Assembly: GCA_903871235.1 (NCBI GenBank)
Contig: CAIQGA010000159.1
Location: 1 to 64,000, forward strand
Origin: an uncultured Chlorobiaceae bacterium
GTDB lineage: Bacteria; Bacteroidota; Chlorobiia; Chlorobiales; Chlorobiaceae
Direction of reading: 5' to 3'
DNA length: 64,000 nt
Of this stretch, positions 1-64,000 are shown in pieces (within the stretch, counting starts at the first letter, position 1; the number at the start of each line of letters is the position of its first letter). The translations under genes and the position numbers were made by a program. The notes beneath the pieces were generated by a model, which had not been told where the DNA came from, made no database searches, and worked only from the letters and a program-made list of their open reading frames with translations.

Positions 1-4
1 ATGA

Positions 5-412
5 CGAAAACACCTGCACCACATCAACATCCCCGTTCAGCTCGTCCGACACTGCGCTGCTGTTGCCTCCATAATTTATTGCATCGATACTCATCCCCCA
101 TGTCACCACTGAACCGTCTTCGCGCAACGCTGCAAAAGCCCCGTGTGACGAAAACACCTGCACCACATCAACAGCACCGTTCAGCTCGTCCGACACTGCG
201 CTGCTATTGCCTCCCCAAGAACTATACCCCCATGTCACCACTGAACCGTCTTCGCGCAACGCTGCAAACGCATAGTTTGTCGAAAACACCTGCACCACAT
301 CAACATCCCCGTTCAGCTCGTCCGCCACTGCGCTGCTGTTGCCTCCCCAATAACTATACCCCCATGTCACCACTGAACCGTCTTCGCGCAACGCTGCAAA
401 AGCATTCATATT
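5..412 (-). repeat. Three near-identical coding repeats (44-48 codons) of RCC1-like type
   Basis: The units are 132, 132 and 144 bp long and in frame. Each encodes AFAALREDGSVVTWG, then a short variable piece, then GGNSSAV, DELNG and DVVQVFS. The longest unit has a four-codon insertion in the variable piece. DNA identity between units is very high, which favours unequal recombination. The array continues past the left edge of the window. Confidence 0.85.
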
Positions 413-2257
413 TTCGAACTCACCCATCGTGTGACCAGGAAATAACTTCGTGCTTGAACTCACCCTGTTGGCAGAAACAGTATTACCCCCACCACCTGTT
501 CCTGTTCCACCGCCTCCACCATCAACCAGATTAGTCACATCACGCACATCTACATCCTCACCAAAACGATACTGTTCCACTCCGCTCACCAGATCAGTTC
601 CGTCTCGCCCTGCAACAGTATCCCTTATGGTAAAACTTGTCTGATCGGCATTGGGAGTAATGACGTACTCGGCATAAGTCCCGGTAAAGATCACGGCATC
701 AGTACCACTGCCTCCATCAATGGTATCGTTGCCCTTTTTGCCTTCAAGCACATCGTCACCCCCTCCTCCAAGCAGGCGGTTATTCAGATCGTTGCCAAAC
801 AGGTACTCATTACGATAACTGCCATTAACTACCGTACAGGCATCGCCAGCCTTCCACGTTCCGTTATCAAATTTAAAGGATTCAACATGGACCAACTGGT
901 CAGTGCCATCGCGCCCCGACTCTCTATCCGCGACAGTAAACACCAGACTATTCTTGTCCAAACTGATCGAGTATTCCGCAAAATTGCCACTGAATATAGC
1001 CGTGTCATTGCCGCTGCCGCCGTCAATGGTGTCGTTGCCGCCGTTGCCGCTGATAGTGTCGTTACCATCATAGCCATCTATGACATTCGATGAGTTATTT
1101 GCAGAAATAGTATTTGCTTTTGAGGTACCGTAATAGTTTATGCCATCCTCTTCTTCTTTTTGACACATGAATTCGAGAATGCCAGCCATTGCATGTGAAT
1201 AGAACACATAATCAATCCCCGTCAAGGCTGCAAGTGTTAACGGCCTATTCATGATTTCCAGCAACGACGTTTTTATAGGATGATTTTCCGCATAGTGATC
1301 AAGAAAATCTCTCAGTTCACCCTCTTTTAAAGTGTCCGTAGCACCAAGATGGTCTTTAGTCAACAATGGAATCCCTGATATTGGTGATGCTTCTACAAGA
1401 TAGTTGATAAAACCATTCGGGACTAAAGCTCCTGATAGTGAGCCTGTATATATGTACGCCTCCCTGTTAAATTCAAGGTTATTCGCTATGTTTTTTGAAC
1501 CCCCAGGATCAAATGTTGCCCCAGAAAACCCAAACATTTTCGACACAACTTGTGCCAAGCCACCTCCTAAAGAGTGCCCTGTCACTTCAATATCACTATT
1601 GTAAAATTGATTTTTTATTTCAAAAGCAAAGAGTATAGCATCCTCAAATTGAGAGCCCCATGCCGGAAGAGGTGAACCAATCGCTGTATCTCCTCCAATC
1701 CAATCCATAGCCTCATTTGTCCCACGATATGCGATAACGATGGAATTATCTTTTTTGAAGGCTGTAGCTGCAAATCCGGAACCTGAATTTACAGCCGTTG
1801 AATGGGTGGGATAGTCTGTAGGGGCATAAATACCATCTTTTTTTTCAAGTATACTCCACCCATCTGACTTCAATTCATCCCAGGCATCACTCGCGATCTT
1901 TTCAGCTACAGCCCCATTAGAATCTTTCGGGTGAGCCGGATTGTCGTAATAGGCAACCAATGACATTTTGGCGAGAATGTAATCGTCCACAGCACCGAGC
2001 GATTGGTCATATTGCTGCAAAGCGACGTCTCCCACCGGTATCACTGATTCAATCAATCCGGTTACAGATTCAAGCTCCCAGTCCCCTCCCACCGCCACCC
2101 CTCCAGTCACATCATCCGAAGCCGCCACATCAGCACCAGTGAGCTGCGCCAGCGACTCAACAAACTGCTGCCCACTGGCACCAGCGCCCACATTGCAACC
2201 GTAAAGCAACAGGTCTCCGCTGTCGGTCAACGCATGACCAATATTTTCGAGCTGAGA

Positions 2258-2260
2258 TTA
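2258..2260 (-). other. In-frame TAA nonsense codon inside the DUF4347 domain
   Basis: On the minus strand the codons read AAT CTT CTT TCG TAT TAA TCT CAG CTC. The family expects a Ser, Gln or Ala between SY and SQL, so TAA differs from TCA or CAA by one base. Frame and homology continue perfectly on both sides. Confidence 0.85.
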
Positions 2261-2500
2261 ATACGAAAGAAGATTGTTTTCGGTAAGACAGGTGCTGCCA
2301 ATGGTTATTGATCCTGGGGAGCCATGCGAGATGATCTGTATAGAGCTGTAGTCACTTTTACCTGCAAGCGACTCTTCCATTTGCAGCAGCCCGTCATGAG
2401 CTGCATCAAGGACTTTGTATTCTGTTCCTGCTTCAAATTGCGAAACCAACAGGTCAAGATCGTTGACCCGACTGTCGATGAAGAGCATTGTTTTTGCCAT

Positions 2501-2853
2501 GATACCAATCCGTTGAACTGTTGATGCTGAAGAGCCCTGCGAACAGATGGAGGCGATACTGAGGCTTCAGCAAGATGATTACTTTAAACGTACTGAAATT
2601 ATTGTGAAAGACGGGGTGATAAATGCAAAAAATCAATGCGTTACGGGAGGGCAGCCCAAGAGGCTTGCCGCTACGGGTTTTCGGTTTTGCCGGGTCGGGA
2701 GAGCGTTTCCTGAATGGTTCGAGAGTTGGCAGGAAAAACCCTTAATTCATCAACCGCCTGTAGAATACTGTTATTGGAAAAGATAAAGAGTTTCGCGAAC
2801 CTGAACCAGATCAGACTTTGCCAATAAACGCCGTTTAATGAGTGTAATTAACG
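2501..2853. other. Non-coding stretch between the broken surface-protein gene and the PIN gene
   Basis: I see no recognisable gene here. A plus-strand frame of 79 codons (2547-2786) matches no family I know. The segment presumably holds the promoter of the surface-protein gene reading left and of the toxin pair reading right, but no convincing promoter elements stand out. Confidence 0.4.
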
Positions 2854-3335
2854 ATGCCCGCATCGGTTTACATTGAATCGTCCGTTATCAGCTACCTCAC
2901 TGCGAGACCAGGCCGCGACATCGTTACTGCCGCACGTCAGGCAATAACACTCGATTGGTGGCACAACCAACGGCACAACTTGAAGTTTATATTTCGGCGT
3001 TGGTTGAAGAAGAAATTTCATCCGGTGATCCAATTGCTGCAGAACAACGAATACAGGCGGTCATATCAATTCCAAGCGTTGCAATATCTCCTGAAGCGCA
3101 AGTGATAGCTGCCAGTTTGATTGCATCAAAGGCTGTACATCCAAACTGCGCAGAAAATGCCATGCACATTGCAATTGCAGCCGATCAAGGAACGGAATAT
3201 TTACTGACATGGAATTTTAAACATATCAACAACGCAGAAACCAAGTCGCTTATAGCAAAAGTCATTGAAGCAAGTGGCTCTATCAGCCCCATTCTCTCTT
3301 CACCAGAAGAATTAGGAGTATTTAACAATGATTGA
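2854..3335 (+). pseudogene. PIN-domain (VapC-like) toxin, frameshifted
   Basis: The start (MPASVYIESSVISYLTARP) is typical of a PIN ribonuclease family with the early acidic residue in YIESS and the AAR motif after it. The frame runs correctly to WWHNQRHN and then goes wrong near 2980. The next frame continues the family from EVYISALVEEEISSGDP to ILSSPEELGVFNND. Loss of one base around 2980-2981 (AAC TTN GAA becoming AAC TTG AA) explains it. An acidic pair near the end, NAMHIAIAADQG, fits the second half of the PIN active site. VapC-type toxins cleave RNA and are held by an antitoxin. The last bases overlap the start of the next gene by 8 nt, so the two were one transcription unit. The toxin is probably inactive unless the base loss is a sequencing error. 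Confidence 0.75.
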
Positions 3336-3546
3336 CGATCCTGTTGTGGAAGAAATAAGAGCGCATCGGCAAGCACATTCGGCCCGATTCAATTATGATC
3401 TGGCAGCCATTTTTGCGGCTTTGGTAGAACGGGAAAAAAGTTCTTCGCGTCCGGTCATAAACCGCTCTTCACGCCGAATACCTGAAAAACTGAAAACTGA
3501 TATTTCGCAACAACATGGTCATGCTCAGATGACAACTGCAATTTGA
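3328..3546 (+). CDS. Small partner (putative antitoxin) of the PIN toxin
   Basis: This 72-aa protein begins MIDDPVVEEIRAHRQAHSAR and continues FNYDLAAIFAALVERE. That N-terminal pattern is the one found beside this PIN family in cyanobacteria and Chlorobi, in the unusual toxin-first order. The ATG lies inside the toxin end (ATGATTGA overlap), which implies translational coupling. The tail after residue 45 is not conserved as far as I can judge. After the TGA at 3544-3546 the same frame stays open for another 49 codons to a TAA at 3694, so the gene may once have been longer. An antitoxin role is inferred from position only. Confidence 0.55.
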   Translation: MIDDPVVEEIRAHRQAHSARFNYDLAAIFAALVEREKSSSRPVINRSSRRIPEKLKTDISQQHGHAQMTTAI

Positions 3547-3704
3547 GTCTGGAACGCGCCTTTTGAAGTTTTGTTGGTTGATCTTGTCAACAACATCAAA
3601 GAGCTGGCGCTCTCTCATGTCAAAGAAAAAGCAGACTCCATGGACACGACAAAACTTGCCCGGACTATCCACCTTCAAGACGATCGGGCAGGGTAAAACT
3701 GATT

Positions 3705-4640
3705 TCAGTGGCGGAGCAACTTGACATCTATACCGGCAACCGTTGCGGCCTCTTCAGCACTCATTCCCTTCGCTACCAATTTTTCGGCAACTTCAAGTTT
3801 TCCTTGTTCAATTCCTATCTCTATCCCCTCTTCCTTGCCCTCAATTCGTCCCTCTTCCTTGCCTTCAAGGCGCCCCTCCTCCTTGCCTTCAATACGACCA
3901 AGACCATAATTTGACTCTACCAGACTGGCCTGATAGCGCAGATCGTCCTGATAACGGGCATAAGCCAATTGCTCTTTTTCCGACAAACTCATGAGAGAAA
4001 AAGACTTTTTTGCTTTCTGAATTCCTTTTGCCTTGAACTCATCCTTGATCTCTTCGTTTTTGAGGAAGTATATCCACTCGTCAAGCGATGTGGTTGCAAT
4101 ACGGTTAAAGTTATTGATCCTGATCAGGTAGTATTCAGGGTAAATATTGTTTATCTGAATCTTGCCATACTGCTTCTGTTGCCGAACATCAAGTTCCAGT
4201 TTGTCATGGTCATGGATTCCCGTGAAGGTTGTGGTACCGTGATAGATATAGTCACTACCGTGGCCAAAATCAAAGTACAGAATGTTGACCGAGATAACCT
4301 TCACCAGGGTTGCATAAGCCTTGCCCTCTTTCTGATGCTCGGTGATGACTCGTGATGTGCCGTAGAGCATCCTTTGCAGGTAATCGAGTTCCCGGTCAAA
4401 CTGCACTTCGATAATAATAAACTCGCTCTTGCTGTTTTTCACTTTGAGATCAACGCGGTTAGATTTATCGCGTCTGCTCTCTTTGTTACTTTCGCTTTCG
4501 AGAATTTCAAGGATGAAAATATCTTCGCCCAACAGCTCACTCAAAAAACCTTCAAGTATCTCAAAGTTGGCTTTGCTGCGAAGCAACCGCTTCATCGCCC
4601 AGTCAAAGGTGATCAGTTTTCGGGGTGAACGGGTACTCAT
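3705..4640 (-). CDS. Rpn-family PD-(D/E)XK nuclease / transposase-like protein
   Basis: This 311-aa protein starts MSTRSPRKLITFDWAMKRLL. It has the family's early signature (FDWAMKRLLRSKANFEILEGFLSELL is split here by reference only) and the PD-(D/E)XK core around residues 45-80, with NRVDLKVKNSKSEFIIIEVQ giving D, E and a following Q. The C-terminal part carries three copies of EGKEEG with GRIEG/GRLEG linkers (about residues 250-280), then a short helical tail ending KLVAKGMSAEEAATVAGI. Rpn proteins are recombination-promoting nucleases, often annotated as transposase; their cellular role is debated. The gene stands alone in a degraded region. It is full length for the family. Confidence 0.8.
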   Translation of the reverse strand: MSTRSPRKLITFDWAMKRLLRSKANFEILEGFLSELLGEDIFILEILESESNKESRRDKSNRVDLKVKNSKSEFIIIEVQFDRELDYLQRMLYGTSRVITEHQKEGKAYATLVKVISVNILYFDFGHGSDYIYHGTTTFTGIHDHDKLELDVRQQKQYGKIQINNIYPEYYLIRINNFNRIATTSLDEWIYFLKNEEIKDEFKAKGIQKAKKSFSLMSLSEKEQLAYARYQDDLRYQASLVESNYGLGRIEGKEEGRLEGKEEGRIEGKEEGIEIGIEQGKLEVAEKLVAKGMSAEEAATVAGIDVKLLRH

Positions 4641-4787
4641 GGGTTTTTTACGTAATTTTTTTATCTACAATGAAAGCGTAGTATATAAGGAAAAACATTG
4701 CCGTGCAAACGATTTATCAGATTTGGAACTGGTAACCGTTGAACCATCTCCCACTCTCTTCGGCAATGGTATTACTATGCCTCTTCC

Positions 4788-5003
4788 TTAAACCGCCAGC
4801 GTCACCATCACGGCAGCATAGCCGACCAACCAGAGCACCTGCACCCGAATCTCCATCAATCCTGACCCTTTGAGCATGACGCGGCGCATGATATCGACAA
4901 AGTGGCGGACGGGGTTGATCAAGGTCATGGTCTGGGCCCAGTGAGGCATACTTTCAATGGCGATCTCCGTCACACTCAACACCTGCTGCTTCCAGAATAT
5001 TCG
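4788..5003 (-). pseudogene. C-terminal stump of an ABC-2 type transporter permease
   Basis: The frame gives FWKQQVLSVTEIAIESMP, then HWAQTMTLINPVRHFVDIMR and a final hydrophobic segment VLWLVGYAAVMVTLAV. That is the ending of YhhJ/YbhS-type ABC-2 permeases, whose normal length is about 370 residues. Only about 70 residues remain. The upstream part is gone and acpS begins a few bases away, so this is a deletion remnant rather than a small gene. It ends in a stop at 4788. Confidence 0.65.
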
Positions 5004-5029
5004 TGAGAGATGTATAAAGCTTTTGCCCG

Positions 5030-5392
5030 TTATACCCCGTCAAGCAGCGCTGTAGCAATCGCTGAATGGCGGTCATGGGCAATAGAGATTTTTATTGTGC
5101 AACCGGAAGGAAAAAGCGCCGCACAAAGAGGGCGAACAAAGGGGCGACCGCGTTCATCATTGAGTATCTCAAAGCTCTTCCAGTGTACACCTTCGGAAAA
5201 GCCTGTGCCGAGTGCCTTGACGACCGCCTCTTTGGCTGCAAACCTGCCGGCAATACTGGCGACCACCTGTGACTTTTGCAGGCAGATTGCGATCTCCTCT
5301 TCTGTCAGAACGCGCTGGAGAAACTTCACCCCGTAGCAGTTGTAGAGCCTTTCAATCCGGTCAAGATCGACAATATCGACTCCAATCTCCAT
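5030..5392 (-). CDS. acpS: Holo-[acyl-carrier-protein] synthase
   Basis: This 120-aa protein transfers 4'-phosphopantetheine from CoA to acyl carrier protein in the cytoplasm, activating fatty-acid synthesis. The family motifs are present: MEIGVDIVDLDRIE at the N-terminus with the metal-binding Asp, and RFAAKEAVVKALGTG near residues 50-65 with the metal-binding Glu. Length is normal for AcpS. It lies 14 bp downstream of nadC on the same strand, so the two are probably co-transcribed. The C-terminus SIAHDRHSAIATALL is the expected last strand. Confidence 0.93.
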   Translation of the reverse strand: MEIGVDIVDLDRIERLYNCYGVKFLQRVLTEEEIAICLQKSQVVASIAGRFAAKEAVVKALGTGFSEGVHWKSFEILNDERGRPFVRPLCAALFPSGCTIKISIAHDRHSAIATALLDGV

Positions 5393-5406
5393 GTTGTTTT
5401 TCCCGT

Positions 5407-6294
5407 TCAGGCAAGTGCTATGGTCATTGAAAGATCAAGCGCCTTGACGCTGTGCGTCAGCTCTCCGATTGAGATAAAGTCAACGCCGGTTTCGGCAACT
5501 TCCGCTACATTGTGCATGCCGATATTGCCGGAAGCTTCAAGGATAGCCGCACTCTGGCCACTTCGGACAAAAGCGACAGCCTCCTTCAACAGTTCAAGAG
5601 TAAAATTGTCGAGAAGAATAATATCCGGCTGGCAAACAAGAGCCTGCTGCAACTCTTTCATTGAACGTACCTCGACTTCAATTTTCACCTCAAGCTTTTG
5701 CTCTTCGCGATACCTCTGCGCCCGATGAATGGCCTTGGCGACGCCTCCGGATGCGTCAATATGATTATCCTTTATGAGAATCATGTCGAAGAGACCGAAA
5801 CGGTGATTGGTCCCTCCGCCAATCCTGACAGCCTCCTTGTCGAAATAACGAAGCCCCGGAACGGTTTTTCGGGTATCAAGAATTTTTGTGCCGGTGTGGC
5901 TTATTTTGTCAACATAACTTCTCGTTCTTGTCGCAATTCCCGACATACGCTGCAGAAAATTAAGTGTAGTACGTTCACCTATCAGGAGCGGAGCAAGTTT
6001 TCCCGTCACTTCAAGAAGGGTTTGACCACAAAAAACTTTTTCGCCGTCAAGACAATGCAGCACAACAGAGAGGTTATGGTCACAGGCGGCAAAAACCTGA
6101 CGGGCAACTTCTGCCCCGCCGAGGATACCATCCTCCTTTGCCCTGACGACGGCACTGCCCCCCTGACGGGGATCAATGGTAGCAAGGGTGGTAATATCAC
6201 CCGTGTAACGATCCTCCTCGAGCGCGAGCATAATGGCCCTTGCACGACACCCTTCATAAAAATCATTACAATCCCTGTTTTTCATGATTGCCAT
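5407..6294 (-). CDS. nadC: Nicotinate-nucleotide pyrophosphorylase (quinolinate phosphoribosyltransferase)
   Basis: This 295-aa enzyme converts quinolinate and PRPP to nicotinate mononucleotide in NAD synthesis. Visible landmarks are the open N-terminal domain (EEDRYTGDITTLATIDP), the core LNFLQRMSGIATRT, KILDTRKTVPGLRYFDKEAV with the catalytic Lys/Arg cluster, RIGGGTNHRFGLFDMILIKDNH, and the C-terminal barrel strands ending ISIGELTHSVKALDLSM. It is complete and of usual length. It heads a two-gene unit with acpS. The start follows a short intergenic region of about 280 bp shared with the divergent YopX-like gene. Confidence 0.95.
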   Translation of the reverse strand: MAIMKNRDCNDFYEGCRARAIMLALEEDRYTGDITTLATIDPRQGGSAVVRAKEDGILGGAEVARQVFAACDHNLSVVLHCLDGEKVFCGQTLLEVTGKLAPLLIGERTTLNFLQRMSGIATRTRSYVDKISHTGTKILDTRKTVPGLRYFDKEAVRIGGGTNHRFGLFDMILIKDNHIDASGGVAKAIHRAQRYREEQKLEVKIEVEVRSMKELQQALVCQPDIILLDNFTLELLKEAVAFVRSGQSAAILEASGNIGMHNVAEVAETGVDFISIGELTHSVKALDLSMTIALA

Positions 6295-6575
6295 TCTTCA
6301 ATACATTGAAAAAAAATCACTCTATAACCCTCAAGGTAGTGAATTCGCCAATACCCTTGTATAAAAAAATCAACCCGTTGGCACAACGAAACCCTGAAAC
6401 AACCATGACTGCTCATTGGCAAACAGCAAACCCTCTTGAGGATGTAATAAAATGGCATGTTGTAGAAGGAGAGAGAGAATTGTTTATATTAGGCGAAGCG
6501 ATGGGGGCAGGTGTCGCCTTATAATGATCTCGAAGCACTGCCCGGTTTCGGGGATTTTTTTTGTCAGAAACACTC

Positions 6576-6914
6576 ATGGATACCAACAAAATAAAATTTA
6601 AAGCGTTATTTCAGGACGTTGCATCACTTCAGGATATCTGGAAGTCCTCTACAGTCAATAACCGGGATGTCGATTTTCTAAAGTTCAGGCAGCGCTCTGA
6701 ATGGCTGCAGTTTACCGGACTCAATGACAAGGATGGTCATGAAATTTACGAAGGCGATCTGCTGAAATGGGAGGGCCTGATTGTTGAAGTTGTTTTTGAA
6801 TCCGGAAGTTTTAAAGTGCTCAATGACGGCAGCTCCGACATGCTCTTGTGGTTTTGTTTGCCCGAATGCAAGATTGTCGGCAACAAATACGAAAAGAAAA
6901 GGGTCAAACCCTGA
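6576..6914 (+). CDS. YopX-like domain protein
   Basis: This protein of about 112 residues contains [20 protein letters not shown], the core of the YopX fold (usually QYTGLKDKNGKEIYEGDI). YopX-type proteins are mostly found in phages and prophages; their function is unknown. An upstream alternative start at 6561 adds five residues; I prefer the ATG at 6576 (MDTNKIKF). No other phage genes are nearby, so it is an isolated cargo gene or a domesticated one. Upstream, 6295-6575 contains no gene I can support. Confidence 0.6.
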
Positions 6915-6979
6915 ACAAAAGTCACGGTATACTTGCCCGAAAGTCAATTCCCGACGATTTTATTCACCCCAAGACTCTT

Positions 6980-7357
6980 ATGACACACTGCGTCCACTCA
7001 TGCGTCCGGCTGGTCAACATGGTTTTTTATGCACATCACGGAGTACTCAAGGAAGAGCATACCGTTGGCGGGAAGTATGAAGTTGATGCGGAGCTCTTTT
7101 TTGACTTTACCGATGCCGCAGAAAATGATGACATCACAAAAACTATCGATTACGGTGCAGTGTACAAAAAGATAGAGAAGGCACTGACCCTCCGGAAATA
7201 CTTTCTCATTGAGGCCGTCGCCTGTGAGATCACTCGTGAGCTCCTCCGTGACTTTACGGTTCTTGAGGGTGTGACCATCAGGGTACGCAAACGCAACCCA
7301 CCAGTCAACGGCATTTGCGATTATGCCGAAGCTGATTACACTGCTACCCGCAATTGA
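6980..7357 (+). CDS. folB: Dihydroneopterin aldolase
   Basis: This protein of about 125 residues cleaves dihydroneopterin to 6-hydroxymethyl-dihydropterin in folate synthesis. The N-terminal motif [19 protein letters not shown] and the later [12 protein letters not shown] and catalytic-region [11 protein letters not shown] are characteristic. The frame opens further upstream (6848), but the family normally begins a few residues before the first strand, so I chose the ATG at 6980 (MTHCVHSC). It overlaps the reading frame of folK by a few bases, which indicates an operon. Confidence 0.9.
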
Positions 7358-7362
7358 GAGTC

Positions 7363-7890
7363 ATGGAAAAACACAACGTCTTTATCGGAATAGGATCAAA
7401 TATCGGAGATCGTATCAACTACCTGCAGGAGGCTGTTGACCAACTTTCGCTGCTTGGTGACACAACGGTATTGGCGGTATCGTCAATCTATATGACTGAA
7501 CCGATCGGAGAGAGTGAACAAAACCGCTTCTATAACGGCGTTCTTCAGCTTGAGACGTCACTTCCACCCGAAGAGTTGCGCCGGCAATGCAAAACCATTG
7601 AACAGGAGCTTGGAAGGCCGGACACCTATCTCCGCTGGAGCCCGAGGGTTATTGATCTCGACATTCTGCTCTATGACGATGCGATTATCCAGACCGAAAC
7701 GCTCTCAATTCCTCACCCGGAACTGCACTGCCGCAAATTCGTCCTTATTCCCTTGCTCGACATTGCCAACCCACAGCACCCCTCACTGCGGCACACCATT
7801 TTGCAACTTCTGAAGTGCTGCAATGACCAATCGGTGCTTATCAAAACAAGGGAATCAATCAGGATAAAAAAAAACGGAGCACCTCCTTAA
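7363..7890 (+). CDS. folK: 2-amino-4-hydroxy-6-hydroxymethyldihydropteridine pyrophosphokinase
   Basis: This 175-aa protein transfers pyrophosphate from ATP to 6-hydroxymethyl-dihydropterin, the step after FolB. The sequence has the opening FIGIGSNIGDR, then SSIYMTEPIGESEQNRFYN, and the signature RWSPRVIDLDILLYDD with the metal-binding Asp pair, followed by PHPELHCRKFVLIPL. Length is normal. A TTG at 7354 would give an extension overlapping folB; the ATG at 7363 (MEKHNVFIG) fits the family better. Confidence 0.95.
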   Translation: MEKHNVFIGIGSNIGDRINYLQEAVDQLSLLGDTTVLAVSSIYMTEPIGESEQNRFYNGVLQLETSLPPEELRRQCKTIEQELGRPDTYLRWSPRVIDLDILLYDDAIIQTETLSIPHPELHCRKFVLIPLLDIANPQHPSLRHTILQLLKCCNDQSVLIKTRESIRIKKNGAPP

Positions 7891-7900
7891 AGGGCTCCGT
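7874..7900 (-). terminator. Rho-independent terminator between folK and the ArsA-like gene
   Basis: The stem is ACGGAGC pairing with GCTCCGT, loop of 13 nt. The long T-run lies on the minus-strand side (nine T after the stem), so it mainly ends minus-strand transcription of the ArsA-like gene at 7934. A weaker T-poor side could also slow folK transcription. Confidence 0.7.
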
Positions 7901-7933
7901 CCAATAAAAAAGAGAGAGTACACCGAAAAATAC

Positions 7934-9088
7934 TCAGTTGGCAAAGGTGATATTCAGGTTTCCTTCAGCAAAGTCGGCCCCTTCGGTTTTGCGGCCAACA
8001 AGGACATTGGGCAAAATAATGCTTTTGCGGAAGTTATTGATATCAACCAGCAATTCATCACCCTTGATATTGACATTGAGTTTCTTTACCTCAACGTTCG
8101 GCAGGTAGAGACTCAGCACATATTTTCCGTTTATTTTCTCAAGCATCTGGGTTTTATCATCCGTGTAGAGGATATCCGCTGGATTGACTTCGCCAAACAT
8201 CTCCTGGCTCAAATGATAGAGACGCTCAATATTGATGATTTCTGCCGTTGACTGTTTTACCCTGAAAATCGGCACCGGATAAAAGCAATTTTCAATCACC
8301 CTGAGATATTTCGTCTGGATATCAATAAGGCTCTGGAGGTAACTGTCAGTTGAGCTTGCAGGAAGAATCTTGTTGACAATGGCAGCATCAAGCTTGTAAC
8401 CAAAAAGATTAAGGTAGGTTTGAACGCGCAAAGCCTCCTTGATGACCATATTTTCAGGGTTAAGGACAACGCGGAAGGTGGTTATGGATTTATCCTGAAG
8501 CATGGCATGAAGCTCTTTCATGTGCGAATTCACCTCCGGCATAAGCTTGAAGATATTTTTCTTTGGCATGAACTTGCTCAAAAGCGGAGCGGCAAAACCA
8601 ATGGCCTTTGAATGCCATCCACCAATTTTATCGGCATACCATCCGTACGATTCGGGCATTCCGAGCAAGCGCATGGTCTCACCGGTCGGAGCTGCATCAA
8701 CAACAACCACATCATAATCGCCTGACTTGGCCGCTTTCCAGATGTAACGCAAGCTGATCATCTCTTCCATACCCGGCATGATGGCAAGCTCTTCAGCTAC
8801 AACCTCATTGGCGCCGTCATGCATTAAAATCGATGAAAAATAGGAATACAGTTCACCCCAGTTCTCCCTTATTTCAGCCAGAACATTCACCTCCATGGCA
8901 AAAAGATTCTTTTCAACCTCCACCGGCGTCGAAGAGAGCTCGGTGCTCAAAGCATCGGCAAGACTGTGCGCCACATCAGTACTCATGATCAAAACCCGCT
9001 GTCCCCTTCGGGCTATTGCGGTTGCTGATGAAGCTGAAACGGTAGTCTTTCCTACCCCTCCTTTACCCAAGTAAAGAATAATTCTCAT
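7934..9088 (-). CDS. ArsA/Get3-type ATPase with C-terminal HSP20-like domain (second copy)
   Basis: This 384-aa protein has the deviant Walker A motif GKGGVGKTT at residues 8-16, the switch I motif [12 protein letters not shown] (STDPAH in the family) and switch [20 protein letters not shown] (usually DTAPTGHTLR). After residue 300 the ATPase core gives way to a small beta-rich domain ([20 protein letters not shown], then GDELLVDI), matching the HSP20-like tail of Chlorobi ArsA proteins. Classical ArsA is two ATPase halves; this is a single half, as in Get3, which dimerises and delivers hydrophobic tail-anchored proteins. No arsenic gene is nearby. It is the last gene of the csm locus, 70 bp after the 471-aa unknown gene. 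A role in chlorosome protein handling is inferred, not shown. Confidence 0.88.
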
Positions 9089-9158
9089 GGTGATAATAAA
9101 ACTATTGAGTGAACTTAATCTTGACTGAACGCTTTTTATCGATGAGCTGCTCCCTCGG

Positions 9159-10574
9159 TTACCCTGGCTCCTTGTCGGTCAGGCGAGCACTGTCAGGAGC
9201 GCCCTCTTCGTCACCAGGAGAGTCATCCAGACTCATCATATTTTTCACAATTGATGGAATCTCACCATCATGAGATGTAATGGTAATCGTTTTGCGCTTG
9301 GGAACTCCATCACCTTCAAGGCCGTCCTCTTTCACTCCTGATTCCACAGATGGCTCTGCGCCCCCCTCTGCAGATTCGTTTGAAGAGAGAGCACTGCTGA
9401 AACAATCGTCATTGGGCGTTACATCGTCATCGCTTTTGATCTGAATACTCTTTCTTCTGAAATGACGGTCAGTATCGTCATCTTCATCGTGCGATTGACC
9501 GGGAGGTTGATCATGCAGCAATTCATCATCCAATCCTGTCGTATCCACTTTTGGCGAAGGGCGTGGTGCCTTTTTCTTTGAGCTTTCGCTAAAGCTTGAT
9601 GAGAGGCGCAAAAGCTTACTAACAGAGCCAATCATCCCGTCATTTTTGACGGCTGTCTTAACAATATTGATGACAAAACGTTCTGCTTGAGGATTGTCGG
9701 CTATGCTGTTGAGCAATTCATTAAGCGCTGTAAGCATACCGGGAACATGCTGTAAATCACTTTTAACCTGATCACGAATCTTGAACGGGGTATCACCAAT
9801 AATCTCCTTGAGAGAACCGGTAAATTTTTTAATTGACGCCGGATCGGTAGGAAGCAGACTCTCAATTCCCCTGATAAAATCAGCCGGAGAAAACCCTTCC
9901 GAACCCTCTGCCGGGCCCTGCGCTCCCCCGGGCATAGCTCCACCCTGCTGTGCACCCCTGTCATCCGGAGGGTAACCAATGGAAGCCTTGTATTGCTCAA
10001 GAAGATCCTGACCATAACCGATATGACTCTCCCGAGGAGCAGAATCTGAAGCATCAAAGCGAAGAGAGATGGCCCGAGGCAAACAGACGCTTCTTGCGCC
10101 CCGCAAAATAAGATGAGAAACTTCATCAGGAATATCGCTCCGGTAATTAAGACCAAGGCGCTCCTCGATGACCGATTCAATAACCGTATGAAGCCTGGTA
10201 ATAAGCTCGGCTTCCCTCAGCTCAACCATATCAAAAATAACATAGACAGGGTCCTTCTCCTCGCGGCGAACCTTAAAATTAAGCGTCGCAAAATCGTGAT
10301 CCTTGTTCCGGCTGCTCACCGTAACGGAACCAAGATTAAACCGGTCGAGATAATCTTTATTCGATCCCCTCGCCCAGAAGTAAACCGCCTTGTCGGTGTA
10401 GATCAGATAATCCTGAAAGGCAATATTACCAACGCGCTCCTGATGTGATTCGTAAAAAACCCCTTCAAAAAATGCAACAGGATTTTCACCGGCATTCATG
10501 AGCCCCTTCTGAAAAAACTCAGCGACATCACCCTGCTCAGTCTGCGCCGAAACATACAACGATAAATTAGCCAT
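9159..10574 (-). CDS. Conserved protein of unknown function with PH-like N-domain and acidic C-terminal tail
   Basis: I do not recognise a named family for this 471-aa protein. Residues about 30-140 ([16 protein letters not shown], then [20 protein letters not shown]) look like a bacterial PH-like domain of the YokE sort. Residues 190-235 are rich in Gly, Gln and Pro ([18 protein letters not shown]). Residues 235-340 form helices ([12 protein letters not shown], then [20 protein letters not shown]). The tail from 345 is highly charged and acidic ([11 protein letters not shown]) with two short similar strands, [11 protein letters not shown] and [11 protein letters not shown]. No signal peptide or membrane segment is visible. 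It sits between csmA and an ArsA-like ATPase and is probably part of the same regulon. Function unknown. Confidence 0.75.
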
Positions 10575-10694
10575 TACCCATACCCGTTCACTTGATACTG
10601 ATTAGCACGCCGAACCTAAATTTATGAAAATTTTATAATAAAGAGAAATCACCCGACAAAACAGGGAGCGACCCAAGGGCATGAAAACAAAAAA

Positions 10695-10724
10695 GGCAGT
10701 GAAAGCTTTAACGTTTTCACTGCC
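10695..10724 (-). terminator. Terminator of the csmC-csmA transcript
   Basis: A 10-bp perfect stem, GGCAGTGAAA with TTTCACTGCC, has a 10-nt loop and six T on the minus strand. It lies 30 bp after csmA, so the abundant csmCA message probably ends here and the 471-aa gene (start 10574) needs its own promoter or read-through. Confidence 0.85.
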
Positions 10725-10753
10725 TGAGAAAAGAGCATGATTCTCTACTCTAC

Positions 10754-11008
10754 TTACTCTGCGAACTTTGACTCTACTGCCTTGGAAGGAACGGCATAGC
10801 CAGAAAGCTCAGGTGACGAACCGCGAAGGCTTGAGCCGACACTGCCACCAATGTTTCCGTAAGCGTTGCGATTGATTCTCATGGTACCTTTGCCCAAAGA
10901 ATCAAACAACAGACCAACAGTCTCCCAATGCCCCTCAACCATCACTTCAAAAATGCGACCGGCTGCAGAAAGGATATCGGTAAATACGCCTCCACCACTT
11001 ACACTCAT
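10754..11008 (-). CDS. csmA: Chlorosome envelope protein A (baseplate bacteriochlorophyll a protein)
   Basis: This 84-aa precursor forms the paracrystalline baseplate of the chlorosome and binds bacteriochlorophyll a. The diagnostic sequence is [20 protein letters not shown] followed by [20 protein letters not shown]; the single His in GHWE is the presumed pigment ligand. In the family the precursor is cut near [16 protein letters not shown], and the tail ([20 protein letters not shown]) matches the removed peptide. The ATG has a strong Shine-Dalgarno (AAGGGGG, 4 nt spacer). It follows csmC by 141 bp and precedes a strong terminator. Confidence 0.97.
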
Positions 11009-11149
11009 AATTCCCCCTTGGAATTTAATTATTGGAAAGTTATCAGAATTTACAACAGTATTCTTTGTTCTAATTTACGGTAATAAAAAACAAAAACAAG
11101 GAAAAAATCCTTCCGGACAGAGCCAACCCCTGCCAAACGGTCAGTTCTC

Positions 11150-11569
11150 CTATCTTTTTACCGGGCCTTTCTGGAAAGAACCAGCAAAATTTTTGACAAC
11201 TTCGGAAGCGGAAACCCCTGCATCACCAACAGCCGTAGCAGCATTCCCTGTTGCATTTTCAACGGTTTCAACTGCACTGACATAGAGTTCACTGGCAGTT
11301 CTTGATGCATCCTTGACGGTAATGGCAACGCGGTCAAGAGTCTCGCCAACAACGCCACTGGTACTGCCAAGCAGATTGCCAATGCCCGAAGCATCAACAA
11401 CAGCACCAACCGTACCGACGACCGTGTCCAAAAGATTACCGGCAAGATTCAAACTGCCGACAACAGCACTCTGACCAGTTAAAAGCACACTTTCAGCAAG
11501 GAACGTAAGGCGATCAATAAATTCAAGCTCCTTAAAATCTTTACGCAAATTCTGATACGATTCCGACAT
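11150..11569 (-). CDS. csmC: Chlorosome envelope protein C
   Basis: This 139-aa protein begins [20 protein letters not shown]. The middle is hydrophobic and repetitive in Val, Gly and Ala ([20 protein letters not shown], then [20 protein letters not shown]), and the C-terminus ([19 protein letters not shown] in part) is Ala/Val rich. These features and its place directly upstream of csmA identify CsmC, a component of the chlorosome envelope. The frame starts 10 codons earlier at 11599, but the ATG at 11569 has GGAGAG 5 nt upstream and is the better start. csmC and csmA are probably one transcript. Confidence 0.9.
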
Positions 11570-11699
11570 AGCACTCTCCATGGAAATGAGGCTGCCCAAA
11601 CGGGGCCCCGGTTATTATGATTGAACTCACAAAAAATTACTTTGGGCAAAGCTAAACATAAATATTGATCTAAACAAATACTCTTCAAGGGGAAGAAAT

Positions 11700-12926
11700 T
11701 TATCCCCGGTCGTAAGCTTTCTGCTCCTTTTGCTGCCGGCTTTGCTCCTGGCGATTAAGGTCGAAAGGAATGTGCAGCCATTTATCTTTGAAGACAGCAT
11801 CTCCCGGCTCAAGCCCCGTCAGGCTGATCGGAAGCGTGATGATCTTGCGCTGATTGCCAATCTGGACAAACAGCTCATCACCGGTTACCCATACATCGAT
11901 ATCAACAGGGTTTGCAAACATAAGCTTCAACTGCACCTCATAGACATCACCGTTGCGGACAAACTTTATCGGCGGCTCGTCATACATCATGTCGGAGGGA
12001 TCGCTGTCGCCGTACATATCTTTGGCAAACAACTCAAGTGACTTGAGACCAACAATTTCCTGCTCGTACATCCTCAGCTTTTTGACCGGAAGAGGAGAAA
12101 AACCCTCTTCGATCTCTCCAAGGTACTTCTGCTGAATCGCTTTCCAATTCTCCAGATAACCACTGTCCTCTTTTGTATCAAGCAGCTTGTTAACCAGCAC
12201 CATATCCACCTTGAAGCCGTAAAGGTTCAGATAGGTCAAGGCGCGCATGGTCTCCTTGATCGACATTTTTTCAGCATTCATGACCAGACGCACCGTCGAC
12301 TTCTGATTATCCGTCAAAATCTCGCGAATATCTTCAAGCTCGTCGAAAACCTGGTCAACCGACTCAACAGCATCAGCCGGAGGAATAAAAAATGCGATTT
12401 TATCGGACATTCTTGAAAGAGGCTTGCTGAGCGGCTTAATCAAATATTTATTGACATTTTTGATCGCCTTCATACCCCAGGCAAGGGTATCCGGAAGTGA
12501 CAGGAGCCTGAGGGTTTCACCCGTCGGGGCCGTATCGAGCACCAGAACATCGTAGAGTCCGGAAGCTTTATAACGCTTTACCCTCAAAAGGGAGAAAAGC
12601 TCTTCCATACCGGGCAGGATAGTCATTTCATCGGCCATGACCCCCGAAATCCCCTGGGCCATAAAAACCTTTGTGTAGTATTTCTGCACAGCATGCCAGT
12701 TCTGCTTCAAATCAACATAGGGATTGACCTCAATAGCATCAAGATTCTCCCTGATTTTGGTCGGTTCGGCGCCAAGAGGGAGGTTGAACGAATCCGAAAG
12801 GCTGTGAGCGGGATCGGTTGAAAGGACAAGTGTACGATAACCAAGTTGTGACAAGCGAACTGCTGTAGCCGCAGAGACACTGGTTTTGCCTACCCCGCCT
12901 TTTCCTGTAAAAGTTAAAATACGCAT
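11700..12926 (-). CDS. ArsA/Get3-type ATPase with C-terminal HSP20-like domain (first copy)
   Basis: This protein of 408 residues opens [20 protein letters not shown] (deviant Walker A), followed by VLSTDPAHSLSDSFNLPLGA and VLDTAPTGETLRLLSLPDTL. These are closer to canonical Get3/ArsA switches than those of the second copy at 7934. Two CxxC cysteines of eukaryotic Get3 are absent. From about residue 320 there is an HSP20-like beta domain (YEVQLKLMFANPVDIDVWVT) and a charged tail (RQEQSRQQKEQKAYDRG). It is the first gene of the minus-strand csm locus, 130 bp before csmC. I chose the ATG at 12926 because upstream codons to 12983 lack family similarity. Target clients are unknown; proximity suggests the Csm proteins. 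Confidence 0.88.
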   Translation of the reverse strand: MRILTFTGKGGVGKTSVSAATAVRLSQLGYRTLVLSTDPAHSLSDSFNLPLGAEPTKIRENLDAIEVNPYVDLKQNWHAVQKYYTKVFMAQGISGVMADEMTILPGMEELFSLLRVKRYKASGLYDVLVLDTAPTGETLRLLSLPDTLAWGMKAIKNVNKYLIKPLSKPLSRMSDKIAFFIPPADAVESVDQVFDELEDIREILTDNQKSTVRLVMNAEKMSIKETMRALTYLNLYGFKVDMVLVNKLLDTKEDSGYLENWKAIQQKYLGEIEEGFSPLPVKKLRMYEQEIVGLKSLELFAKDMYGDSDPSDMMYDEPPIKFVRNGDVYEVQLKLMFANPVDIDVWVTGDELFVQIGNQRKIITLPISLTGLEPGDAVFKDKWLHIPFDLNRQEQSRQQKEQKAYDRG

Positions 12927-13136
12927 GAACCGGACATTGGTTTTATGGACGCTGAGGGAAAAGTCAGAAATCAGAAAAAGCAAAAGATATCACTCTGAGC
13001 TGACACTACAAAAGATTCAACAGAGACAGTTCTTGCAAGGTTAAAAATTTTAAGTTTTTTATCTCACACAAGGAGCTTGCAAATGAGCCTTTTGCTCACT
13101 TAATTGAACACAAGTCCAATAACGATTATCACCCTC

Positions 13137-13931
13137 ATGCCTGAAATAAACTCCATCGTCGATATCCGGGCAACCGTCATCCAGACCAGCCCTGTCAGCA
13201 GCACGGTCAGCATCATCACCCTCGATTGCCCGGCAATTGCCGCTGCGGCAAAGCCTGGAAACTTTGTCAACGTCAAGGTCAGCGACACAACACTTCCACT
13301 GCTCCGTCGGCCATTTTCGATACACGATGTGCGGGGAACGTTTATCGACATCATGGTCAAATCAATCGGGCCCGGCACCTCACTTTTCTGCGACAAGCCG
13401 TCAGGCTCAACCGTCATGGTGCTCGGTCCGCTCGGAAATTGCTTCGATAGTGCAGGAAAGGAGTTTGACACCGCCATTCTTCTCTCTGGAGGAATCGGCA
13501 CCGCCCCCATGCTCTTTCTTGAAAAAACGCTTGCCGCAAAAGGCAAAAAGGTCATAAACCTGATTGGAGGCCAGTCAAAAGAGGATCTGCTCGCCGGGGA
13601 ACTTTCAAACTGCCGGTTTGCAACCGATGACGGCTCCACAGGGTTCAGGGGCAACGTCGTAGAGCTGCTTGGGAGCGAGTTGGCTGCTCTCGAAAAAGAG
13701 GGACGTATCAAAGTTTTTGCGTGCGGACCAAATGCCATGCTGAAAGCTGTTGCTAAATTCTGCCGTGAACAACAACTTGCATGTGAAGTTTCACTGGAAT
13801 CGGTGATGGGCTGCGGCATCGGAATCTGCTATGGCTGCAGCGTTGAAGTCAACAGCCCGGATGGAGGGCTCCGTACCATTCTGCTCTGCCGCGAAGGCCC
13901 TGTCATTGACGCGGAACTTCTTGCAGTATAA
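13137..13931 (+). CDS. pyrK: Dihydroorotate dehydrogenase electron-transfer subunit (PyrK-type flavoprotein)
   Basis: This protein of about 264 residues passes electrons between NAD and the dihydroorotate dehydrogenase catalytic subunit. It has the ferredoxin-reductase FAD fold (LLRRPFSIHDVRG with the RPFS flavin motif, residues about 60-75), the nucleotide part (ILLSGGIGTAPMLFLEKTLA), and four cysteines for a [2Fe-2S] cluster in GCGIGICYGCSVEV and ILLCREGPV near the C-terminus. No pyrD lies next to it here, which is unusual because the two are often adjacent. The frame opens at 13104 with a non-ATG codon; ATG 13137 (MPEINSIVDIRA) is my choice. Confidence 0.88.
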   Translation: MPEINSIVDIRATVIQTSPVSSTVSIITLDCPAIAAAAKPGNFVNVKVSDTTLPLLRRPFSIHDVRGTFIDIMVKSIGPGTSLFCDKPSGSTVMVLGPLGNCFDSAGKEFDTAILLSGGIGTAPMLFLEKTLAAKGKKVINLIGGQSKEDLLAGELSNCRFATDDGSTGFRGNVVELLGSELAALEKEGRIKVFACGPNAMLKAVAKFCREQQLACEVSLESVMGCGIGICYGCSVEVNSPDGGLRTILLCREGPVIDAELLAV

Positions 13932-14006
13932 AAGAGATAATTTTATCTTGGTAACGTAGAGGGAACGATATTTTCGAAAACTTTTTTCAACAAACCTCCA
14001 AATACC

Positions 14007-14480
14007 ATGGCAAAAGGACTGAACAAGGTAATGCTGATCGGCCACCTCGGCAACGATCCTGAATCAAAAGTCACAACTTCCGGCCAGTCGAGAGTCAATT
14101 TTACTCTGGCTACAACCGAAAATTTCAAGGACAGCGACGGCAACTGGCAAGAAAAACCTGAATGGCACAGGATCATCGTCTGGGGAAAACTTGCCGAAAT
14201 TTGCAGCCAGTACCTGAAAAAGGGAAAACAGGTCTACGTTGAGGGGAAACTGCAAACAAGAAGTTGGGACGATACCAAGAGCGGCGAAAAGAGGTACATC
14301 ACTGAAATTGTCTGTTCCGACATGCAGATGCTCGGTGGTCAAGGTCAAGGGCATAATGAAGGCAGCCCGCAGGCCAGCATACCTCAACGGGAATATCAGC
14401 CGGACTCCGCTTCGTCATCACTTTCCGCTCCACCTTCGGGAGCCCTGCTTGAAAATGACAAGGACGACTTGCCGTTCTGA
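14007..14480 (+). CDS. ssb: Single-stranded DNA-binding protein
   Basis: This 157-aa protein coats single-stranded DNA during replication and repair. The OB fold occupies residues 1-110 ([55 protein letters not shown]). A Ser/Pro-rich linker follows, and the conserved acidic tip DKDDLPF, which recruits partner proteins, closes the protein. It is complete. An 18-bp inverted repeat lies between it and holA. Confidence 0.96.
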
Positions 14481-14487
14481 TAGTGGT

Positions 14488-14534
14488 CAGTAATCAGTTA
14501 TCAGTGGGCAGTAATTACTGATAACTGATTACTG
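14488..14534. repeat. Perfect 18-bp inverted repeat between ssb and holA
   Basis: The arms CAGTAATCAGTTATCAGT (14488-14505) and ACTGATAACTGATTACTG (14517-14534) are exact reverse complements, loop 11 nt. Two further partial copies of ACTGATTACT follow up to about 14568, so the whole 90-bp gap is built from one short word. There is no T-run typical of a terminator. It could be a mobile palindromic (REP/MITE-like) element or an RNA-processing hairpin. Confidence 0.8.
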
Positions 14535-14572
14535 ACAACTGATTACTGACAACTTACTGATTACTATCAACA

Positions 14573-15613
14573 ATGGATGCTCTGAAAAAAAATATTTTTG
14601 CTGGAACCATTGCTCCGGTTTACCTCTTTTACGGCCCCGAAAGCTACCTCAAGGAGGAGTTTGCTGGCATGATCCGAACGGCGATTTTTCCATCCGAAAG
14701 CGATGCGGCATGCAACACCCATATTTTGTATGGCCCCGATCTCACGCCGGGCGAACTGGTATCAAAAGCCTCTGAATATCCAATGTTCACCCCGAAACAA
14801 CTCATCATTGTCCGGCAATTCGAAAAAATCAAGAAGCCCCCAACAAAAGAGCTGCAAAAACAGCATGAAGAGAAATTCAGTCGCTACATCCAGAGTCCGG
14901 CAGAATTTACCGTCCTGCTGCTCGACTCAGACCAGATTGATAAAAAAGAGATTGAAAAACCGCCCTTCAGCACGCTGAAAAAATACCGCCACGATTTTGC
15001 GGCCATCAAAACTCCAGAGCTTTTCGCTTCCGCCAGGGCCAAGGGTTCCGGATGGACATTTGAACCTGATGCCCTCAAAGCCTTTACCGCCTATATCGAA
15101 CCATCAGCAAGGGAGATCTGCCATGAAATTGAAAAAATCATCTTGTACGCTTCTGCACGAGGTGCAGAAAAACGCATCACGGCAACTGACGTCCTCGACT
15201 GCGTCGGTATATCGCGCAGCTACAACGTCTTTGAACTCGAAAAAGCGCTTGCCGAGCGGAGCCTGCGACTCTGCAGCGGCATATCGCTCATGATCATGGA
15301 GCGTGAAGGGCAAAAAGAGGGCCTCGGCAACATTGTCCGCTTTTTGACCACCTTTTATATCCGCCTCTGGAAACTCTCGCTGCCCGAGGTCAGGCAACTT
15401 CCCCAGGCAGAAATCGCCAAAATCCTCGGCATGTACGGCAAGCAGGAGTACTTCGTCAAAAACTACCTCACCTACACACGCTCATTTTCACTCCGTGATG
15501 CCGAGCGCGCCATCGCCGCACTGAGGGAGACTGATGCCGCACTCAAAGGGCTGCTCCCCTACCCGGACGAAAAATATCTCCTCCTGCGACTCATGCAGAA
15601 ACTTCTCGGATAA
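14573..15613 (+). CDS. holA: DNA polymerase III delta subunit
   Basis: This 346-aa protein is the clamp-loader wrench that opens the sliding clamp. The opening [20 protein letters not shown], then YLKEEF, matches domain I of the family, followed by [13 protein letters not shown] and the domain III core [20 protein letters not shown] and [18 protein letters not shown] at the end. The degenerate P-loop expected for delta is present as YGPESY. It is complete and starts 92 bp after ssb, separated by the repetitive hairpin. Confidence 0.9.
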
Positions 15614-15626
15614 ACAAGTAATAAGC

Positions 15627-16619
15627 TCAGAGCCACCCTTGCTGCCGATACCAGGCAATTGTTTTTGCAACGCCTTCGGCAAGTGTGGTTCCAGCCCTGA
15701 AACCAAAATCAATTTCAGCCTGTCTGGGTGAACAGACCCAATAATCCTGCACGAGCTCATTGGCCTTGTCTCTATTAATGAGCGCAGGCACACCCCGTAA
15801 TGAACCGGCTGCGCCAATGAGCGTCGCTACAAAAAAAAGAAGCGGCTTAGGTAGTGAAAGCTTATGGATTTTTGTAAACCCAAGCACCGGCTGAGCAGCA
15901 GCAATCAGCTCATCCCATGACGAAGAACGAGGAGATGTAATATAATAAATGCCTCCTGCAGCAGCCTCCGAGCGGGCAGCCATCATCATGCCATCAACAA
16001 GATCATCAACATAGATCATGCTGAAGCGTTGCCTGGCCTGACTGCCCGCCGAAAGCAGCACTCCTTTGGCAAACATCTGAAAAACCTGTAACACATCCCG
16101 GTCACCCGGCCCGTAGACTGCGGGAGGACGAACAATGGTAACCGGAATATCGGCAGCAAACTCCATGCAAAGCGCTTCAGCCCGCAACTTGCTGCGCCCG
16201 TAGGCGCTCACAGGAGCGGGAGTATCACGCTCATTTACCCCGACAATACCCTCCAAAGCCGGACCCGCAACCGTCAGAGAGGAAACAAAAAGAAAGCGCT
16301 TGAGACTCGAGTTATGCTCCCTCACGGCCTCCAGCAGATTCTTCAATGGCATCACATTGCCAGCATCATAGCCCGCCTCGTCAAACGCTTTCGTTACCCC
16401 TGCGAGATGCACAATGCGATCAACCCCACGCACCGCACGGCCAAGAGCCTCCCTGTCACCAAAACTTCCACGAACAACCTCTACCCCTTCCGCCACAGCA
16501 CCGCCAAGGCTCTCAGGGCGAAGAAAAACCCTTACCCTCTCTCCCTCTCGAGCAAGATGACGCAACACCTGCGCACCAATAAAACCACTCGAACCCGTCA
16601 CCAATATTATTTCACTCAT
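15627..16619 (-). CDS. NAD-dependent epimerase/dehydratase family reductase
   Basis: This 330-aa extended short-chain dehydrogenase has the N-terminal Rossmann motif ILVTGSSGFIGAQVLRHLAR, the active-site Ser in LFVSSLTVAGP and the YGRSK tyrosine-lysine pair. The domain after residue 180 (YGPGDRDVLQVFQMFAKGVL, then FSMIYVDDLVDGMM) is of the dihydroflavonol-reductase / steroid-dehydrogenase type. The ATG at 16619 has AGAGG upstream; an in-frame extension to 16661 is unlikely. It is divergent from the serine-palmitoyltransferase-like gene, with 248 bp between. In Caulobacter and relatives a protein of this type (CerR) reduces 3-keto-ceramide, so a sphingolipid role is plausible; sugar-nucleotide epimerisation is the alternative. 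Confidence 0.8.
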   Translation of the reverse strand: MSEIILVTGSSGFIGAQVLRHLAREGERVRVFLRPESLGGAVAEGVEVVRGSFGDREALGRAVRGVDRIVHLAGVTKAFDEAGYDAGNVMPLKNLLEAVREHNSSLKRFLFVSSLTVAGPALEGIVGVNERDTPAPVSAYGRSKLRAEALCMEFAADIPVTIVRPPAVYGPGDRDVLQVFQMFAKGVLLSAGSQARQRFSMIYVDDLVDGMMMAARSEAAAGGIYYITSPRSSSWDELIAAAQPVLGFTKIHKLSLPKPLLFFVATLIGAAGSLRGVPALINRDKANELVQDYWVCSPRQAEIDFGFRAGTTLAEGVAKTIAWYRQQGWL

Positions 16620-16867
16620 ATCGCCTCTTAACCCTTTTATTAATGTCATTAACGCCGCCATTTACTCTGCTTGATTTTTCTTCAGCAAAAAAAAAGCCGA
16701 GCCTGCTTTAACAAAAAACTAAAATTTTTGATACATTTCCTTTTCTGGGCAAAATGCGCTTACCCTGAAAACCGGTCACCGAAAAAAAAGAAAAACAAAA
16801 ACAGACGACCGTAAACACAAGAAATTCCGGCTTTTTTTTGTTACTGCTGAAATAAATTTGCATTACT

Positions 16868-18070
16868 GTGGAGAAAACCAAAGACCTCTTTAAAAAGTGT
16901 ATAGAGTATACCATTGCTGACGAAGTCAAGGAGCAGGGATTATACCCATTTTTTCACCCAATAGACGAAAACGAAGGCCCGGTCGTCTCTTTTGGTGGAC
17001 GGAAACTCGTTATGGCTGGCTCGAACAACTATCTCGGCCTGACCGCCGACCCGAGAGTAAAAGCTGCCTCAATCAACGCCATTAATAAATACGGCACCAG
17101 TTGCAGCGGATCGCGCTACATGACCGGCACAGTCAACCTCCACGTCGAGCTTGAAGAGAAGCTTGCTGATTTTTTTGAAAAAGAGCGCTGTCTGCTCTTC
17201 AGCACTGGCTACCAGACCGGACAGGGTATCATCCCGACACTGGTGCAGCGCGGCGAATACATTGTCTCCGACCGCGACAACCACGCAAGCCTTGTGGCAG
17301 CAACCGTCATGGCGCTCGGAGCAGGAGCCAACCTGGCACGCTACAACCACAACAACATGGAAGATTTGGAGCGCGTGCTTCAAACCATCCCCGAGTCGGC
17401 TGGCCGTCTCATCGTCTCTGATGGAGTATTTTCCGTCTCCGGTGAAATTGTTGACCTTCCGACCCTGGTAAAACTGGCCAAAAAATATAATGCCCGCATT
17501 CTCATTGACGATGCCCACGCAGTCGGTGTGATAGGCAGGACAGGCAGAGGCACACCCTCGGAGTTTGGCCTTGTCAACGAAGTTGACCTCATCATGGGCA
17601 CCTTCTCGAAAACCTTTGGTTCACTCGGTGGCTATGTTGTGGGCGATCGCACCGTCATCAACTTTATCAAACACAACGCCCCGGCTCTTATTTTCAGCGC
17701 TTCGCCTACACCGGCAAGTGTCGCCGCCGTGCTCGCCACCCTGGAGATTATCCGCACCGAGCCCGAACTCATGGAGCGGCTCATCGCCAATACCGATTAC
17801 GTTCGCCAGGCACTGCTCAAAGCAGGATTTACCCTCATGCCATCCCGCACGGCCATTGTTACCGTCCTGATCAGCGACCAGATGAAGACCCTCCACTTCT
17901 GGAAAAAACTCTTCGATGCCGGTGTCTACGTCAACGCCTTCATCCGTCCCGGTGTTATGCCAGGCCACGAAGCACTTCGCACCAGTTTCATGGCAACCCA
18001 CCAGCAAGTCCATCTCGACAAGGTTATCACCGAATTCTGCACCATCGGCAGAGAACTTGGCGTTATCTGA
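16868..18070 (+). CDS. Serine palmitoyltransferase-like alpha-oxoamine synthase
   Basis: This 400-aa PLP enzyme condenses an amino acid with an acyl-CoA. Motifs: the glycine-rich [68 protein letters not shown] and the PLP-lysine [17 protein letters not shown]. The family also contains BioF (8-amino-7-oxononanoate synthase) and Kbl; the GTFSK lysine loop and the N-terminal extension (about 50 residues before the core) favour serine palmitoyltransferase, the first step of sphingolipid synthesis. The start is a GTG at 16868 (MEKTKDLFK). The neighbouring divergent reductase supports a sphingoid-lipid function. Biochemical substrate is not proven here. Confidence 0.78.
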
Positions 18071-18108
18071 CAGAATCCGCTGCATTTCATAGCTCCCTTT
18101 ATCACACT

Positions 18109-18134
18109 CCCCGGCACACACCGGGGATTTTTTT
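18109..18134 (+). terminator. Rho-independent terminator after the serine palmitoyltransferase-like gene
   Basis: The stem CCCCGG with CCGGGG, loop CACACA, is followed by A and eight T. It separates the lipid gene from the TonB receptor, so the receptor needs its own promoter. The remainder of the 18071-18382 gap holds only a T-rich stretch and a possible promoter. Confidence 0.88.
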
Positions 18135-18275
18135 TACAGCAGCACCACATCATTTACCCGCATATACCCGCACAACCACAGGAATCCTTGTATTGTTGTA
18201 TTTTTTTTTAATAAATTCAATCCGGAATTAATTTGCATGGGGATGAAGTGCCAGGGGTTTCTCTTCTCCTGATCG

Positions 18276-18312
18276 TATTGCTGACGCCGAGTGATGGTAA
18301 TTATATACTGCT
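18276..18312 (+). promoter_or_regulatory. Possible sigma-70 promoter for the TonB receptor
   Basis: TTGCTG and TATATA are separated by 18 nt, 70-110 bp before the receptor start. A second weak candidate (TTGTAT with AATAAA) lies near 18190. I searched this leader for the cobalamin riboswitch box GCCACTG and did not find it. Confidence 0.25.
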
Positions 18313-18382
18313 GAAAAAGGAAATAAGAGTTTCAGGTCTCTGTTTTTTTGTCCGTATCATTACAACCAAACCACATACCATC

Positions 18383-20839
18383 ATGAAAACAAAAAAGGTA
18401 CAAGCATCTCGCTTTGTGCGTTTTGTTGTTTCGTCATTTTGCCTTACTGCATCACTGGTACCTCTCACCTCTTACGGAGCTGACAGCGGCACAATCAAAG
18501 GCAAAATCATCGACAAGGCAGACGGCGAAGGCGTTTACGGTGCATCCGTGACCATTGCCGGTACCACCATCGGTACTGCTACCGACATGAACGGCAACTT
18601 CACTCTCCAGAACGTCCCCGCAAAAGCACAGAAACTCTCCGTATCCATCGTTGGCTACGCTCCGGCAAGTCAGATCGTCACGGTGGGCACCGGCCAGACC
18701 GCCAGCGTAAACCTGCAGCTCGGCCAGACCACCATCATGGCTTCGGAAGTTGTGGTCGGCGCATCACTCTACAAGCAGGATCGGCTTGATGTTCCCGTGA
18801 CCGTGAACGTGGTCTCGCAGGAAAAGATCAAGCAGGAATCCAACCCGACACTTGACAGGGTGATTGAAGATGTTCCCGGTGTTGTGGTCACACGCGCAGG
18901 TGGACAGACAACGTCAAACATTCAGGTTCGCGGTTCAAACACCTATCAGGGTGGCGCTATCGGAACCCGTGTCTCTGCCTTTTATGACGGTTTTCCCATC
19001 AACGCTCCTGAGTCAGGCGAAGTGGCCTGGTCATCGGTCAATATGAATGCGGCTGACAAGGTTGAGATCCTGAAAGGTGCTGCGGCAACCCTCTATGGTT
19101 CAGGTGCTATGGGCGGAGTGGTGAACGTCTTTGGCCACCTTCCAGAAAAACTGGAAGTAAAAGCCGGTTTTAGCGGCGGTTTTTACGATGATCCTCCTTC
19201 CAGCGACCAGAGTCATTTTTTTGCTGATGGTCATACTCCATGGTTCTGGAACACCTACGTAGGGATCGGCAACAAGAGCGGCAAGCTGAGCTACAGCCTC
19301 CTCTATACGCACGGCAATGATGACGGCTACCGGCAAAATGCTAACGCAGAACTCAATGACGTAAAGCTTAAAGCTCGCTATGACATCGATGCGAAACAGT
19401 ACCTGCAGTTAAGCACGTTTTACAGTGAAACTGCGGGAGGGTATGCTTATGAATGGTATGCTGGACCAAATCCATCCGTTCCTGTAGCACATCCTGAACG
19501 CGCTTACGACATCACGTTCCTAGACTCTCAAGATGACCTCATAAGCCGCAAAAATGCACTTGTCGGCTTGAACTATGTCAACCTCCTGAGCGACAATCTT
19601 ACCCTTGACACCCGCATTTACTATACACATAACGGTGTCAAATACGAATATAATCCTACAGGTCCAAACGAAATGGCAGGGCCTCGTATTCTCCAGCCTG
19701 TTGGAAACTTCAATGAAACCTATTCCGATCGTTTCGGTGCAGGCACAAAGCTCGACTGGAGAGTTAGCAAAAGCCATCGGTTTATTTTCGGCCTTGAAGG
19801 GAGTTCAACTGACTTAAAGACAACGCAGTTGGCTGCAGGATTACCGCCAGCATCTTCAGGGAACAAAACCTTAGGAAGTATTAACGAAAAAAGTTGGGCG
19901 GCGTTTCTTCAGGATGAGTGGAAAATAACCGACAAGCTGACTACCATACTCTCACTGCGCTATGACTGGAACGGCATCAATGCGAATGAGACGACATATC
20001 TGGATTACAAAAATCCTATCGCTCCTTTTACGTACCCCACGGAAACAGCAACCATAGAAAACCCATCAGTCGACGCCTTCAATCCTCGCGTGGCGCTCAA
20101 CTACAAGGCAATGGATGATATGAGCTTCCGTGCTTCATGGGGTATGAGTTTCCGTGCACCAACACTCTACGAGCGGTTCATACGTAGTGCAGGCCCCTAT
20201 ACAGGAGTACCCAATCCTGCACTCGACAAGGAGACTATGACAGCCTATGAAATCGGCATGTTCAAGCAGTTCGGCAACAAAGTATCGCTTGATATCGCTG
20301 GCTTCCTGAACGACTATAATGACCTCATAGAATCTGTTATTGAAGCCAGTGACCTTACGTTTCAATACGGGAATATCACAAAAGCACGCATCTGGGGTAT
20401 TGAGACAAGCCTGAATTACAGGCCGACAAACGAGTGGGCTTTCAATGCAGCTTACACCTACATGAACGCAAAAAACCGTTCTTATGTCGCAGACCCTACG
20501 TCTGCCAACTATAATAACCCTGACCCAACATGGTTGGCCTACCGCCCTGAGCATACTGTCTCAGCAGGAGCAACCTGGAAACCGGTTAGACAGCTTGCGC
20601 TGAATCTGAATGGGCGCTATATGAGCAAGTACAAGGCGATAAGTAACCACACAAACACACTAGGCCTCAACTACCCCGGTGACTTTATCGTGCTTAACGC
20701 TGGCGTGAAGTATCAGGCAGGTGAGACGGTCTCTTTGAACCTCCTTTGCCGCAACATCGGCAACGTGCAGTACGAAGAGGCAGAATGGTTCCGTGCACCA
20801 GGACGCAGTTTTGTTATGGGAATCGATTGCACGTTCTGA
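18383..20839 (+). CDS. TonB-dependent outer-membrane receptor
   Basis: This 818-aa precursor starts with a signal peptide (MKTKKVQASRFVRFVV to SYGA, residues 1-31). Residues 32-110 are a carboxypeptidase-regulatory-like domain (GTIKGKIIDKADGEGVYGAS), typical of Bacteroidota and Chlorobi receptors. The plug follows (VVVTRAGGQTTSNIQVRGSN, then YGSGAMGGVVNV), then a 22-strand barrel ending with the outer-membrane signature Phe (FVMGIDCTF). Such receptors import iron chelates, cobalamin or similar ligands using TonB energy. The substrate is not evident. It lies just upstream of the bacteriochlorophyll cluster but behind its own strong terminator. I chose ATG 18383 because the earlier frame (from 18233) lacks any domain. 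Confidence 0.92.
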   Translation: MKTKKVQASRFVRFVVSSFCLTASLVPLTSYGADSGTIKGKIIDKADGEGVYGASVTIAGTTIGTATDMNGNFTLQNVPAKAQKLSVSIVGYAPASQIVTVGTGQTASVNLQLGQTTIMASEVVVGASLYKQDRLDVPVTVNVVSQEKIKQESNPTLDRVIEDVPGVVVTRAGGQTTSNIQVRGSNTYQGGAIGTRVSAFYDGFPINAPESGEVAWSSVNMNAADKVEILKGAAATLYGSGAMGGVVNVFGHLPEKLEVKAGFSGGFYDDPPSSDQSHFFADGHTPWFWNTYVGIGNKSGKLSYSLLYTHGNDDGYRQNANAELNDVKLKARYDIDAKQYLQLSTFYSETAGGYAYEWYAGPNPSVPVAHPERAYDITFLDSQDDLISRKNALVGLNYVNLLSDNLTLDTRIYYTHNGVKYEYNPTGPNEMAGPRILQPVGNFNETYSDRFGAGTKLDWRVSKSHRFIFGLEGSSTDLKTTQLAAGLPPASSGNKTLGSINEKSWAAFLQDEWKITDKLTTILSLRYDWNGINANETTYLDYKNPIAPFTYPTETATIENPSVDAFNPRVALNYKAMDDMSFRASWGMSFRAPTLYERFIRSAGPYTGVPNPALDKETMTAYEIGMFKQFGNKVSLDIAGFLNDYNDLIESVIEASDLTFQYGNITKARIWGIETSLNYRPTNEWAFNAAYTYMNAKNRSYVADPTSANYNNPDPTWLAYRPEHTVSAGATWKPVRQLALNLNGRYMSKYKAISNHTNTLGLNYPGDFIVLNAGVKYQAGETVSLNLLCRNIGNVQYEEAEWFRAPGRSFVMGIDCTF

Positions 20840-20871
20840 AGAGAAGCATTCAGCAACAAGTCGTTATGACC

Positions 20872-20913
20872 AGAGCCAGCCCTTTCGGCAACGAAGGGCT
20901 GGCTCTTTTTTTA
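20872..20913 (+). terminator. Strong terminator after the TonB receptor
   Basis: A 13-bp perfect stem, AGAGCCAGCCCTT with AAGGGCTGGCTCT, has a 9-nt loop and a run of seven T. It insulates the bch genes from the receptor. Confidence 0.93.
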
Positions 20914-20995
20914 ATCGTTAGTTTACATCATGGGATTTTATTACATTTTGCAATCCTGTTAAAACCACCAGAAACGCACATCTTTTTGTAATTCT

Positions 20996-23900
20996 ATGCA
21001 CGATAAAATCAGAATTGCCGCTATTGTCGGGATGGAGCAATGCAACCAGCGGGTATGGCGCGAGGTAACCTCCAAAATCGCCGCACACGCTGAATTGACC
21101 CAATGGACCGATCAGGATCTTGAGCACCAGAATCCTGAAGCAGCCGAAGCAATCCGCAACGCCGATTGTATTTTTACCACCCTCATACAGTTCAAGATGC
21201 AGGCCGACTGGCTGCAGGAGCAGGTCGCGCAGTCGAAGGCGAAGGTCGTCTTTGCCTACGAGTCGATGCCTGAAGTGATGCAAATGACGAAAATTGGTAC
21301 CTATGTGGTTTCGGGGGATGGCAGCGGCATGCCCGATATTGTCAAGAAAGTTGCAAAAATGCTGGTGAAGGGACGCGACGAAGATGCGCTTTACGGCTAC
21401 ATGAAGCTGCTGAAAATCATGCGCACCATGCTTCCGCTAATCCCCAAAAAAGCAAAAGATTTCAAGAACTGGATGCAGGTCTACACCTACTGGATGAATC
21501 CGACGACGGAGAATCTGGCATCGATGTTCAATTATATCATCGCTGAATACTTTGAGGTTGATATCAAGGTTGAGAAGGTGCAGGAGGTACCCACCATGGG
21601 CTTCTACCATCCGGATGCACCGGAATACCTGAAAGATCTGCACCATTATGAAAAGTGGCTGCACAAGCGCAATAAAATTGCGGCGAAACAGCGCAACATC
21701 GGCATGTTGTTTTTCCGCAAGCACCTGCTTCAGGAGAAGGAGTATATCGATAATGCCATTCGTGCCATCGAAGCCAAGGGGCTCAATCCCCTGCCGGTCT
21801 TTGTGATGGGTGTTGAAGGGCACGTTGCCGCAAGAGAGTGGTTTACGCACAACAACATCGACATGCTCATCAACATGATGGGCTTCGGCTTTGTGGGCGG
21901 CCCCGCAGGCGCAACCACACCGGGCGCCTCATCAGCCGCACGCGACGAAATTCTGGGCAAAATAAACGCACCCTACGTCGTCTCCCAGCCGCTCTTCATT
22001 CAGGATTTTGCCTCATGGAAGTCGCAGGGGGTCATTCCGCTCCAGTCAGCCATGACCTATTCGCTGCCTGAGATGGATGGTGCTGTCTGCCCGGTTGTGC
22101 TCGGAGCCATCAAGGATGGACGCCTCCAGACCGTGCCCGATCGTCTCGACAGGCTTGCCGGTTTGGCCAAAAAGTTTTCAGAGCTGCGCCAGATTGCGAA
22201 CAAAGACAAAAAGGTCGCTCTCGTTGTTTACGACTATCCTCCGGGCATGGGCAAAAAGGCGAGTGCCGCCCTGCTTGATGTACCAAAAAGTCTCTACAAT
22301 ATCCTCAAGTCGCTTCGCACCGAAGGATATAACATCGGTGAGCTTCCAGAGTCACCCGAAGAGCTGCTCGCCATGCTCGATCGTGCGACCGACTACGAAA
22401 TCCAGGCGCATGAGCAGGGGTGCTTCTCCATCGACCGCGAAACCTACAACACCCTCACCAGTTCCAGAGAGCGTGAACGCATTGAAGGACGCTGGAGCGG
22501 TTTCCCTGGAGAGATTGCCCCCATCAAGCCTGACCGGCTCTTTATTGGCGGCATAACGCTCGGCAACATCTTTATCGGCGTTCAGCCGCGCCTTGGCATA
22601 CAGGGTGACCCGATGCGCCTCCTCTTCGACAAGGAGAACACACCGCATCATCAATATATCGCCTTCTACCGCTGGATCAGCCGCACCTTCGGCGCCAATG
22701 CCCTGGTACACGTCGGCATGCACGGTACAGCGGAGTGGATGCCCGGCCTGCAACTTGGCGTCACCGGCGACTGCTGGTCGGACGCACTGCTCGGCGAGGT
22801 GCCCCACTTCTACATCTACCCGATCAACAACCCGAGCGAGGCCAACATTGCCAAGCGTCGCGGCCACGCCACCATGATTTCGCACAACATCCCGCCACTT
22901 GCACGGGCCGGCCTCTACAAAGAGCTTCCCGCCTTCAAGGAGATGCTGAACGACTACCGTGAGCGCGGACTTGAAAAGATGGTCGATGTTGAGACCGAAG
23001 AGGTTATCATCACCAAGGCGCAGCAGCTCAACCTGACCGATGACTGCCCACGTGTTGAAGGGGAGAGCTTCCCCGACTATATCAGTCGCCTCTACACCTA
23101 CATGATGGAGCTTGAAGGGCGCCTGATTTCAAACTCACTGCACGTCTTCGGCGAAACACCAAGGCTCGACAGTCAGGTCACCACCATTACGGAGTACCTC
23201 AAGGTTCGCGGCAACGAAAAATCGCTGCCATCGCTTATCATGCAGGCCATCGGCGAAGATAAAACCTTTGGTGATTATGCTACCCTGGCCACCCGCGCCC
23301 GCAAGGGAGAGCAGAAAGCACTTACGGCTCGTGAAACCGTCGATGGGCACACACGGGAGTTTATCGAAAAAACTATTTTCGGCCAGACCAATCCGACGAC
23401 CGTCTTCAACACCATGACGGGCGGCGAAAAGCCTACCCGGGAGATGGCCGAAGCCATTACAGCCGCACTGCAGGATGGCGTTGCCCTCAAACGCGCACTC
23501 GAAGACAACCGCAACGAGATGAAGGGATTCCTTAGGGCCCTTTGCGGCGAGTACATTCCTTCAGGCTCCGGCGGTGACTTGGTGCGTGACGGTGCAGGCA
23601 TTCTGCCAACCGGACGCAACATCCACGCCATTGACCCGTGGCGCATCCCTTCGGAACTGGCCTTCAAGCGCGGCAAGCAGATTGCCGAGAGCATTTTGGC
23701 CCGTCACACCGAAGAGAATGAGGGTGAGTACCCCGAAACCATTGCCCAGGTACTCTGGGGGCTCGACACCATCAAGAGCAAAGGCGAAGCGGTGGCCGTC
23801 ATCATCCACCTCATGGGCGCCGAACCAGCCTACGATGCACAGGGTAAAATAAGCCACTACCGCCTCGTGCCGCTCGAAAAGCTCGGAAGGCCGAGAATTG

Positions 23901-24799
23901 ACGTGCTGATCCAGATCAGCTCCATCTTCCGCGACACCTTTGGCGTGCTTGTCGATCATCTCGACAAACTGGTCAAGGATGCCGCGAGGGCCATTGAGCC
24001 ATACGAGATGAACCATATCAAAAAGCATGTAGACGCCGCCATGAAAGAGGGCAAGGATTTTGAGAGCGCCACATCGCGCCTCTTTACCCAGGCACCCGGT
24101 GCTTACGGCTCACAGGTCGAAGAGCTGGTTGAGGATTCAGCATGGGAGTCGGAAGATGATCTCGATAACATGTTCATCAAGCGTACCGGTTTTGCCTACG
24201 GCGGAAACCGCTACGGCGACCAGCAGAGTGATATTCTCAAAGGGCTGCTCAGTACTGTTGACCGTGTGGTGCAGCAGGTTGACTCGGCGGAATTCGGCAT
24301 TACCGATATCGACCGTTACTTCTCCTCATCGGGCGCATTGCAACTCTCGGCTCGCCGTCGCAATCCCAAGGGTGACAAGGTGAAACTCAACTACGTCGAG
24401 ACCTTTACGGCTGATGTCAAGATTGACGATGCCGACAAGGCACTTAAAGTGGAGTTCCGCAGCAAGCTGCTCAACCCGAAATGGTTTGAGACCATGCTCG
24501 ATCAGGGGCACAGTGGAGCGGCCGAAATTAGCAACCGCTTTACCTACATGCTTGGCTGGGACGCCGTCACCAAAGGCGTTGACGACTGGGTCTACAAAGA
24601 GGCCGCCGAAACCTACGCCATGGATCCTAAAATGCGCGAACGGCTCATGAAGGTCAACCCGAAAGCGTTCAAGAACATTGTCGGACGCATGCTTGAAGCA
24701 AGCGGACGCGGCATGTGGAGCGCCGACCCCGACATGATCGAAAAGCTTCAGGAGATCTACAGCGACCTCGAAGACCGTCTTGAAGGAATTGAGGTTTAA
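20996..24799 (+). CDS. bchT: Magnesium-chelatase H-subunit paralogue (BchT-like)
   Basis: This 1267-aa protein belongs to the CobN/BchH family. BchH-type proteins bind protoporphyrin IX and, with BchI and BchD, insert Mg2+; green sulfur bacteria have several H paralogues (BchH, BchS, BchT). It shares the family landmarks [28 protein letters not shown] and [20 protein letters not shown]. The porphyrin/metal-site motif reads [15 protein letters not shown] (about residues 575-590), differing from [13 protein letters not shown] of the next gene, so this is the divergent copy. Naming as bchT rather than bchS rests on its place next to bchH, as I recall it for Chlorobaculum tepidum. bchI and bchD are not in the window. 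It is followed by its own terminator. Confidence 0.85.
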
Positions 24800-24829
24800 A
24801 AGGTTTCTTTACGAATACATCCAAGACAG

Positions 24830-24862
24830 AAAAGCACGGCTCACCCCCGTGCTTTTTTGCTT
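24830..24862 (+). terminator. Terminator between the two H-subunit genes
   Basis: Stem AAAAGCACGG with CCGTGCTTTT, 7-nt loop, then more T. It lies 31 bp after the first gene and 110 bp before bchH, so the tandem pair need not be expressed together. Confidence 0.85.
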
Positions 24863-24971
24863 TCTCCACCCGGCAGTCACCGCACGGGTTTCATTATTGC
24901 TGATGGGTTTGGTATATTCCAGCCGCGCTGCTCCTTTGGTCATCACCTGTTTATTACCGAGGTTACATTTT

Positions 24972-27900
24972 ATGCGTTTTGTTTTCCTTACCATGGAGGC
25001 CACCAACAACAGCACTGTACGGGCTGCTGCCGGTGAGCTGAACAGGAAGTTTCAGGTCGGATTGGAGGTTTCAGTATTCAGTCTTGGCCTCCATAACAGC
25101 AAAAAACTCTGGGAAACGCTCGAAGAGATTCTCCCGAAAGCAGATTTTGTCTTCGGCTCTATGCTCTTCAGCGAGGAGATTGTCAGGCCACTGGAAAAAC
25201 TGCTCGACCCTCTAAGCTGCCCGGTCTGCATCATTACCAGCAACCCCGCTCTCATTACCCAAACAAGAGTGGGAAAATTTTCGCTGCGCAAGCCCCAAAA
25301 AGAGGAGCTGAAAGAGAAGAGCATCTTCAAGCAGTGGGCATCCCGGCTGATGCCCAAACAGAGCCACGGGGAGAGTCAGCGGCAACTGGCAATGGTGCGA
25401 AGTGTCAGCAAGCTAATGAAACACATCCCCGGCAAGGCACGCGATATCCATACCTTTATTGCCGCCCACCAATTCTGGCTGAACGGCTCACAGGAAAACA
25501 TGGAGCGCTTTCTCTCACTCTTGATAGAACGCTACTCTCCGGGATGGAAAGGCAAACTCCCCCAGGATGATCCGCTTTTCTATCCCGATGCCGCTCTTTG
25601 CCATCCGGATGCACCTGAACCATTTTTCACCACACGTGATTTTCTTGAGTGGCAGAAGAGGAACAAGCCAAAGCTCAGCAAGGGAACGGTGATCATTCTT
25701 GCCATGCGCTCGACCGTCCTGAGCAACAACATGGAGCACCTCAACGCCCTGGTGCGCTCACTCGAATCAAAAGGGATACGGTGCACTCTTGCCTACAGCG
25801 GTGGCCTCGATTTCCGTCCCGCCTTTGAGCGCTTTTTCAACCCCGAAACGCCCGGTTCACTGAAGCCGTCACTGCTCATCAACGCCACAGGATTTTCACT
25901 CGTTGGCGGCCCCGCAGAAAACAGGGCACCTGAAGCGGTCGAGGTACTGAAAAAACTCGATATCCCCTGCCTGAATCTTATCCCCCTCTCTTTTCAGCCA
26001 ATAGAGCAGTGGCGTGAAAGCAATCTTGGCCTGACACCGCTCCAAACCGCCCTGAGTGTGGCCGTAACAGAGCTCGACGGCTCCATAGAACCGCACGTCT
26101 ATGCCGGCACAGAGAGCGGCAGCGAACGAACGATGGCGCTTGAAGCGGAGCTTCAAACCATTACCGGACGAGTGCAGCGACTCCTCCGATTGCAGGAGAG
26201 GCCGCCCGCTGAAAAGAAAATTGCCATTATCCTTTTCAATTTTCCGCCCAACCTCGGCAATGCCGGTACAGCGGCCTACCTCAATGTTTTTGAAAGCCTG
26301 CACAGGCTTTTGCTGGAGATGAAATCGGCCGGATACACGGTTGATGTACCGGAAACAACCGAGGCACTGAGAGAGAAACTGCTTGAAGGAAACAGGCTGG
26401 TGTATGGTACCGACGGCAATGTGGAGGCGCAGCTTCCCGTCACCGAGTACCGCAAACTTTTCCCGGCATATCAGGCCATCGAGCCATTCTGGGGCGATGC
26501 TCCGGGTGAAATCCTTAATGACCGTACCCGCTTTCATATCCTCGGCTGCTCACTTGGCAATATCTTTATCGGCCAGCAACCATCGTTCGGCTACGAGCGC
26601 GACCCGATGCGCCTGCTCATGGCAAAAGATGCTGCACCCAACCACGCTTTTGCGGCCTTCTACACCTGGATTGAAGCATGCTTCGATGCCGATGCCGTCG
26701 TACACTTTGGCACACACGGTGCTCTCGAATTCATGCCCGGTAAACAGGCAGGACTCTCGGCATCATGCTGGCCAACACGACTGATTGGCAAGTTGCCAAA
26801 CTTTTACTGCTACTGCGTCAATAACCCGAGCGAAGGTGCTATTGCCAAACGCCGCAGCTTTGCCACGCTCATCAGCTACCTCTCCCCTCCGCTTGAACAT
26901 GCCGGACTCTACAAAAACCTGCGAAAACTCAAGGAGCTGATTGCCAGCTTCAGGAGCCTTGCTTCAGATGAGTTGCTCGAAGAGATCAGGGAGTTCGCAA
27001 TAGCTCTGGAAATTGATGGAAGCCTTGATGAAAGAGCCGCAGAGGAATATATCGCGAGGCTGCACAGCGAGCTCTACAGGATTGAGGAGCGCATGATTCC
27101 ACTCGGTCTGCACATCATGGGTGAGGCACCAACACCTGAAAGCGTCAGCGACCATCTGGCCCTGCTTGCAGCACACAGCCGCCCTGAACTTGATGGAAAA
27201 TCACTGCCTGAGCTGATTTGCCAGCACCTCGACTACAACTACAGTGAGCTGCTTGATCACCTCGACAATGAGAGAAGTGCCCAGGAGAAATGGCAGCAGG
27301 TATCAGCGATAAGCCGTGAAGCCCTTAAACGCTTCACTGGAGTCTTTTACCCGGAAAAGAACCCCGGTCTGCCGATAGCAAAAGTGCTTGAGGGAAGCTT
27401 TGCCGTCAGAAAAGCCGAGGCCAACGACTACCTGCATCGCGAGGCGGGAACCAGACCACCAGAGCTTCAACGCCTGTGGGAGTTCCTGAACACCGTCCTC
27501 ATCAATCTGACTGAAAATCATGAACTCAAGGCTCTGCTGCACGCTCTTGACGGAAACTATACCCCGCCCTCACCCGGCAACGACCTTGTCCGGAACCCCG
27601 ACATCATTCCTACGGGCCGGAACATGCACAGCCTCGATCCCTACACCATCCCCTCACCCTTTGCCCAGAAAAGCGGAAAGCTTTCGGCTGAGGAGCTGCT
27701 GCTGCAGTACCGCAAAGAGAGTGGTGAAAACCCGCACTCCATCGCCCTTATTCTTTGGGGAACCGACAACCTGAAAAGCGATGGCGAAGGAGTTGCACAA
27801 GCACTGGCACTTATGGGTGCAAGGGTAAAAACCGATGAAATGGGCAAGATTGCCGATGTTGAACTCCTGCCGCTTGCCGAGCTGGGTCGCCCACGCATCG

Positions 27901-28802
27901 ACGTCGTGATGACCATCAGCGGTATCTTCCGCGATCTGCTCTCCCCGCAGGTCAAACTGCTCGACCGGGCTGCCCGTATGGCTGCGGCGGCCGATGAACC
28001 TGACGAAATGAACTTTCTTCGAAAACATGTCCTGCAGGAGATGGCGGAAAAGGGCTGCACCTTTGACGAGGCCTCAAACAGGGTCTATTCGAATGCACCC
28101 GGAAGTTACGGGGCAAATGTGAACCATCTGATCGAAAGCAGTACATGGGAGGAGGAAAGCCAGCTTGCCGAGGCCTTTGTGAGCCGCAAAAGCTTTACCG
28201 TAACCCCAAACGGGCAATGGGAAGAGTGCCCCGATGCACTTCGCTCCGCCCTGCAGCATGTCACGCTCACCTTCCAGAATATCGACAGTTGCGAAATCGG
28301 TATTTCTGATATTGATCATTATTATGAGTATCTTGGCGGGGTTTCAAAAACCGTGGAACAGCTCAGCCGGGTAAAGCCAAAGGTGATGGTTGGCGATATC
28401 GACGGTACGGGGAAAAAACAGCGGATCTGCTCACTTGAAAAAATGGTCTCACTTGAAGCACGCACCAAACTGCTTAACCCGAAATGGTATGAAGCGATGC
28501 TGGAGCATGGCTATGAGGGAGTGAGGGAGATTGAGTCGCATCTCACGAACACCTACGGATGGAGCGCAACGGCTTCGGCGGTTAAAAAATGGACCTACGA
28601 TCAGTTTAACGAAACCTTTTTGCAAGACAAAGCCATGCTTGAACGGCTGGCAAGCCTCAATGCACACGCCACCATGTCGATGACGAGAAGATTGCTCGAA
28701 GCTCATTCACGTGGATTCTGGGAAACCGATGACAGCACCATTGATGAACTGCAGGAACTCTACGCCGATCTTGAAACTCGAATAGAAGGGGTGGCCGAGT
28801 GA
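24972..28802 (+). CDS. bchH: Magnesium-chelatase subunit H
   Basis: This 1276-aa protein inserts magnesium into protoporphyrin IX with BchI/BchD, the first committed bacteriochlorophyll step. The canonical H motif is intact: [20 protein letters not shown] (near residues 578-597), followed by [20 protein letters not shown] and the N-terminal [17 protein letters not shown]. Late landmarks are [20 protein letters not shown] and the end [20 protein letters not shown]. The frame opens at 24780 but those codons cross the terminator, so the ATG at 24972 ([12 protein letters not shown]) is chosen. bchM follows after 58 bp; BchH is known to cooperate with BchM, which fits an operon. Confidence 0.94.
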
Positions 28803-28860
28803 GCACCGCAAACACTATATTGTAACAAAGTCAACCAAGCAACCGTCAAACCAGTACACC

Positions 28861-29559
28861 ATGAGCAGCTCCCCTTTCAATGCTGAAGAACACAAGAAAA
28901 TGCTCCGCTCCTATTTCAATGGTCAGGGCTTTCAGCGATGGGCATCAATATACGGCGACGATAAACTCTCCTCCGTGCGCAATACGGTACGTCAGGGTCA
29001 TGCCGTCATGATGGACAAGGCATTCGACTGGCTGCAGCAGCTTGGGCTGCCAAAAGGGGCAACCGTGCTTGATGCCGGCTGTGGTACAGGACTTTTCAGC
29101 ATCCGGCTTGCCAAGGCGGGGTATAAGGTAACAGCCGTTGATATCGCTTCGCAGATGGTCGACAAGGCAAAAGCTGAAGCCACAAAAGAGGGAGTGCAGA
29201 ACAACATCACCTTCGAGGTCAATACCCTTGAGTCAGTACGCGGCAGCTACGATGCCGTGGTCTGCTTCGACGTCCTCATCCACTACCCGGCAGAAGGATT
29301 TTCCCAAGCCTTCCGCAATCTCGCCAGCCTGACAAAAGGCTCCGTTATATTCACGTATGCCCCTTACAACAAGCTTCTTGCGCTCATGCACTGGCTTGGA
29401 GGCTATTTCCCGAAAAAAGAGCGCCGCACCACCATCCAGATGATTCGCGACGAGGAGATGCAAAAAGCAATGCAGAAAACCGGCATGAAAATGAAAAGCC
29501 GCGAAAAGGTCAGTTTCGGCTTTTATCATACCATGCTGATGAACACATCACACAAATAA
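28861..29559 (+). CDS. bchM: Magnesium-protoporphyrin IX O-methyltransferase
   Basis: This 232-aa enzyme uses S-adenosylmethionine to methylate the ring-C propionate of Mg-protoporphyrin IX. The SAM-binding motif I is [19 protein letters not shown] near residues 68-86, then [15 protein letters not shown] and the post-motif [11 protein letters not shown]. The N-terminus [20 protein letters not shown] is typical of BchM/ChlM. It sits between bchH and bchE and is of normal length. Confidence 0.95.
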
Positions 29560-29705
29560 GAGCGGTAAACTAAAACCCTATGAAAATTCTATAAAATAAT
29601 TGTAAATTAGAAATTCAGGGATTTTTAAGAGTCTGGAACAAGTTTTAACTGATGCATGCAACAGTCCCTATTTCGTAAAAAAACATATCTGGAGGATGGA
29701 GACCG

Positions 29706-31346
29706 ATGAAAATACTGATGGTTCAGCCAAATTATCATTCAGGTGGAGCCGAAATTGCCGGTAACTGGACGCCAAGCTGGGTCGCCTATATCGGTGGCGC
29801 CCTGAAACATGCGGGATTCGATCAGGTGCGATTTGTTGACGCCATGTGCGACCACCTTGATGACGACCAGATCGAAGAGGTCATCCGCAAAAACAAGCCG
29901 GATGTGGTGATGGCAACCAATATCACCCCCTCTATCTTCAAGGCGCAGGATATCATGAAGATCGCCAAAAAGGTAGACCCGAAAATCACGACAATCATGG
30001 GCGGCATTCACTCAACCTTCATGTACCCGCAGGTATTGAGCGAAGCACCCGAAACCGATTACATTGTCCGGGGTGAAGGCGAAGAGGTAACCGTCAACCT
30101 CATCCGCGAAATTGCCGCAGGCACTGATAAACAGAACCGGGGAAACATCACCGGTATCGCCTACCTTGACGAAAGCGGCAATGTGTTTGCCACAGCAGCT
30201 CACCCCGTCATCGAAGATCTCGATACCCTGACGCCCGACTGGAGCCTCTACGAGTGGGAAAAATATATCTACACCCCCCTCAACTGCCGTCTGGCAGTAC
30301 CGAACTTTGCAAGAGGGTGTCCATTTACCTGTACCTTCTGCTCACAGTGGCAGTTCTGGCGCCGTTACCGCGCCCGCAGCCCGAAACTGTTTGTCGATGA
30401 AATCGAAGTGCTCGTCAAAAAGTACAACGTCGGCTTTTTCATTCTTGCCGACGAAGAGCCAACCATCAACAAGCAGAAGTTTGTTTCACTCTGTCAGGAG
30501 CTGATCGACCGCAAACTCAACGTTACCTGGGGTATCAACACCCGCGTGACCGATATCATGCGCGACGCCGACCTTCTGCCCTTCTTCCGCAAAGCCGGTC
30601 TGGTACACGTTTCGCTTGGCACCGAGGCTGCCAGCCAGATGAACCTCAACCGCTTCCGCAAAGAGACCACCATCGAAGAGAACAAGCTTGCCATCAAACT
30701 GCTCCAGAAGAACGGTATTGTGGCCGAAGCACAGTTTGTGATGGGACTTGAGCATGAAACTCCTGAAACCATCGAAGAGACCTACCAGCTCTGCAAAGAC
30801 TGGGATCCCGACATGGCCAACTGGACCATCTACACACCATGGCCATTCTCCGATCTCTTCAAGGAGCTTGGCGACAGGGTTGAAGTACGCGACTACTCCA
30901 AGTACAACTTTGTGACACCCATCATCAAGCCCGACAATATGGAGCGTGAAGATGTTCTCAAAGGAGTGCTCAAATCCTACGCACGCTTCTACGCACGCAA
31001 AACCTTCTTCAGCTACCCCTGGATCAAGGACCCCTATGTGCGCAAGTACATGCTTGGATGTTTGAAAGCTTTTGCCCAGACCACCCTTACCAAGCGCTTC
31101 TACGACATTGACCGTGTCAAGACCAAGAACCGCAAAATTGAGATTGATCTCGGCTTTGACAAGTCAAGAATCCTTACGCAGGACGAAGTCAAAAACCTCA
31201 AGGAGCTGCGCCCCGAGATGGTTGCCGACATGAGCTTCGGCCTCAAAGAGGCAGGCTACCAGCGTGAACACGACGAACACAACTGGGACGAGTTTGACGA
31301 ATCCACCATCAAGGATCGTAACTCCTCGACCGTACGCAACTGCTGA
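29706..31346 (+). CDS. bchE: Anaerobic Mg-protoporphyrin IX monomethyl ester oxidative cyclase
   Basis: This 546-aa radical-SAM enzyme forms the isocyclic (fifth) ring of bacteriochlorophyll without oxygen, in an anaerobe. Residues 1-150 are a B12-binding-like domain (MKILMVQPNYHSGGAEIAGN; TTIMGGIHSTFMYP). The [4Fe-4S] CxxxCxxC motif is in ARGCPFTCTFCSQW near residues 204-211. The C-terminal third is the BchE-specific extension. It is preceded by 146 bp and a good Shine-Dalgarno (GGAGGATGGAGACCG before ATG), and is closed by a terminator. Dependence on cobalamin links it to cobB elsewhere in the window. Confidence 0.95.
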   Translation: MKILMVQPNYHSGGAEIAGNWTPSWVAYIGGALKHAGFDQVRFVDAMCDHLDDDQIEEVIRKNKPDVVMATNITPSIFKAQDIMKIAKKVDPKITTIMGGIHSTFMYPQVLSEAPETDYIVRGEGEEVTVNLIREIAAGTDKQNRGNITGIAYLDESGNVFATAAHPVIEDLDTLTPDWSLYEWEKYIYTPLNCRLAVPNFARGCPFTCTFCSQWQFWRRYRARSPKLFVDEIEVLVKKYNVGFFILADEEPTINKQKFVSLCQELIDRKLNVTWGINTRVTDIMRDADLLPFFRKAGLVHVSLGTEAASQMNLNRFRKETTIEENKLAIKLLQKNGIVAEAQFVMGLEHETPETIEETYQLCKDWDPDMANWTIYTPWPFSDLFKELGDRVEVRDYSKYNFVTPIIKPDNMEREDVLKGVLKSYARFYARKTFFSYPWIKDPYVRKYMLGCLKAFAQTTLTKRFYDIDRVKTKNRKIEIDLGFDKSRILTQDEVKNLKELRPEMVADMSFGLKEAGYQREHDEHNWDEFDESTIKDRNSSTVRNC

Positions 31347-31380
31347 ACCGCAGCGATTTGGTGTACCATGCCCAAAAAAG

Positions 31381-31410
31381 AAAACCCTCCGTTGTCCGGG
31401 GGGTTTTTCT
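31381..31410 (+). terminator. Terminator after bchE
   Basis: AAAACCCTCCG pairs with CGGGGGGTTTT (one T.G wobble), loop TTGTC, followed by T-rich sequence. It ends the bchH-bchM-bchE unit just before the convergent acyltransferase gene. Confidence 0.85.
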
Positions 31411-31427
31411 TTTGGATACAATTCCAC

Positions 31428-32333
31428 TTATGGTTCCATCCGTTTCCAGCGATTGTGCAACCAGAACCACTCTTCAGGGTAACGATAAATAAAGCGTTCC
31501 AGTACTTTGGTGTAGCGACGGGCAAGTTCTTCAACGTCGGCTTTGGTACTGCCAAGATCGCCTGACTCAACCTCTTCAGTCTTAAACGTATAGCTACCAT
31601 TTTTGGTTCGGCGGCACATTCCGACGAAGAGCGGAACTCTTGCCTTGAGGGCAAGGTAGGCTGGACCGAGAAAAACTGCAGTAGGACGCCCGAGAAAGTC
31701 CGTAACAAACGAAGCGCCAGGGTCAGACTGATCACCCAACAAAACGACAATTTCTCCATTGCGGAGCGCTCTTAGCCCATCACGGAGTGCTGTACAGTCA
31801 TAGATAATCCGGTTACCGTGCATCGTTCTCCACGCATTGATCTGCTGATCAATTCTAAAATTTTTCAGCGGCTTTGCCACAATGGTCAAAGGGGTCGCCA
31901 ATAATCCACAGCAGAGACCGAGCAACTCCCAGTTTCCAAAGTGCGCGGAGACAAGTACCCCACCCTTTTTTTGGTCAACCGTTTTTGCAAGAAAATCAGC
32001 GGCATCAACGTCAAGAAGTTTTGCGGCATCTGCGACCGTTTTGATCATGGGAATACGAAGCATTTCAATAATATTCTCAGCCTGGTTGCGGTAAACCCAG
32101 GCTGCAAGAACATTAATTTCCGCACTGCTTTTTGCAGGAAAAGTTAACGCAAGGTTCCCGGTTACAAGAGGCCGCCTCGTTTTAAGAATGTGATAGACAA
32201 AATTCCCGAGTACATGGGCTATTACTGTAGAATTTTTTCGACTTATGTTTCTGACCAGCAGACCAAGAGCCATCATAAGGTTATAGAGTGCCTTCTGTAA
32301 CAAATCCCTCTTTTTTTTCCTTCTGCGCTTCAT
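31428..32333 (-). CDS. LpxL/HtrB-type lipid acyltransferase
   Basis: This 301-aa membrane-associated protein has the lysophospholipid-acyltransferase fold of the lipid A secondary acyltransferases: GGVLVSAHFGNWELLGLCCG carries the catalytic H-x4-E, then IVLLGDQSDPGASFVTDFLG with the conserved D and the later substrate motif PTAVFLGPAYLALKARVPLF. A hydrophobic N-terminus (LYNLMMALGLLVRNISRKN) is a likely membrane anchor. It would add a secondary acyl chain to a lipid A precursor; the exact position is not visible. It is convergent with bchE and divergent from rfaE2, another LPS gene. Confidence 0.85.
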   Translation of the reverse strand: MKRRRKKKRDLLQKALYNLMMALGLLVRNISRKNSTVIAHVLGNFVYHILKTRRPLVTGNLALTFPAKSSAEINVLAAWVYRNQAENIIEMLRIPMIKTVADAAKLLDVDAADFLAKTVDQKKGGVLVSAHFGNWELLGLCCGLLATPLTIVAKPLKNFRIDQQINAWRTMHGNRIIYDCTALRDGLRALRNGEIVVLLGDQSDPGASFVTDFLGRPTAVFLGPAYLALKARVPLFVGMCRRTKNGSYTFKTEEVESGDLGSTKADVEELARRYTKVLERFIYRYPEEWFWLHNRWKRMEP

Positions 32334-32457
32334 TGAAAATAATAGAATCTCTTTTAACTATGCGGACAATCGAAGAGTATACATTAAATTAAGAAAAAGT
32401 ATCGAACATTTATCTTTTAGAGAGCTTGCAGCTCATGAGTGTAAAGGGGTAATCACT

Positions 32458-32967
32458 ATGACTGGTTCCGGCAAGCTGGTAAGCCGATGCGAGGCTCGTG
32501 AAAAAGTGAGGGCATGGCAGGCTTCGGGCAAAAAAGTTGTCTTTTCAAATGGCTGTTTCGATCTTCTTCATGCCGGGCATGTTGAGTACCTGCAGGCAGC
32601 CAGAAAGCTTGGCGATGTGCTTTTGATTGGTCTGAACAGTGATGCTTCAGTCCGCCGACTCAAAGGAGCGAGCCGGCCTGTCTGCTGCGAAGCCGACCGG
32701 GCCACGGTACTCTCTGCGTTGCAGGTTGTTGATGCGCTCACCCTTTTTGATGAGGATACTCCTGAAGAGCTTATTGGCACGTTACTACCGGATATTCTTG
32801 TCAAAGGAGCTGACTGGGCCGTCGAACAGATTGCCGGAGCGCGGGCCGTGCTCGACAATGGAGGTGCGGTTTTAACCATACCTTTGCTTGAAGGACGTTC
32901 AACAAGCACTCTCATCGAAAAAATCATCCAACACTATCAATCAGAAATCAGCAGTGGAACGCCTTAA
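32458..32967 (+). CDS. rfaE2: D-glycero-beta-D-manno-heptose 1-phosphate adenylyltransferase (RfaE domain II)
   Basis: This 169-aa nucleotidyltransferase activates the LPS heptose as ADP-heptose. It has FSNGCFDLLHAGHVEYLQAA (the HxGH motif), then GLNSDASVRRLKG and the ending GRSTSTLIEKIIQ. In E. coli this activity is fused to a kinase domain (HldE); here it is separate, as in many bacteria. Its last 14 bp overlap the start of the TamB-like gene. Confidence 0.92.
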   Translation: MTGSGKLVSRCEAREKVRAWQASGKKVVFSNGCFDLLHAGHVEYLQAARKLGDVLLIGLNSDASVRRLKGASRPVCCEADRATVLSALQVVDALTLFDEDTPEELIGTLLPDILVKGADWAVEQIAGARAVLDNGGAVLTIPLLEGRSTSTLIEKIIQHYQSEISSGTP

Positions 32968-35900
32968 ACACTATAGCATCAAACTGCTCACTGCATGTTT
33001 GGCATTTGCGCTCCTGCTGTCGCTTACGGCCCTGATTGTGCTGAACAGCGGAGTGCTTGACCAGTATGCCAAAAAGCGGGTTCTTGCCATTTTTAATGAA
33101 AAATTTTACGGGCGGCTTGAACTGCAAGAGGTGCGCCTGAATTTTCCCAACAAGGTCACCCTGATCAACCCCCGCATTTATGGCCCCGGGGAGAAAACAG
33201 CGGCTCTTGAGGCGCAGGCAATTTCACTGAAATTCAACATTCTGCAACTCCTTCAGCCTGATATCAGAACATTATATCTCCGTCAGTTGACAGCCAACAA
33301 GCTCAGCGCAAGGATTATTGAGCAAAGCGACGGAAAACTCAACCTTGATCTTGTTTTCAAGTCACGCGATCGCGATTCGACGAGAGCACCGCTCGACCAT
33401 TTTTTTTGTAAAACACTTCAGATGCAGAACAGCAAACTCTCTTTCTCCACAAAGAGAGGGCGCCCGGGCAATTGGCCGCTTGATGCCAATGCCCTTAATC
33501 TTGAACTCTCATCATTCACCGTCAAAAAAAATTTTGTGCGCGGAGCAATTGAAAAACTGCACTTCATCCTCCCCAAAAAGCAGTTTTCTCTGCGGCAGGC
33601 TTCTGGAAGATTTCTCTTTTCTGAAAATCGTTCAGAGCTGCTTGCCCTGAAAATTGCGGCCAATAAAAGCCATGCAGAACTCTCGGCAACCCTTGATCAC
33701 TTTAATATTTTTTCACGCCAACGGCAGAAAGAGCTTGCTCTTGCCAACTCTTTTCTGAATGTGCAAGAACTTGCGCTGCAGAGCGATGACCTGAAGCTCT
33801 TGTACCCGCCGCTTGTTATACCGCCAGGAATCTACACCATTAAAGGAGATGCAAAGGGAAGAAAAGATAACATTGAACTCATCAGTGCGCTTCTAAGCAG
33901 CAACAAAAGCAGGGTCGCCGTTAAGGGAGAGTTACTTAACCTGCTCGATAAAAAGGCTTTTGCCTATGAACTGAAATGCGACAGTTCGAAAATTGCTGGC
34001 ACTTTTGTTGACTTTTTTTTGAAAGAGAGCCCTCTGAAGGAGATCGCCAGCAAAACCGGCGACATCACTTTTCTTGGCAATGCAAAAGGAACTCTTAAAG
34101 CGCTAAAGGCAGAAGTAAACGTGCACTCTCTGCCCGGAGATATGTCGCTCAGTGGTGAAGCATCAAGGGATGAGTCGGATCGTGTTGCATACAAGGGCTC
34201 CTTTGTACTGAAAGAATGCAAACCACACCTCTTCATGAAGGGGGAAAACGGAAAAAGCATGCTCAACGCTTCAGGCAGTTTTGAAGGAACTGCGGCTAAG
34301 GGGGAGGGCAACCAGGTCGCGCTTGCTATGAAACTGGGCAACTCTTTCTGGCAAAATCAGCCGGTGAAAGAGGGCTCCGTGACGGCAAGGTACGACGGCC
34401 AGTTGCTCAATACTACTCTTTTTCTCAACAACGATCTGACCAGCTTCAATCTTGACGGTGAAATTGACTGGAAAGGAGGCGTTGCCCGGTACCGTGCTTC
34501 CGGTAAAACTGCCGCCCTTGATGTTTCAAAAATTCTCGGTTCCCAAGAGTTTACAACCGACCTGAACGGAGCATTTGCCCTGCAGGGTTCGGGATTTGAT
34601 GCAAAAATGATCAATGTTTCTGCTGCTCTTCAGTTTTCACCCTCTGCCATTAACGGGTTCCAGTTAAAGGAGCATTCAAAAGTTTCCGTTGAGATTGTTC
34701 AGAACGCCAACTCTTCACAAGCGAGCATCAGGAGCGATTTTCTTGATCTTCTTGCGGAAGGCAATTATACGTTTGAAGAGCTGATCACTCTCTGCAACAC
34801 ATCATCTTCAGCGATTGCACGTGAGGCAAGAGCGCAAAATATCTGGCGCACAGCCCTCCCCCTTCCCATCAAGGCAACAGGTGTGCTCCAAAGGCCCTTT
34901 ACCGTCAATTACCATATCTCGGTAAAAGATATCTCACCATTAATACTCTTTCTTCCCGTTCATGATCTTGCATTGCAGGGCAACGCTGATGGAAGTGCCG
35001 TTTACCGTGATGGGCAGTGTTCGATCACCGCATCAATAAACCTCGATACGTTAACCTCCCGTAAAGATTTTTCGGTTGAAAACCTCTCCTTGAAGTCCGA
35101 TCTGGTGTGCAACAGCAGCGGAGTTCCCCATGCTGCGTTAACAGGCCGGGCTTCATCGGTTACCGTTGCGGGTAAAAAAACCGGCCAGACAATTTTTTCA
35201 GGCATCTATACGCCATCTCGTTTTGAGGGTGCCATCGACCTTTCCGTAGATGATCCTGCGGAGAGGGTATCAACAAAATTTACGGTAACAAAGAGCGAGC
35301 CCGGTTATGACCTCCTCTTTCACCGCCTCTCAATAAACGATTCCTCTGGTATCTGGCAGGCAGAGCAGAACTCGCACCTCATTCTGGGAAGAACCGCTGC
35401 AAAGTTCAACCATTTTACCATTGCAAAGGGAGTGCAGCAGGCCGTGCTGAATGGAGAACTCAGCAATTCACAGTCGGGCACATTTCAATGCACCTTGACA
35501 AATGTTGAACTGAACGAGCTGAAGCGCCTTGCCCTGGACCCCTCTCTCGACAAGCTTGCAGGAACAATCAATGCCTCCCTGACAGTCAGTGGAAACCCTG
35601 ACTCAAAAACAAGCAGCCTCACGGTGAATGGAAAAAATATCTATTATGAAGAGATCTTGATAGGTACCCTGCAGGCCAATGCCTTGCACAATGGCAGGCA
35701 ACTTCGTTTTGAGTTACACAGCAGCCCTTCCAGGCCAGAAAAAATCGAAGCGAAAGCAACCCAGCTTATGAACACCATTGATGGAAGCGGAACGTTACCT
35801 CTTGCAATCAGTTACTATCCCCTCAATGTCCGGATGGTGGAACATGAGACTCTCGGTGCAACATTCCGCTCTGATAACCTTTCTGCCCAATTTCTTCATT

Positions 35901-37489
35901 ACCTGCTACCCTTCTTTGAATCGGCTGAGGGCATTATTCCGACGACGCTCAAAATTGAAGGGACTACGCCGAGACCCGATATTTACCTGACAACTCATCT
36001 GCAGAATACCACCATCAAAATAGCACCAACCCAGGTCTCCTACCTGCTTAAGGGTGAACTTTATGTCACTCCAAAAGCTATTGAACTCCGAGAGATCAAA
36101 ATAAGCGACAAGAGCAACGGAAGCGGAGTCATCAATGGAGTGGTAAAGCTTGAAAAACTCAACCCCATGGGACTGGATCTCATGGGCACATTTAACAAAC
36201 TCCTCCTGTTCAACAAAAAAGATAACGAGGATGAGACCTCATTTGGCACCATTACCGGTACAACCCGCAATATTCTTTTACATGGCACGCTCTCCGAACC
36301 AGTTATCGAAGGAGAGCTGAGGATTGATTCAGCAGATTTTTCACTCTACCGATTGGGAGCCAATGAGAGCGCAAAGTATGTTGGCGTTGACAAATTTATT
36401 GAATTTATACCACGTTACCCATCACGAAACACTGCTGAGATTGAAAAGACAAAGGCTGCGGTAAAACCGGTAGAATTTTATCACTCGCTGATCGATATTC
36501 TGCAAATCAAAAACCTCAGGCTCAGCAATATTGAACCACTCAAGTTGAACGTTATTTTTGACCGGCTCAGGGGGGAACAACTGGAATCGTCAATCAACAA
36601 CCTCTCTTTGATTGTCAGCAAAAACAACCAGCAATATCAGCTTTTCGGATCGGTGAACATCATTGGGGGCAAATACAAATTTTCCAACTCAAACTTTGAT
36701 TTGCAGGATGGGGGAAAAATAAACTGGAACAGTGTTGATATACGAAGCGGCGCCATGGATAATATTTACGGGACGAAAGCTATCAGCGTCTCAAACCAGC
36801 AGAGTGGAGAACGCGACAATGTAAAGCTGCTGCTTGCCATCACCGGTACACTCAATACGCCTCAGGTCGCGATGGGCTATTACATGAATGAGCAGACGCA
36901 GCCTTTTGCATCAGTCAACATGATTGGCGGGCAGCCAAGCCAGATCGACTCGAACGCAGAGCTGAACGTCATCTCTTTGTTACTTTACAAACAGTGGTAT
37001 ATCCGTCCGGGAAGCAGCGGTATAAACAATAATATTGCCGTTTCAAGCGTAGGGTTTTCGGCTGGAACCGGTATTCTTTCATCCCGGATTTCAAGGCTCA
37101 TTCAGAATATCGGCGGACTTGAAAGTTTCAATCTCAATGTTGGTATGGATAAGCGTGGCGCTCTGAGCGGTCTTGACCTCTACTTTGCACTCAGCGTTCC
37201 GGGTACCGGCGGAAAAGTCCGCTTTATCGGCACAGGAAGTTCTCCCGGAAACAGGGAGTCATCCACTGCAAATTATTATGGTACGGCACAAAAAATTGAG
37301 TATCGGGTGACTCCGAAAGTCTATTTCGAAGCTTCGCGCTCTTATGGGCAGAACGGAAATACAACCTCAGGCACCAATTTGCAAAAACCCGCTGAAACAT
37401 GGGGTGTCAGTCTCTCCTACAAAGAACGTTTTCAAAGCTGGGATCAGTTCTGGAAACACCTTATCCCGTCATCCAACAAGAAGAAATAA
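32954..37489 (+). CDS. TamB-like (DUF490 / AsmA-type) envelope protein
   Basis: This protein of about 1511 residues has one N-terminal membrane segment (LLTACLAFALLLSLTALIVL, residues about 11-30) and a very long beta-helical body. Its C-terminal 350 residues carry the DUF490 core (for example INNLSLIVSKNNQQYQLFGS, then LFGSVNIIGGKYKFSNSNFD and LQDGGKINW), the conserved region of TamB. TamB-like proteins bridge inner and outer membrane and move phospholipid or help fold outer-membrane proteins. The start is a GTG at 32954 (VERLKHYSIKLL) inside rfaE2; a frame from 32888 would duplicate rfaE2 coding DNA. It is probably translationally coupled to rfaE2. No tamA neighbour is present. Confidence 0.85.
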   Translation: MERLKHYSIKLLTACLAFALLLSLTALIVLNSGVLDQYAKKRVLAIFNEKFYGRLELQEVRLNFPNKVTLINPRIYGPGEKTAALEAQAISLKFNILQLLQPDIRTLYLRQLTANKLSARIIEQSDGKLNLDLVFKSRDRDSTRAPLDHFFCKTLQMQNSKLSFSTKRGRPGNWPLDANALNLELSSFTVKKNFVRGAIEKLHFILPKKQFSLRQASGRFLFSENRSELLALKIAANKSHAELSATLDHFNIFSRQRQKELALANSFLNVQELALQSDDLKLLYPPLVIPPGIYTIKGDAKGRKDNIELISALLSSNKSRVAVKGELLNLLDKKAFAYELKCDSSKIAGTFVDFFLKESPLKEIASKTGDITFLGNAKGTLKALKAEVNVHSLPGDMSLSGEASRDESDRVAYKGSFVLKECKPHLFMKGENGKSMLNASGSFEGTAAKGEGNQVALAMKLGNSFWQNQPVKEGSVTARYDGQLLNTTLFLNNDLTSFNLDGEIDWKGGVARYRASGKTAALDVSKILGSQEFTTDLNGAFALQGSGFDAKMINVSAALQFSPSAINGFQLKEHSKVSVEIVQNANSSQASIRSDFLDLLAEGNYTFEELITLCNTSSSAIAREARAQNIWRTALPLPIKATGVLQRPFTVNYHISVKDISPLILFLPVHDLALQGNADGSAVYRDGQCSITASINLDTLTSRKDFSVENLSLKSDLVCNSSGVPHAALTGRASSVTVAGKKTGQTIFSGIYTPSRFEGAIDLSVDDPAERVSTKFTVTKSEPGYDLLFHRLSINDSSGIWQAEQNSHLILGRTAAKFNHFTIAKGVQQAVLNGELSNSQSGTFQCTLTNVELNELKRLALDPSLDKLAGTINASLTVSGNPDSKTSSLTVNGKNIYYEEILIGTLQANALHNGRQLRFELHSSPSRPEKIEAKATQLMNTIDGSGTLPLAISYYPLNVRMVEHETLGATFRSDNLSAQFLHYLLPFFESAEGIIPTTLKIEGTTPRPDIYLTTHLQNTTIKIAPTQVSYLLKGELYVTPKAIELREIKISDKSNGSGVINGVVKLEKLNPMGLDLMGTFNKLLLFNKKDNEDETSFGTITGTTRNILLHGTLSEPVIEGELRIDSADFSLYRLGANESAKYVGVDKFIEFIPRYPSRNTAEIEKTKAAVKPVEFYHSLIDILQIKNLRLSNIEPLKLNVIFDRLRGEQLESSINNLSLIVSKNNQQYQLFGSVNIIGGKYKFSNSNFDLQDGGKINWNSVDIRSGAMDNIYGTKAISVSNQQSGERDNVKLLLAITGTLNTPQVAMGYYMNEQTQPFASVNMIGGQPSQIDSNAELNVISLLLYKQWYIRPGSSGINNNIAVSSVGFSAGTGILSSRISRLIQNIGGLESFNLNVGMDKRGALSGLDLYFALSVPGTGGKVRFIGTGSSPGNRESSTANYYGTAQKIEYRVTPKVYFEASRSYGQNGNTTSGTNLQKPAETWGVSLSYKERFQSWDQFWKHLIPSSNKKK

Positions 37490-37517
37490 ATCCTTGAGGT
37501 TTTTGTAAATTGCCGAC

Positions 37518-38783
37518 ATGACCATTCTGCAATCAAACCCGGGGGCAAACGTCTTGAAAGGGAAAAAAATCATTATCGGTATTTGCGGTGGCATTGCCGC
37601 CTATAAAATACCGCAACTTGTAAGGCTTTTGAAAAAAAGAGGGGCCATTGTAAGAGTAGCGCTTACGGAGGGTGGAGCCCATTTTGTGAGTGAACTTGCG
37701 CTTGCCACTGTTTCTGAAGAGCGAGTTTACCGCAAGATCTTTCCTCCAATGGAGAGTGAGGGAGTTGATTTTACACGCCACATCTCTCTTGGTGAATGGG
37801 CTGACGCCCTGGTGATTGCACCGGCTACCGCAAATACTCTGGCCAGGCTCAGCGCAGGCCTTTGCGACGACATGCTTGCCGCAATTTTTCTTACGCTGCG
37901 ACCAGGCAAACCGGTACTGATTTTTCCGGCCATGGACGGCCAGATGTTTCTATCTCACTCTGTGCAAAGAAATATAGCGACACTTGCCACCCAGGGGTGC
38001 TCCATCATCAACCCTGAAAGCGGGGAACTTGCATCAGGGCTATGCGGGGTTGGCCGTATGCCGGAACCCGAGGCCATCCTTCGGGCTCTTGAAGAGGCAC
38101 TGCACGAGACCGGGGAATGCTCTCCGCTTTATGGCAAAAAAGTTGTCATCACCGCAGGACCAACACGGGAAAAAATTGATGACGTCCGCTTCATCTCCAA
38201 CTACTCTTCAGGAAAAATGGGTTTTGCCATCGCCCGCGCTGCGGCAAAACGGGGCGCTATCGTCACGCTTCTTGCAGGACCGGTTCATCTTCCAACGCCT
38301 CCGGGTGTGGAGCGACTGGATGTTGAAAGTGCTGCGGAAATGAACGCTGCCGCCGAAGGCTTTTTCAACAGTTGTGACCTTTTTATCGGCGCTGCCGCGG
38401 TCTCTGATTATCGCCCTGCCACACCTTACGAAGGCAAAATGAAAAAGGATAAGGAGGAAATTGAGCTTGCCCTTGTAAAAAATCCTGATATTCTTGCGAG
38501 ATTCGGCCTTCAGAAAAGCGCTTGTCAACTTGCAGTGGGATTTGCCCTTGAAACCCGAACAGGCCTCGAAAGTGCCCGAAAAAAACTGACCGAAAAAAAC
38601 CTTGACCTTATTGCTTTCAATTTTTTTGACCGGAAAACATCAGGTTTTGATGTTGATACAAATATCCTTACCCTGATAGGGAGCAACGGAGAAATAACGG
38701 AACTTCCGCAACTGACGAAAGACGCTGCCGCCGGAAAACTTCTTGATGCAATAGAACAACTCTGCCTGAAAGACAGACACTAA
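37518..38783 (+). CDS. coaBC: Bifunctional phosphopantothenoylcysteine decarboxylase/synthase
   Basis: This 421-aa protein makes 4'-phosphopantetheine in CoA synthesis. The CoaC flavoprotein half (about 1-200) shows IIIGICGGIAAYKIPQLVR, the active-site His in HISLGEWADALVIAPATANT, PAMDGQM and the Cys in SGLCGVGRMPEPEAIL. The CoaB half (about 205-421) starts KKVVITAGPTREKIDDVRFI and includes ISNYSSGKMGFAIARAA. Complete. It is 28 bp after the TamB-like gene. Confidence 0.95.
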   Translation: MTILQSNPGANVLKGKKIIIGICGGIAAYKIPQLVRLLKKRGAIVRVALTEGGAHFVSELALATVSEERVYRKIFPPMESEGVDFTRHISLGEWADALVIAPATANTLARLSAGLCDDMLAAIFLTLRPGKPVLIFPAMDGQMFLSHSVQRNIATLATQGCSIINPESGELASGLCGVGRMPEPEAILRALEEALHETGECSPLYGKKVVITAGPTREKIDDVRFISNYSSGKMGFAIARAAAKRGAIVTLLAGPVHLPTPPGVERLDVESAAEMNAAAEGFFNSCDLFIGAAAVSDYRPATPYEGKMKKDKEEIELALVKNPDILARFGLQKSACQLAVGFALETRTGLESARKKLTEKNLDLIAFNFFDRKTSGFDVDTNILTLIGSNGEITELPQLTKDAAAGKLLDAIEQLCLKDRH

Positions 38784-38807
38784 CCCCTGAAAACAGAGGA
38801 CTGCTTC

Positions 38808-39458
38808 ATGCAAAGTTTTTTATTCGATAACGGTGAACGCTGTTTGCCTCAAGTGGGAAATACCGCTTCATCATCCAGCGAACTGGAACTGTTAGCGGAA
38901 AAAGCAAAGGAGTGTCAAAACTGTACACTTGCTGAAACAAGGTTAAACGTCGTTTTTGGTGAAGGTAACCCTTTTGCAGGAGTTGCCATTATCGGAGAGG
39001 CTCCGGGAGCGGAAGAAAATGCTTCCGGCAGACCTTTTGTTGGACGATCAGGGCAACTCCTTGATACAATCCTAAAAGCTGCCGGATTCTCCCGCCAGGA
39101 GGTTTATATTTGCAATATTGTAAAATGCCGACCTCCCGGAAACAGAAACCCACTCAAGGATGAAATAAAAAGCTGCAGACCATGGCTTCTTAAACAGTTG
39201 CAGATTGTCAAACCCAAGGTGATTTTGATTCTTGGTAAAGTCGCAGCCAACACCATTTTTGAAAACAGACTAGCTCTGGGAGCGATGAGGGGAAAAATGA
39301 CTATCTGGAACGAATTTGAGTGTTTTATTACTTTTCATCCGGCAGCAGTGTTGCGTAACCCTCACTTGAAAAAGGAGTGGCTGGAGGATATTCAACTGAT
39401 GACTGGCCATTACGAAACGGTTGGCTGCAAAAAGAATGCACGTGAAAATGAGAATTGA
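38808..39458 (+). CDS. Family 4 uracil-DNA glycosylase (iron-sulfur type)
   Basis: This 216-aa protein removes uracil from DNA. It contains GEAPGAEENASGRPFVGRSG (active-site region, GEAPG) and FITFHPAAVLRNPH (the HPAAxLR motif). Four cysteines for a [4Fe-4S] cluster are visible: ECQNC near residue 36, VKCRPPGNR near 107 and SCRPWL near 123. The N-terminal about 20 residues lack similarity, and a GTG or internal start is possible. It sits four bases before dnaB. Confidence 0.9.
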   Translation: MQSFLFDNGERCLPQVGNTASSSSELELLAEKAKECQNCTLAETRLNVVFGEGNPFAGVAIIGEAPGAEENASGRPFVGRSGQLLDTILKAAGFSRQEVYICNIVKCRPPGNRNPLKDEIKSCRPWLLKQLQIVKPKVILILGKVAANTIFENRLALGAMRGKMTIWNEFECFITFHPAAVLRNPHLKKEWLEDIQLMTGHYETVGCKKNARENEN

Positions 39459-39461
39459 ACG

Positions 39462-40985
39462 ATGATAAAAAAAGCACCACTTGCCATAGATTTTAACACG
39501 GATATCGATTTTACCAAAGAGAGCCGCGTCCCTCCCTACTCGACTGAAATTGAGCAGGAGGTCTTGGCTTGCATTCTGCTTGAAGATGAGCCTATTGAAC
39601 AGGTCATACAGATTTTTGGCGATAATGGTGAGGCTGTCTTTTATGAGAGGCGCCATCAGATCATTTTCAAGGCGATGATGCAGCTCTACCATAAACGGCA
39701 GGCGATCGATATTATCACGGTCAGCGAAGAGTTACTGAAAATGGACGAGCTTGAGCCGGTTGGTGGACGGCACTATTTGGCCGAACTTTCGGGCAAGGTT
39801 ATCAGTGCCGCCAATATTGAGTACTATGCGCGTCTGGCAAAGGAAAAATATCTTTACCGGCGGATGATCTCCATTTCGGCCAAAATTTCGGGCTCCGCCT
39901 ATAGCTCATCAATGGACATTTTCGATCTTGTCGAACATGCTTCACAACAGTTTTTCAACATCTCCCAGGCTGGCATTAAAAAAAAGGCGTCACTTATCAA
40001 GGAGCTTGTCAAAAACGGTATCCGGATGCTTGAGAGCCTGAGGGCATCACAATCGTCCATTACCGGCGTAGGATCAGGCTTTTCTGAACTTGATCAGATG
40101 ACTGCCGGATTTCAGCAATCCGACATGATTATCATTGCGGCAAGGCCTTCGGCGGGTAAAACGGCATTTGCTCTTGCCCTTGCCCGCAATGCTGCTGTGG
40201 ATTTTGATACTCCAGTGCTGTTTTTCAGCCTTGAAATGGCAGAAGTGCAGCTTGCCATCCGGCTCATGTGCGCTGAAGCCTACGTTGAGTCGCAGCTTGT
40301 CCGCACTGGCCGCATAACGCCTGAGATGATGGGCCGAATCATCAACAGCATGGACAAGCTCAATGAGGCGAAACTCTTTATTGATGATACCGCCGGTATT
40401 TCCATTATGGAACTTGCGGCCAAAACCCGTCGGATGAAACAGGAGCACAATATCGGCATGGTTGTGGTCGATTACCTGCAGTTGGTGACACCGGTGAGGG
40501 ATGGCAGAACAAACCGGGAGCAGGAGATTGCCCAGATATCGCGTTCACTGAAGGCGCTGGCCAAAGAGCTCAATATTCCCATTATTGCTCTTGCACAGCT
40601 CAACCGCTCTGTTGAGCAGCGCTCAGGCGACCGCAGGCCCCAGCTCAGCGATTTGAGGGAGTCGGGATCGATTGAACAGGATGCTGACGTTGTCATGTTC
40701 CTTTCCAGACCGGAAATGTATGGCAAACAGACCTTCGAAGATGGCTCTTCGACGAAAGATGTTGTTGAAATTGTCATCGGCAAGCAGCGAAATGGTCCAA
40801 TCGGAGATATACGCTTGCTCTTCCTGAAAAATTACGGCCGCTTTCAGTCAACAGCCAACAGCTATGTTACAGGCGGAGAGAATTCGGGGAGTTCCAGCGA
40901 TCATGAACACTATCTGCCCGCGTCGCCGGAGCCGGGAAAATCAAATGCCGCCCAGTTTATCACTCATGACGAAGCACCTTTTTAA
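39462..40985 (+). CDS. dnaB: Replicative DNA helicase
   Basis: This 507-aa hexameric helicase unwinds DNA at the fork. The N-terminal domain starts at PPYSTEIEQEVLACILLEDE. The RecA-like domain shows Walker A ARPSAGKTAFALAL near residue 228, Walker B VVVDYLQLVTPV, and the arginine-finger region RESGSIEQDADVVMFLSRPE. No intein is present, and the protein is full length. It follows the glycosylase by 3 bp and precedes ptsI by 9 bp, suggesting one operon. Confidence 0.96.
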   Translation: MIKKAPLAIDFNTDIDFTKESRVPPYSTEIEQEVLACILLEDEPIEQVIQIFGDNGEAVFYERRHQIIFKAMMQLYHKRQAIDIITVSEELLKMDELEPVGGRHYLAELSGKVISAANIEYYARLAKEKYLYRRMISISAKISGSAYSSSMDIFDLVEHASQQFFNISQAGIKKKASLIKELVKNGIRMLESLRASQSSITGVGSGFSELDQMTAGFQQSDMIIIAARPSAGKTAFALALARNAAVDFDTPVLFFSLEMAEVQLAIRLMCAEAYVESQLVRTGRITPEMMGRIINSMDKLNEAKLFIDDTAGISIMELAAKTRRMKQEHNIGMVVVDYLQLVTPVRDGRTNREQEIAQISRSLKALAKELNIPIIALAQLNRSVEQRSGDRRPQLSDLRESGSIEQDADVVMFLSRPEMYGKQTFEDGSSTKDVVEIVIGKQRNGPIGDIRLLFLKNYGRFQSTANSYVTGGENSGSSSDHEHYLPASPEPGKSNAAQFITHDEAPF

Positions 40986-40994
40986 ATCGCCATT

Positions 40995-42779
40995 ATGCCA
41001 GAAAAAAAAGAGTCCCCGAACACCACAAGCGAAACAACGATACAGGATCCCTCCATCAAGGGTCATGAGGCGATCTATGCCGGAATTGGCGCATCAAAGG
41101 GAATCAGCATCGGAGAGTGCTACTCTTTCGTCCAGGAGAAATGCCATCATGAAATCAGGGAGCTGAACGACAGCACGATCAACGAAGAGATGGAGCGCTT
41201 TCTTTCTGCCTTGCTACGTTCGGAAAATGAGTTGAAGAAAATTGAGCAGGTCACCATAAGAAAACTTGGGAAGGGGTACTCCGATCTCTTTGAGGCGCAA
41301 ATCATGATGCTGCATGACCCTGTGCTGATTGAAGCCATTGTCGGACGGATACAATCGGAACGCAAACCGGCGCATCTTGTCATTGAGGAGGAGTTTGAAC
41401 ACTACCATGAAAAGTTCAAAAATTCCGATAACCAGATCTTTCAGGAGCGGGCTGATGATCTGCACGATATCAAGAACCGCATTATCAGAAACCTTCATAT
41501 CCGAAAACTGCACTCATGGATTCCCGATGGGGTGATTGTTGCTTCCGACAATCTCTCTTCAGCAGACATCATTCTTTTAAGCCGAAGCAACGTCAAGGGA
41601 TTTGTCACTGATTCGGGGGGAAAGACCTCGCATATCGCCTTGATATGCCGCTCACTCAATATTCCAATTGTTGTGGGGCTGGGCAATATTTCACAGAAGG
41701 TATCGACCGGGATGCAGATAATTATTGACGGCACCACAGGAACCGTTATTACAAATCCTGAAGAGGGTACTCTTGCGCGCTATCGAGGGAAAAAAGAGGA
41801 GGCTATAAAAAATGAGGCTGACAGCTCCCTTACGGCTGTGCTTCCGGCTACGACACAATGCGGTATCAGAATCACCTTTTATGCCAATATTGATTTCAAG
41901 GAGGAGTTGCTCGCTTTAGCCTCTACTGGTGCTGAGGGTGTGGGCCTGTTCAGAAGCGAAAATCTCTTCACCGAGGGAACAAAAGTGCCCCGGGAGTCAG
42001 AACAATATGCCTATTACCGGGAGATGGCTGAGGCGATAGCACCAATGCCTCTTGATATACGCCTCTTTGATATCGGTGGCGACAAGCTGATCTACTCTCC
42101 GGTCAAAGAGCCCAATCCAAACCTTGGATGGAGGGGTATCAGAATTTTGATTGATCTGCCGGAAATTCTTGATGCCCAGCTCAGGGCGATCATACGGGCA
42201 AATGTTCATGGCAATGTTGATCTCCTCATTCCCATGATCATTTCGATTGATGAGATCCGCCTGGTCAGGGCAATGATTGACAAACACTATGAAGAGCTGG
42301 CTGCTGAAGCCAGTTGGCAGCTTGAAAAACCGAGAGTCGGAGCAATGATAGAGGTGCCGGCGGCGGTCGAACTGATTGAGGAGATCACAAAATGTGTTGA
42401 TTTCATCAGCATCGGTACCAATGACCTCACACAGTACTCACTTGCCGTTGACCGCAATAACGTTATTGTGCAGGATCTCTTTGACAAATTTCATCCGGCA
42501 ATTATCCGCCAACTCTACAGGGTAATAACGACGGCCAATAAAAACCGATGCAAGGCGATACTATGCGGCGACATGGGTTCCGACCCTCTTGCTCTTCCCT
42601 TTCTGCTGGGGTGCGGACTTAGAAAATTCAGTGTCGTCGTCTCGGATATCGCCAAACTCAAGTCACTGGTATCGCGCTACTCGATCATTGAAACCGAAGC
42701 ACTGGCACGGGAGTGCATCACACTTGGCAGCTCAAGTGAAGTCAAAGCCTGCCTGGAACGCTTCCAGGCAGCACATTGA
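40995..42779 (+). CDS. ptsI: Phosphoenolpyruvate-protein phosphotransferase (PTS enzyme I)
   Basis: This 594-aa enzyme transfers phosphate from PEP to HPr. The N-terminal HPr-binding part starts GIGASKGISIGECYSF. The phospho-His is in GGKTSHIALICRSLNIPIVV near residue 213. The PEP-binding barrel shows GVGLFRSENLF and LFDIGGDKLIYS, and the catalytic Cys is in AILCGDMGSDPLALPFLLGC. All key residues are present, so it should be active. No sugar permease or HPr is in the window; green sulfur bacteria are phototrophs that generally lack sugar PTS, so a regulatory phosphorelay is likely. Confidence 0.92.
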   Translation: MPEKKESPNTTSETTIQDPSIKGHEAIYAGIGASKGISIGECYSFVQEKCHHEIRELNDSTINEEMERFLSALLRSENELKKIEQVTIRKLGKGYSDLFEAQIMMLHDPVLIEAIVGRIQSERKPAHLVIEEEFEHYHEKFKNSDNQIFQERADDLHDIKNRIIRNLHIRKLHSWIPDGVIVASDNLSSADIILLSRSNVKGFVTDSGGKTSHIALICRSLNIPIVVGLGNISQKVSTGMQIIIDGTTGTVITNPEEGTLARYRGKKEEAIKNEADSSLTAVLPATTQCGIRITFYANIDFKEELLALASTGAEGVGLFRSENLFTEGTKVPRESEQYAYYREMAEAIAPMPLDIRLFDIGGDKLIYSPVKEPNPNLGWRGIRILIDLPEILDAQLRAIIRANVHGNVDLLIPMIISIDEIRLVRAMIDKHYEELAAEASWQLEKPRVGAMIEVPAAVELIEEITKCVDFISIGTNDLTQYSLAVDRNNVIVQDLFDKFHPAIIRQLYRVITTANKNRCKAILCGDMGSDPLALPFLLGCGLRKFSVVVSDIAKLKSLVSRYSIIETEALARECITLGSSSEVKACLERFQAAH

Positions 42780-42797
42780 TTTAAACAGAGAAATTCT

Positions 42798-44918
42798 TCA
42801 GGGGCGAAGATCCTCAATCTTCGAGCTTTTGCGTACAGCGTCAAGGTACTCATCAATGAAGAGTTGCTGCTGCTGCTGTGCGGCCCGAAGCAATTGCGGA
42901 GCAGCCTTCGCTTTTTCGGTCTGCAAATCAAAACCTGCAGGAACAATTTTTTTGGCCAATAGTACAAGAGCGTAACCGTTACTGGTCTTCACCGGAGCGG
43001 AGATTTTGCCAGGAACAAGGCCCGATATAGCTTCCACAAGAGGCTGATCAACGCCATACCCGGGAATGAGGCCATCAATCCACCGGATACTGTCGGCAAC
43101 CACAAGCTTCATGCCAGGATGTGATGCCGCAATCTTTTCAAGCGTCACTCCGGGCTCCTTTGCCATTGCTGCAACTTTTTTCTCCAAAGCTGCACTTTTT
43201 TTCTCTTGCACCAACTCGGCCCTGATCTGCGCTGTCAGTTCCTGGTCAAGCAGATGGTATCCACTGTCATTCTTGCCCGTCAAACGCATCACAAAAAAGC
43301 CTTTGTCAGTTTCAAGCACATCCGACACATCACCCTCACCTGCCTTGAATGCAAATGTCGCCACCTTCTCACTGTAGCCAATCTGCGGAATCGACATCCG
43401 TTTGAAAAACTCTCCAGTCTTGCTGACCGTCAATTTTGAAGCCGCAGCGCTTTTATCGAAACCGCTCTCTTTGGCGCTTAACTGAAATACCATTGCAAGA
43501 CGGCGTTCACTTTCGAGCGTTTCTGTAGAGGGCCTGATGACGCGAACAATCTCGGAGCCAACGACCGCACGACTGTCAAGACCGGTCACCTTGATAATGT
43601 GAAGACCAAACTGGGTCTGAACAGGCCCGACGATTGAGCCCGGACGTGCACCAAAAACTGCTGCCGCGAATTGGGGCACCACACGATCTTTGGTGAACCA
43701 TCCGATATCACCTCCATTCACAGCACTACCGGGATCGGCAGAATATTTTTTTGCAAGAAGATCAAACGGAACGCCTGCCTGAAGCTGTTTGAAAATAAAC
43801 ATCGAAAGAGCTCGCACTCTCTGAACATCTTCACTGCTTGCAGGATTAAAGCGCATGAGAATATGCGATGCCCTCGCTGCTGGCTGGGCAGATGCGCTCA
43901 CCTGCTTGACCTTGATCAGACGGTATTTTCCCTGATCGGCAATCGGACCAACAATCTTTCCTGATGCTACATTCGATTGTGCGAAAAAAGCATCTCCTGC
44001 TGCCGGAGAAAAATCTACACGACTGAAAACTCTATTGGCCCCTGCCGGATTATCACTCTGTACTTTAACAAAATCGCTGTCATTAGCCGATGCGGAAAAC
44101 TCTGCACGAATTGCTTCAAGTTCGTTGCGGGCAGCAAGACTGTCTTTTGATGAGGGAATCAGCGGAAAAAAAACATAATCCGCTTTTCTCGATGGCTTAA
44201 CCTGCTTCAGAAGCTCTTTATGCTCATCGTAATATTTTTTAATCTCTTCATCTTTTACCGGAAAGCTGCTGTCGGTACCGGCAAAACTTAACGGAAAGGG
44301 AATAAAAGAGGCCGAAAAACGGGTGAACACTCTGCCGACAAGATCGCCAAGATCCCTGTCAGTCACATGATTAAGGGTTAACAACGCTCTGAGAAGTTTG
44401 CTCTCCTTGAGCTCCATGCGAACATACTTTTCAAGCTGCAGCCAGAGTTCCTTTTCGCGAGGGTCACGACGAACAGTTTCAAGTTTGTTGCGATCAATGG
44501 CTCCCGTAGCCGGATTTGTAAAATACTGCTGAATCACTCTCGGCGGAGTCTGACTACTGAATGCATCAATCACCTCCTGATCCTGAAGAGTAATGCCAAA
44601 TTTCTCAAACTGCTGATCGAGCAAGCTTTGTTTAACCAGAGTAGCCCATGCCTGCTCCTGAAATTCAAGTTCATTCTCAGGCGTCACTTCGGCACCCGGA
44701 CTTCTTCTTCTGAAATTTTCAGTTATCGCCTTGCACGCATCATCATACTCGCTTGATGAGATAACCGTTCCGTTAACCCGACCCACCTGGTTCCCTGTTT
44801 TGCCGCTCTTCCCGGTAAAATTCATACCCCATTCAAAGACAATCAGCACCAGAAACGCTGCCATCAGCGCATAGAGTATAACATGAGTCTTATCCCGCAA
44901 GCTGGACATTACAGCCAT
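42798..44918 (-). CDS. PpiD/SurA-type peptidyl-prolyl isomerase
   Basis: This 706-aa periplasmic foldase is anchored by one N-terminal membrane segment (HVILYALMAAFLVLIVFEWG, residues about 10-30). A SurA-N-type chaperone region follows (NGTVISSSEYDDACKAI; ATLVKQSLLDQQFEKFGITL). A parvulin domain is centred on ASHILMRFNPASSEDVQRVR and WFTKDRVVPQFAAAVFGARP, GPVQTQFGLHIIKV, near residues 350-450. It helps outer-membrane proteins fold. It is convergent with ptsI, 18 bp apart. A possible internal start two codons later (MSSLRDK) cannot be excluded. Confidence 0.9.
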   Translation of the reverse strand: MAVMSSLRDKTHVILYALMAAFLVLIVFEWGMNFTGKSGKTGNQVGRVNGTVISSSEYDDACKAITENFRRRSPGAEVTPENELEFQEQAWATLVKQSLLDQQFEKFGITLQDQEVIDAFSSQTPPRVIQQYFTNPATGAIDRNKLETVRRDPREKELWLQLEKYVRMELKESKLLRALLTLNHVTDRDLGDLVGRVFTRFSASFIPFPLSFAGTDSSFPVKDEEIKKYYDEHKELLKQVKPSRKADYVFFPLIPSSKDSLAARNELEAIRAEFSASANDSDFVKVQSDNPAGANRVFSRVDFSPAAGDAFFAQSNVASGKIVGPIADQGKYRLIKVKQVSASAQPAARASHILMRFNPASSEDVQRVRALSMFIFKQLQAGVPFDLLAKKYSADPGSAVNGGDIGWFTKDRVVPQFAAAVFGARPGSIVGPVQTQFGLHIIKVTGLDSRAVVGSEIVRVIRPSTETLESERRLAMVFQLSAKESGFDKSAAASKLTVSKTGEFFKRMSIPQIGYSEKVATFAFKAGEGDVSDVLETDKGFFVMRLTGKNDSGYHLLDQELTAQIRAELVQEKKSAALEKKVAAMAKEPGVTLEKIAASHPGMKLVVADSIRWIDGLIPGYGVDQPLVEAISGLVPGKISAPVKTSNGYALVLLAKKIVPAGFDLQTEKAKAAPQLLRAAQQQQQLFIDEYLDAVRKSSKIEDLRP

Positions 44919-44943
44919 AAATCATTCCTTCATTAAGATGTTG

Positions 44944-45606
44944 TTAAAAAACAGTGTCGTCCCAACCTTCCCGGCCAATCAGCGGCACAAAGGTAAAGTA
45001 TTCAAAAAGCTCCTTTTTGAAAACGCCCTCCTCTCTCTGAATAACCGTCATCTGCTGTGAACCATTCCCGCCAATGGGTACTATCATACAGCCTCTTTCG
45101 GCAAGCTGACGCATCAGCGACTCTGGCTCCCCGGGAGCTCCTGCCGTGACCACGATACCATCAAAAGGTGCATGCTCCATCCATCCCAGCGTTCCGTCTC
45201 CATGGCGGCAAACGACATGCAATCCAAGCTTCGAAATAAGTTTTTTTGCCCTCTCATGCAACTCAAAAATCCGTTCAATGCTAAAAACCGAATAACCGAG
45301 AGCATCCAGTATTGCCGCCTGATAGCCTGATCCTGTCCCAATTTCAAGCACTTTTCCCGAAGGGCAACGCTCAACGAGCAAGGTTGTCATAAAAGCAACC
45401 GTATAGGGCTGGGAGATGGTTTGGCCGAAGCCTATGGGATAAGCACCGTCGTTATAGGCGCAAGCCACAGCTTCACTCTCAAAAAAAAGGTGGCGAGGAA
45501 CCTCAAGAAAAGCATCAAGCACCCTGCGATTGGCTATACCATAACGCTTCAGCGTTTCAACCATCTCCCTGCGCTTGATATAGTGAAGTTTTTCTGCCTC
45601 TTTCAT
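44944..45606 (-). CDS. pcm: Protein-L-isoaspartate O-methyltransferase
   Basis: This enzyme of about 220 residues repairs isoaspartyl residues in damaged proteins using SAM. Motifs are VPRHLFFESEAVACAYNDGA, the PIGFGQTISQPYTVAFMT substrate loop, the SAM motif VLEIGTGSGYQAAILDALGY and the ending FVPLIGREGWDD. Length is normal. A TTG two codons upstream is an alternative; I used the ATG at 45606. It lies 25 bp before the foldase gene, on the same strand. Confidence 0.93.
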   Translation of the reverse strand: MKEAEKLHYIKRREMVETLKRYGIANRRVLDAFLEVPRHLFFESEAVACAYNDGAYPIGFGQTISQPYTVAFMTTLLVERCPSGKVLEIGTGSGYQAAILDALGYSVFSIERIFELHERAKKLISKLGLHVVCRHGDGTLGWMEHAPFDGIVVTAGAPGEPESLMRQLAERGCMIVPIGGNGSQQMTVIQREEGVFKKELFEYFTFVPLIGREGWDDTVF

Positions 45607-45642
45607 TGACAAAAAACAAACCCTTTGAGTCTCTCTTTCAAT

Positions 45643-45753
45643 TCACCCCTGCGGGCTCTCTGCACCCATCCGCACGATGGCTAATATTGCATCAAAAACA
45701 ACAAAAAACAACGTCCAATCAGCAGGTTTACCATTTTTTTGGGTAAATACCAT
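45643..45753 (-). CDS. Candidate small membrane protein (36 aa)
   Basis: The sequence has no known family. It reads MVFTQKNGKPADWTLFFVVF, then DAILAIVRMGAESPQG, with one hydrophobic segment (WTLFFVVFDAILAIV). What makes it worth noting is an AGGAG Shine-Dalgarno 5 nt upstream of its ATG, in an otherwise gene-free gap. It lies 57 bp after the glycosyltransferase stop on the same strand and could be co-transcribed with it. Chance ORF is the main alternative. Confidence 0.35.
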   Translation of the reverse strand: MVFTQKNGKPADWTLFFVVFDAILAIVRMGAESPQG

Positions 45754-45809
45754 GCGAACTCCTGTGATGAGGGTGATGGCTATACCGCCTGCACATGGTG
45801 CTCTGAAAT

Positions 45810-46487
45810 TTATTCGCCCCATTTGTCAATATAGGCGCTATAATTTTTCCTCCATTGTTCTGAACCAAATGCGCCTCCACTCTGGTGAGTCAAGCATATT
45901 GGCCAGGTACCAAGTCTTAATTTATTTTGTTTTGCTGTCCGACAAAAATCCATGTCGTAGCAATGAAAAGCAAAGAGAGGATCAAAAAAACAGTTTGCGT
46001 TAACAAGTACAGCCTTTTTTGCGGCAAGAAAAACACCATCAAGAAGTTCACATTCATTCGGAACTGCTCCAAAAAAGGAGACCGGCCCAAATGGATTTTT
46101 TCCGTGAGCAACAGCTCCGGTCAAGTTGACTTTATCGTCCCAGGTAAAATTTTTGTTGATAAATGCCCATGCCGGCTGCTGACTGACTCTTCGACGATTT
46201 CCTGCTACACCAATTACTTGATAATAATGCAGTCCATCGACTATCCGCTGAGACAAGAAATAATCATCAATCCAGACATCGTCATGGATAAAAACCAAAA
46301 TACTCTGGTTTTCTGCCGCTGCAATGCCATTGTTGTAGACCGTCGACAAACCCTCCTGATTATTAAATGCAATGCGCGGAAATATTGCATTGCCCGGTGC
46401 AATCCTTTTTAATGAAATTCCAAGGGCCGATTTATTCCAAAAATTTTCTTCGGAATGTCTGGTGGCACTGATCACCTCAATTTGCAT
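45810..46487 (-). CDS. Glycosyltransferase-like protein (GT2-related)
   Basis: This 225-aa protein reads FNNQEGLSTVYNNGIAAAEN, then ILVFIHDDVWIDDYFLSQRI, with the nucleotide-sugar/metal motif HDDV in place of DxD. A second region, HCYDMDFCRTAKQNKLRLG, is the usual acceptor-side acid. It fits the small 'glycosyltransferase-like family' proteins that decorate envelope polysaccharides. The C-terminus (GGAFGSEQWRKNYSAYIDKW) is conserved in that group. Full length, but acceptor and sugar unknown. It lies downstream of ftsY on the same strand (53 bp). Confidence 0.75.
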   Translation of the reverse strand: MQIEVISATRHSEENFWNKSALGISLKRIAPGNAIFPRIAFNNQEGLSTVYNNGIAAAENQSILVFIHDDVWIDDYFLSQRIVDGLHYYQVIGVAGNRRRVSQQPAWAFINKNFTWDDKVNLTGAVAHGKNPFGPVSFFGAVPNECELLDGVFLAAKKAVLVNANCFFDPLFAFHCYDMDFCRTAKQNKLRLGTWPICLTHQSGGAFGSEQWRKNYSAYIDKWGE

Positions 46488-46540
46488 GGATAGCCGCCTT
46501 TTTGGTACATCGTTACGATGTTAACTTAAACTGGATTCCT

Positions 46541-47497
46541 TCAAGACTTCAGTTCCCGTCCCAGAAGGGCCTGAACAAACTCCGCCCGGTCGAAGAGCTG
46601 AAGGTCGTCGATTTTCTCTCCAACACCGATATATTTGACCGGCAGTTTTAATTCACGTGAAATGGAGAGCACAATGCCCCCTTTGGAGGTACCGTCAAGT
46701 TTGGTCACCACAAGGCCCGTAACCTGAACAAACTTCGTAAACTCCCTTGCCTGCTGCACGGCATTCTGCCCGGTGGTACCATCAAGCACCAGCAACACCT
46801 CATGCGGCGCTTCAGGAATCCTCTTTTTGGCTACCCGCATGATTTTGGCAAGTTCCTCCATCAGGTGGCTCTTGTTATGCAGCCGACCAGCGGTATCAAC
46901 CAGCACGACATCGGCATTTCTGGAAACCGCAGCACTGACTGCATCAAAAACAACCGAGGCTGGATCGGAGCCCTGTGCTTGACCAATCATGGGAACCCCC
47001 GCCCTGTCAGCCCATATCTGAAGCTGTTCATAAGCTGCTGCCCTGAAAGTGTCGGCTGCCGCAATAATCACTTTTTTGCCCGCTTTATCGTAATTGTGGG
47101 CCAGTTTGGCAACACTGGTGGTCTTGCCCGCGCCATTAACCCCGACAATTAAAATGACGTAGGGTTTTGCCGGAAGAGGTGCTTCAAAATCGAGCGGGTG
47201 CTCCTCTCCGGTTACTTCAAGCATGAGCTGAATTTCCTCCATCAGCATTCGGTTCAGCTCCTCTTCCGAGCGGTAGGTCTCTTTTTTTGCCCGTTCGGTG
47301 ATTGCGTCAACAATCCCAAGCGTCGTCTCCACACCCACATCGGCGGCCACAAGAATTGTTTCGAGCTCTTCAAGAAACTCTTCGTCGATCTCCGTTTTCC
47401 CTTTGGTAATGACGGCAAGCTTTTCGAAAAAGGTGTCGCGGGTTTTTTCGAGCCCTTCCTTCAGTCTTGATATTTTGAAATTGTCAAAAAAACCCAT
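46541..47497 (-). CDS. ftsY: Signal recognition particle receptor
   Basis: This GTPase of about 318 residues docks the SRP-ribosome complex at the membrane. It has the NG domain: Walker A GVNGAGKTTSVAKLAHNY near residue 122, DTFRAAAYEQLQIWADRAGV, VLVDTAGRLHNKSHLMEELA, the base-specificity TKLDGTSKGGIVLS and the end VGEKIDDLQLFDRAEFVQAL. The N-terminal acidic A domain of enteric FtsY is absent, as in many bacteria. The frame opens to 47596, but the ATG at 47497 (MGFFDNFKISRLKEGLEKT) matches the family start. Confidence 0.94.
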   Translation of the reverse strand: MGFFDNFKISRLKEGLEKTRDTFFEKLAVITKGKTEIDEEFLEELETILVAADVGVETTLGIVDAITERAKKETYRSEEELNRMLMEEIQLMLEVTGEEHPLDFEAPLPAKPYVILIVGVNGAGKTTSVAKLAHNYDKAGKKVIIAAADTFRAAAYEQLQIWADRAGVPMIGQAQGSDPASVVFDAVSAAVSRNADVVLVDTAGRLHNKSHLMEELAKIMRVAKKRIPEAPHEVLLVLDGTTGQNAVQQAREFTKFVQVTGLVVTKLDGTSKGGIVLSISRELKLPVKYIGVGEKIDDLQLFDRAEFVQALLGRELKS

Positions 47498-47609
47498 AAA
47501 AAGAGGATATTGTCTTTCTGTTATTGGTAAATAAAACCCTTGCTGCGCGGCAATGGAAACAGGGCATGCCCTGCCACAACCCGCAACGAAACTCAATTTA
47601 CGTAAAATT

Positions 47610-48680
47610 ATGTCATCCTATAAAGCTATGTCGGAAATCGGGGAGTTTGGCCTGATTGATCGTATCGCCGCTCTTGCCGAAACCACCCTCCCGGCTGTAC
47701 CGGAACTCATGACGGGGATAGGCGATGATTGCGCTGTCTATTGCCCTTCGGCGAAGCTTCTGCAGGTTGCCACAACCGATATGCTTGTCGATCAGGTGCA
47801 TTTCGATCTTTTGACGACCCCCCTGCGACATCTTGGAAGCAAGGCCATCAGCGTCAATGTCTCCGATATCTGCGCCATGAATGCACTCCCCCGCTACGCG
47901 CTCATCTCTCTTGCCGTTCCCTCCTCATTTTCAGTGGCTATGGTTGAGGAACTCTACCAGGGGATAAGCCATGCAGCGAAAGAGTATGGCCTGGCCATTG
48001 CCGGTGGCGATACATCTTCATCTCGCTCGGGTCTGGTCATCTCAGTCTCCATGATTGGAGAGGTTGCAGAGGAGCTGCTCACCCGCAGAAGCGGTGCCGC
48101 ACCGGGAGAACTGATCTGCCTCACAGGCTCTCTTGGCGGTCCGGCGGCCGGGCTCAAACTCCTTACTCGTGAAAAAGAGATTATGCTGAACCATATCGAA
48201 AACAACGAGAGCTACCAAAGAAACATAATGGCTGACCTGAAGGAGTACCGCGAAGCGATACAGCAGCAGTTGCTTCCGATTGCCCGCATTGATGTTGTCC
48301 GGTTTTTTCATGCGCACACTATCCGCCCCTCTGCGATGATCGACATTTCTGACGGCCTCAGCCCTGACCTCCAGCATCTCTGCCGTCACTCGAACGTCGG
48401 CGCACTGATTGATGAAGGCCGTATTCCAATCAAGGGGAGTACGCGCCTGATTGCCGATGAACTGCAAGATGATGCCCTGAGCTGGGCTCTGACGGGAGGC
48501 GAGGAGTACCAGTTGCTCTTTACCATCCCAAGGGCAGAGTACCCTGCAATTGCTGAGAACAAGGCAATCGCCGTCATCGGTGAGACCACCGACGTCAAAG
48601 AGGGGGTACAGTTGAGCGATATTTACGGGATGAAAATAGACCTCGCCTCAATCAAGGGATTTGACCATTTTCCACAGTAA
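47610..48680 (+). CDS. thiL: Thiamine-monophosphate kinase
   Basis: This protein makes thiamine diphosphate from thiamine monophosphate. The family start is EIGEFGLIDRIAALAET; the metal/ATP loop is MTGIGDDCAVYCPS, then TTDMLVDQVHFDL and SVNVSDICAMNALPRYALIS, IAGGDTSSSRSGLVISVSMI, and late MIDISDGLSPDLQHLCRHS. About 356 residues from ATG 47610; ATG 47628 (MSEIGEF) is equally possible. It is divergent from ftsY, sharing a 112-bp gap. Confidence 0.92.
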   Translation: MSSYKAMSEIGEFGLIDRIAALAETTLPAVPELMTGIGDDCAVYCPSAKLLQVATTDMLVDQVHFDLLTTPLRHLGSKAISVNVSDICAMNALPRYALISLAVPSSFSVAMVEELYQGISHAAKEYGLAIAGGDTSSSRSGLVISVSMIGEVAEELLTRRSGAAPGELICLTGSLGGPAAGLKLLTREKEIMLNHIENNESYQRNIMADLKEYREAIQQQLLPIARIDVVRFFHAHTIRPSAMIDISDGLSPDLQHLCRHSNVGALIDEGRIPIKGSTRLIADELQDDALSWALTGGEEYQLLFTIPRAEYPAIAENKAIAVIGETTDVKEGVQLSDIYGMKIDLASIKGFDHFPQ

Positions 48681-48732
48681 AGAGTTCCATATCACAGAAA
48701 AAAAGAGGCAAGGGCAAAGGATATTTATTTCT

Positions 48733-48760
48733 TTGGGAAAGCGTGCAAAGATGGTAAATT
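48733..48760 (+). promoter_or_regulatory. Possible promoter of the tRNA-Leu gene
   Basis: TTGGGA and TAAATT are separated by 16 nt and end 29 bp upstream of the tRNA. This matches the sigma-70 pattern loosely; nothing else in the gap competes. Confidence 0.3.
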
Positions 48761-48789
48761 GACCGACCTCTCCCACATTGTGGTGAGAT

Positions 48790-48878
48790 GCCGAAGTGGC
48801 GGAATTGGTAGACGCCCGGGACTTAAAATCCCGTGTTCAGCAATGGACGTACGGGTTCGATTCCCGTCTTCGGCACCA
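48790..48878 (+). tRNA. tRNA-Leu (anticodon UAA), CCA encoded
   Basis: The acceptor stem GCCGAAG pairs with CTTCGGC; the D arm is GGCGGAATTGGTAGACGC; the anticodon stem CGGGA with TCCCG encloses the loop CTTAAAA with anticodon TAA; a long variable arm and the T arm GGGTTCGATTCC complete a class II tRNA. The 3' CCA is in the DNA. The long variable arm and UAA anticodon make leucine certain. Confidence 0.96.
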
Positions 48879-49003
48879 CAATATCTCCTCTGTTCATTGT
48901 CACGCACCAACGCTTCTGGATGTCAACAACATGCAAAGGCAAGTTTTATACCTGATTCTTACAAACATACTGGTATGAGGTCATAAAGCAAGAAAAGTTA
49001 CAA

Positions 49004-49261
49004 ATGCCGATAATAAGCAGATTCCTCGGAATCATCATAGCCATGTACTGGGATGATCATTCACCTCCACATTTTCACGCAAAATATGCGGGATACGAAA
49101 TTACTGTAGAAATTTTGACCGGCATCGTTGAAGGTAAATTCCCGAAACGGGCACTCCATCATATTCTCGAATGGTATGAACTCCACAACGCTGAATTACT
49201 GACGAATTGGGTGCGTTGCAAAAATAATGAAGAGCCAAACCAAATTGAACCACTGGAGTGA
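49004..49261 (+). CDS. DUF4160 family protein
   Basis: This 85-aa protein begins MPIISRFLGIIIAMYWDDHS and continues PPHFHAKYAGYEITVEI, the signature HxPPHFHA of DUF4160. DUF4160 and DUF2442 genes are usually adjacent, as here, and are often listed among possible toxin-antitoxin pairs, though no activity is proven. The pair begins 126 bp after tRNA-Leu. Confidence 0.85.
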   Translation: MPIISRFLGIIIAMYWDDHSPPHFHAKYAGYEITVEILTGIVEGKFPKRALHHILEWYELHNAELLTNWVRCKNNEEPNQIEPLE

Positions 49262-49267
49262 TCACCT

Positions 49268-49555
49268 ATGTTCCTTCATGTTAAAGATGCCAGATACCTT
49301 GGAGATTACCGGATAAGAGTCGTATTCAACAATGGACGGGAAGGGGTGGCTGACCTTGCTGACGCTTTGAAAGGCCCGGTATTCGAGTCGTTAACGGATA
49401 GAACGAATTTTTCCGCATTTGTTGTTGATAAGGAGCTTGAGACTCTTGTTTGGCCCAATGGGGCGGATCTGGCTCCTGAATATATTTATTATCAAGCCTT
49501 TAAAAGTGAACCCGAGCTACAGCCTCAGTTCATACAATGGGGTTATATCACCTGA
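49268..49555 (+). CDS. DUF2442 family protein
   Basis: This 95-aa protein contains VKDARYLGDYRIRVVFNNGR, then EGVADLADALKGPVFESL and TLVWPNGADLAPEYIYYQAF, the DUF2442 core (WPNGADLAPE). It starts 6 bp after the DUF4160 gene, so the two are co-expressed. Function is unknown. Confidence 0.85.
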   Translation: MFLHVKDARYLGDYRIRVVFNNGREGVADLADALKGPVFESLTDRTNFSAFVVDKELETLVWPNGADLAPEYIYYQAFKSEPELQPQFIQWGYIT

Positions 49556-49614
49556 TAGAGTCCTCTCTGGAACGATTATTCGATTTGCGATAAAAAAACA
49601 AAACCAGAACAATC

Positions 49615-50988
49615 ATGAGTTCGGAATTTACGAAGATCTTGTTGAATGAGGATGAGATGCCCCGCCAGTGGTATAACATTCAGGCTGACTTGCCTGTGCC
49701 GCTTCCACCGCCTTTGGGGCCGGATGGCAACCCGATAGGCCCGGACGCTCTTGCAAAGGTTTTTCCGATGAACCTTATTGAACAGGAGATGAGCACCGAG
49801 CGCTGGATCGATATCCCGCAGGGGGTACAGGCTATCCTCAAACTCTGGCGTCCCTCACCACTCTACCGCGCGAGACGGCTTGAGGCTGCATTAAAGACTC
49901 CAGCAAAAATCTTCTACAAAAATGAAGGTGTTTCGCCAGCAGGAAGCCATAAACCCAATTCCGCCGTTGCGCAGGCATGGTACAATAAAGAGTTCGGCAT
50001 CAAGCATCTCATTACTGAAACCGGTGCCGGCCAGTGGGGAAGCGCACTTGCCATGAGCTGCAAGCTTGTCGGAATCGACTGCAAGGTCTTTATGGTGCGT
50101 ATCAGCTTCGACCAGAAGCCTTTCCGCAAAATCATGATGAATACCTGGGGAGCCGAATGCATTGCGAGCCCCAGTATGCATACCGCTGTTGGACGCCGCA
50201 TTCTTGAAGAGACGCCTGATACTCCCGGAAGCCTTGCCATTGCCATCAGTGAAGCTATCGAACAGGCCGTCGAGCGTGATGATACACGCTACGCCCTCGG
50301 CAGCGTTTTGAACCATGTGATGCTCCATCAGACCATTATCGGCCTTGAAGCGCGAAAACAGCTTGAGAAGGTTAGCCTCTATCCTGATGTGGTCATCGGC
50401 TGTGCAGGCGGAGGCTCAAACTTTGCCGGTATCAGCTTCCCCTTCATCTGTGACAAGATTCATGGCCGCGAGGTTCAGATCATTGCAACAGAGCCCGAGG
50501 CCTGCCCCACCCTCACCAGAGGCCCCTACGTCTATGATAACGGTGATGAGGCCAAAATGACTCCACTGCTGGCGATGCACAGCCTTGGTCACGGCTTTAT
50601 CCCTCCAGCCATTCATGCCGGAGGGTTGCGCTACCACGGCATGGCCCCGCTGGTCAGCCATGTCAAGCAACTGGGCCTTATCGAGGCCACAGCCATTGGC
50701 CAGACGGAGTGCTATGAGGCCGCACTGCTCTTTGCCCATACCGAAGGGTTCATTCCTGCACCGGAAACTTCGCATGCCATAGCGCAGACCATCCGCGCAG
50801 CGAAACAGGCAACGGAAGAGGGAAAAGAGAAGGTGATTCTCATGAACTGGTCAGGCCACGGATTAATGGATCTTCAGGGTTACGATGCCTTCATGAGCGG
50901 CAAACTCAGCGATTACGCACTCCCCGAAGAGCTGCTGCAACGCTCGCTTCTGGCCGTGAAAGGTCATCCACTGCCTCCGCAGCACTGA
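49615..50988 (+). CDS. trpB2: TrpB2-type tryptophan synthase beta chain
   Basis: This 457-aa PLP enzyme of the second tryptophan-synthase beta class would condense indole and serine. The PLP lysine is in [20 protein letters not shown] near residue 112; the phosphate-binding glycine loop is [40 protein letters not shown] precedes it. TrpB2 proteins lack the TrpA-contact region of TrpB1 and are usually unlinked to trpA, as here; their physiological role is often salvage of indole. Complete, ending with a terminator. Confidence 0.92.
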
Positions 50989-50998
50989 GCATGAAAAA

Positions 50999-51022
50999 CC
51001 CCCGGGAACACCGGGGGCTTTT
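50999..51022 (+). terminator. Terminator after trpB2
   Basis: A 7-bp GC-rich stem, CCCCCGG with CCGGGGG, loop GAACA, is followed by CTTTTT, with AAAAA before the stem. It serves trpB2 and possibly also the converging clpC. Confidence 0.9.
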
Positions 51023-51053
51023 TCAATTCAGGGAGCATCCCGAAGCAGGAATA

Positions 51054-53600
51054 CTACTCTTTATCCAACTTTTTTTCCTGCTTTTCTTGGCTTACCGGCA
51101 CCGCCCCATCAAGAAAGGCGAGTTCGTTCTCCTTTTCATCGAGAACAATGCGGATGCTGCTTCCTTCAATAAAGCGCCCTTTGAGCATCTCTTCGGCGAG
51201 GGGATCTTCCACATATTTCTGCAGGGCCCGTTTCAGGGGACGTGCACCATATTTCTGGTCATAGCCTTTGTCAACAAGAAACTCCTTCGCTTTTTCCTCA
51301 ATTTCGACCTCGATACCCATATCGTGAAGCCTCTTGAAGAGCTTGCCAGCCGTAATATCAATAATCTTGAAGATATGCTGCTTTTCGAGCGGGTGAAAAA
51401 CCACAATGTCATCAATACGGTTGAGGAACTCGGGATTGAAGACCCGTTTAAGGGCATCCTCAATGGTTGATTTCATCGCCTTGTAGCTACCGCTCGAATC
51501 CTCCGGCGCCGTAAAGCCCATGCCTGAACCAGCTCCGAAACTCTTGATATCTTTGGCGCCGATGTTCGAGGTCATGATGATAACAGTGTTGCGGAAATCA
51601 ACTTTCCGTCCCATGCCATCAGTCAAGACACCTTCATCAAGCACCTGAAGCAGAATGTTGAAGACATCAGGGTGCGCTTTTTCAATCTCATCAATAAGAA
51701 CGACTGAATAGGGTTTACGGCGAACTTTTTCAGTCAGTTGACCGCCCTCTTCATAACCGACATAGCCGGGAGGGGCACCAACAAGACGACTGACGGAGAA
51801 CTTCTCCATATACTCGCTCATGTCAGCGCGGATCAGGGCATCTTCGGTGTCGAACATATAACGGGTGAGCGCCTTGGCAAGCTCCGTCTTGCCGACACCA
51901 GTGGGGCCGAGAAAAATAAAGGAGCCGATCGGACGTGAAGGATCTTTCAACCCGGCACGTGTCCGCTGGATAGCCTTGGTAATCTTTTTGATGGCCTCAT
52001 CCTGACCAATCACCTCTTTGGTCAAATCAGCCTCCATGGAGAGCAGCTTTTTCGATTCCGACTGCGCAACCCTGGCCACCGGAATGCCGGTCATCATGGC
52101 AATCACTGCGGTAATATCAGCCTCGGTTACATCGTAGACACTCTCGGCCGCCCGGTCTTCCCACTCCTGCTTGGCCAAATCAAGCGCATCAATCAGATGT
52201 TTCTCCTTGTCGCGAAGCCTTGCAGCCTCTTCAAAATTCTGCATCTTCACCACCTGGTTCTTCTCGTTCTTGACCTCCTCGATGGATTTTTCAAGTTCCA
52301 GAATCTCCTGCGGCACATGAATATTGCTTAAATGCACCCTTGCACCAGCCTCATCCATCACATCAATGGCTTTGTCGGGCAAAAAGCGGTCAGTAATATA
52401 GCGCTCGGAAAGCTTTACCGCTTTTTCGATAGCGTCGCCTGAATAGTTGACATGATGATGCACCTCATACTTCGACTTGATGTTGTTGAGAATCTGGATG
52501 GTCTCATCAACCGAAGTGGGCTCGACCATGATTTTCTGGAACCTGCGGTCGAGTGCACCATCTTTTTCTATAAACTGACGATATTCATCAAGCGTTGTGG
52601 CTCCGATACACTGGAGTTCACCACGGGCCAGTGCTGGCTTGAAAATATTGCTTGCATCAAGCGAACCCGAAGCGCCGCCGGCACCAACAATGGTATGCAG
52701 CTCGTCGATGAACAAAATCACATCACGCGACCGCTCAAGCTCGTTCATGAGTGCCTTCATGCGCTCCTCAAACTGTCCACGGTATTTGGTACCGGCAACA
52801 AGTGCGGCCAAATCGAGGGCAACCACCCGCTTGTCGTATAAAACCCGCGACACCTTGCGCTGCACTATTTTGAGAGCAAGACCTTCGGCAATGGCCGTCT
52901 TGCCAACGCCGGGCTCACCAATCAGCACCGGATTATTCTTTTTGCGGCGGCTCAGCACTTGGGCAACGCGCTCAATCTCTTTTTCACGACCAATGATCGG
53001 GTCAAGCTTGTCATCAATGGCAAGACGGGTAAGGTCACGGCCAAAGTTGTCGAGCACGGGAGTCTTTGTTCTCTCGCCCTTTTTCTGTTCAGGTCTTTTT
53101 GGCTGCCGTTCAGGGCCTCCTGACGGGAATGCTCCCTCCATTGGAGGATCATCCGACTCACTCCTGCTGCTGGTGATGCTCAAAAGCTCATCACGGACAA
53201 GCTCGTAGGTCACCCCGAACTGTTCGAGAATCTGGGCAGCAATGTTGTCGTCCCCTTTCATGATGGAGAGCAGAAGATGCTCGGTACCAATTACATTCGA
53301 CTTGCAGATTTTTGCTTCGAGATAGGTAATTTTAAGCACCTTCTCCGCCTGCTTGGTGAGGGGAACATTACCCATCTGCGCTTCAGCAACCCGTGAATGG
53401 GTGCTCTCCTCAATTTTCAGCTTGAGGCCGAAAAGATCTATTTTAAGATTTTTCAGTATTCTGGCACCAATACCCTCACCCTCTTTTATAAGACCAAGGA
53501 GAAGATGCTCCGTCCCGATATAGTCATGACCCAACCGCAGAGCTTCCTCCCGGCTGAGACGGATAACGTCCTGTACTCTGTTTGAAAAATTTCCTTCCAT
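51054..53600 (-). CDS. clpC: ATP-dependent Clp protease ATP-binding subunit ClpC
   Basis: This AAA+ unfoldase of about 848 residues feeds proteins to ClpP. It has the N-domain repeats ([40 protein letters not shown]), AAA1 with Walker [21 protein letters not shown] near residue 230, the UVR segment [20 protein letters not shown] between domains that defines ClpC, and AAA2 with [20 protein letters not shown] near 565. The tail is short ([11 protein letters not shown]). ATG 53600 ([10 protein letters not shown]) is preceded by GGGG; an upstream codon at 53615 is less likely. No mcsA/mcsB/ctsR genes are adjacent. Confidence 0.94.
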
Positions 53601-53762
53601 TCTGGCCCCTGTCAATAAAATTGTTGTGAATACCCCGTCTCATCACCTCCTGATATGCACACGGCAAATAAATTCCACAAAGATAGCTACTTTACGGCAA
53701 TTCCATAAAAAAGAGAAAACCCAAGCTCTCTGGTAAAGGTTCTCTGCCGTCCCGAAACTGCC

Positions 53763-54233
53763 ATGAATGTTCAACATATCCTTATTGACGACAATAATGC
53801 GGCACACCGCGAACTCTCGATTTACCGTACCGGTAGTATAAACAGTGTACGACTTCAGGATGCAACATACAAAATATACCGCTCAATGGAGATTGGAGCA
53901 CCTGACTATGCAGCATTTTTCCATTACGGTTTTCCGGAAGCGTTAAACCAGCTTCCCTTCATCTCGGAAAGTAACAATGGGCTCGACAGTTGGGACGAGG
54001 CTTTTCTGCACAACAGCAGCCTTGCCATGATGAAGAGCATTCTTGATGAATGCGCAACAGCAATCAACACGGAAAAACATGAGATGATTCTGCTCGGCTG
54101 GCAGGATCAGCCCGTCGGAGTGGCCTACCTCCGTGACCTTGACCCTGCAAGGTTTCTTGCCTTTCTGGGTACTCTCCGGCAGTTTGTCGCAGAGTCAGAG
54201 AGCGATGGGTACGATCTCGAATTTATCTTGTGA
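53763..54233 (+). CDS. Hypothetical protein (156 aa)
   Basis: I do not recognise the family. The protein begins MNVQHILIDDNNAAHRELSI and includes MEIGAPDYAAFFHYGFPEAL and HEMILLGWQDQPVGVAYLRD. It has no signal peptide, membrane segment or known motif. It is divergent from clpC with 162 bp between, and its last 11 bp overlap the end of cobB on the other strand. Coding potential looks real from the well-behaved frame and normal composition. Confidence 0.5.
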   Translation: MNVQHILIDDNNAAHRELSIYRTGSINSVRLQDATYKIYRSMEIGAPDYAAFFHYGFPEALNQLPFISESNNGLDSWDEAFLHNSSLAMMKSILDECATAINTEKHEMILLGWQDQPVGVAYLRDLDPARFLAFLGTLRQFVAESESDGYDLEFIL

Positions 54234-55563
54234 GGGAGAAGAGGAGAGAGGGAGCTTCGCGCTTTTCGCCCCAATAGAGATGCATGTAGGAAGCTATGGT
54301 GTTGTTTTTTCTGAAAAGGGGTGTTGCTACCGTTTCGCTTCGGGCGTTTGTTACCTTGGCAATATTCTGCAACGCTCCCAGGCGGCTGATGCGTGAGTAA
54401 TGAAATTCATGACCTCGCAGCTCTTGGGCAGAACCCTCCACAACAACCTTCCGGTAACCGAGATTGAGTCTTGACTCCTGCATGGTAGTCTCAAGGTCAA
54501 GCGCGCCGCTCATCGGGTAGAGGGCTCCATCGTTGAGTGTTATCGTTCTCCCGAGGTACATCATGCCGCCGCACTCCGCATAGAGATGACCTCCCTGCTG
54601 ACTGTAGGAGGCAATCTGCTCTCGCATGGCATGATTAGCGGAGAGTTGTTCAGCATAAAGCTCCGGGTAGCCACCCGCCAGATAGAGCATGTCGGCCTCA
54701 GGCAGACGTTCATCGTGCAGAGGGCTGAAAAACACCAACTGACCATACTGCGCGAGTGCTTCAATATTTTCGCGATAGACAAAATTGAAGGCTTCGTCAC
54801 GAGCCACAGCAATGACTCTCTTCCCCTTGCGAACTGCTGCAGGAACAACGGGTGAGTGGGACATCCCCACCTGCGTAATCTCCAGCAACCTGTCAACATC
54901 GACGGTTTTGCCGACATGGTCAGCCATCGCAGCAATCACTCGCTCCCGGTCATATCCCGCAGAGGTGTCGAGCCCGAGATGGCGCTCACTGATGGCCACC
55001 GCTTCGCTTCGGGGAACATAGCCAAGCGGTTCAACTCCGGCATCGCGTGCTGCCGCTTCAAGATAACTGTAATGAGATGGAGTATTGACCCGGTTGAAAA
55101 TCACCCCTGCAACATTCAGCGCAGGCTCAAACGTCCGAAAACCATGAAGAAGAGGAGCCGCTGAATAGGCCATACTTTGCGCATCAACGACCATAATAAC
55201 GGGAAGCGAAAGCAACATTGCAATCTCGGCACTGCTCCCTTCCGACTTTTCCGCTCCGTCAAAAAGCCCCATGACCCCCTCGACCACAGCAACATCAGCA
55301 TCCGACAAGTAACGGCTGAAGAGCTCCCTGGCATGCCCTTTTGAAGCCATGAAGGTATCAAGATTAATGCCAGCAGGAGAGCTCCCCTCCCATGAAGCCG
55401 CCATTGCATGAAGCCGGGTATCAAGATAGTCGGGCCCGCACTTGAAGGGCTGAACGGCAAGCCCCCGAAGGGCAAAAATCCTCAACAGGGCCAGCGTTAT
55501 GGTCGTTTTACCTGAACCGCTTGAAGGTGCGGCCAAAAGAAAAGCTCTCTTTGTTCTTGCCAT
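54223..55563 (-). CDS. cobB: Cobyrinate a,c-diamide synthase
   Basis: This 446-aa enzyme amidates the a and c side chains of cobyrinate (hydrogenobyrinate in aerobes) using glutamine and ATP. The P-loop is AAPSSGSGKTTITLALLRIF near residue 16, then PFKCGPDYLDTRLH and VVEGVMGLFDGAEKSEGS. The glutaminase half has the nucleophile Cys in LYAECGGMMYLGRT near residue 329 and the His in GHEFHYSRI. Chlorobi make cobamides, and BchE in this window needs one, so the gene supports bacteriochlorophyll synthesis indirectly. The next gene in the same direction is a YeeZ-like dehydrogenase, 12 bp upstream. Confidence 0.93.
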   Translation of the reverse strand: MARTKRAFLLAAPSSGSGKTTITLALLRIFALRGLAVQPFKCGPDYLDTRLHAMAASWEGSSPAGINLDTFMASKGHARELFSRYLSDADVAVVEGVMGLFDGAEKSEGSSAEIAMLLSLPVIMVVDAQSMAYSAAPLLHGFRTFEPALNVAGVIFNRVNTPSHYSYLEAAARDAGVEPLGYVPRSEAVAISERHLGLDTSAGYDRERVIAAMADHVGKTVDVDRLLEITQVGMSHSPVVPAAVRKGKRVIAVARDEAFNFVYRENIEALAQYGQLVFFSPLHDERLPEADMLYLAGGYPELYAEQLSANHAMREQIASYSQQGGHLYAECGGMMYLGRTITLNDGALYPMSGALDLETTMQESRLNLGYRKVVVEGSAQELRGHEFHYSRISRLGALQNIAKVTNARSETVATPLFRKNNTIASYMHLYWGEKREAPSLLFSLTR

Positions 55564-55575
55564 TATGCAGCCACT

Positions 55576-56400
55576 CTATTTCAGTTGCGCAATCGGGTCA
55601 GGGTGGAGAAACTGGTAGTTCAATGCGCTGATCAGCTTATTACTGTTCACCACTTTAAAGGGAGCTGGTTCATCGGATGGTAGCAATGGCAGTGGCTCAA
55701 TTCCCGCAATTTCCGCCGCCCTGCCATAGTACTCCTTTCTGAGGGGATGAACCGGACTGCACGCATTGAAGACCTCGCCCCACTGCTTCAGGCGAATGAT
55801 TTCCGAGATGATTTTGATGCAATCGTCACGATGAATGAGGTTCATCGGCTGGTCAGGATGCGTTATTGCGGTCAGGCTGGCGAGATACTTTGCCGGATTG
55901 CGGTCATAACCGACAAGCCCTCCAAAGCGCAGCACGGTAGTCTGAAAACCGCTCTCCTGCATCAGCATCTCCTCAACAAGGAGAAGCGCCTGACCAGCAA
56001 GAGATTCTGGATCGCCCGCATCCTCTTCGGTAACCTCCCGGTTGAGTGCCGGATAGACCGAGGTGGAGCTGACCAGCAGTACCGAGCGCACCGGCGACTG
56101 GCCGAGAGCGTCTATAAGTGAAGAAAACTGCTCAATATGGTACTCCACAATATCGTCGCGCCGCAGAGGCGGAATATTAATAATGAGGATGTCACTTTGC
56201 AGAAACGCGACAATGTCGTCGCCCGTCACCTCCGGGTCAAGCCGTACAAGCCAGGGCTCAACACCTGCGTCATGCAGTGCGTCAAGCTTCTCCTCCCTCG
56301 TGGTCGAACCCTTGACCGAATAACCCTCTTTAACCAGCTTCTCTGCAAGCGGCAATCCAAGCCAGCCGCACCCGAGTATCGTAATCCGTTTCTTTTTCAT
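55576..56400 (-). CDS. YeeZ-like NAD(P)-dependent epimerase/dehydrogenase
   Basis: This 274-aa protein has the Rossmann opening KRITILGCGWLGLPLAEKLV, then VLLVSSTSVYPALNREVTEE with the SSTSVY catalytic segment and NLIHRDDCIKIISEIIRLKQ. It matches YeeZ-type proteins of unknown substrate. ATG 56400 (MKKKRITIL) has AGGTG upstream; the frame extends to 56529 without support. It is probably co-transcribed with cobB, 12 bp apart. Confidence 0.82.
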   Translation of the reverse strand: MKKKRITILGCGWLGLPLAEKLVKEGYSVKGSTTREEKLDALHDAGVEPWLVRLDPEVTGDDIVAFLQSDILIINIPPLRRDDIVEYHIEQFSSLIDALGQSPVRSVLLVSSTSVYPALNREVTEEDAGDPESLAGQALLLVEEMLMQESGFQTTVLRFGGLVGYDRNPAKYLASLTAITHPDQPMNLIHRDDCIKIISEIIRLKQWGEVFNACSPVHPLRKEYYGRAAEIAGIEPLPLLPSDEPAPFKVVNSNKLISALNYQFLHPDPIAQLK

Positions 56401-56603
56401 GGCACCTGTTTTGCTGTTTACTGATTCAACGCTGGGCGCAATGTACATGATCAACAACTGCCATTCAACAGAATTCACCAAGAACCTTGCTCCATCAAAC
56501 AATCCATTACTCCTCTTGTCAGTTGACAAGTATCAGAGAACGATTTCTGTATACAAGAAAATAAAGTACATTATCAGCAACAGGGTCAATTCAAATTGAA
56601 ACA

Positions 56604-56813
56604 GTGCAGACGATCATGCAAGTAGCCAGGTTACTCGACATCAAAAATCAACTTCAGATAACTGACGAAACTTTATGTTTTTATATCGTTGATAACGACG
56701 GTACCATAAGGCTGCGCAAAGCAAGTGACTACGAATTACTTGCTGAAGAGGGGTTGAAAGAGGTCTATGACAATGAGCCTGAGGGCTTATGGGAGAAATG
56801 CCTTGACGATTAA
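56604..56813 (+). CDS. Putative antitoxin partner of the MazF-like toxin
   Basis: This 66-70-aa protein reads MQVARLLDIKNQLQITDETL, then RKASDYELLAEEGLKEVYDN. I recognise no named antitoxin family. Start is either GTG 56604 or ATG 56616. Its end overlaps the toxin start by about 11 nt (TTG within CTT GAC GAT TAA). The antitoxin role is inferred from order and overlap. Confidence 0.5.
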   Translation: MQTIMQVARLLDIKNQLQITDETLCFYIVDNDGTIRLRKASDYELLAEEGLKEVYDNEPEGLWEKCLDD

Positions 56814-57138
56814 TCAACGAGACATTATTCTGATTCCTTTTCCCTTTTCAGATCTTTCAACCTCAAAGGTCAGGCCCGCATTAGTTATTTCAAATAATAA
56901 ATATAACAGCCAAGGGCACGATGTGGTTGTTCTTGCGATAACATCAAACCTCTCACTCAACCCCTACAAGGTATTTGTGAACCAGAGTGATCTTGACACT
57001 GGATTTATCCCGCTCAAAAGTGCGATAAGAGTCGATAAGCCATTTTCCGTCTTGCAGGACAAAGTGCTGAAGGTTCTGGGATCTCTAACCTCAAAAAAAC
57101 TTGACGAGGTGACAACCTGCTTTCAAACACTCTTGTAG
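56803..57138 (+). CDS. MazF/PemK-type mRNA endoribonuclease toxin
   Basis: This protein of 111 residues has the family pattern INQRDIILIPFPFSDLSTSK, then KVRPALVISNNKY and IPLKSAIRVDKPFSVLQDKV. MazF toxins cleave mRNA and are silenced by the cognate antitoxin. The annotation could start at ATG 56767, but that puts 12 extra residues inside the antitoxin; TTG at 56803 is the natural, coupled start. Catalytic residues (Arg in RPALV, Thr/Ser in SNLS) are in place. Confidence 0.85.
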   Translation: MTINQRDIILIPFPFSDLSTSKVRPALVISNNKYNSQGHDVVVLAITSNLSLNPYKVFVNQSDLDTGFIPLKSAIRVDKPFSVLQDKVLKVLGSLTSKKLDEVTTCFQTLL

Positions 57139-57152
57139 AACTTTTTGAACGC

Positions 57153-57374
57153 TCAAGCGCTTTCACCCGTGCCAGCCTCCTCAATGAGGCGGTCGAGGCA
57201 GGTGCTGCAGACGCATGTTGTAAAACGCTCAGCAAGATACTCCTTCACTCCAATCGGAACCTTTCTGGTGGAGCACCAGCATGTTGAGGAGAGCGAGCAG
57301 GTAAACTGCTGGCGGCAAAGAGGACAACGCAGCGTTCTGCCGTTGCCGGGAACAGGCTCAATGGAATGGGTCAT
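57153..57374 (-). CDS. Cysteine-rich CWC family protein
   Basis: This 73-aa protein contains RCPLCRQQFTCSLSSTCWCS and ends FTTCVCSTCLDRLIEEAG. The CPLC, CWC and CxC-TC pattern matches the Cys-rich CWC family, probably zinc- or metal-binding. Function unknown. It follows glpK by 28 bp on the same strand, so it may be the second gene of that unit. Confidence 0.75.
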   Translation of the reverse strand: MTHSIEPVPGNGRTLRCPLCRQQFTCSLSSTCWCSTRKVPIGVKEYLAERFTTCVCSTCLDRLIEEAGTGESA

Positions 57375-57402
57375 GATTGTTTACTGGTCAAAATTGTTAA
57401 AA

Positions 57403-58854
57403 TTATGTTGCAAGCGTTTGGCGGAGCGCTTTCTGCCACCCCGAAAGAATCTCCTCTCTTGCTGTGGGCTCCATTGCGGGCACACAGGTGCGCTCTCTGT
57501 GTTGCAACCCCCGCAACTCGTCGCTCGAACGCCACACACCGCTCTGCAACCCGGCAAGAAAAGCCACCCCGAGGGAGGTTAATTCACTCTGCTTTGGCAC
57601 CAAAAGGGGGAGATCGAGGAGATCTGCCTGAAACTGCATGAGAAAGTTGTTGTCCACCGCTCCCCCATCGACCATGAGCGCTTTCGGAGAGACACCCGTA
57701 TCGGCAACCATCGCCTTGAAAAGATCGTACGACTGCAAGGCAATCGACTCAAGCGCTGCACGGACAATATGGTTCCGGTTTGTCCCTCTCGTCAGCCCCA
57801 CAAGCGTGCCCCGCGCCTCCATCTTCCAGTGGGGCGCACCAAGACCGACAAAGGCTGGTACAAGATAGACACCGCCATTGCTCCCCGCCTCCCGTGCCAT
57901 CGCTTCAGATTCGGCGGCGTGCTGGAGAAGCTGCAAGCCATCGCGCAGCCACTGAATCACCGCCCCGCCCATAAAAACCGAACCCTCAAGGGCGTAGCAG
58001 GGGTTGCCCTCCGCATTGAGCGCAAGCGTGGTGAGGAGACCGTGGTGTGAGCAAATAAAGCTGTCGCCCGTATTCATCACCATAAAGCAGCCTGTGCCGT
58101 AAGTGTTCTTGATGGAACCCGGCTCAAAGCAGCATTGACCAAAAAGCGCCGCCTGCTGATCGCCCGCAAGAGCGGCAATCGGCACACCCTCAAGTTCCTT
58201 CAGGGCGGTCACGCAACCGAAATCACCCATCGAGTTTTTCACCTCCGGCAGCATTGATTTCGGGATGGCAAAAAGAGCGAGAAGCTCATCGTCCCACCGC
58301 TTCTGCGTGATATTGAAAAGCAGCGTTCTTGAGGCATTGGTGCAATCGGTAGCATGAACTTCGCCTCCGGTCAGCTTCCAGAGCAGCCAACTGTCAACCG
58401 TGCCGAACAGCAGGTTTTCAGGATTCAACTCAGGAAAGTGTTCAAGAATCCAGCGGATTTTGGTGGCGCTGAAATAGGCATCGAGCGGAAGACCGGTTTT
58501 GGCCCTGATCCGCTCCCCTTCCGCGCCGTATCGCTGGCAGAGGTCGCTCGTGCGGCGACATTGCCAGACAATGGCACGATGCACCGGTTTGCCGCTTTTT
58601 TTGTCCCACACAATGGTGGTTTCTCGCTGGTTGGTGATGCCGATGGCGGTGATTGACGGGAGGTCATGCACGTTCAGCTCCCTGACGCACTGCACAACAC
58701 TCTGCCAGATCTCTTCAGGATCATGCTCCACCCACCCTGGACGGGGGTAAAACTGGGTGATCTCCCGGTACGCTTTGGCAATGGGTTGACCCTCCCTGTC
58801 ATAGATGATGCAGGTGGTGCCTGTAGTCCCCTGATCGATTGCCAGAATGGTCAT
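57403..58854 (-). CDS. glpK: Glycerol kinase
   Basis: This protein of 483 residues phosphorylates glycerol to glycerol 3-phosphate. The FGGY kinase motifs are MTILAIDQGTTGTTCIIYDR at the start, ITAIGITNQRETTIVWDKKS, AGDQQAALFGQCCFEPGSIK, NTYGTGCF and GLGAPHWKMEARGTLVGLTR. The ATG at 58854 has AGAGAG upstream; the frame reaches 58971 without similarity. No glycerol uptake gene is near. A decayed second copy of its first 85 codons lies at 60340-60587. Confidence 0.95.
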   Translation of the reverse strand: MTILAIDQGTTGTTCIIYDREGQPIAKAYREITQFYPRPGWVEHDPEEIWQSVVQCVRELNVHDLPSITAIGITNQRETTIVWDKKSGKPVHRAIVWQCRRTSDLCQRYGAEGERIRAKTGLPLDAYFSATKIRWILEHFPELNPENLLFGTVDSWLLWKLTGGEVHATDCTNASRTLLFNITQKRWDDELLALFAIPKSMLPEVKNSMGDFGCVTALKELEGVPIAALAGDQQAALFGQCCFEPGSIKNTYGTGCFMVMNTGDSFICSHHGLLTTLALNAEGNPCYALEGSVFMGGAVIQWLRDGLQLLQHAAESEAMAREAGSNGGVYLVPAFVGLGAPHWKMEARGTLVGLTRGTNRNHIVRAALESIALQSYDLFKAMVADTGVSPKALMVDGGAVDNNFLMQFQADLLDLPLLVPKQSELTSLGVAFLAGLQSGVWRSSDELRGLQHRERTCVPAMEPTAREEILSGWQKALRQTLAT

Positions 58855-59441
58855 GATTCTCTCTTGATTGCGTTGCTTCAGCTCCTGCAGTGCACTCTTT
58901 GCGCCGCCATAAAATAACGATTCAAAAAGAAATCTCCTTGCTCCATCATCGGAGAACGAGGCCAAGGGCAAGCCACTCCACCGACGTTCTTTTAGTGTAA
59001 AAAAGTTTTAGCCGGGACTAAGGTTGCACATCTTGATAAGAAAAAATGAATTAACGTGGTAGATATATTGCCAGGCAGGATAAAAACCGGATCAAGAATG
59101 GTAAAAAAAATATTACATTTTGCTTCATCTTGGTATTTCTTCCTGAAAACAATCTTATTAATAACTCCTTTTAATACGTTTTTTAAATAGAGGTTAATAT
59201 CTATTTAATTGTCTACACTTTTTGTTACCACAATATAAGTGCCATAACCTGATAAGCATATAATTTAAAACAGGTTAAAAAACCGATGCCGCAGTCTTGA
59301 TTAGCGTGTTCCATAACTCATTTAATTTAATGAATTTATAACCTTACAGCAGTGATGTTGACAAAGATATAAACATCTGAATCTGAAAAGACCACTCAAC
59401 CAATTTGTTTTTTTACTCATAAAAAATAAATAGTCACGCTC
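58855..59441. other. AT-rich intergenic region
   Basis: These 587 bp (outside the alternative glpK extension) contain no gene I can support. The part from 59040 is visibly richer in A and T than the neighbours, with many runs such as TTTTTAATAAC. It may carry the promoter of the following glycosyltransferase gene and looks like acquired DNA. Confidence 0.5.
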
Positions 59442-60188
59442 ATGACGCAAAAACTCAGAATCGCAGTTATCACACCTTATTACAAGGAGCCACTAGAGTT
59501 CCTGATACAGTGTCATCAAAGTGTCATCGGTCAGGTAGTTGACGCTGATGCTGATCACTTTTTGGTTGCCGATGGATTTCCACAGGAAGAGTTGAAAAAA
59601 TGCGATATAAAACACATTATTCTTCCGATAGCACACGCAGATTTTGGAAACACCCCAAGAGGCATAGGAAGCATTCTCGCGGCAGCGGAGGGCTATGACT
59701 TCATTACATATCTTGATGCCGATAATTGGTTTCACGCTGATCACCTTGCATCATTATTCGATCTCTGGAAATCCACAAATGCAGATGTATGCTGTTCATT
59801 CACAACAATACATCAGCTCGATGGAACGGAAATAATCGACCTGCAATCTTCTGAGGAGAAGGCGCTGACACACGTTGATACGAGTTGTTATTTCCTTAGC
59901 AAAAAAGCATTTAAGACTTTTAATATTTGGTTGGACATGCCAAGGCAATTAACAGACATCGGCGACCGTGTTTTTTTTTCTGGCCTCAAGCACTTTAACT
60001 ATAGTGTAGCATTTTCAAAAAGAAAAACTGTAGCATATCGTTCTCAATATAAAGTACATTACCTTGCTGCAAAATTGATTCCGCCAGAAGGAGCAAAAGA
60101 GAACGTAGGTAAAGAATCATATAAGTGGCTTTTAACCGTTGATGGCGTGAAAGAAACTGTGAAAAAAATTGGATTTTTCCCTCTATAA
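59442..60188 (+). CDS. Family 2 glycosyltransferase
   Basis: This 248-aa GT-A enzyme starts LRIAVITPYYKEPLEFLIQC, with nucleotide-binding FLVADGFPQEELK and the DxD-type metal motif FITYLDADNWFHADHLASLF near residue 93. Late residues (DIGDRVFFSGLKHFNY) give the acceptor-side acid. It would transfer a sugar to an envelope polysaccharide; donor and acceptor unknown. Codon usage is AT-richer than the surrounding housekeeping genes, it sits in an AT-rich island, and decayed DNA and an IS follow, so recent acquisition is likely. Confidence 0.85.
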   Translation: MTQKLRIAVITPYYKEPLEFLIQCHQSVIGQVVDADADHFLVADGFPQEELKKCDIKHIILPIAHADFGNTPRGIGSILAAAEGYDFITYLDADNWFHADHLASLFDLWKSTNADVCCSFTTIHQLDGTEIIDLQSSEEKALTHVDTSCYFLSKKAFKTFNIWLDMPRQLTDIGDRVFFSGLKHFNYSVAFSKRKTVAYRSQYKVHYLAAKLIPPEGAKENVGKESYKWLLTVDGVKETVKKIGFFPL

Positions 60189-60256
60189 CGAGAAAATAAA
60201 ATCAAAAAAACGAATCGAAAGATTCCCCGACATCACACATTAAGTAGCAGAAAAAG

Positions 60257-60284
60257 CCCGCGAAACCAATAAAATCAGCGCGGG
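60257..60284 (-). terminator. Terminator downstream of the glpK remnant
   Basis: The stem CCCGCG with CGCGGG has a 16-nt loop; on the minus strand it is followed by CTTTTT. It faces the minus-strand glpK relic and may have belonged to that copy. Confidence 0.5.
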
Positions 60285-60339
60285 ATCTTGATGATTGAAA
60301 AAGTGTAATTCTGGCAGCGGCAAACAACTCTCCGGCAAG

Positions 60340-60587
60340 TCCTTTCGAATGATTCACGCTGGTTGGTGATTCCGATGGCGGTGATTGGCTGCGAATAATG
60401 CGCCCTCAGCTCCTTGAGCCCTGTACAACGCTCTGCCTGATCTTTTCCGGATCGTACTCCACCCACCCCCTGCTTCGGGATAGAACTGGATGATCTCACG
60501 CTAAGCTTTGGCAATGGGTTGACCCTCCCTGTCATAGAGTACACCGGTGGTGACAATGGTTCCCTGGTCGATTGCCAGAATTACCAT
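60340..60587 (-). pseudogene. Decayed second copy of the glpK 5' end
   Basis: The minus strand starts MVILAIDQGTIVTTGVLYDR, then EGQPIAKA followed by an in-frame TAG, then IIQFYPEAG and a shifted stretch, with ITAIGITNQRES in another frame. Compared with intact glpK (MTILAIDQGTTGTTCIIYDR and so on), about 85 codons are represented with one nonsense codon and at least one frameshift. The rest of the gene is missing. Confidence 0.85.
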
Positions 60588-60702
60588 ACCTCTTTTTGGT
60601 GGTGAAGGGTTGAAGGGTTGCTCCAACTCCTGAACTGTTTTTTGCGTGCTGCAAAACGACATTGGATGCGGCTGCAAGCGGGCTGATGATCTGGGCAGTA
60701 TC

Positions 60703-60726
60703 CTGAAAGTCGGATAAAACGCACAC
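60703..60726 (+). repeat. Left terminal inverted repeat of the IS
   Basis: Twenty-four bases starting CTGAAAGTCGGATAAAAC, matching the right end in inverted form at 22 of 24 positions. Confidence 0.88.
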
Positions 60727-60728
60727 TA

Positions 60729-62441
60729 TCAGGAGGTCACTCCCAGATATTCCAAGAACAGCCGATCTCTGGCTACTGATTCGGTAGACCAGCGGTAGTT
60801 GCCCATGACAGTTCGCACGTGAGTCGTTTCAATGCAGTCGAACCAATCCAGAATCTGAGCGAGAGAGCGTTGCTCAAGCCACTGGTCCAATTTTTTTTCG
60901 AGATTGACAAGCGCTTTGGTTTTTTCGCTTCCGTTCTTTCCAAGCCCTGCCCGCATTTCCTTGATTTTCTTGGTCAGGAAGCAATGATACCCCAGTGATA
61001 CAAACTGTACGAATTGCCTTCCCCGCAGGTTGTCAGGATACCATGTGCGCGGTCGTGCTCCATCAAAGCCTCCCTTCACTACGGCGAAGACCTCCTCTAT
61101 CTTTTCACGCAGTCGATAGTCTTCCAACGCCGTGAAGGTCTTCATGGCCTGATTGCTGACGAGCGCAAAATAGCCGAAGTATTTCGTCGCTTCGACAATG
61201 GCCTTATCGTTGAAGCCGACCTTCAATTGTCCGCCACGCCCCTTTTTTGAGCAGACCAGATATCGATCGATTTTCCGTTGCGCAGATTTCGTGAACTCCT
61301 CCACTCCACTTTCCACTTGAGCCTTGAGTTCAAGCAGGTCCTTGCGGAAGGCGAGCTGCTTCTTGGCATCGCTGTTGGGGGAATAGAATACATGGACGTA
61401 AAGGCGGCGCACGAACGTTTCGTCTTCTCCACTCAGCTTGCCGTTACGTGACAGTTGGTGCACTCGACCGAAATCGTGCATTCTCATCGCCGTGGCACCG
61501 CAAACCGACGGATCAAACGGACAAGTGCTCGACATGCCCGCCAGCGTCTCCCGAAGCGCATCCACCGTCTGGCGAACCCAGGTAATATTGGGGTCAACCA
61601 AGGTAAGGAATTTCATGTTGCGCAAGGCGAATTTCATCATGTTCTCCTCACTGTAGTAGCCATTGTCGGTAACGATCAAGGGTTTCTCAAGGTTAAAGCA
61701 CTTGAGCTGCTTCAGGGTGTTCTCAATGGATATGACATCAGGAACATTGCCAGGCTGCTTGGCGAAAGCCAAAGGCTCACGTTCCTTTACGGAATACAAG
61801 GTTAGAAGCTTGATGGTTTTCAGTCCGTCACCATCCTTATTGAACCCGTGCCGTGCTTCCGACTGGTTCTCGGAGTAGGTCGATATCGTGGTCGAATCGA
61901 ACGCCAGCACAGGGGCCTTGCCCAGGCGATCCGCCCGGCAGGAGAAGTAGCGCTGCACGCGGTCTTCGTCGCACCCGACACTTTTGAACAAGTCACTGTA
62001 AACGTCTTCAGTGATAACTTCGCTGTAGGGAAGGGAGTGCATTACCTGCCAGCCCTCAAGGCGTGGCAAGGTGTTTCCGCCGGAACCGATCCAGTATCGT
62101 GCAATAGAGAGAATCTTGGCGGCGGCGCCCTCGCTGAACGAAGAACGCACGTCATCGTCAATGCCGGAGGCTTTTCCGACCCACTCCAGAATATCCGTAA
62201 GGCCACTATGCCTACGCAGTGCGCCAACTACGCATCCCTCACTTTTGCTTTTTTTGGGGCGTGTAGGGATGATCTCCTGTGTTCCCGATTTAATTTTCCC
62301 TTGGAGCTTCTGACTGACGGTATAGGTCTTTCTTGTCCGTTCATTATAGCCTGTAACCCGCTCATAGATGTAAATATCACCATTCGGGCGCCTTTCACGC
62401 CGCTGGCCAACGTGAGTTTTTCCTGTTACTGGCTTAGACAT
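60729..62441 (-). CDS. DDE transposase of the IS4/IS1634 group
   Basis: This 570-aa protein is full length. The first catalytic Asp is in LAFDSTTISTYSENQ near residue 184, the second in PLIVTDNGYYSEENM near 258, and the C-terminal signature Y-x2-R-x3-E-x6-K is exact in YRLREKIEEVFAVVK near residue 445. The gene ends within 3 bp of the left terminal repeat. All three catalytic acids are present, so the element may still be active. Confidence 0.93.
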   Translation of the reverse strand: MSKPVTGKTHVGQRRERRPNGDIYIYERVTGYNERTRKTYTVSQKLQGKIKSGTQEIIPTRPKKSKSEGCVVGALRRHSGLTDILEWVGKASGIDDDVRSSFSEGAAAKILSIARYWIGSGGNTLPRLEGWQVMHSLPYSEVITEDVYSDLFKSVGCDEDRVQRYFSCRADRLGKAPVLAFDSTTISTYSENQSEARHGFNKDGDGLKTIKLLTLYSVKEREPLAFAKQPGNVPDVISIENTLKQLKCFNLEKPLIVTDNGYYSEENMMKFALRNMKFLTLVDPNITWVRQTVDALRETLAGMSSTCPFDPSVCGATAMRMHDFGRVHQLSRNGKLSGEDETFVRRLYVHVFYSPNSDAKKQLAFRKDLLELKAQVESGVEEFTKSAQRKIDRYLVCSKKGRGGQLKVGFNDKAIVEATKYFGYFALVSNQAMKTFTALEDYRLREKIEEVFAVVKGGFDGARPRTWYPDNLRGRQFVQFVSLGYHCFLTKKIKEMRAGLGKNGSEKTKALVNLEKKLDQWLEQRSLAQILDWFDCIETTHVRTVMGNYRWSTESVARDRLFLEYLGVTS

Positions 62442-62598
62442 GGTGGATTCCCCCTTTTAAAGTGTTTTCTTTAAGATACATACGTACACTTTAAAAAGCA
62501 AGAAAAAAAACGATTTTTCTGAAAAGAACACCACTTCTCCGAAAAAAAATACTACTTTTTTTGAAATAGTGCTCATGTAGCGGTGTTTTTTAGTTAAT

Positions 62599-62622
62599 GT
62601 GTGCGCTTTAGCCGACTTTCAG
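62599..62622 (-). repeat. Right terminal inverted repeat of the IS
   Basis: Twenty-four bases ending CCGACTTTCAG, the mirror of the left end. The IS carries about 157 bp upstream of its transposase gene inside this end. Confidence 0.88.
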
Positions 62623-64000
62623 GGTGTAACCTTGCAGCCTGACGGCAAGATTGTGGTCACTGGTGAGAGCACTCCCCTCGGCAGTAGCGGAGGTAATGAT
62701 GTTATTGTCGTGCGTTATACTGCTGATGGTATTCTTGACAAGAGCTTTTCTGGCGATGGTATGGTTAAAACGGCGGCTGGTGATGAGTCAGAGGGCAATA
62801 GTGTTGTGGTGCGCTCAGATGGCACTATTCTTGTTGCTGGTCAGAGCTCCAATATTGTAACAGGGGGAGCAGACTTTGCGCTGGTACGCTATTTCTCCAA
62901 CGGGAGCATGGGGAGTGCTTTTGATTACAATGGAACGTCAACTGCAGCTCACAGCAGTTATGAACTGTTTGTAGATTTATATTACGATACCGCAAGGCAG
63001 AATTCTACAGGCTATATGGCCTCTTTTGTGTCAAATAGTGAGACAAACGGTACAACTTACCTGTCTGACCTTGACAGTGACGGCATTCCAGATAGCTTTA
63101 CGGAGAACTGGACGGATTCTTCGGGAACGGCAAGGATTACCTCAGGCACAATAACCTGGGAGGCAAACGGTATATTTTTAGCTCATCCGACCACCGGAAC
63201 CACCACTTCAAGCGCAGATCATTATGGCCGGGTAGTTGCTGATGCACAGGGCAAAACGGTTGGGCTGTATGTTCTTGCTATCAATCCCGTCTTTACACTG
63301 ACATCGGATACGATTCCGGGCGATGCGCTGGTTGCAACGTTTACCATACCAAGTAAGCCGGGGACGTGGTCTTTGCTTGATAGTGACCTGAACGGTGAGG
63401 TCGACAAGATGACGCGGGTTCAGAGCTATTTGGACGGGAACAATGTTGCACAAACCCAAACCTCAACCTATGTATTGAGCTGGAGTGATACCACTCACTG
63501 GACGGCACGTGAAATCGTAGATCTTGGTTTCGGAACAACATTTGACACCTTGGGTCGCCCAACCACAATTCCATATTATACGCGTACAGCGACAGGGCCG
63601 GATGTACTTCATGAGATGCCCCTTGTCTGGCAGCTCAAAGGTGCTGATAATGTTGTTGCTACTGCCAGCCTGCCAAATTTGTTTTCTGCCAAGCTCCTTG
63701 ATACCAATGGAGATAACGTGCCGGATCAGACAATTTTTACTGCGTTAAGCTTTGCAAACTCAACAGAAGGCGGAGCGCTTTACACAACAGTTGTCAATTT
63801 TACGGGATGGTCGAGCCTGAGCAGCACGAATACTCATCTATCAGCAGAGGTTCAATCATCAACTGACCCGTCATTGATGTTCACCGGAACCGTTACGGGA
63901 AGCAGCAGCAACCCGACGACTCTTGCAATGCCGTCGTTTTTCATGGCCGGTAGCGGTAGCGGTAGCGGAAGTGACATTGTTGCACCTGCCGTTGTCGAAA
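62623..64000 (+). pseudogene. 5'-truncated large protein with delta-60 (beta-propeller) repeats, 3' end outside window
   Basis: The frame is open from the IS end to the window edge (459 codons) with no stop. It begins mid-protein with GVTLQPDGKIVVTGESTPLG, then YTADGILDKSFSGDGMV and VVRSDGTILVAGQSSNI, the delta-60 repeat pattern found in secreted beta-propeller proteins. Later parts (SDLDSDGIPDSFTENWTDSS; LDSDLNGEVDKMTRVQS) resemble calcium-loop linkers, and GSGSGSGSDIVAPAVV closes the visible part. No start codon or promoter belongs to it here; the IS has replaced its 5' side. A fused product from the IS side is blocked by TAG at 62578. Confidence 0.8.

Follow-up and report, generated by a model that had tools for sequence, protein, structure and literature searches.

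The window analysed here, a 64,000-nucleotide stretch of DNA taken as a whole, carries between positions 7934 and 12926 five genes on the minus strand in the order ATPase1–csmC–csmA–ORF471–ATPase2, and every coordinate given for this layout in the original prediction proved correct. ATPase1 (11700..12926) encodes a 408-aa protein of Get3d architecture, csmC (11150..11581) encodes chlorosome envelope protein C (PF11098, E 4.1e-59) and is likelier to start at an ATG at 11581 or 11569 than at the TTG at 11599, and csmA (10754..11008) encodes the 84-aa precursor of the chlorosome baseplate protein (PF02043, E 6.8e-35), the final nine codons of which (10757..10783) specify the part of the C-terminal tail with the conserved motif K-x-[IV]-x-x-[KR]-F. 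These are followed by ORF471 (9159..10574) and by ATPase2 (7934..9088), the gene for a second Get3d-type ATPase of 384 aa.

A hairpin and T-run on the same strand 3' of csmA (10694..10725; -23.1 kcal/mol over a 77-nt stretch, fold z -3.35) form a likely intrinsic terminator, and because so strong-looking a terminator follows csmA, ORF471 and ATPase2 probably constitute a transcription unit of their own. A simple promoter/terminator scan returned no more sites than were found in shuffles and missed this same hairpin, and a tandem-repeat scan found none. A scan of the neighbouring genes identified acpS, nadC, folB and folK in one flank (5030-7890) and a PyrK-like oxidoreductase, ssb, holA, an epimerase and an aminotransferase in the other (13104-18070). 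No ArsB/Acr3, ArsR or ArsC gene was among them, so the claim that no arsenic genes are near holds for the ~3 kb scanned on one side and the ~5 kb on the other.

Both ATPases have Get3d architecture

The ATPases had been described as single-half ArsA-type proteins with HSP20-like tails, and both domains were indeed recovered above cut-off in each protein (PF02374 at E 1.2e-115, 386 bits, and PF17886 at E 2.3e-20 in ATPase1; 3.7e-82 and 3.2e-19, respectively, in ATPase2). Both are therefore single-half Get3/ArsA proteins with a C-terminal alpha-crystallin domain, which is the published Get3d architecture. With the structurally characterized members of that family (NosGet3d, 8EGK/3IGF; AtGet3d, 8ELF) they share this domain order, a deviant, intradimeric Walker A motif of the GKGGxGKT type (TGKGGVGKT and LGKGGVGKT) and the lack of a CxxC zinc motif, which occurs in none of the 51 aligned rows; ATPase1 has no cysteine at all and ATPase2 has one. 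Scores against the NosAFP equivalog NF050088 (145.3 and 145.8 bits) fall below its curated cut-off of 325.

Of the two ATPases it was ATPase1 that we modelled, as a single chain, and its predicted fold aligns full-length with Nostoc and Arabidopsis Get3d (8egk_A, E 1.4e-23 over 401 columns; 8elf_A, E 1.7e-21 over 414); the best-ranked match is the archaeal TRC40 structure 3ZQ6. The ATPase core and fold are those of Get3/TRC40 generally (3ZQ6, 4XWO and others; ~28-34% identity for archaeal and yeast chains), from which ATPase1 differs in lacking the CxxC motif and in carrying the extra alpha-crystallin domain. In the alignment ATPase1 keeps its P-loop, switch I and switch II, whereas Nostoc and plant Get3d are degenerate in switch I and the A-loop, as described in PMC10248533, where green sulfur Get3d proteins with intact switch regions are already noted; what distinguishes the ATPase1 group further is its tie to csmA.

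The original prediction knew of no published function for these ATPases. This does not stand for the family, since PMC10248533 describes Get3d as binding tail-anchored proteins, in vitro in the case of the Nostoc and Arabidopsis members, and links the family to organisms that carry out photosynthesis; it does stand where the chlorosome is concerned, as that word occurs 0 times in the main text of the same paper, and none of the papers covered by our literature search joins chlorosome and Get3.

CsmA and ORF471

A csmC-csmA operon is known from work of the Bryant laboratory in Chlorobium/Chlorobaculum, where csmA is essential and csmC dispensable; the passages of PMC12214013 on this operon describe the same gene pair but make no mention of the ATPases on either side or of ORF471. 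CsmA is peripheral and amphipathic and lacks the classical tail-anchored form, so that as a proposed client of ATPase1 it would differ from the tail-anchored clients of eukaryotic and archaeal Get3/TRC40. Its most hydrophobic 18-mer has a mean KD value of 1.26, and that of one Chloroflexus CsmA 0.34. The sequence [IVLA]xx[KR]F ends all CsmA-family rows but one (149 of 150), and in that one the gene is truncated where its contig stops; the tail that bears the longer motif in pre-CsmA is presumably the portion cleaved off the mature protein.

ORF471 matched no Pfam or NCBIfam model at E <= 0.01. In the predicted structure, also of a single chain, residues ~1-142 adopt a PH fold of seven strands with a capping C-terminal helix (mean pLDDT per block of 87-98 across residues 1-170, apart from 76 at 41-50), which resembles PH and PH-like domains in VIA comparisons (Z up to 10.7) and the bacterial PH domain 3B77 in particular (bPH_3; Z 9.9). 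Weak bPH_3 matches were obtained for 11 of 77 family members (best E 0.009) but not for the protein in the window, which, unlike bPH_3, adds a conserved helical middle and an acidic disordered tail. The motif R[KR]x[IV]x[IV] is present in this tail in 2-4 copies in 8 of 11 Chlorobia rows and once in the other 3, against shuffle means of at most 0.09, and in 0 or 1 copies in 8 Chloroflexota rows. As modelled, then, ORF471 is a previously unrecognised partner protein with a predicted PH-like domain and a disordered tail.

The gene order is conserved in Chlorobia and its core recurs in Chloroflexota

The comparison across Chlorobia that had been proposed as a check was carried out, and the five-gene order was found complete in 79 of 98 genomes, in three of the four families; the single genome of the fourth family has the first four genes and then a contig end, and in the remaining 18 the locus is broken by contig ends or was not found. 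A csmA-family gene is present in 96 of the 98, with up to 5 CsmA-family matches per genome. The rows inspected were the ones close to ATPase1 plus a further 35. Of these, every row of the csmA type lies within the ATPase1-csmC-csmA-ORF471-ATPase2 setting, and the 35 away from ATPase1 are all of the csmE type, as is the other CsmA-family member of the source genome (at C208).

The core ATPase1–csmA–ORF471 is found again in another phylum, the Chloroflexota, where the gene immediately upstream of csmA is ATPase1 in all 27 of the named csmA loci. Given this recurrence and the complete order in 79 of 98 Chlorobia genomes, the arrangement is more than chance. Among 150 Chloroflexia genomes csmA occurs in 33, the ORF471 family in exactly those 33, and an ATPase1 ortholog (48-53% identity) in the same 33 and in one more, G463, whose contig stops there; the tally is thus 33 genomes with csmA and ATPase1, 1 with ATPase1 only, 0 with csmA only and 116 with neither, counts that are drawn from few deep lineages, so that p-values overstate their independence. 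Thirty-four other genomes have only a Get3d of 36-43% identity (E <= 1e-60). The ATPases would have spoken against a link to csm genes had they been equally common without chlorosomes, and for ATPase1 in these 150 genomes they are not.

Regional synteny was considered as the sole cause and rejected. Sharing of PyrK is confined to family f1, and that of folK/folB to f1 together with genome G087; four Chloroflexus loci (L076, L077, L079, L080) also have a distant FolB match ~6 kb upstream, and none of the three was found at the other loci compared.

From this co-occurrence and order in two phyla, a dedicated chlorosome function of ATPase1 and ORF471 is strongly supported. The other half of the original proposal, in which the ATPases would deliver CsmA or insert it, is plausible.

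Relationships among the ATPases

A single clade for all ATPase1 rows is compatible with the data (AU p 0.36), with the paralogs C111 and C152 of the source genome falling inside or beside it. In contrast, a single clade for the csm-linked ATPase2 of Chlorobia and Chloroflexota was rejected (AU p 1.5e-40), which rules out an old ortholog in this slot across both phyla, and therefore a second Get3d joined csmA twice; ATPase2 in the window belongs to a different subfamily from the Chloroflexota occupant of the same slot. Two Chlorohelix-like loci have no adjacent ATPase2, and Chloroflexota carry an ATPase3 that lacks the P-loop. The initial tree had long branches, and two ArsA halves, a gas-vesicle Get3, L119, L212 and L213 were dropped next; the trees were built without L208, L209 and L211, three of six loci, in which the script detected no P-loop.

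Elsewhere the source genome encodes a two-half ArsA (C144, ~600 aa) and four more single-half Get3/ArsA proteins, and the genes for the close ATPase1 paralogs C111 and C152 (46-47% identical) adjoin unrelated genes. There is also a second ATPase1 copy, 81-92% identical, and the copies found linked to bchU, the gene for a bacteriochlorophyll methyltransferase (TIGR02716, 477 bits in L147), are all from Chlorobiaceae. In 16 of the 22 second-copy loci retrieved, bchU is one of the two genes that come next, in most cases together with a gene for a B12-binding radical SAM protein; of the others, 3 have the radical SAM gene before a contig end, 2 lack both genes and 1 is truncated.

A proposed chlorosome-biogenesis cassette

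With moderate confidence we read the locus as a conserved chlorosome-biogenesis cassette, a Get3d chaperone or delivery system with CsmA as its likeliest client; the client, the dimerisation, the direction of delivery and what ORF471 and the tag do are what we infer. ATPase1, as an ATP-switched dimer, would hold newly made CsmA (and probably also the related CsmE and, in Chlorobia, CsmC) by its amphipathic helix and pass it on, at the cytoplasmic membrane, to the chlorosome envelope as this grows. The PH-like domain and long tail of ORF471 could let it serve as an adaptor or as a tether to envelope or membrane, ATPase2 (with the P-loop-less ATPase3 in Chloroflexota) as a second chaperone or regulatory partner, and the conserved C-terminal motif of pre-CsmA as a recognition tag that is removed after delivery. 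Several observations weigh against this reading: CsmA is not tail-anchored, the second ATPase1 copy by bchU hints at pigment as much as at protein, close ATPase1 paralogs adjoin unrelated genes, and ATPase2 is missing beside csmA in the two Chlorohelix-like loci. The putative client-binding insert of ATPase1, 41-51% hydrophobic over 18 rows, is no more hydrophobic than the similar inserts of its paralogs, so this comparison does not discriminate. Published lists of chlorosome proteins, as far as their excerpts extend, omit these ATPases, but a transient soluble factor might go unlisted.

It is unlikely, if worth considering, that the Get3d ATPases serve the chlorosome with other cargo, such as BChl c or its late intermediates, lipids or a pigment enzyme, which they would carry or order at the membrane, and that they adjoin csmA since both are needed at once. 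The second ATPase1 copies near bchU favour this, as does the fact that CsmA itself binds BChl a, and on gene neighbourhood ATPase1 may have a pigment-related role. However, the widespread copy is the one linked to csmA, the bchU-linked copies being those of Chlorobiaceae, and to our knowledge members of the Get3 fold carry proteins or oxyanions, not tetrapyrroles.

Somewhat less probable still would be general, photosynthesis-associated Get3d chaperones that act on many membrane proteins and lie in the csmA operon so that they are regulated together with it. Get3d does occur in cyanobacteria and plants without chlorosomes, as PMC10248533 describes, and chlorosome bacteria have several paralogs outside csm loci, but in Chloroflexia the ATPase1 ortholog tracks csmA, with no genome holding csmA only, and the order is kept despite the likely terminator between csmA and ORF471-ATPase2.

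The cassette could also be read more specifically, as the green bacteria's own counterpart of the GET pathway, with a sorting tag of its own and a lipid-monolayer organelle as its destination, although we consider so detailed a version improbable. The conserved C-terminal tag, K-x-[IV]-x-x-[KR]-F, on pre-CsmA/CsmE would be read by the PH/PTB-like domain of ORF471, which would pass the protein to ATPase1, the tag would be cut off on the chlorosome, and the second Get3d, partly catalytically dead in Chloroflexota, would regulate the ATPase1 dimer. If true, ATPase1, CsmA and ORF471 would be an ancestral chlorosome core that either predates the divergence of Chlorobia and Chloroflexota or moved between the phyla as one block.

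A system for positioning or segregating chlorosomes, like the McdA/ParA ATPases of carboxysomes and with ORF471 as a disordered cargo adaptor, is very unlikely. It would fit a deviant Walker A ATPase adjoining an organelle gene and the long acidic tail with its repeats in Chlorobia, but ATPase1 is clearly Get3/ArsA (PF02374, 386 bits, against 25 bits for ParA, PF10609) with an alpha-crystallin tail and a Get3 insert, and the repeats are nearly missing from the Chloroflexota rows.

Arsenite-pump ATPases unrelated to chlorosomes, as suggested by the PF02374 family name 'anion-transporting ATPase' and by an older annotation with six ArsA homologs (Eisen et al. 2002, as cited by PMC11269200), are hardly credible, arsenic resistance being rejected on the single PF02374 stretch in each protein, the scanned flanks free of ars genes and the separate two-half ArsA, along with TIGR04291 scores (117 and 86 bits) far below the cut-off of 650. 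The cysteine totals of 0 and 1 weigh the same way, as ArsA has arsenite-binding cysteines.

Chlorosomes rank with the largest and most efficient of all known light-harvesting antennae, and our findings point to a so far unstudied apparatus that contributes to their construction in green bacteria of the two phyla compared. The Get3d group and the ORF471 family share the distribution and neighbourhood of CsmA in Chlorobia, Chloroflexales and a deep Chloroflexia lineage, and Get3d, the biological role of which has so far been unsettled, thereby gains a concrete physiological setting. Budding and aggregation models compete to explain chlorosome assembly, as outlined in PMC9316378, and this question now has named genes with which it can be tested directly.

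The csm cassette and its proteins

The original prediction placed csmC and csmA between two single-half ATPases with HSP20-like tails, together with a 471-aa ORF, and the gene coordinates and domain models bear this out. In order of transcription, the cassette (7934-12926, minus strand) consists of ATPase1 (11700-12926; PF02374 followed by the alpha-crystallin-like domain PF17886), csmC, csmA, ORF471 (9159-10574; unmatched in Pfam and NCBIfam at E ≤ 0.01) and ATPase2 (7934-9088; again PF02374 then PF17886). A hairpin with a T-run lies directly 3' of csmA (fold z -3.35; it is absent from the list of a simple terminator scan), and the cassette therefore probably comprises at least two transcription units. 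Among the neighbours scanned, acpS, nadC, folB and folK flank one side, and a PyrK-like reductase, ssb, holA, an epimerase and an aminotransferase the other. The window, contig C159, belongs to a genome (G000) that its genes and relatives identify as that of a green sulfur bacterium (Chlorobia); in all, this genome has six Get3/ArsA genes of the single-half kind and, on contig C144, one two-half ArsA.

The predicted structure of ATPase1 (mean pLDDT 88) gave an archaeal TRC40 as its top-ranked fold match, over the ATPase core, and the Get3d proteins of Nostoc and Arabidopsis as full-length matches. In the alignment it retains P-loop, switch I and switch II intact, and none of the 51 aligned rows has a CxxC motif. 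ORF471 begins with a confidently modeled PH-like domain (residues about 1-142, Z up to 10.7; weak bPH_3 matches in 11/77 relatives), followed by a conserved helical middle of lower model confidence and a disordered tail. Eleven Chlorobia proteins were tested for R[KR]x[IV]x[IV] motifs, and their tails hold one to four (shuffle means ≤ 0.09); the eight Chloroflexota ORF471 rows have 0 or 1.

Conservation in Chlorobia and Chloroflexota

Comparison of gene order, which the original prediction had proposed, was carried out on 98 Chlorobia genomes, of which 96 carry a CsmA-family gene. An ATPase1 ortholog was found at E ≤ 1e-130 in 92 of the 98, with 63-72% identity to that of the window in the three other families. 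The ATPase1 regions of 91 other genomes were fetched, giving 92 with the window, and their genes were mapped by profile and BLAST. The complete order ATPase1-csmC-csmA-ORF471-ATPase2 stands on one strand in 79/98 genomes, from families f1, f2 and f4. It is interrupted by a contig end in nine (G008, G017, G018, G033, G063, G072, G077, G088 and G096), including the sole f3 genome, G088, where the first four genes precede the break; in four (G031, G046, G050, G081) only another ATPase1 copy was found. The six genomes with no ATPase1 match have only genes of the related csmE type (G039, G049, G057), a csmA fragment adjoining ORF471 at a contig end (G071), or no CsmA-family gene either (G083, G093). 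All csmA-type rows read lie in the cassette or an interrupted piece of it, and the 35 CsmA-family members read elsewhere are all csmE-type (some genomes have further family matches). One ATPase1 copy at a contig end (L156, G031:C179) is immediately preceded by a csmE-type gene, which may represent a second csm-ATPase pairing.

When genome contigs were scanned with a Chloroflexus CsmA sequence, 27 named Chloroflexota loci were obtained. In all 27, csmA is immediately preceded on its own strand by an ATPase1-like gene that is 48-51% identical to that of the window. After csmA come ORF471-related genes, usually two, in 26 (the remaining contig ends before), and two more Get3-type genes come after these in 24, contig ends interrupting the other three.

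In a sample of 150 Chloroflexia genomes, overlapping in species with these loci, csmA is present in 33. The original prediction would have been undermined had the ATPases been equally frequent in relatives of the Chlorobi that lack chlorosomes; in Chloroflexia this is not so for ATPase1, whose ortholog (≥ 424 bits, next-ranked match 343 bits) occurs in those 33 and in one other genome, G463, where the 3-kb contig stops at ATPase1. In each of the 33, csmA lies 101-532 bases downstream of ATPase1, measured between matched ends, and the ORF471 family is found in exactly these genomes. Another 34 genomes have only Get3d of 36-43% identity at E ≤ 1e-60, and no csmA. Fisher p values for the co-occurrence (2e-32 and 6e-34) take no account of kinship and serve to describe the table.

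Matches to ATPase1 at E ≤ 1e-40 occurred in 85 of 296 genomes of a phylum sample, ten of them outside the class, and the six of these fetched are 37-42% identical. Given that the alpha-crystallin tail is present in both outside-class Bacteroidota loci scanned (L206, L207), as well as in records from Nonomuraea and Fusobacterium (L212, L213), this Get3 architecture extends beyond photosynthetic lineages and the tail alone is no marker of photosynthesis; the ATPase1 ortholog, unlike the tail, tracks csmA. The window's genome also has a tail-less Get3/ArsA ATPase of 321 aa within a gas-vesicle cluster (L042, G000:C203:11000-25729, at 9516-10478), next to a stand-alone Hsp20-like protein that falls just short of the NCBIfam cut-off, a CDC48 ATPase, a GvpA-type protein, GvpG and a GvpL/F-DnaJ fusion. 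The pairing of Get3 with alpha-crystallin is that of the cassette ATPases, but divided over two genes and at another organelle.

The discarded tail of CsmA

Mature CsmA arises by removal of a C-terminal tail. In CsmA-family rows from Chlorobia, Chloroflexales and two Chlorohelix-like genomes, csmE-type included, [IVLA]xx[KR]F lies within the last residues in 149/150 (130 distinct), the sole exception being a gene interrupted by a contig end. When lineage consensuses are aligned, the motif takes the form K-x-[IV]-x-x-[KR]-F, its K and F being among the few identical columns. Because a tail that is discarded keeps its end over such distance, that end is probably recognized by something, be it ORF471, the ATPases or the processing protease.

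Two genomes that may be relatives of Chlorohelix (G327, G336) have the order ATPase1-csmA-ORF471a-ORF471b with no adjacent second ATPase. Their CsmA (G327:C1:361779-362006; G336:C35:15667-15903) has diverged strongly (E about 1e-9), and the conserved GHW reads GWW, so that the histidine usually taken to be a BChl a ligand is missing; the K and F of the tail motif are kept even here.

Origins of the ATPases and their possible cargo

A tree built from 41 Get3d rows places the 19 rows of ATPase1, second copies among them, with paralogs on contigs C111 and C152 of the window's genome (94/98). ATPase2 of Chlorobia groups with unlinked Chloroflexia Get3d (100/98), and the csm-linked second ATPase of Chloroflexota with the C60 paralog (100/100; long branch). 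A single clade of all ATPase1 is compatible with the data (AU p 0.36), and one of all csm-linked ATPase2 was rejected (AU p 1.5e-40). It follows that the two phyla drew on different Get3d lineages to fill the ATPase2 slot. P-loop, switch I and switch II have all been lost from the third Chloroflexota ATPase (9/9 rows examined, e.g. L078:8424-9524), which is therefore probably a non-catalytic partner, a pseudo-ATPase.

The main rival to CsmA as cargo is a pigment or lipid. Many Chlorobiaceae have an additional ATPase1 copy (81-92% identical), and in 16 of the 22 such loci fetched (L147, L152, L162, L219, L220, L222-L231, L233; L156 excluded) the two genes that follow include bchU, the bacteriochlorophyll methyltransferase gene, in most cases accompanied by a B12-binding radical SAM gene. 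The identification of bchU rests on TIGR02716 in one locus (477 bits) and on BLAST matches of ≥ 40% identity in the others. Three loci (L167, L215, L221) show the radical SAM gene and then a contig end, one (L232) is interrupted, and two (L172, L175) have neither gene nearby. L224 and L228 have more than one ATPase1 copy around bchU. The chlorosome link of the ATPase1 group thus reaches the pigment as well, in keeping with a pigment cargo.

The original prediction knew of no published function for these ATPases. In fact, Get3d has been described, along with the multiple copies that green sulfur bacteria possess (PMC10248533), and so has the csmC-csmA pair (cited in PMC12214013); no paper joining chlorosome and Get3 was found among the open-access papers searched, an earlier mention in subscription papers being possible, and among papers on the chlorosome with ArsA or arsenite no title or abstract start concerned the locus.

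The Get3d group adjoins csmA in every case where the contig is long enough, the two phyla each recruited a second Get3d independently, and a PH-like protein, ORF471, occurs only with csmA in the sample and is a candidate partner protein in chlorosome bacteria. The delivery system originally proposed is partly supported by gene context in two phyla, with CsmA a putative rather than a proven client: what best accounts for the findings is a dedicated pathway for chaperoning or delivering the envelope proteins of the chlorosome, CsmA foremost among them.

Follow-up and report, generated by a model that had tools for sequence, protein, structure and literature searches.

Organisation of the csm locus

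The window analysed here, a stretch of 64,000 nucleotides from an uncultured Chlorobiaceae bacterium, contains at positions 9159–10574 an open reading frame with exactly these bounds and an ATG start codon, which encodes an unnamed protein of 471 amino acids with a PH-like part and a repeat-bearing tail (all features of the window described below lie on its minus strand unless indicated otherwise). Comparison with four close relatives yielded dN/dS values of 0.03–0.08 in the PH domain (residues 1–171), 0.03–0.05 in the helical domain (residues 229–330) and 0.31–0.37 in the acidic tail, and, judged from the coding sequences, the gene is under purifying selection. It is located 179 bp downstream of csmA (10754–11008; PF02043, 119 bits), which encodes the chlorosome baseplate protein, and 70 bp upstream of the gene for a Get3d-type ATPase (ATPase 1, 7934–9088). 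Upstream of csmA lies csmC (11150–11569; PF11098, 199 bits), encoding a chlorosome envelope protein with the likely start MSESYQ, preceded by the gene for a second Get3d-type ATPase of the same architecture (ATPase 2, 11700–12983). The 471-aa protein matches neither the PF02043 (CsmA) nor the PF11098 (CsmC) profile, which its neighbours do match. The intrinsic terminator that a first-pass annotation had placed behind csmA was recovered between this gene and the 471-aa gene (10694–10725) as an 11-pair stem followed by a T run, with a z-score of −3.3 for the fold relative to shuffled sequences. Upstream promoter matches were not more frequent than expected by chance, and no Rfam elements were found near the 471-aa gene.

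The five genes follow the order Get3d2–csmC–csmA–471-aa gene–Get3d1 on one strand, and this order is kept across the Chlorobiaceae; it recurs in two further families, represented by eight genomes, and in a fourth family of the Chlorobiales the contig ends just after the 471-aa gene. The position in the csm locus beside csmA, already remarked upon in the first-pass annotation, is therefore a fixed linkage. In the window the block is flanked by acpS, nadC, folB, folK, pyrK, ssb and holA, which are absent beside it in distant genomes (compared mostly over 4–7 kb of flanking DNA) except at locus L107, where acpS, nadC, folB and folK adjoin the block. Since the flanking genes mostly change and the block stays, the block itself looks selected, and this conservation of the block alone is the strongest evidence for a shared function.

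The distant families carry an extra small gene of 79–114 aa between csmC and csmA (L112, 6779–7123, plus strand; L106, 9345–9584, minus strand), no counterpart of which was seen in the block of the Chlorobiaceae; the gene product contains the pattern FxxxMxxxExxxFxxxGAxDT and may encode an undescribed envelope protein. Between nadC and folB the window has an ORF of the phage-associated YopX family (6561–6914, plus strand), whereas none is listed at the equivalent place in locus L149.

Flanking Get3d-type ATPases

In both flanking ATPases, whose assignment also draws on Get3/ArsA structures, an ArsA_ATPase domain (PF02374) and a C-terminal alpha-crystallin domain (PF17886, ArsA_HSP20) were detected above cut-off, and their alpha-crystallin domains are highly conserved. 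This combination is the architecture that defines Get3d (PMC10248533), the type to which both proteins are here assigned by domain architecture. Reports of Get3d range from photosynthetic bacteria up to the chloroplasts of plants; it is described as conserved in green sulfur bacteria and has no known partner, and its alpha-crystallin domain shows no oligomerisation features and packs against the Get3 dimer (PMC10248533). The 471-aa protein, unlike these two proteins, is not an ATPase, and is proposed below as the missing partner of Get3d. The first-pass annotation missed that the conserved block includes these ATPases and that they bear alpha-crystallin domains.

Domain structure of the 471-aa protein

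An AlphaFold model built with 47 sequences (mean pLDDT of 63 over the whole protein) displays a confident N-terminal domain and low confidence elsewhere. The N-terminal domain (residues 1–171; 10062–10574) comprises seven strands and a closing C-terminal helix (residues 119–140), with pLDDT values mostly of 80–97, and contains the blocks YLWARGxxKDYLDRF and FYExxxERVG, which are near-invariant in the alignment of four families. Foldseek searches against the PDB matched it to domains of the PH/PTB superfold (probability 1.00, E about 1e-3), the best match being 4tyz (E 5.7e-4, target-normalised TM of 0.66), with further matches to the Lam6 PH-like domain (5yqr), hSac2 (4xuu) and the TBC1D23 PH domain (8qqf). 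The seven-stranded barrel with a capping C-terminal helix is common to these domains and the modelled structure, by which the PH-like fold previously proposed for this region is confirmed; identity to them is about 12–18%, however, without a sequence family match, and the PH-like part here continues into a helical domain and a repeat-bearing tail. Sequence searches of Pfam, NCBIfam, PHROGs and the PDB did not return a family match to the 471-aa protein, in keeping with the earlier remark that it fits no known family, and the PH-family profiles of Pfam-A gave zero matches for the protein, 47 relatives and five distant-family members.

The PH-like domain is followed by a conserved 14-residue helix motif (residues 185–198; 9981–10022), termed the LLEQYK motif, which reads xYGxxLLExxK in distant families, and by the Gly/Pro-rich hinge described in the first-pass annotation, which is indeed present at about residues 199–230 (9885–9980; pLDDT about 40) and is variable in length. 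Next is a conserved helical domain (residues 231–330; 9585–9884) with the stretches PFKxRDQVKxDLQHVP, LNELL and TAVKNDG, whose helices are predicted at low confidence (pLDDT of 53 when the domain is modelled alone). The PH-like and helical halves are both conserved across all four Chlorobiales families. As a correction to the first-pass annotation, residues 235–345 represent the helical domain and its edge rather than the acidic tail, which extends over residues 331–471 (9162–9584); it is disordered (pLDDT mostly below 50) and, as had been claimed, strongly acidic (25% D/E versus 12% K/R).

A repeated motif in the acidic tail

The twin strands KSIQIK and KTITIT, which had been singled out in the first-pass annotation, are real, but they are two copies of one repeated motif with the consensus RRKK-I-x-I-K-(S/A)-(D/E)-(D/E). 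In the window these are RRKSIQIK (residues 373–380; 9435–9458) and KRKTITIT (residues 426–433; 9276–9299), the latter directly followed by a short helix of 10 residues (9222–9251; AlphaFold and alignment). The motif is far above chance, with 218 matches in the tails of 75 distinct proteins versus 11.5 expected from shuffled tails. In families f2–f4 the motif mostly occurs once, at the C-terminus or close to it (twice in L029); Chlorobium sequences mostly carry two or three copies, and those of the Chlorobaculum type can reach seven. The copies are most often spaced about 50–54 residues apart, and longer tails contain more of them (Spearman 0.79). A short helix (KxMMSxD or RKLMSYD) follows one copy in many Chlorobiaceae, and the alignment shows 2–3 repeats of this strand-helix unit in Chlorobaculum-type sequences.

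With its alternating isoleucines or valines in a disordered segment, the motif is of the I-x-I type, which in the disordered extensions of small heat-shock proteins (sHSPs) binds the beta4/beta8 groove of alpha-crystallin domains (PMC6791718). The likeness to sHSP C-terminal extensions includes the single near-terminal copy in most deep-branching relatives, whereas here the motif belongs to a separate protein, follows basic residues and occurs in up to seven copies. Repeated short motifs at fairly regular spacing also characterise multivalent disordered scaffolds such as EPYC1 and CsoS2. The tail resembles these in its disorder and in its repeated, fairly regularly spaced short motifs, but has no known sequence relation to them, and the 471-aa protein additionally possesses a folded PH-like half.

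Distribution

When a profile of the protein was searched against genomes sampled from the phylum, 89 of the 98 belonging to the Chlorobiales were positive and all 296 others negative. Genuine loss of the gene from the nine Chlorobiales without a match was considered and rejected in favour of assembly gaps, which are likelier: seven of these genomes lack csmC as well, one (G093) has a contig that stops within csmA, and in the last (G057) the contig stops 289 bp past csmA. All Chlorobiales genomes of the sample whose assembly spans this site thus carry the gene. The expectation that the gene would be present in chlorosome-bearing genomes and absent elsewhere is supported as far as tested, presence having been assessed inside the Chlorobiales and absence in the other genomes of the phylum: within the phylum, the protein is confined to chlorosome-bearing Chlorobiales. 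The distant carriers tested also have csmA and fmoA, although co-occurrence cannot separate trait from ancestry as all carriers form one clade. A scan of named genomes with exact peptide stretches returned only Chlorobiales but missed distant Chlorobiales too, and thus says nothing on remote homologues elsewhere. No plasmid homologue of the protein was found, nor any literature under the guessed locus tag CT1941.

Proposed role and alternative explanations

The 471-aa protein is a good candidate for a missing chlorosome assembly factor. It is possible, with a likelihood somewhat short of even, that it acts as an adaptor or scaffold for assembly of the Chlorobiales baseplate, the I-x-I motifs of its tail docking on the alpha-crystallin domains of Get3d. 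The folded half (PH-like domain, LLEQYK motif and helical domain) would bind a chlorosome or membrane component, and the disordered acidic tail would display one to seven RRKKIxIK motifs, each of which may fit, as a short I-x-I strand, into a beta4/beta8 groove in the manner of sHSP motifs. As receptors we propose the alpha-crystallin domains of Get3d ATPases 1 and 2, whose genes bracket the 471-aa gene, csmA and csmC; such docking in trans is suggested by the presence of an I-x-I tail and two alpha-crystallin ATPases in one block. The tail could thereby gather the Get3d ATPases, whose relatives shield hydrophobic membrane segments, at the growing baseplate, where CsmA and CsmC would enter the chlorosome envelope.

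Several observations made at the sequence level argue for the adaptor: the kept five-gene order, the distribution (89/98 versus 0/296), the conserved alpha-crystallin domains, the excess of motifs (218 versus 11.5) and the finding that no neighbour with an RRKKIxIK tail lies beside the other Get3d copies examined. The single near-C-terminal motif of most f2–f4 members, as in sHSP extensions, is by analogy consistent with the same reading. Conversely, given the strongly basic nature of the motif, its target could be acidic or lipid surfaces instead of the groove, and presence of the gene is confounded with phylogeny, the carriers being one clade. Neither CsmA nor CsmC is, to our knowledge, known as a tail-anchored protein, which also counts against an adaptor. 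Furthermore, the groove of Get3d may not be free, because the alpha-crystallin domain packs on its own dimer (PMC10248533).

A scaffold role, as suggested in the first-pass annotation, suits a disordered tail with repeated motifs, yet the presence of two alpha-crystallin ATPases in the same block points to a Get3d adaptor rather than to a purely structural envelope scaffold; the earlier interpretation as a whole is thus partly supported, and the Get3d adaptor is the more specific and more testable reading. As a purely structural component, the protein would hold its PH-like half on the chlorosome or inner membrane and directly bind CsmA or other envelope proteins through its basic strands, setting baseplate order or chlorosome size, with the neighbouring Get3d proteins acting separately on the same clients. 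Such a role would agree with the adjacency to csmA in all families and with fairly regular repeats whose number rises with tail length, as in multivalent scaffolds, but it is unlikely: the Chlorobaculum tepidum list of envelope proteins (CsmBCDEFHIJX; PMC9316378) does not include the protein, csmA ends in its own terminator, and the conserved Get3d genes would be left unexplained. A role other than assembly, peculiar to this clade (reaction centre or FMO attachment, nucleic-acid binding via the basic strands, or regulation), with the gene kept at the locus for co-expression, is likewise improbable. Since the distant carriers have both fmoA and csmA, a role is not assignable from co-occurrence alone; conservation of the five-gene block while its flanks change favours a partner inside the block. 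We regard as very unlikely that the protein regulates Get3d by mimicry, the tail sequence FRRKSIQIK imitating a strand that is conserved in the alpha-crystallin domains (NNFRKSI/NQRKI) and so displacing the domain from its Get4-like site on the ATPase dimer. The resemblance of the two is visible and, in the Get3d dimer, the alpha-crystallin domain does occupy the Get4 site (PMC10248533), but the string match is short and was judged by eye, and the contact-making strand could be another.

If the Get3d adaptor reading is true, it would explain what the alpha-crystallin domain of Get3d is for. The wider proposal, that the protein is the first dedicated Get3d partner, a PH-domain adaptor docking via an I-x-I tail and revealing a GET-like route into the monolayer envelope of the chlorosome, is somewhat doubtful. 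The construction of the chlorosome is not settled, and a conserved gene that links it to Get3d makes both questions directly testable, Chlorobaculum tepidum being a genetically tractable bacterium for such tests. In addition, the 'ArsA' genes of green sulfur bacteria, which have been read as arsenite exporters (PMC11269200), may include antenna-assembly factors.

Further Get3d copies

About five ArsA-type ATPases with alpha-crystallin domains were observed in each Chlorobiales genome examined (G000, G064, G056 and G026), and the csm locus accounts for only two of these. A further Get3d copy in G056, a genome of the Chlorobaculum type, is separated by about 4 kb from a gene resembling csmE (945–1193 and 4840–6189 of locus L145), a possible second link between Get3d and the chlorosome.
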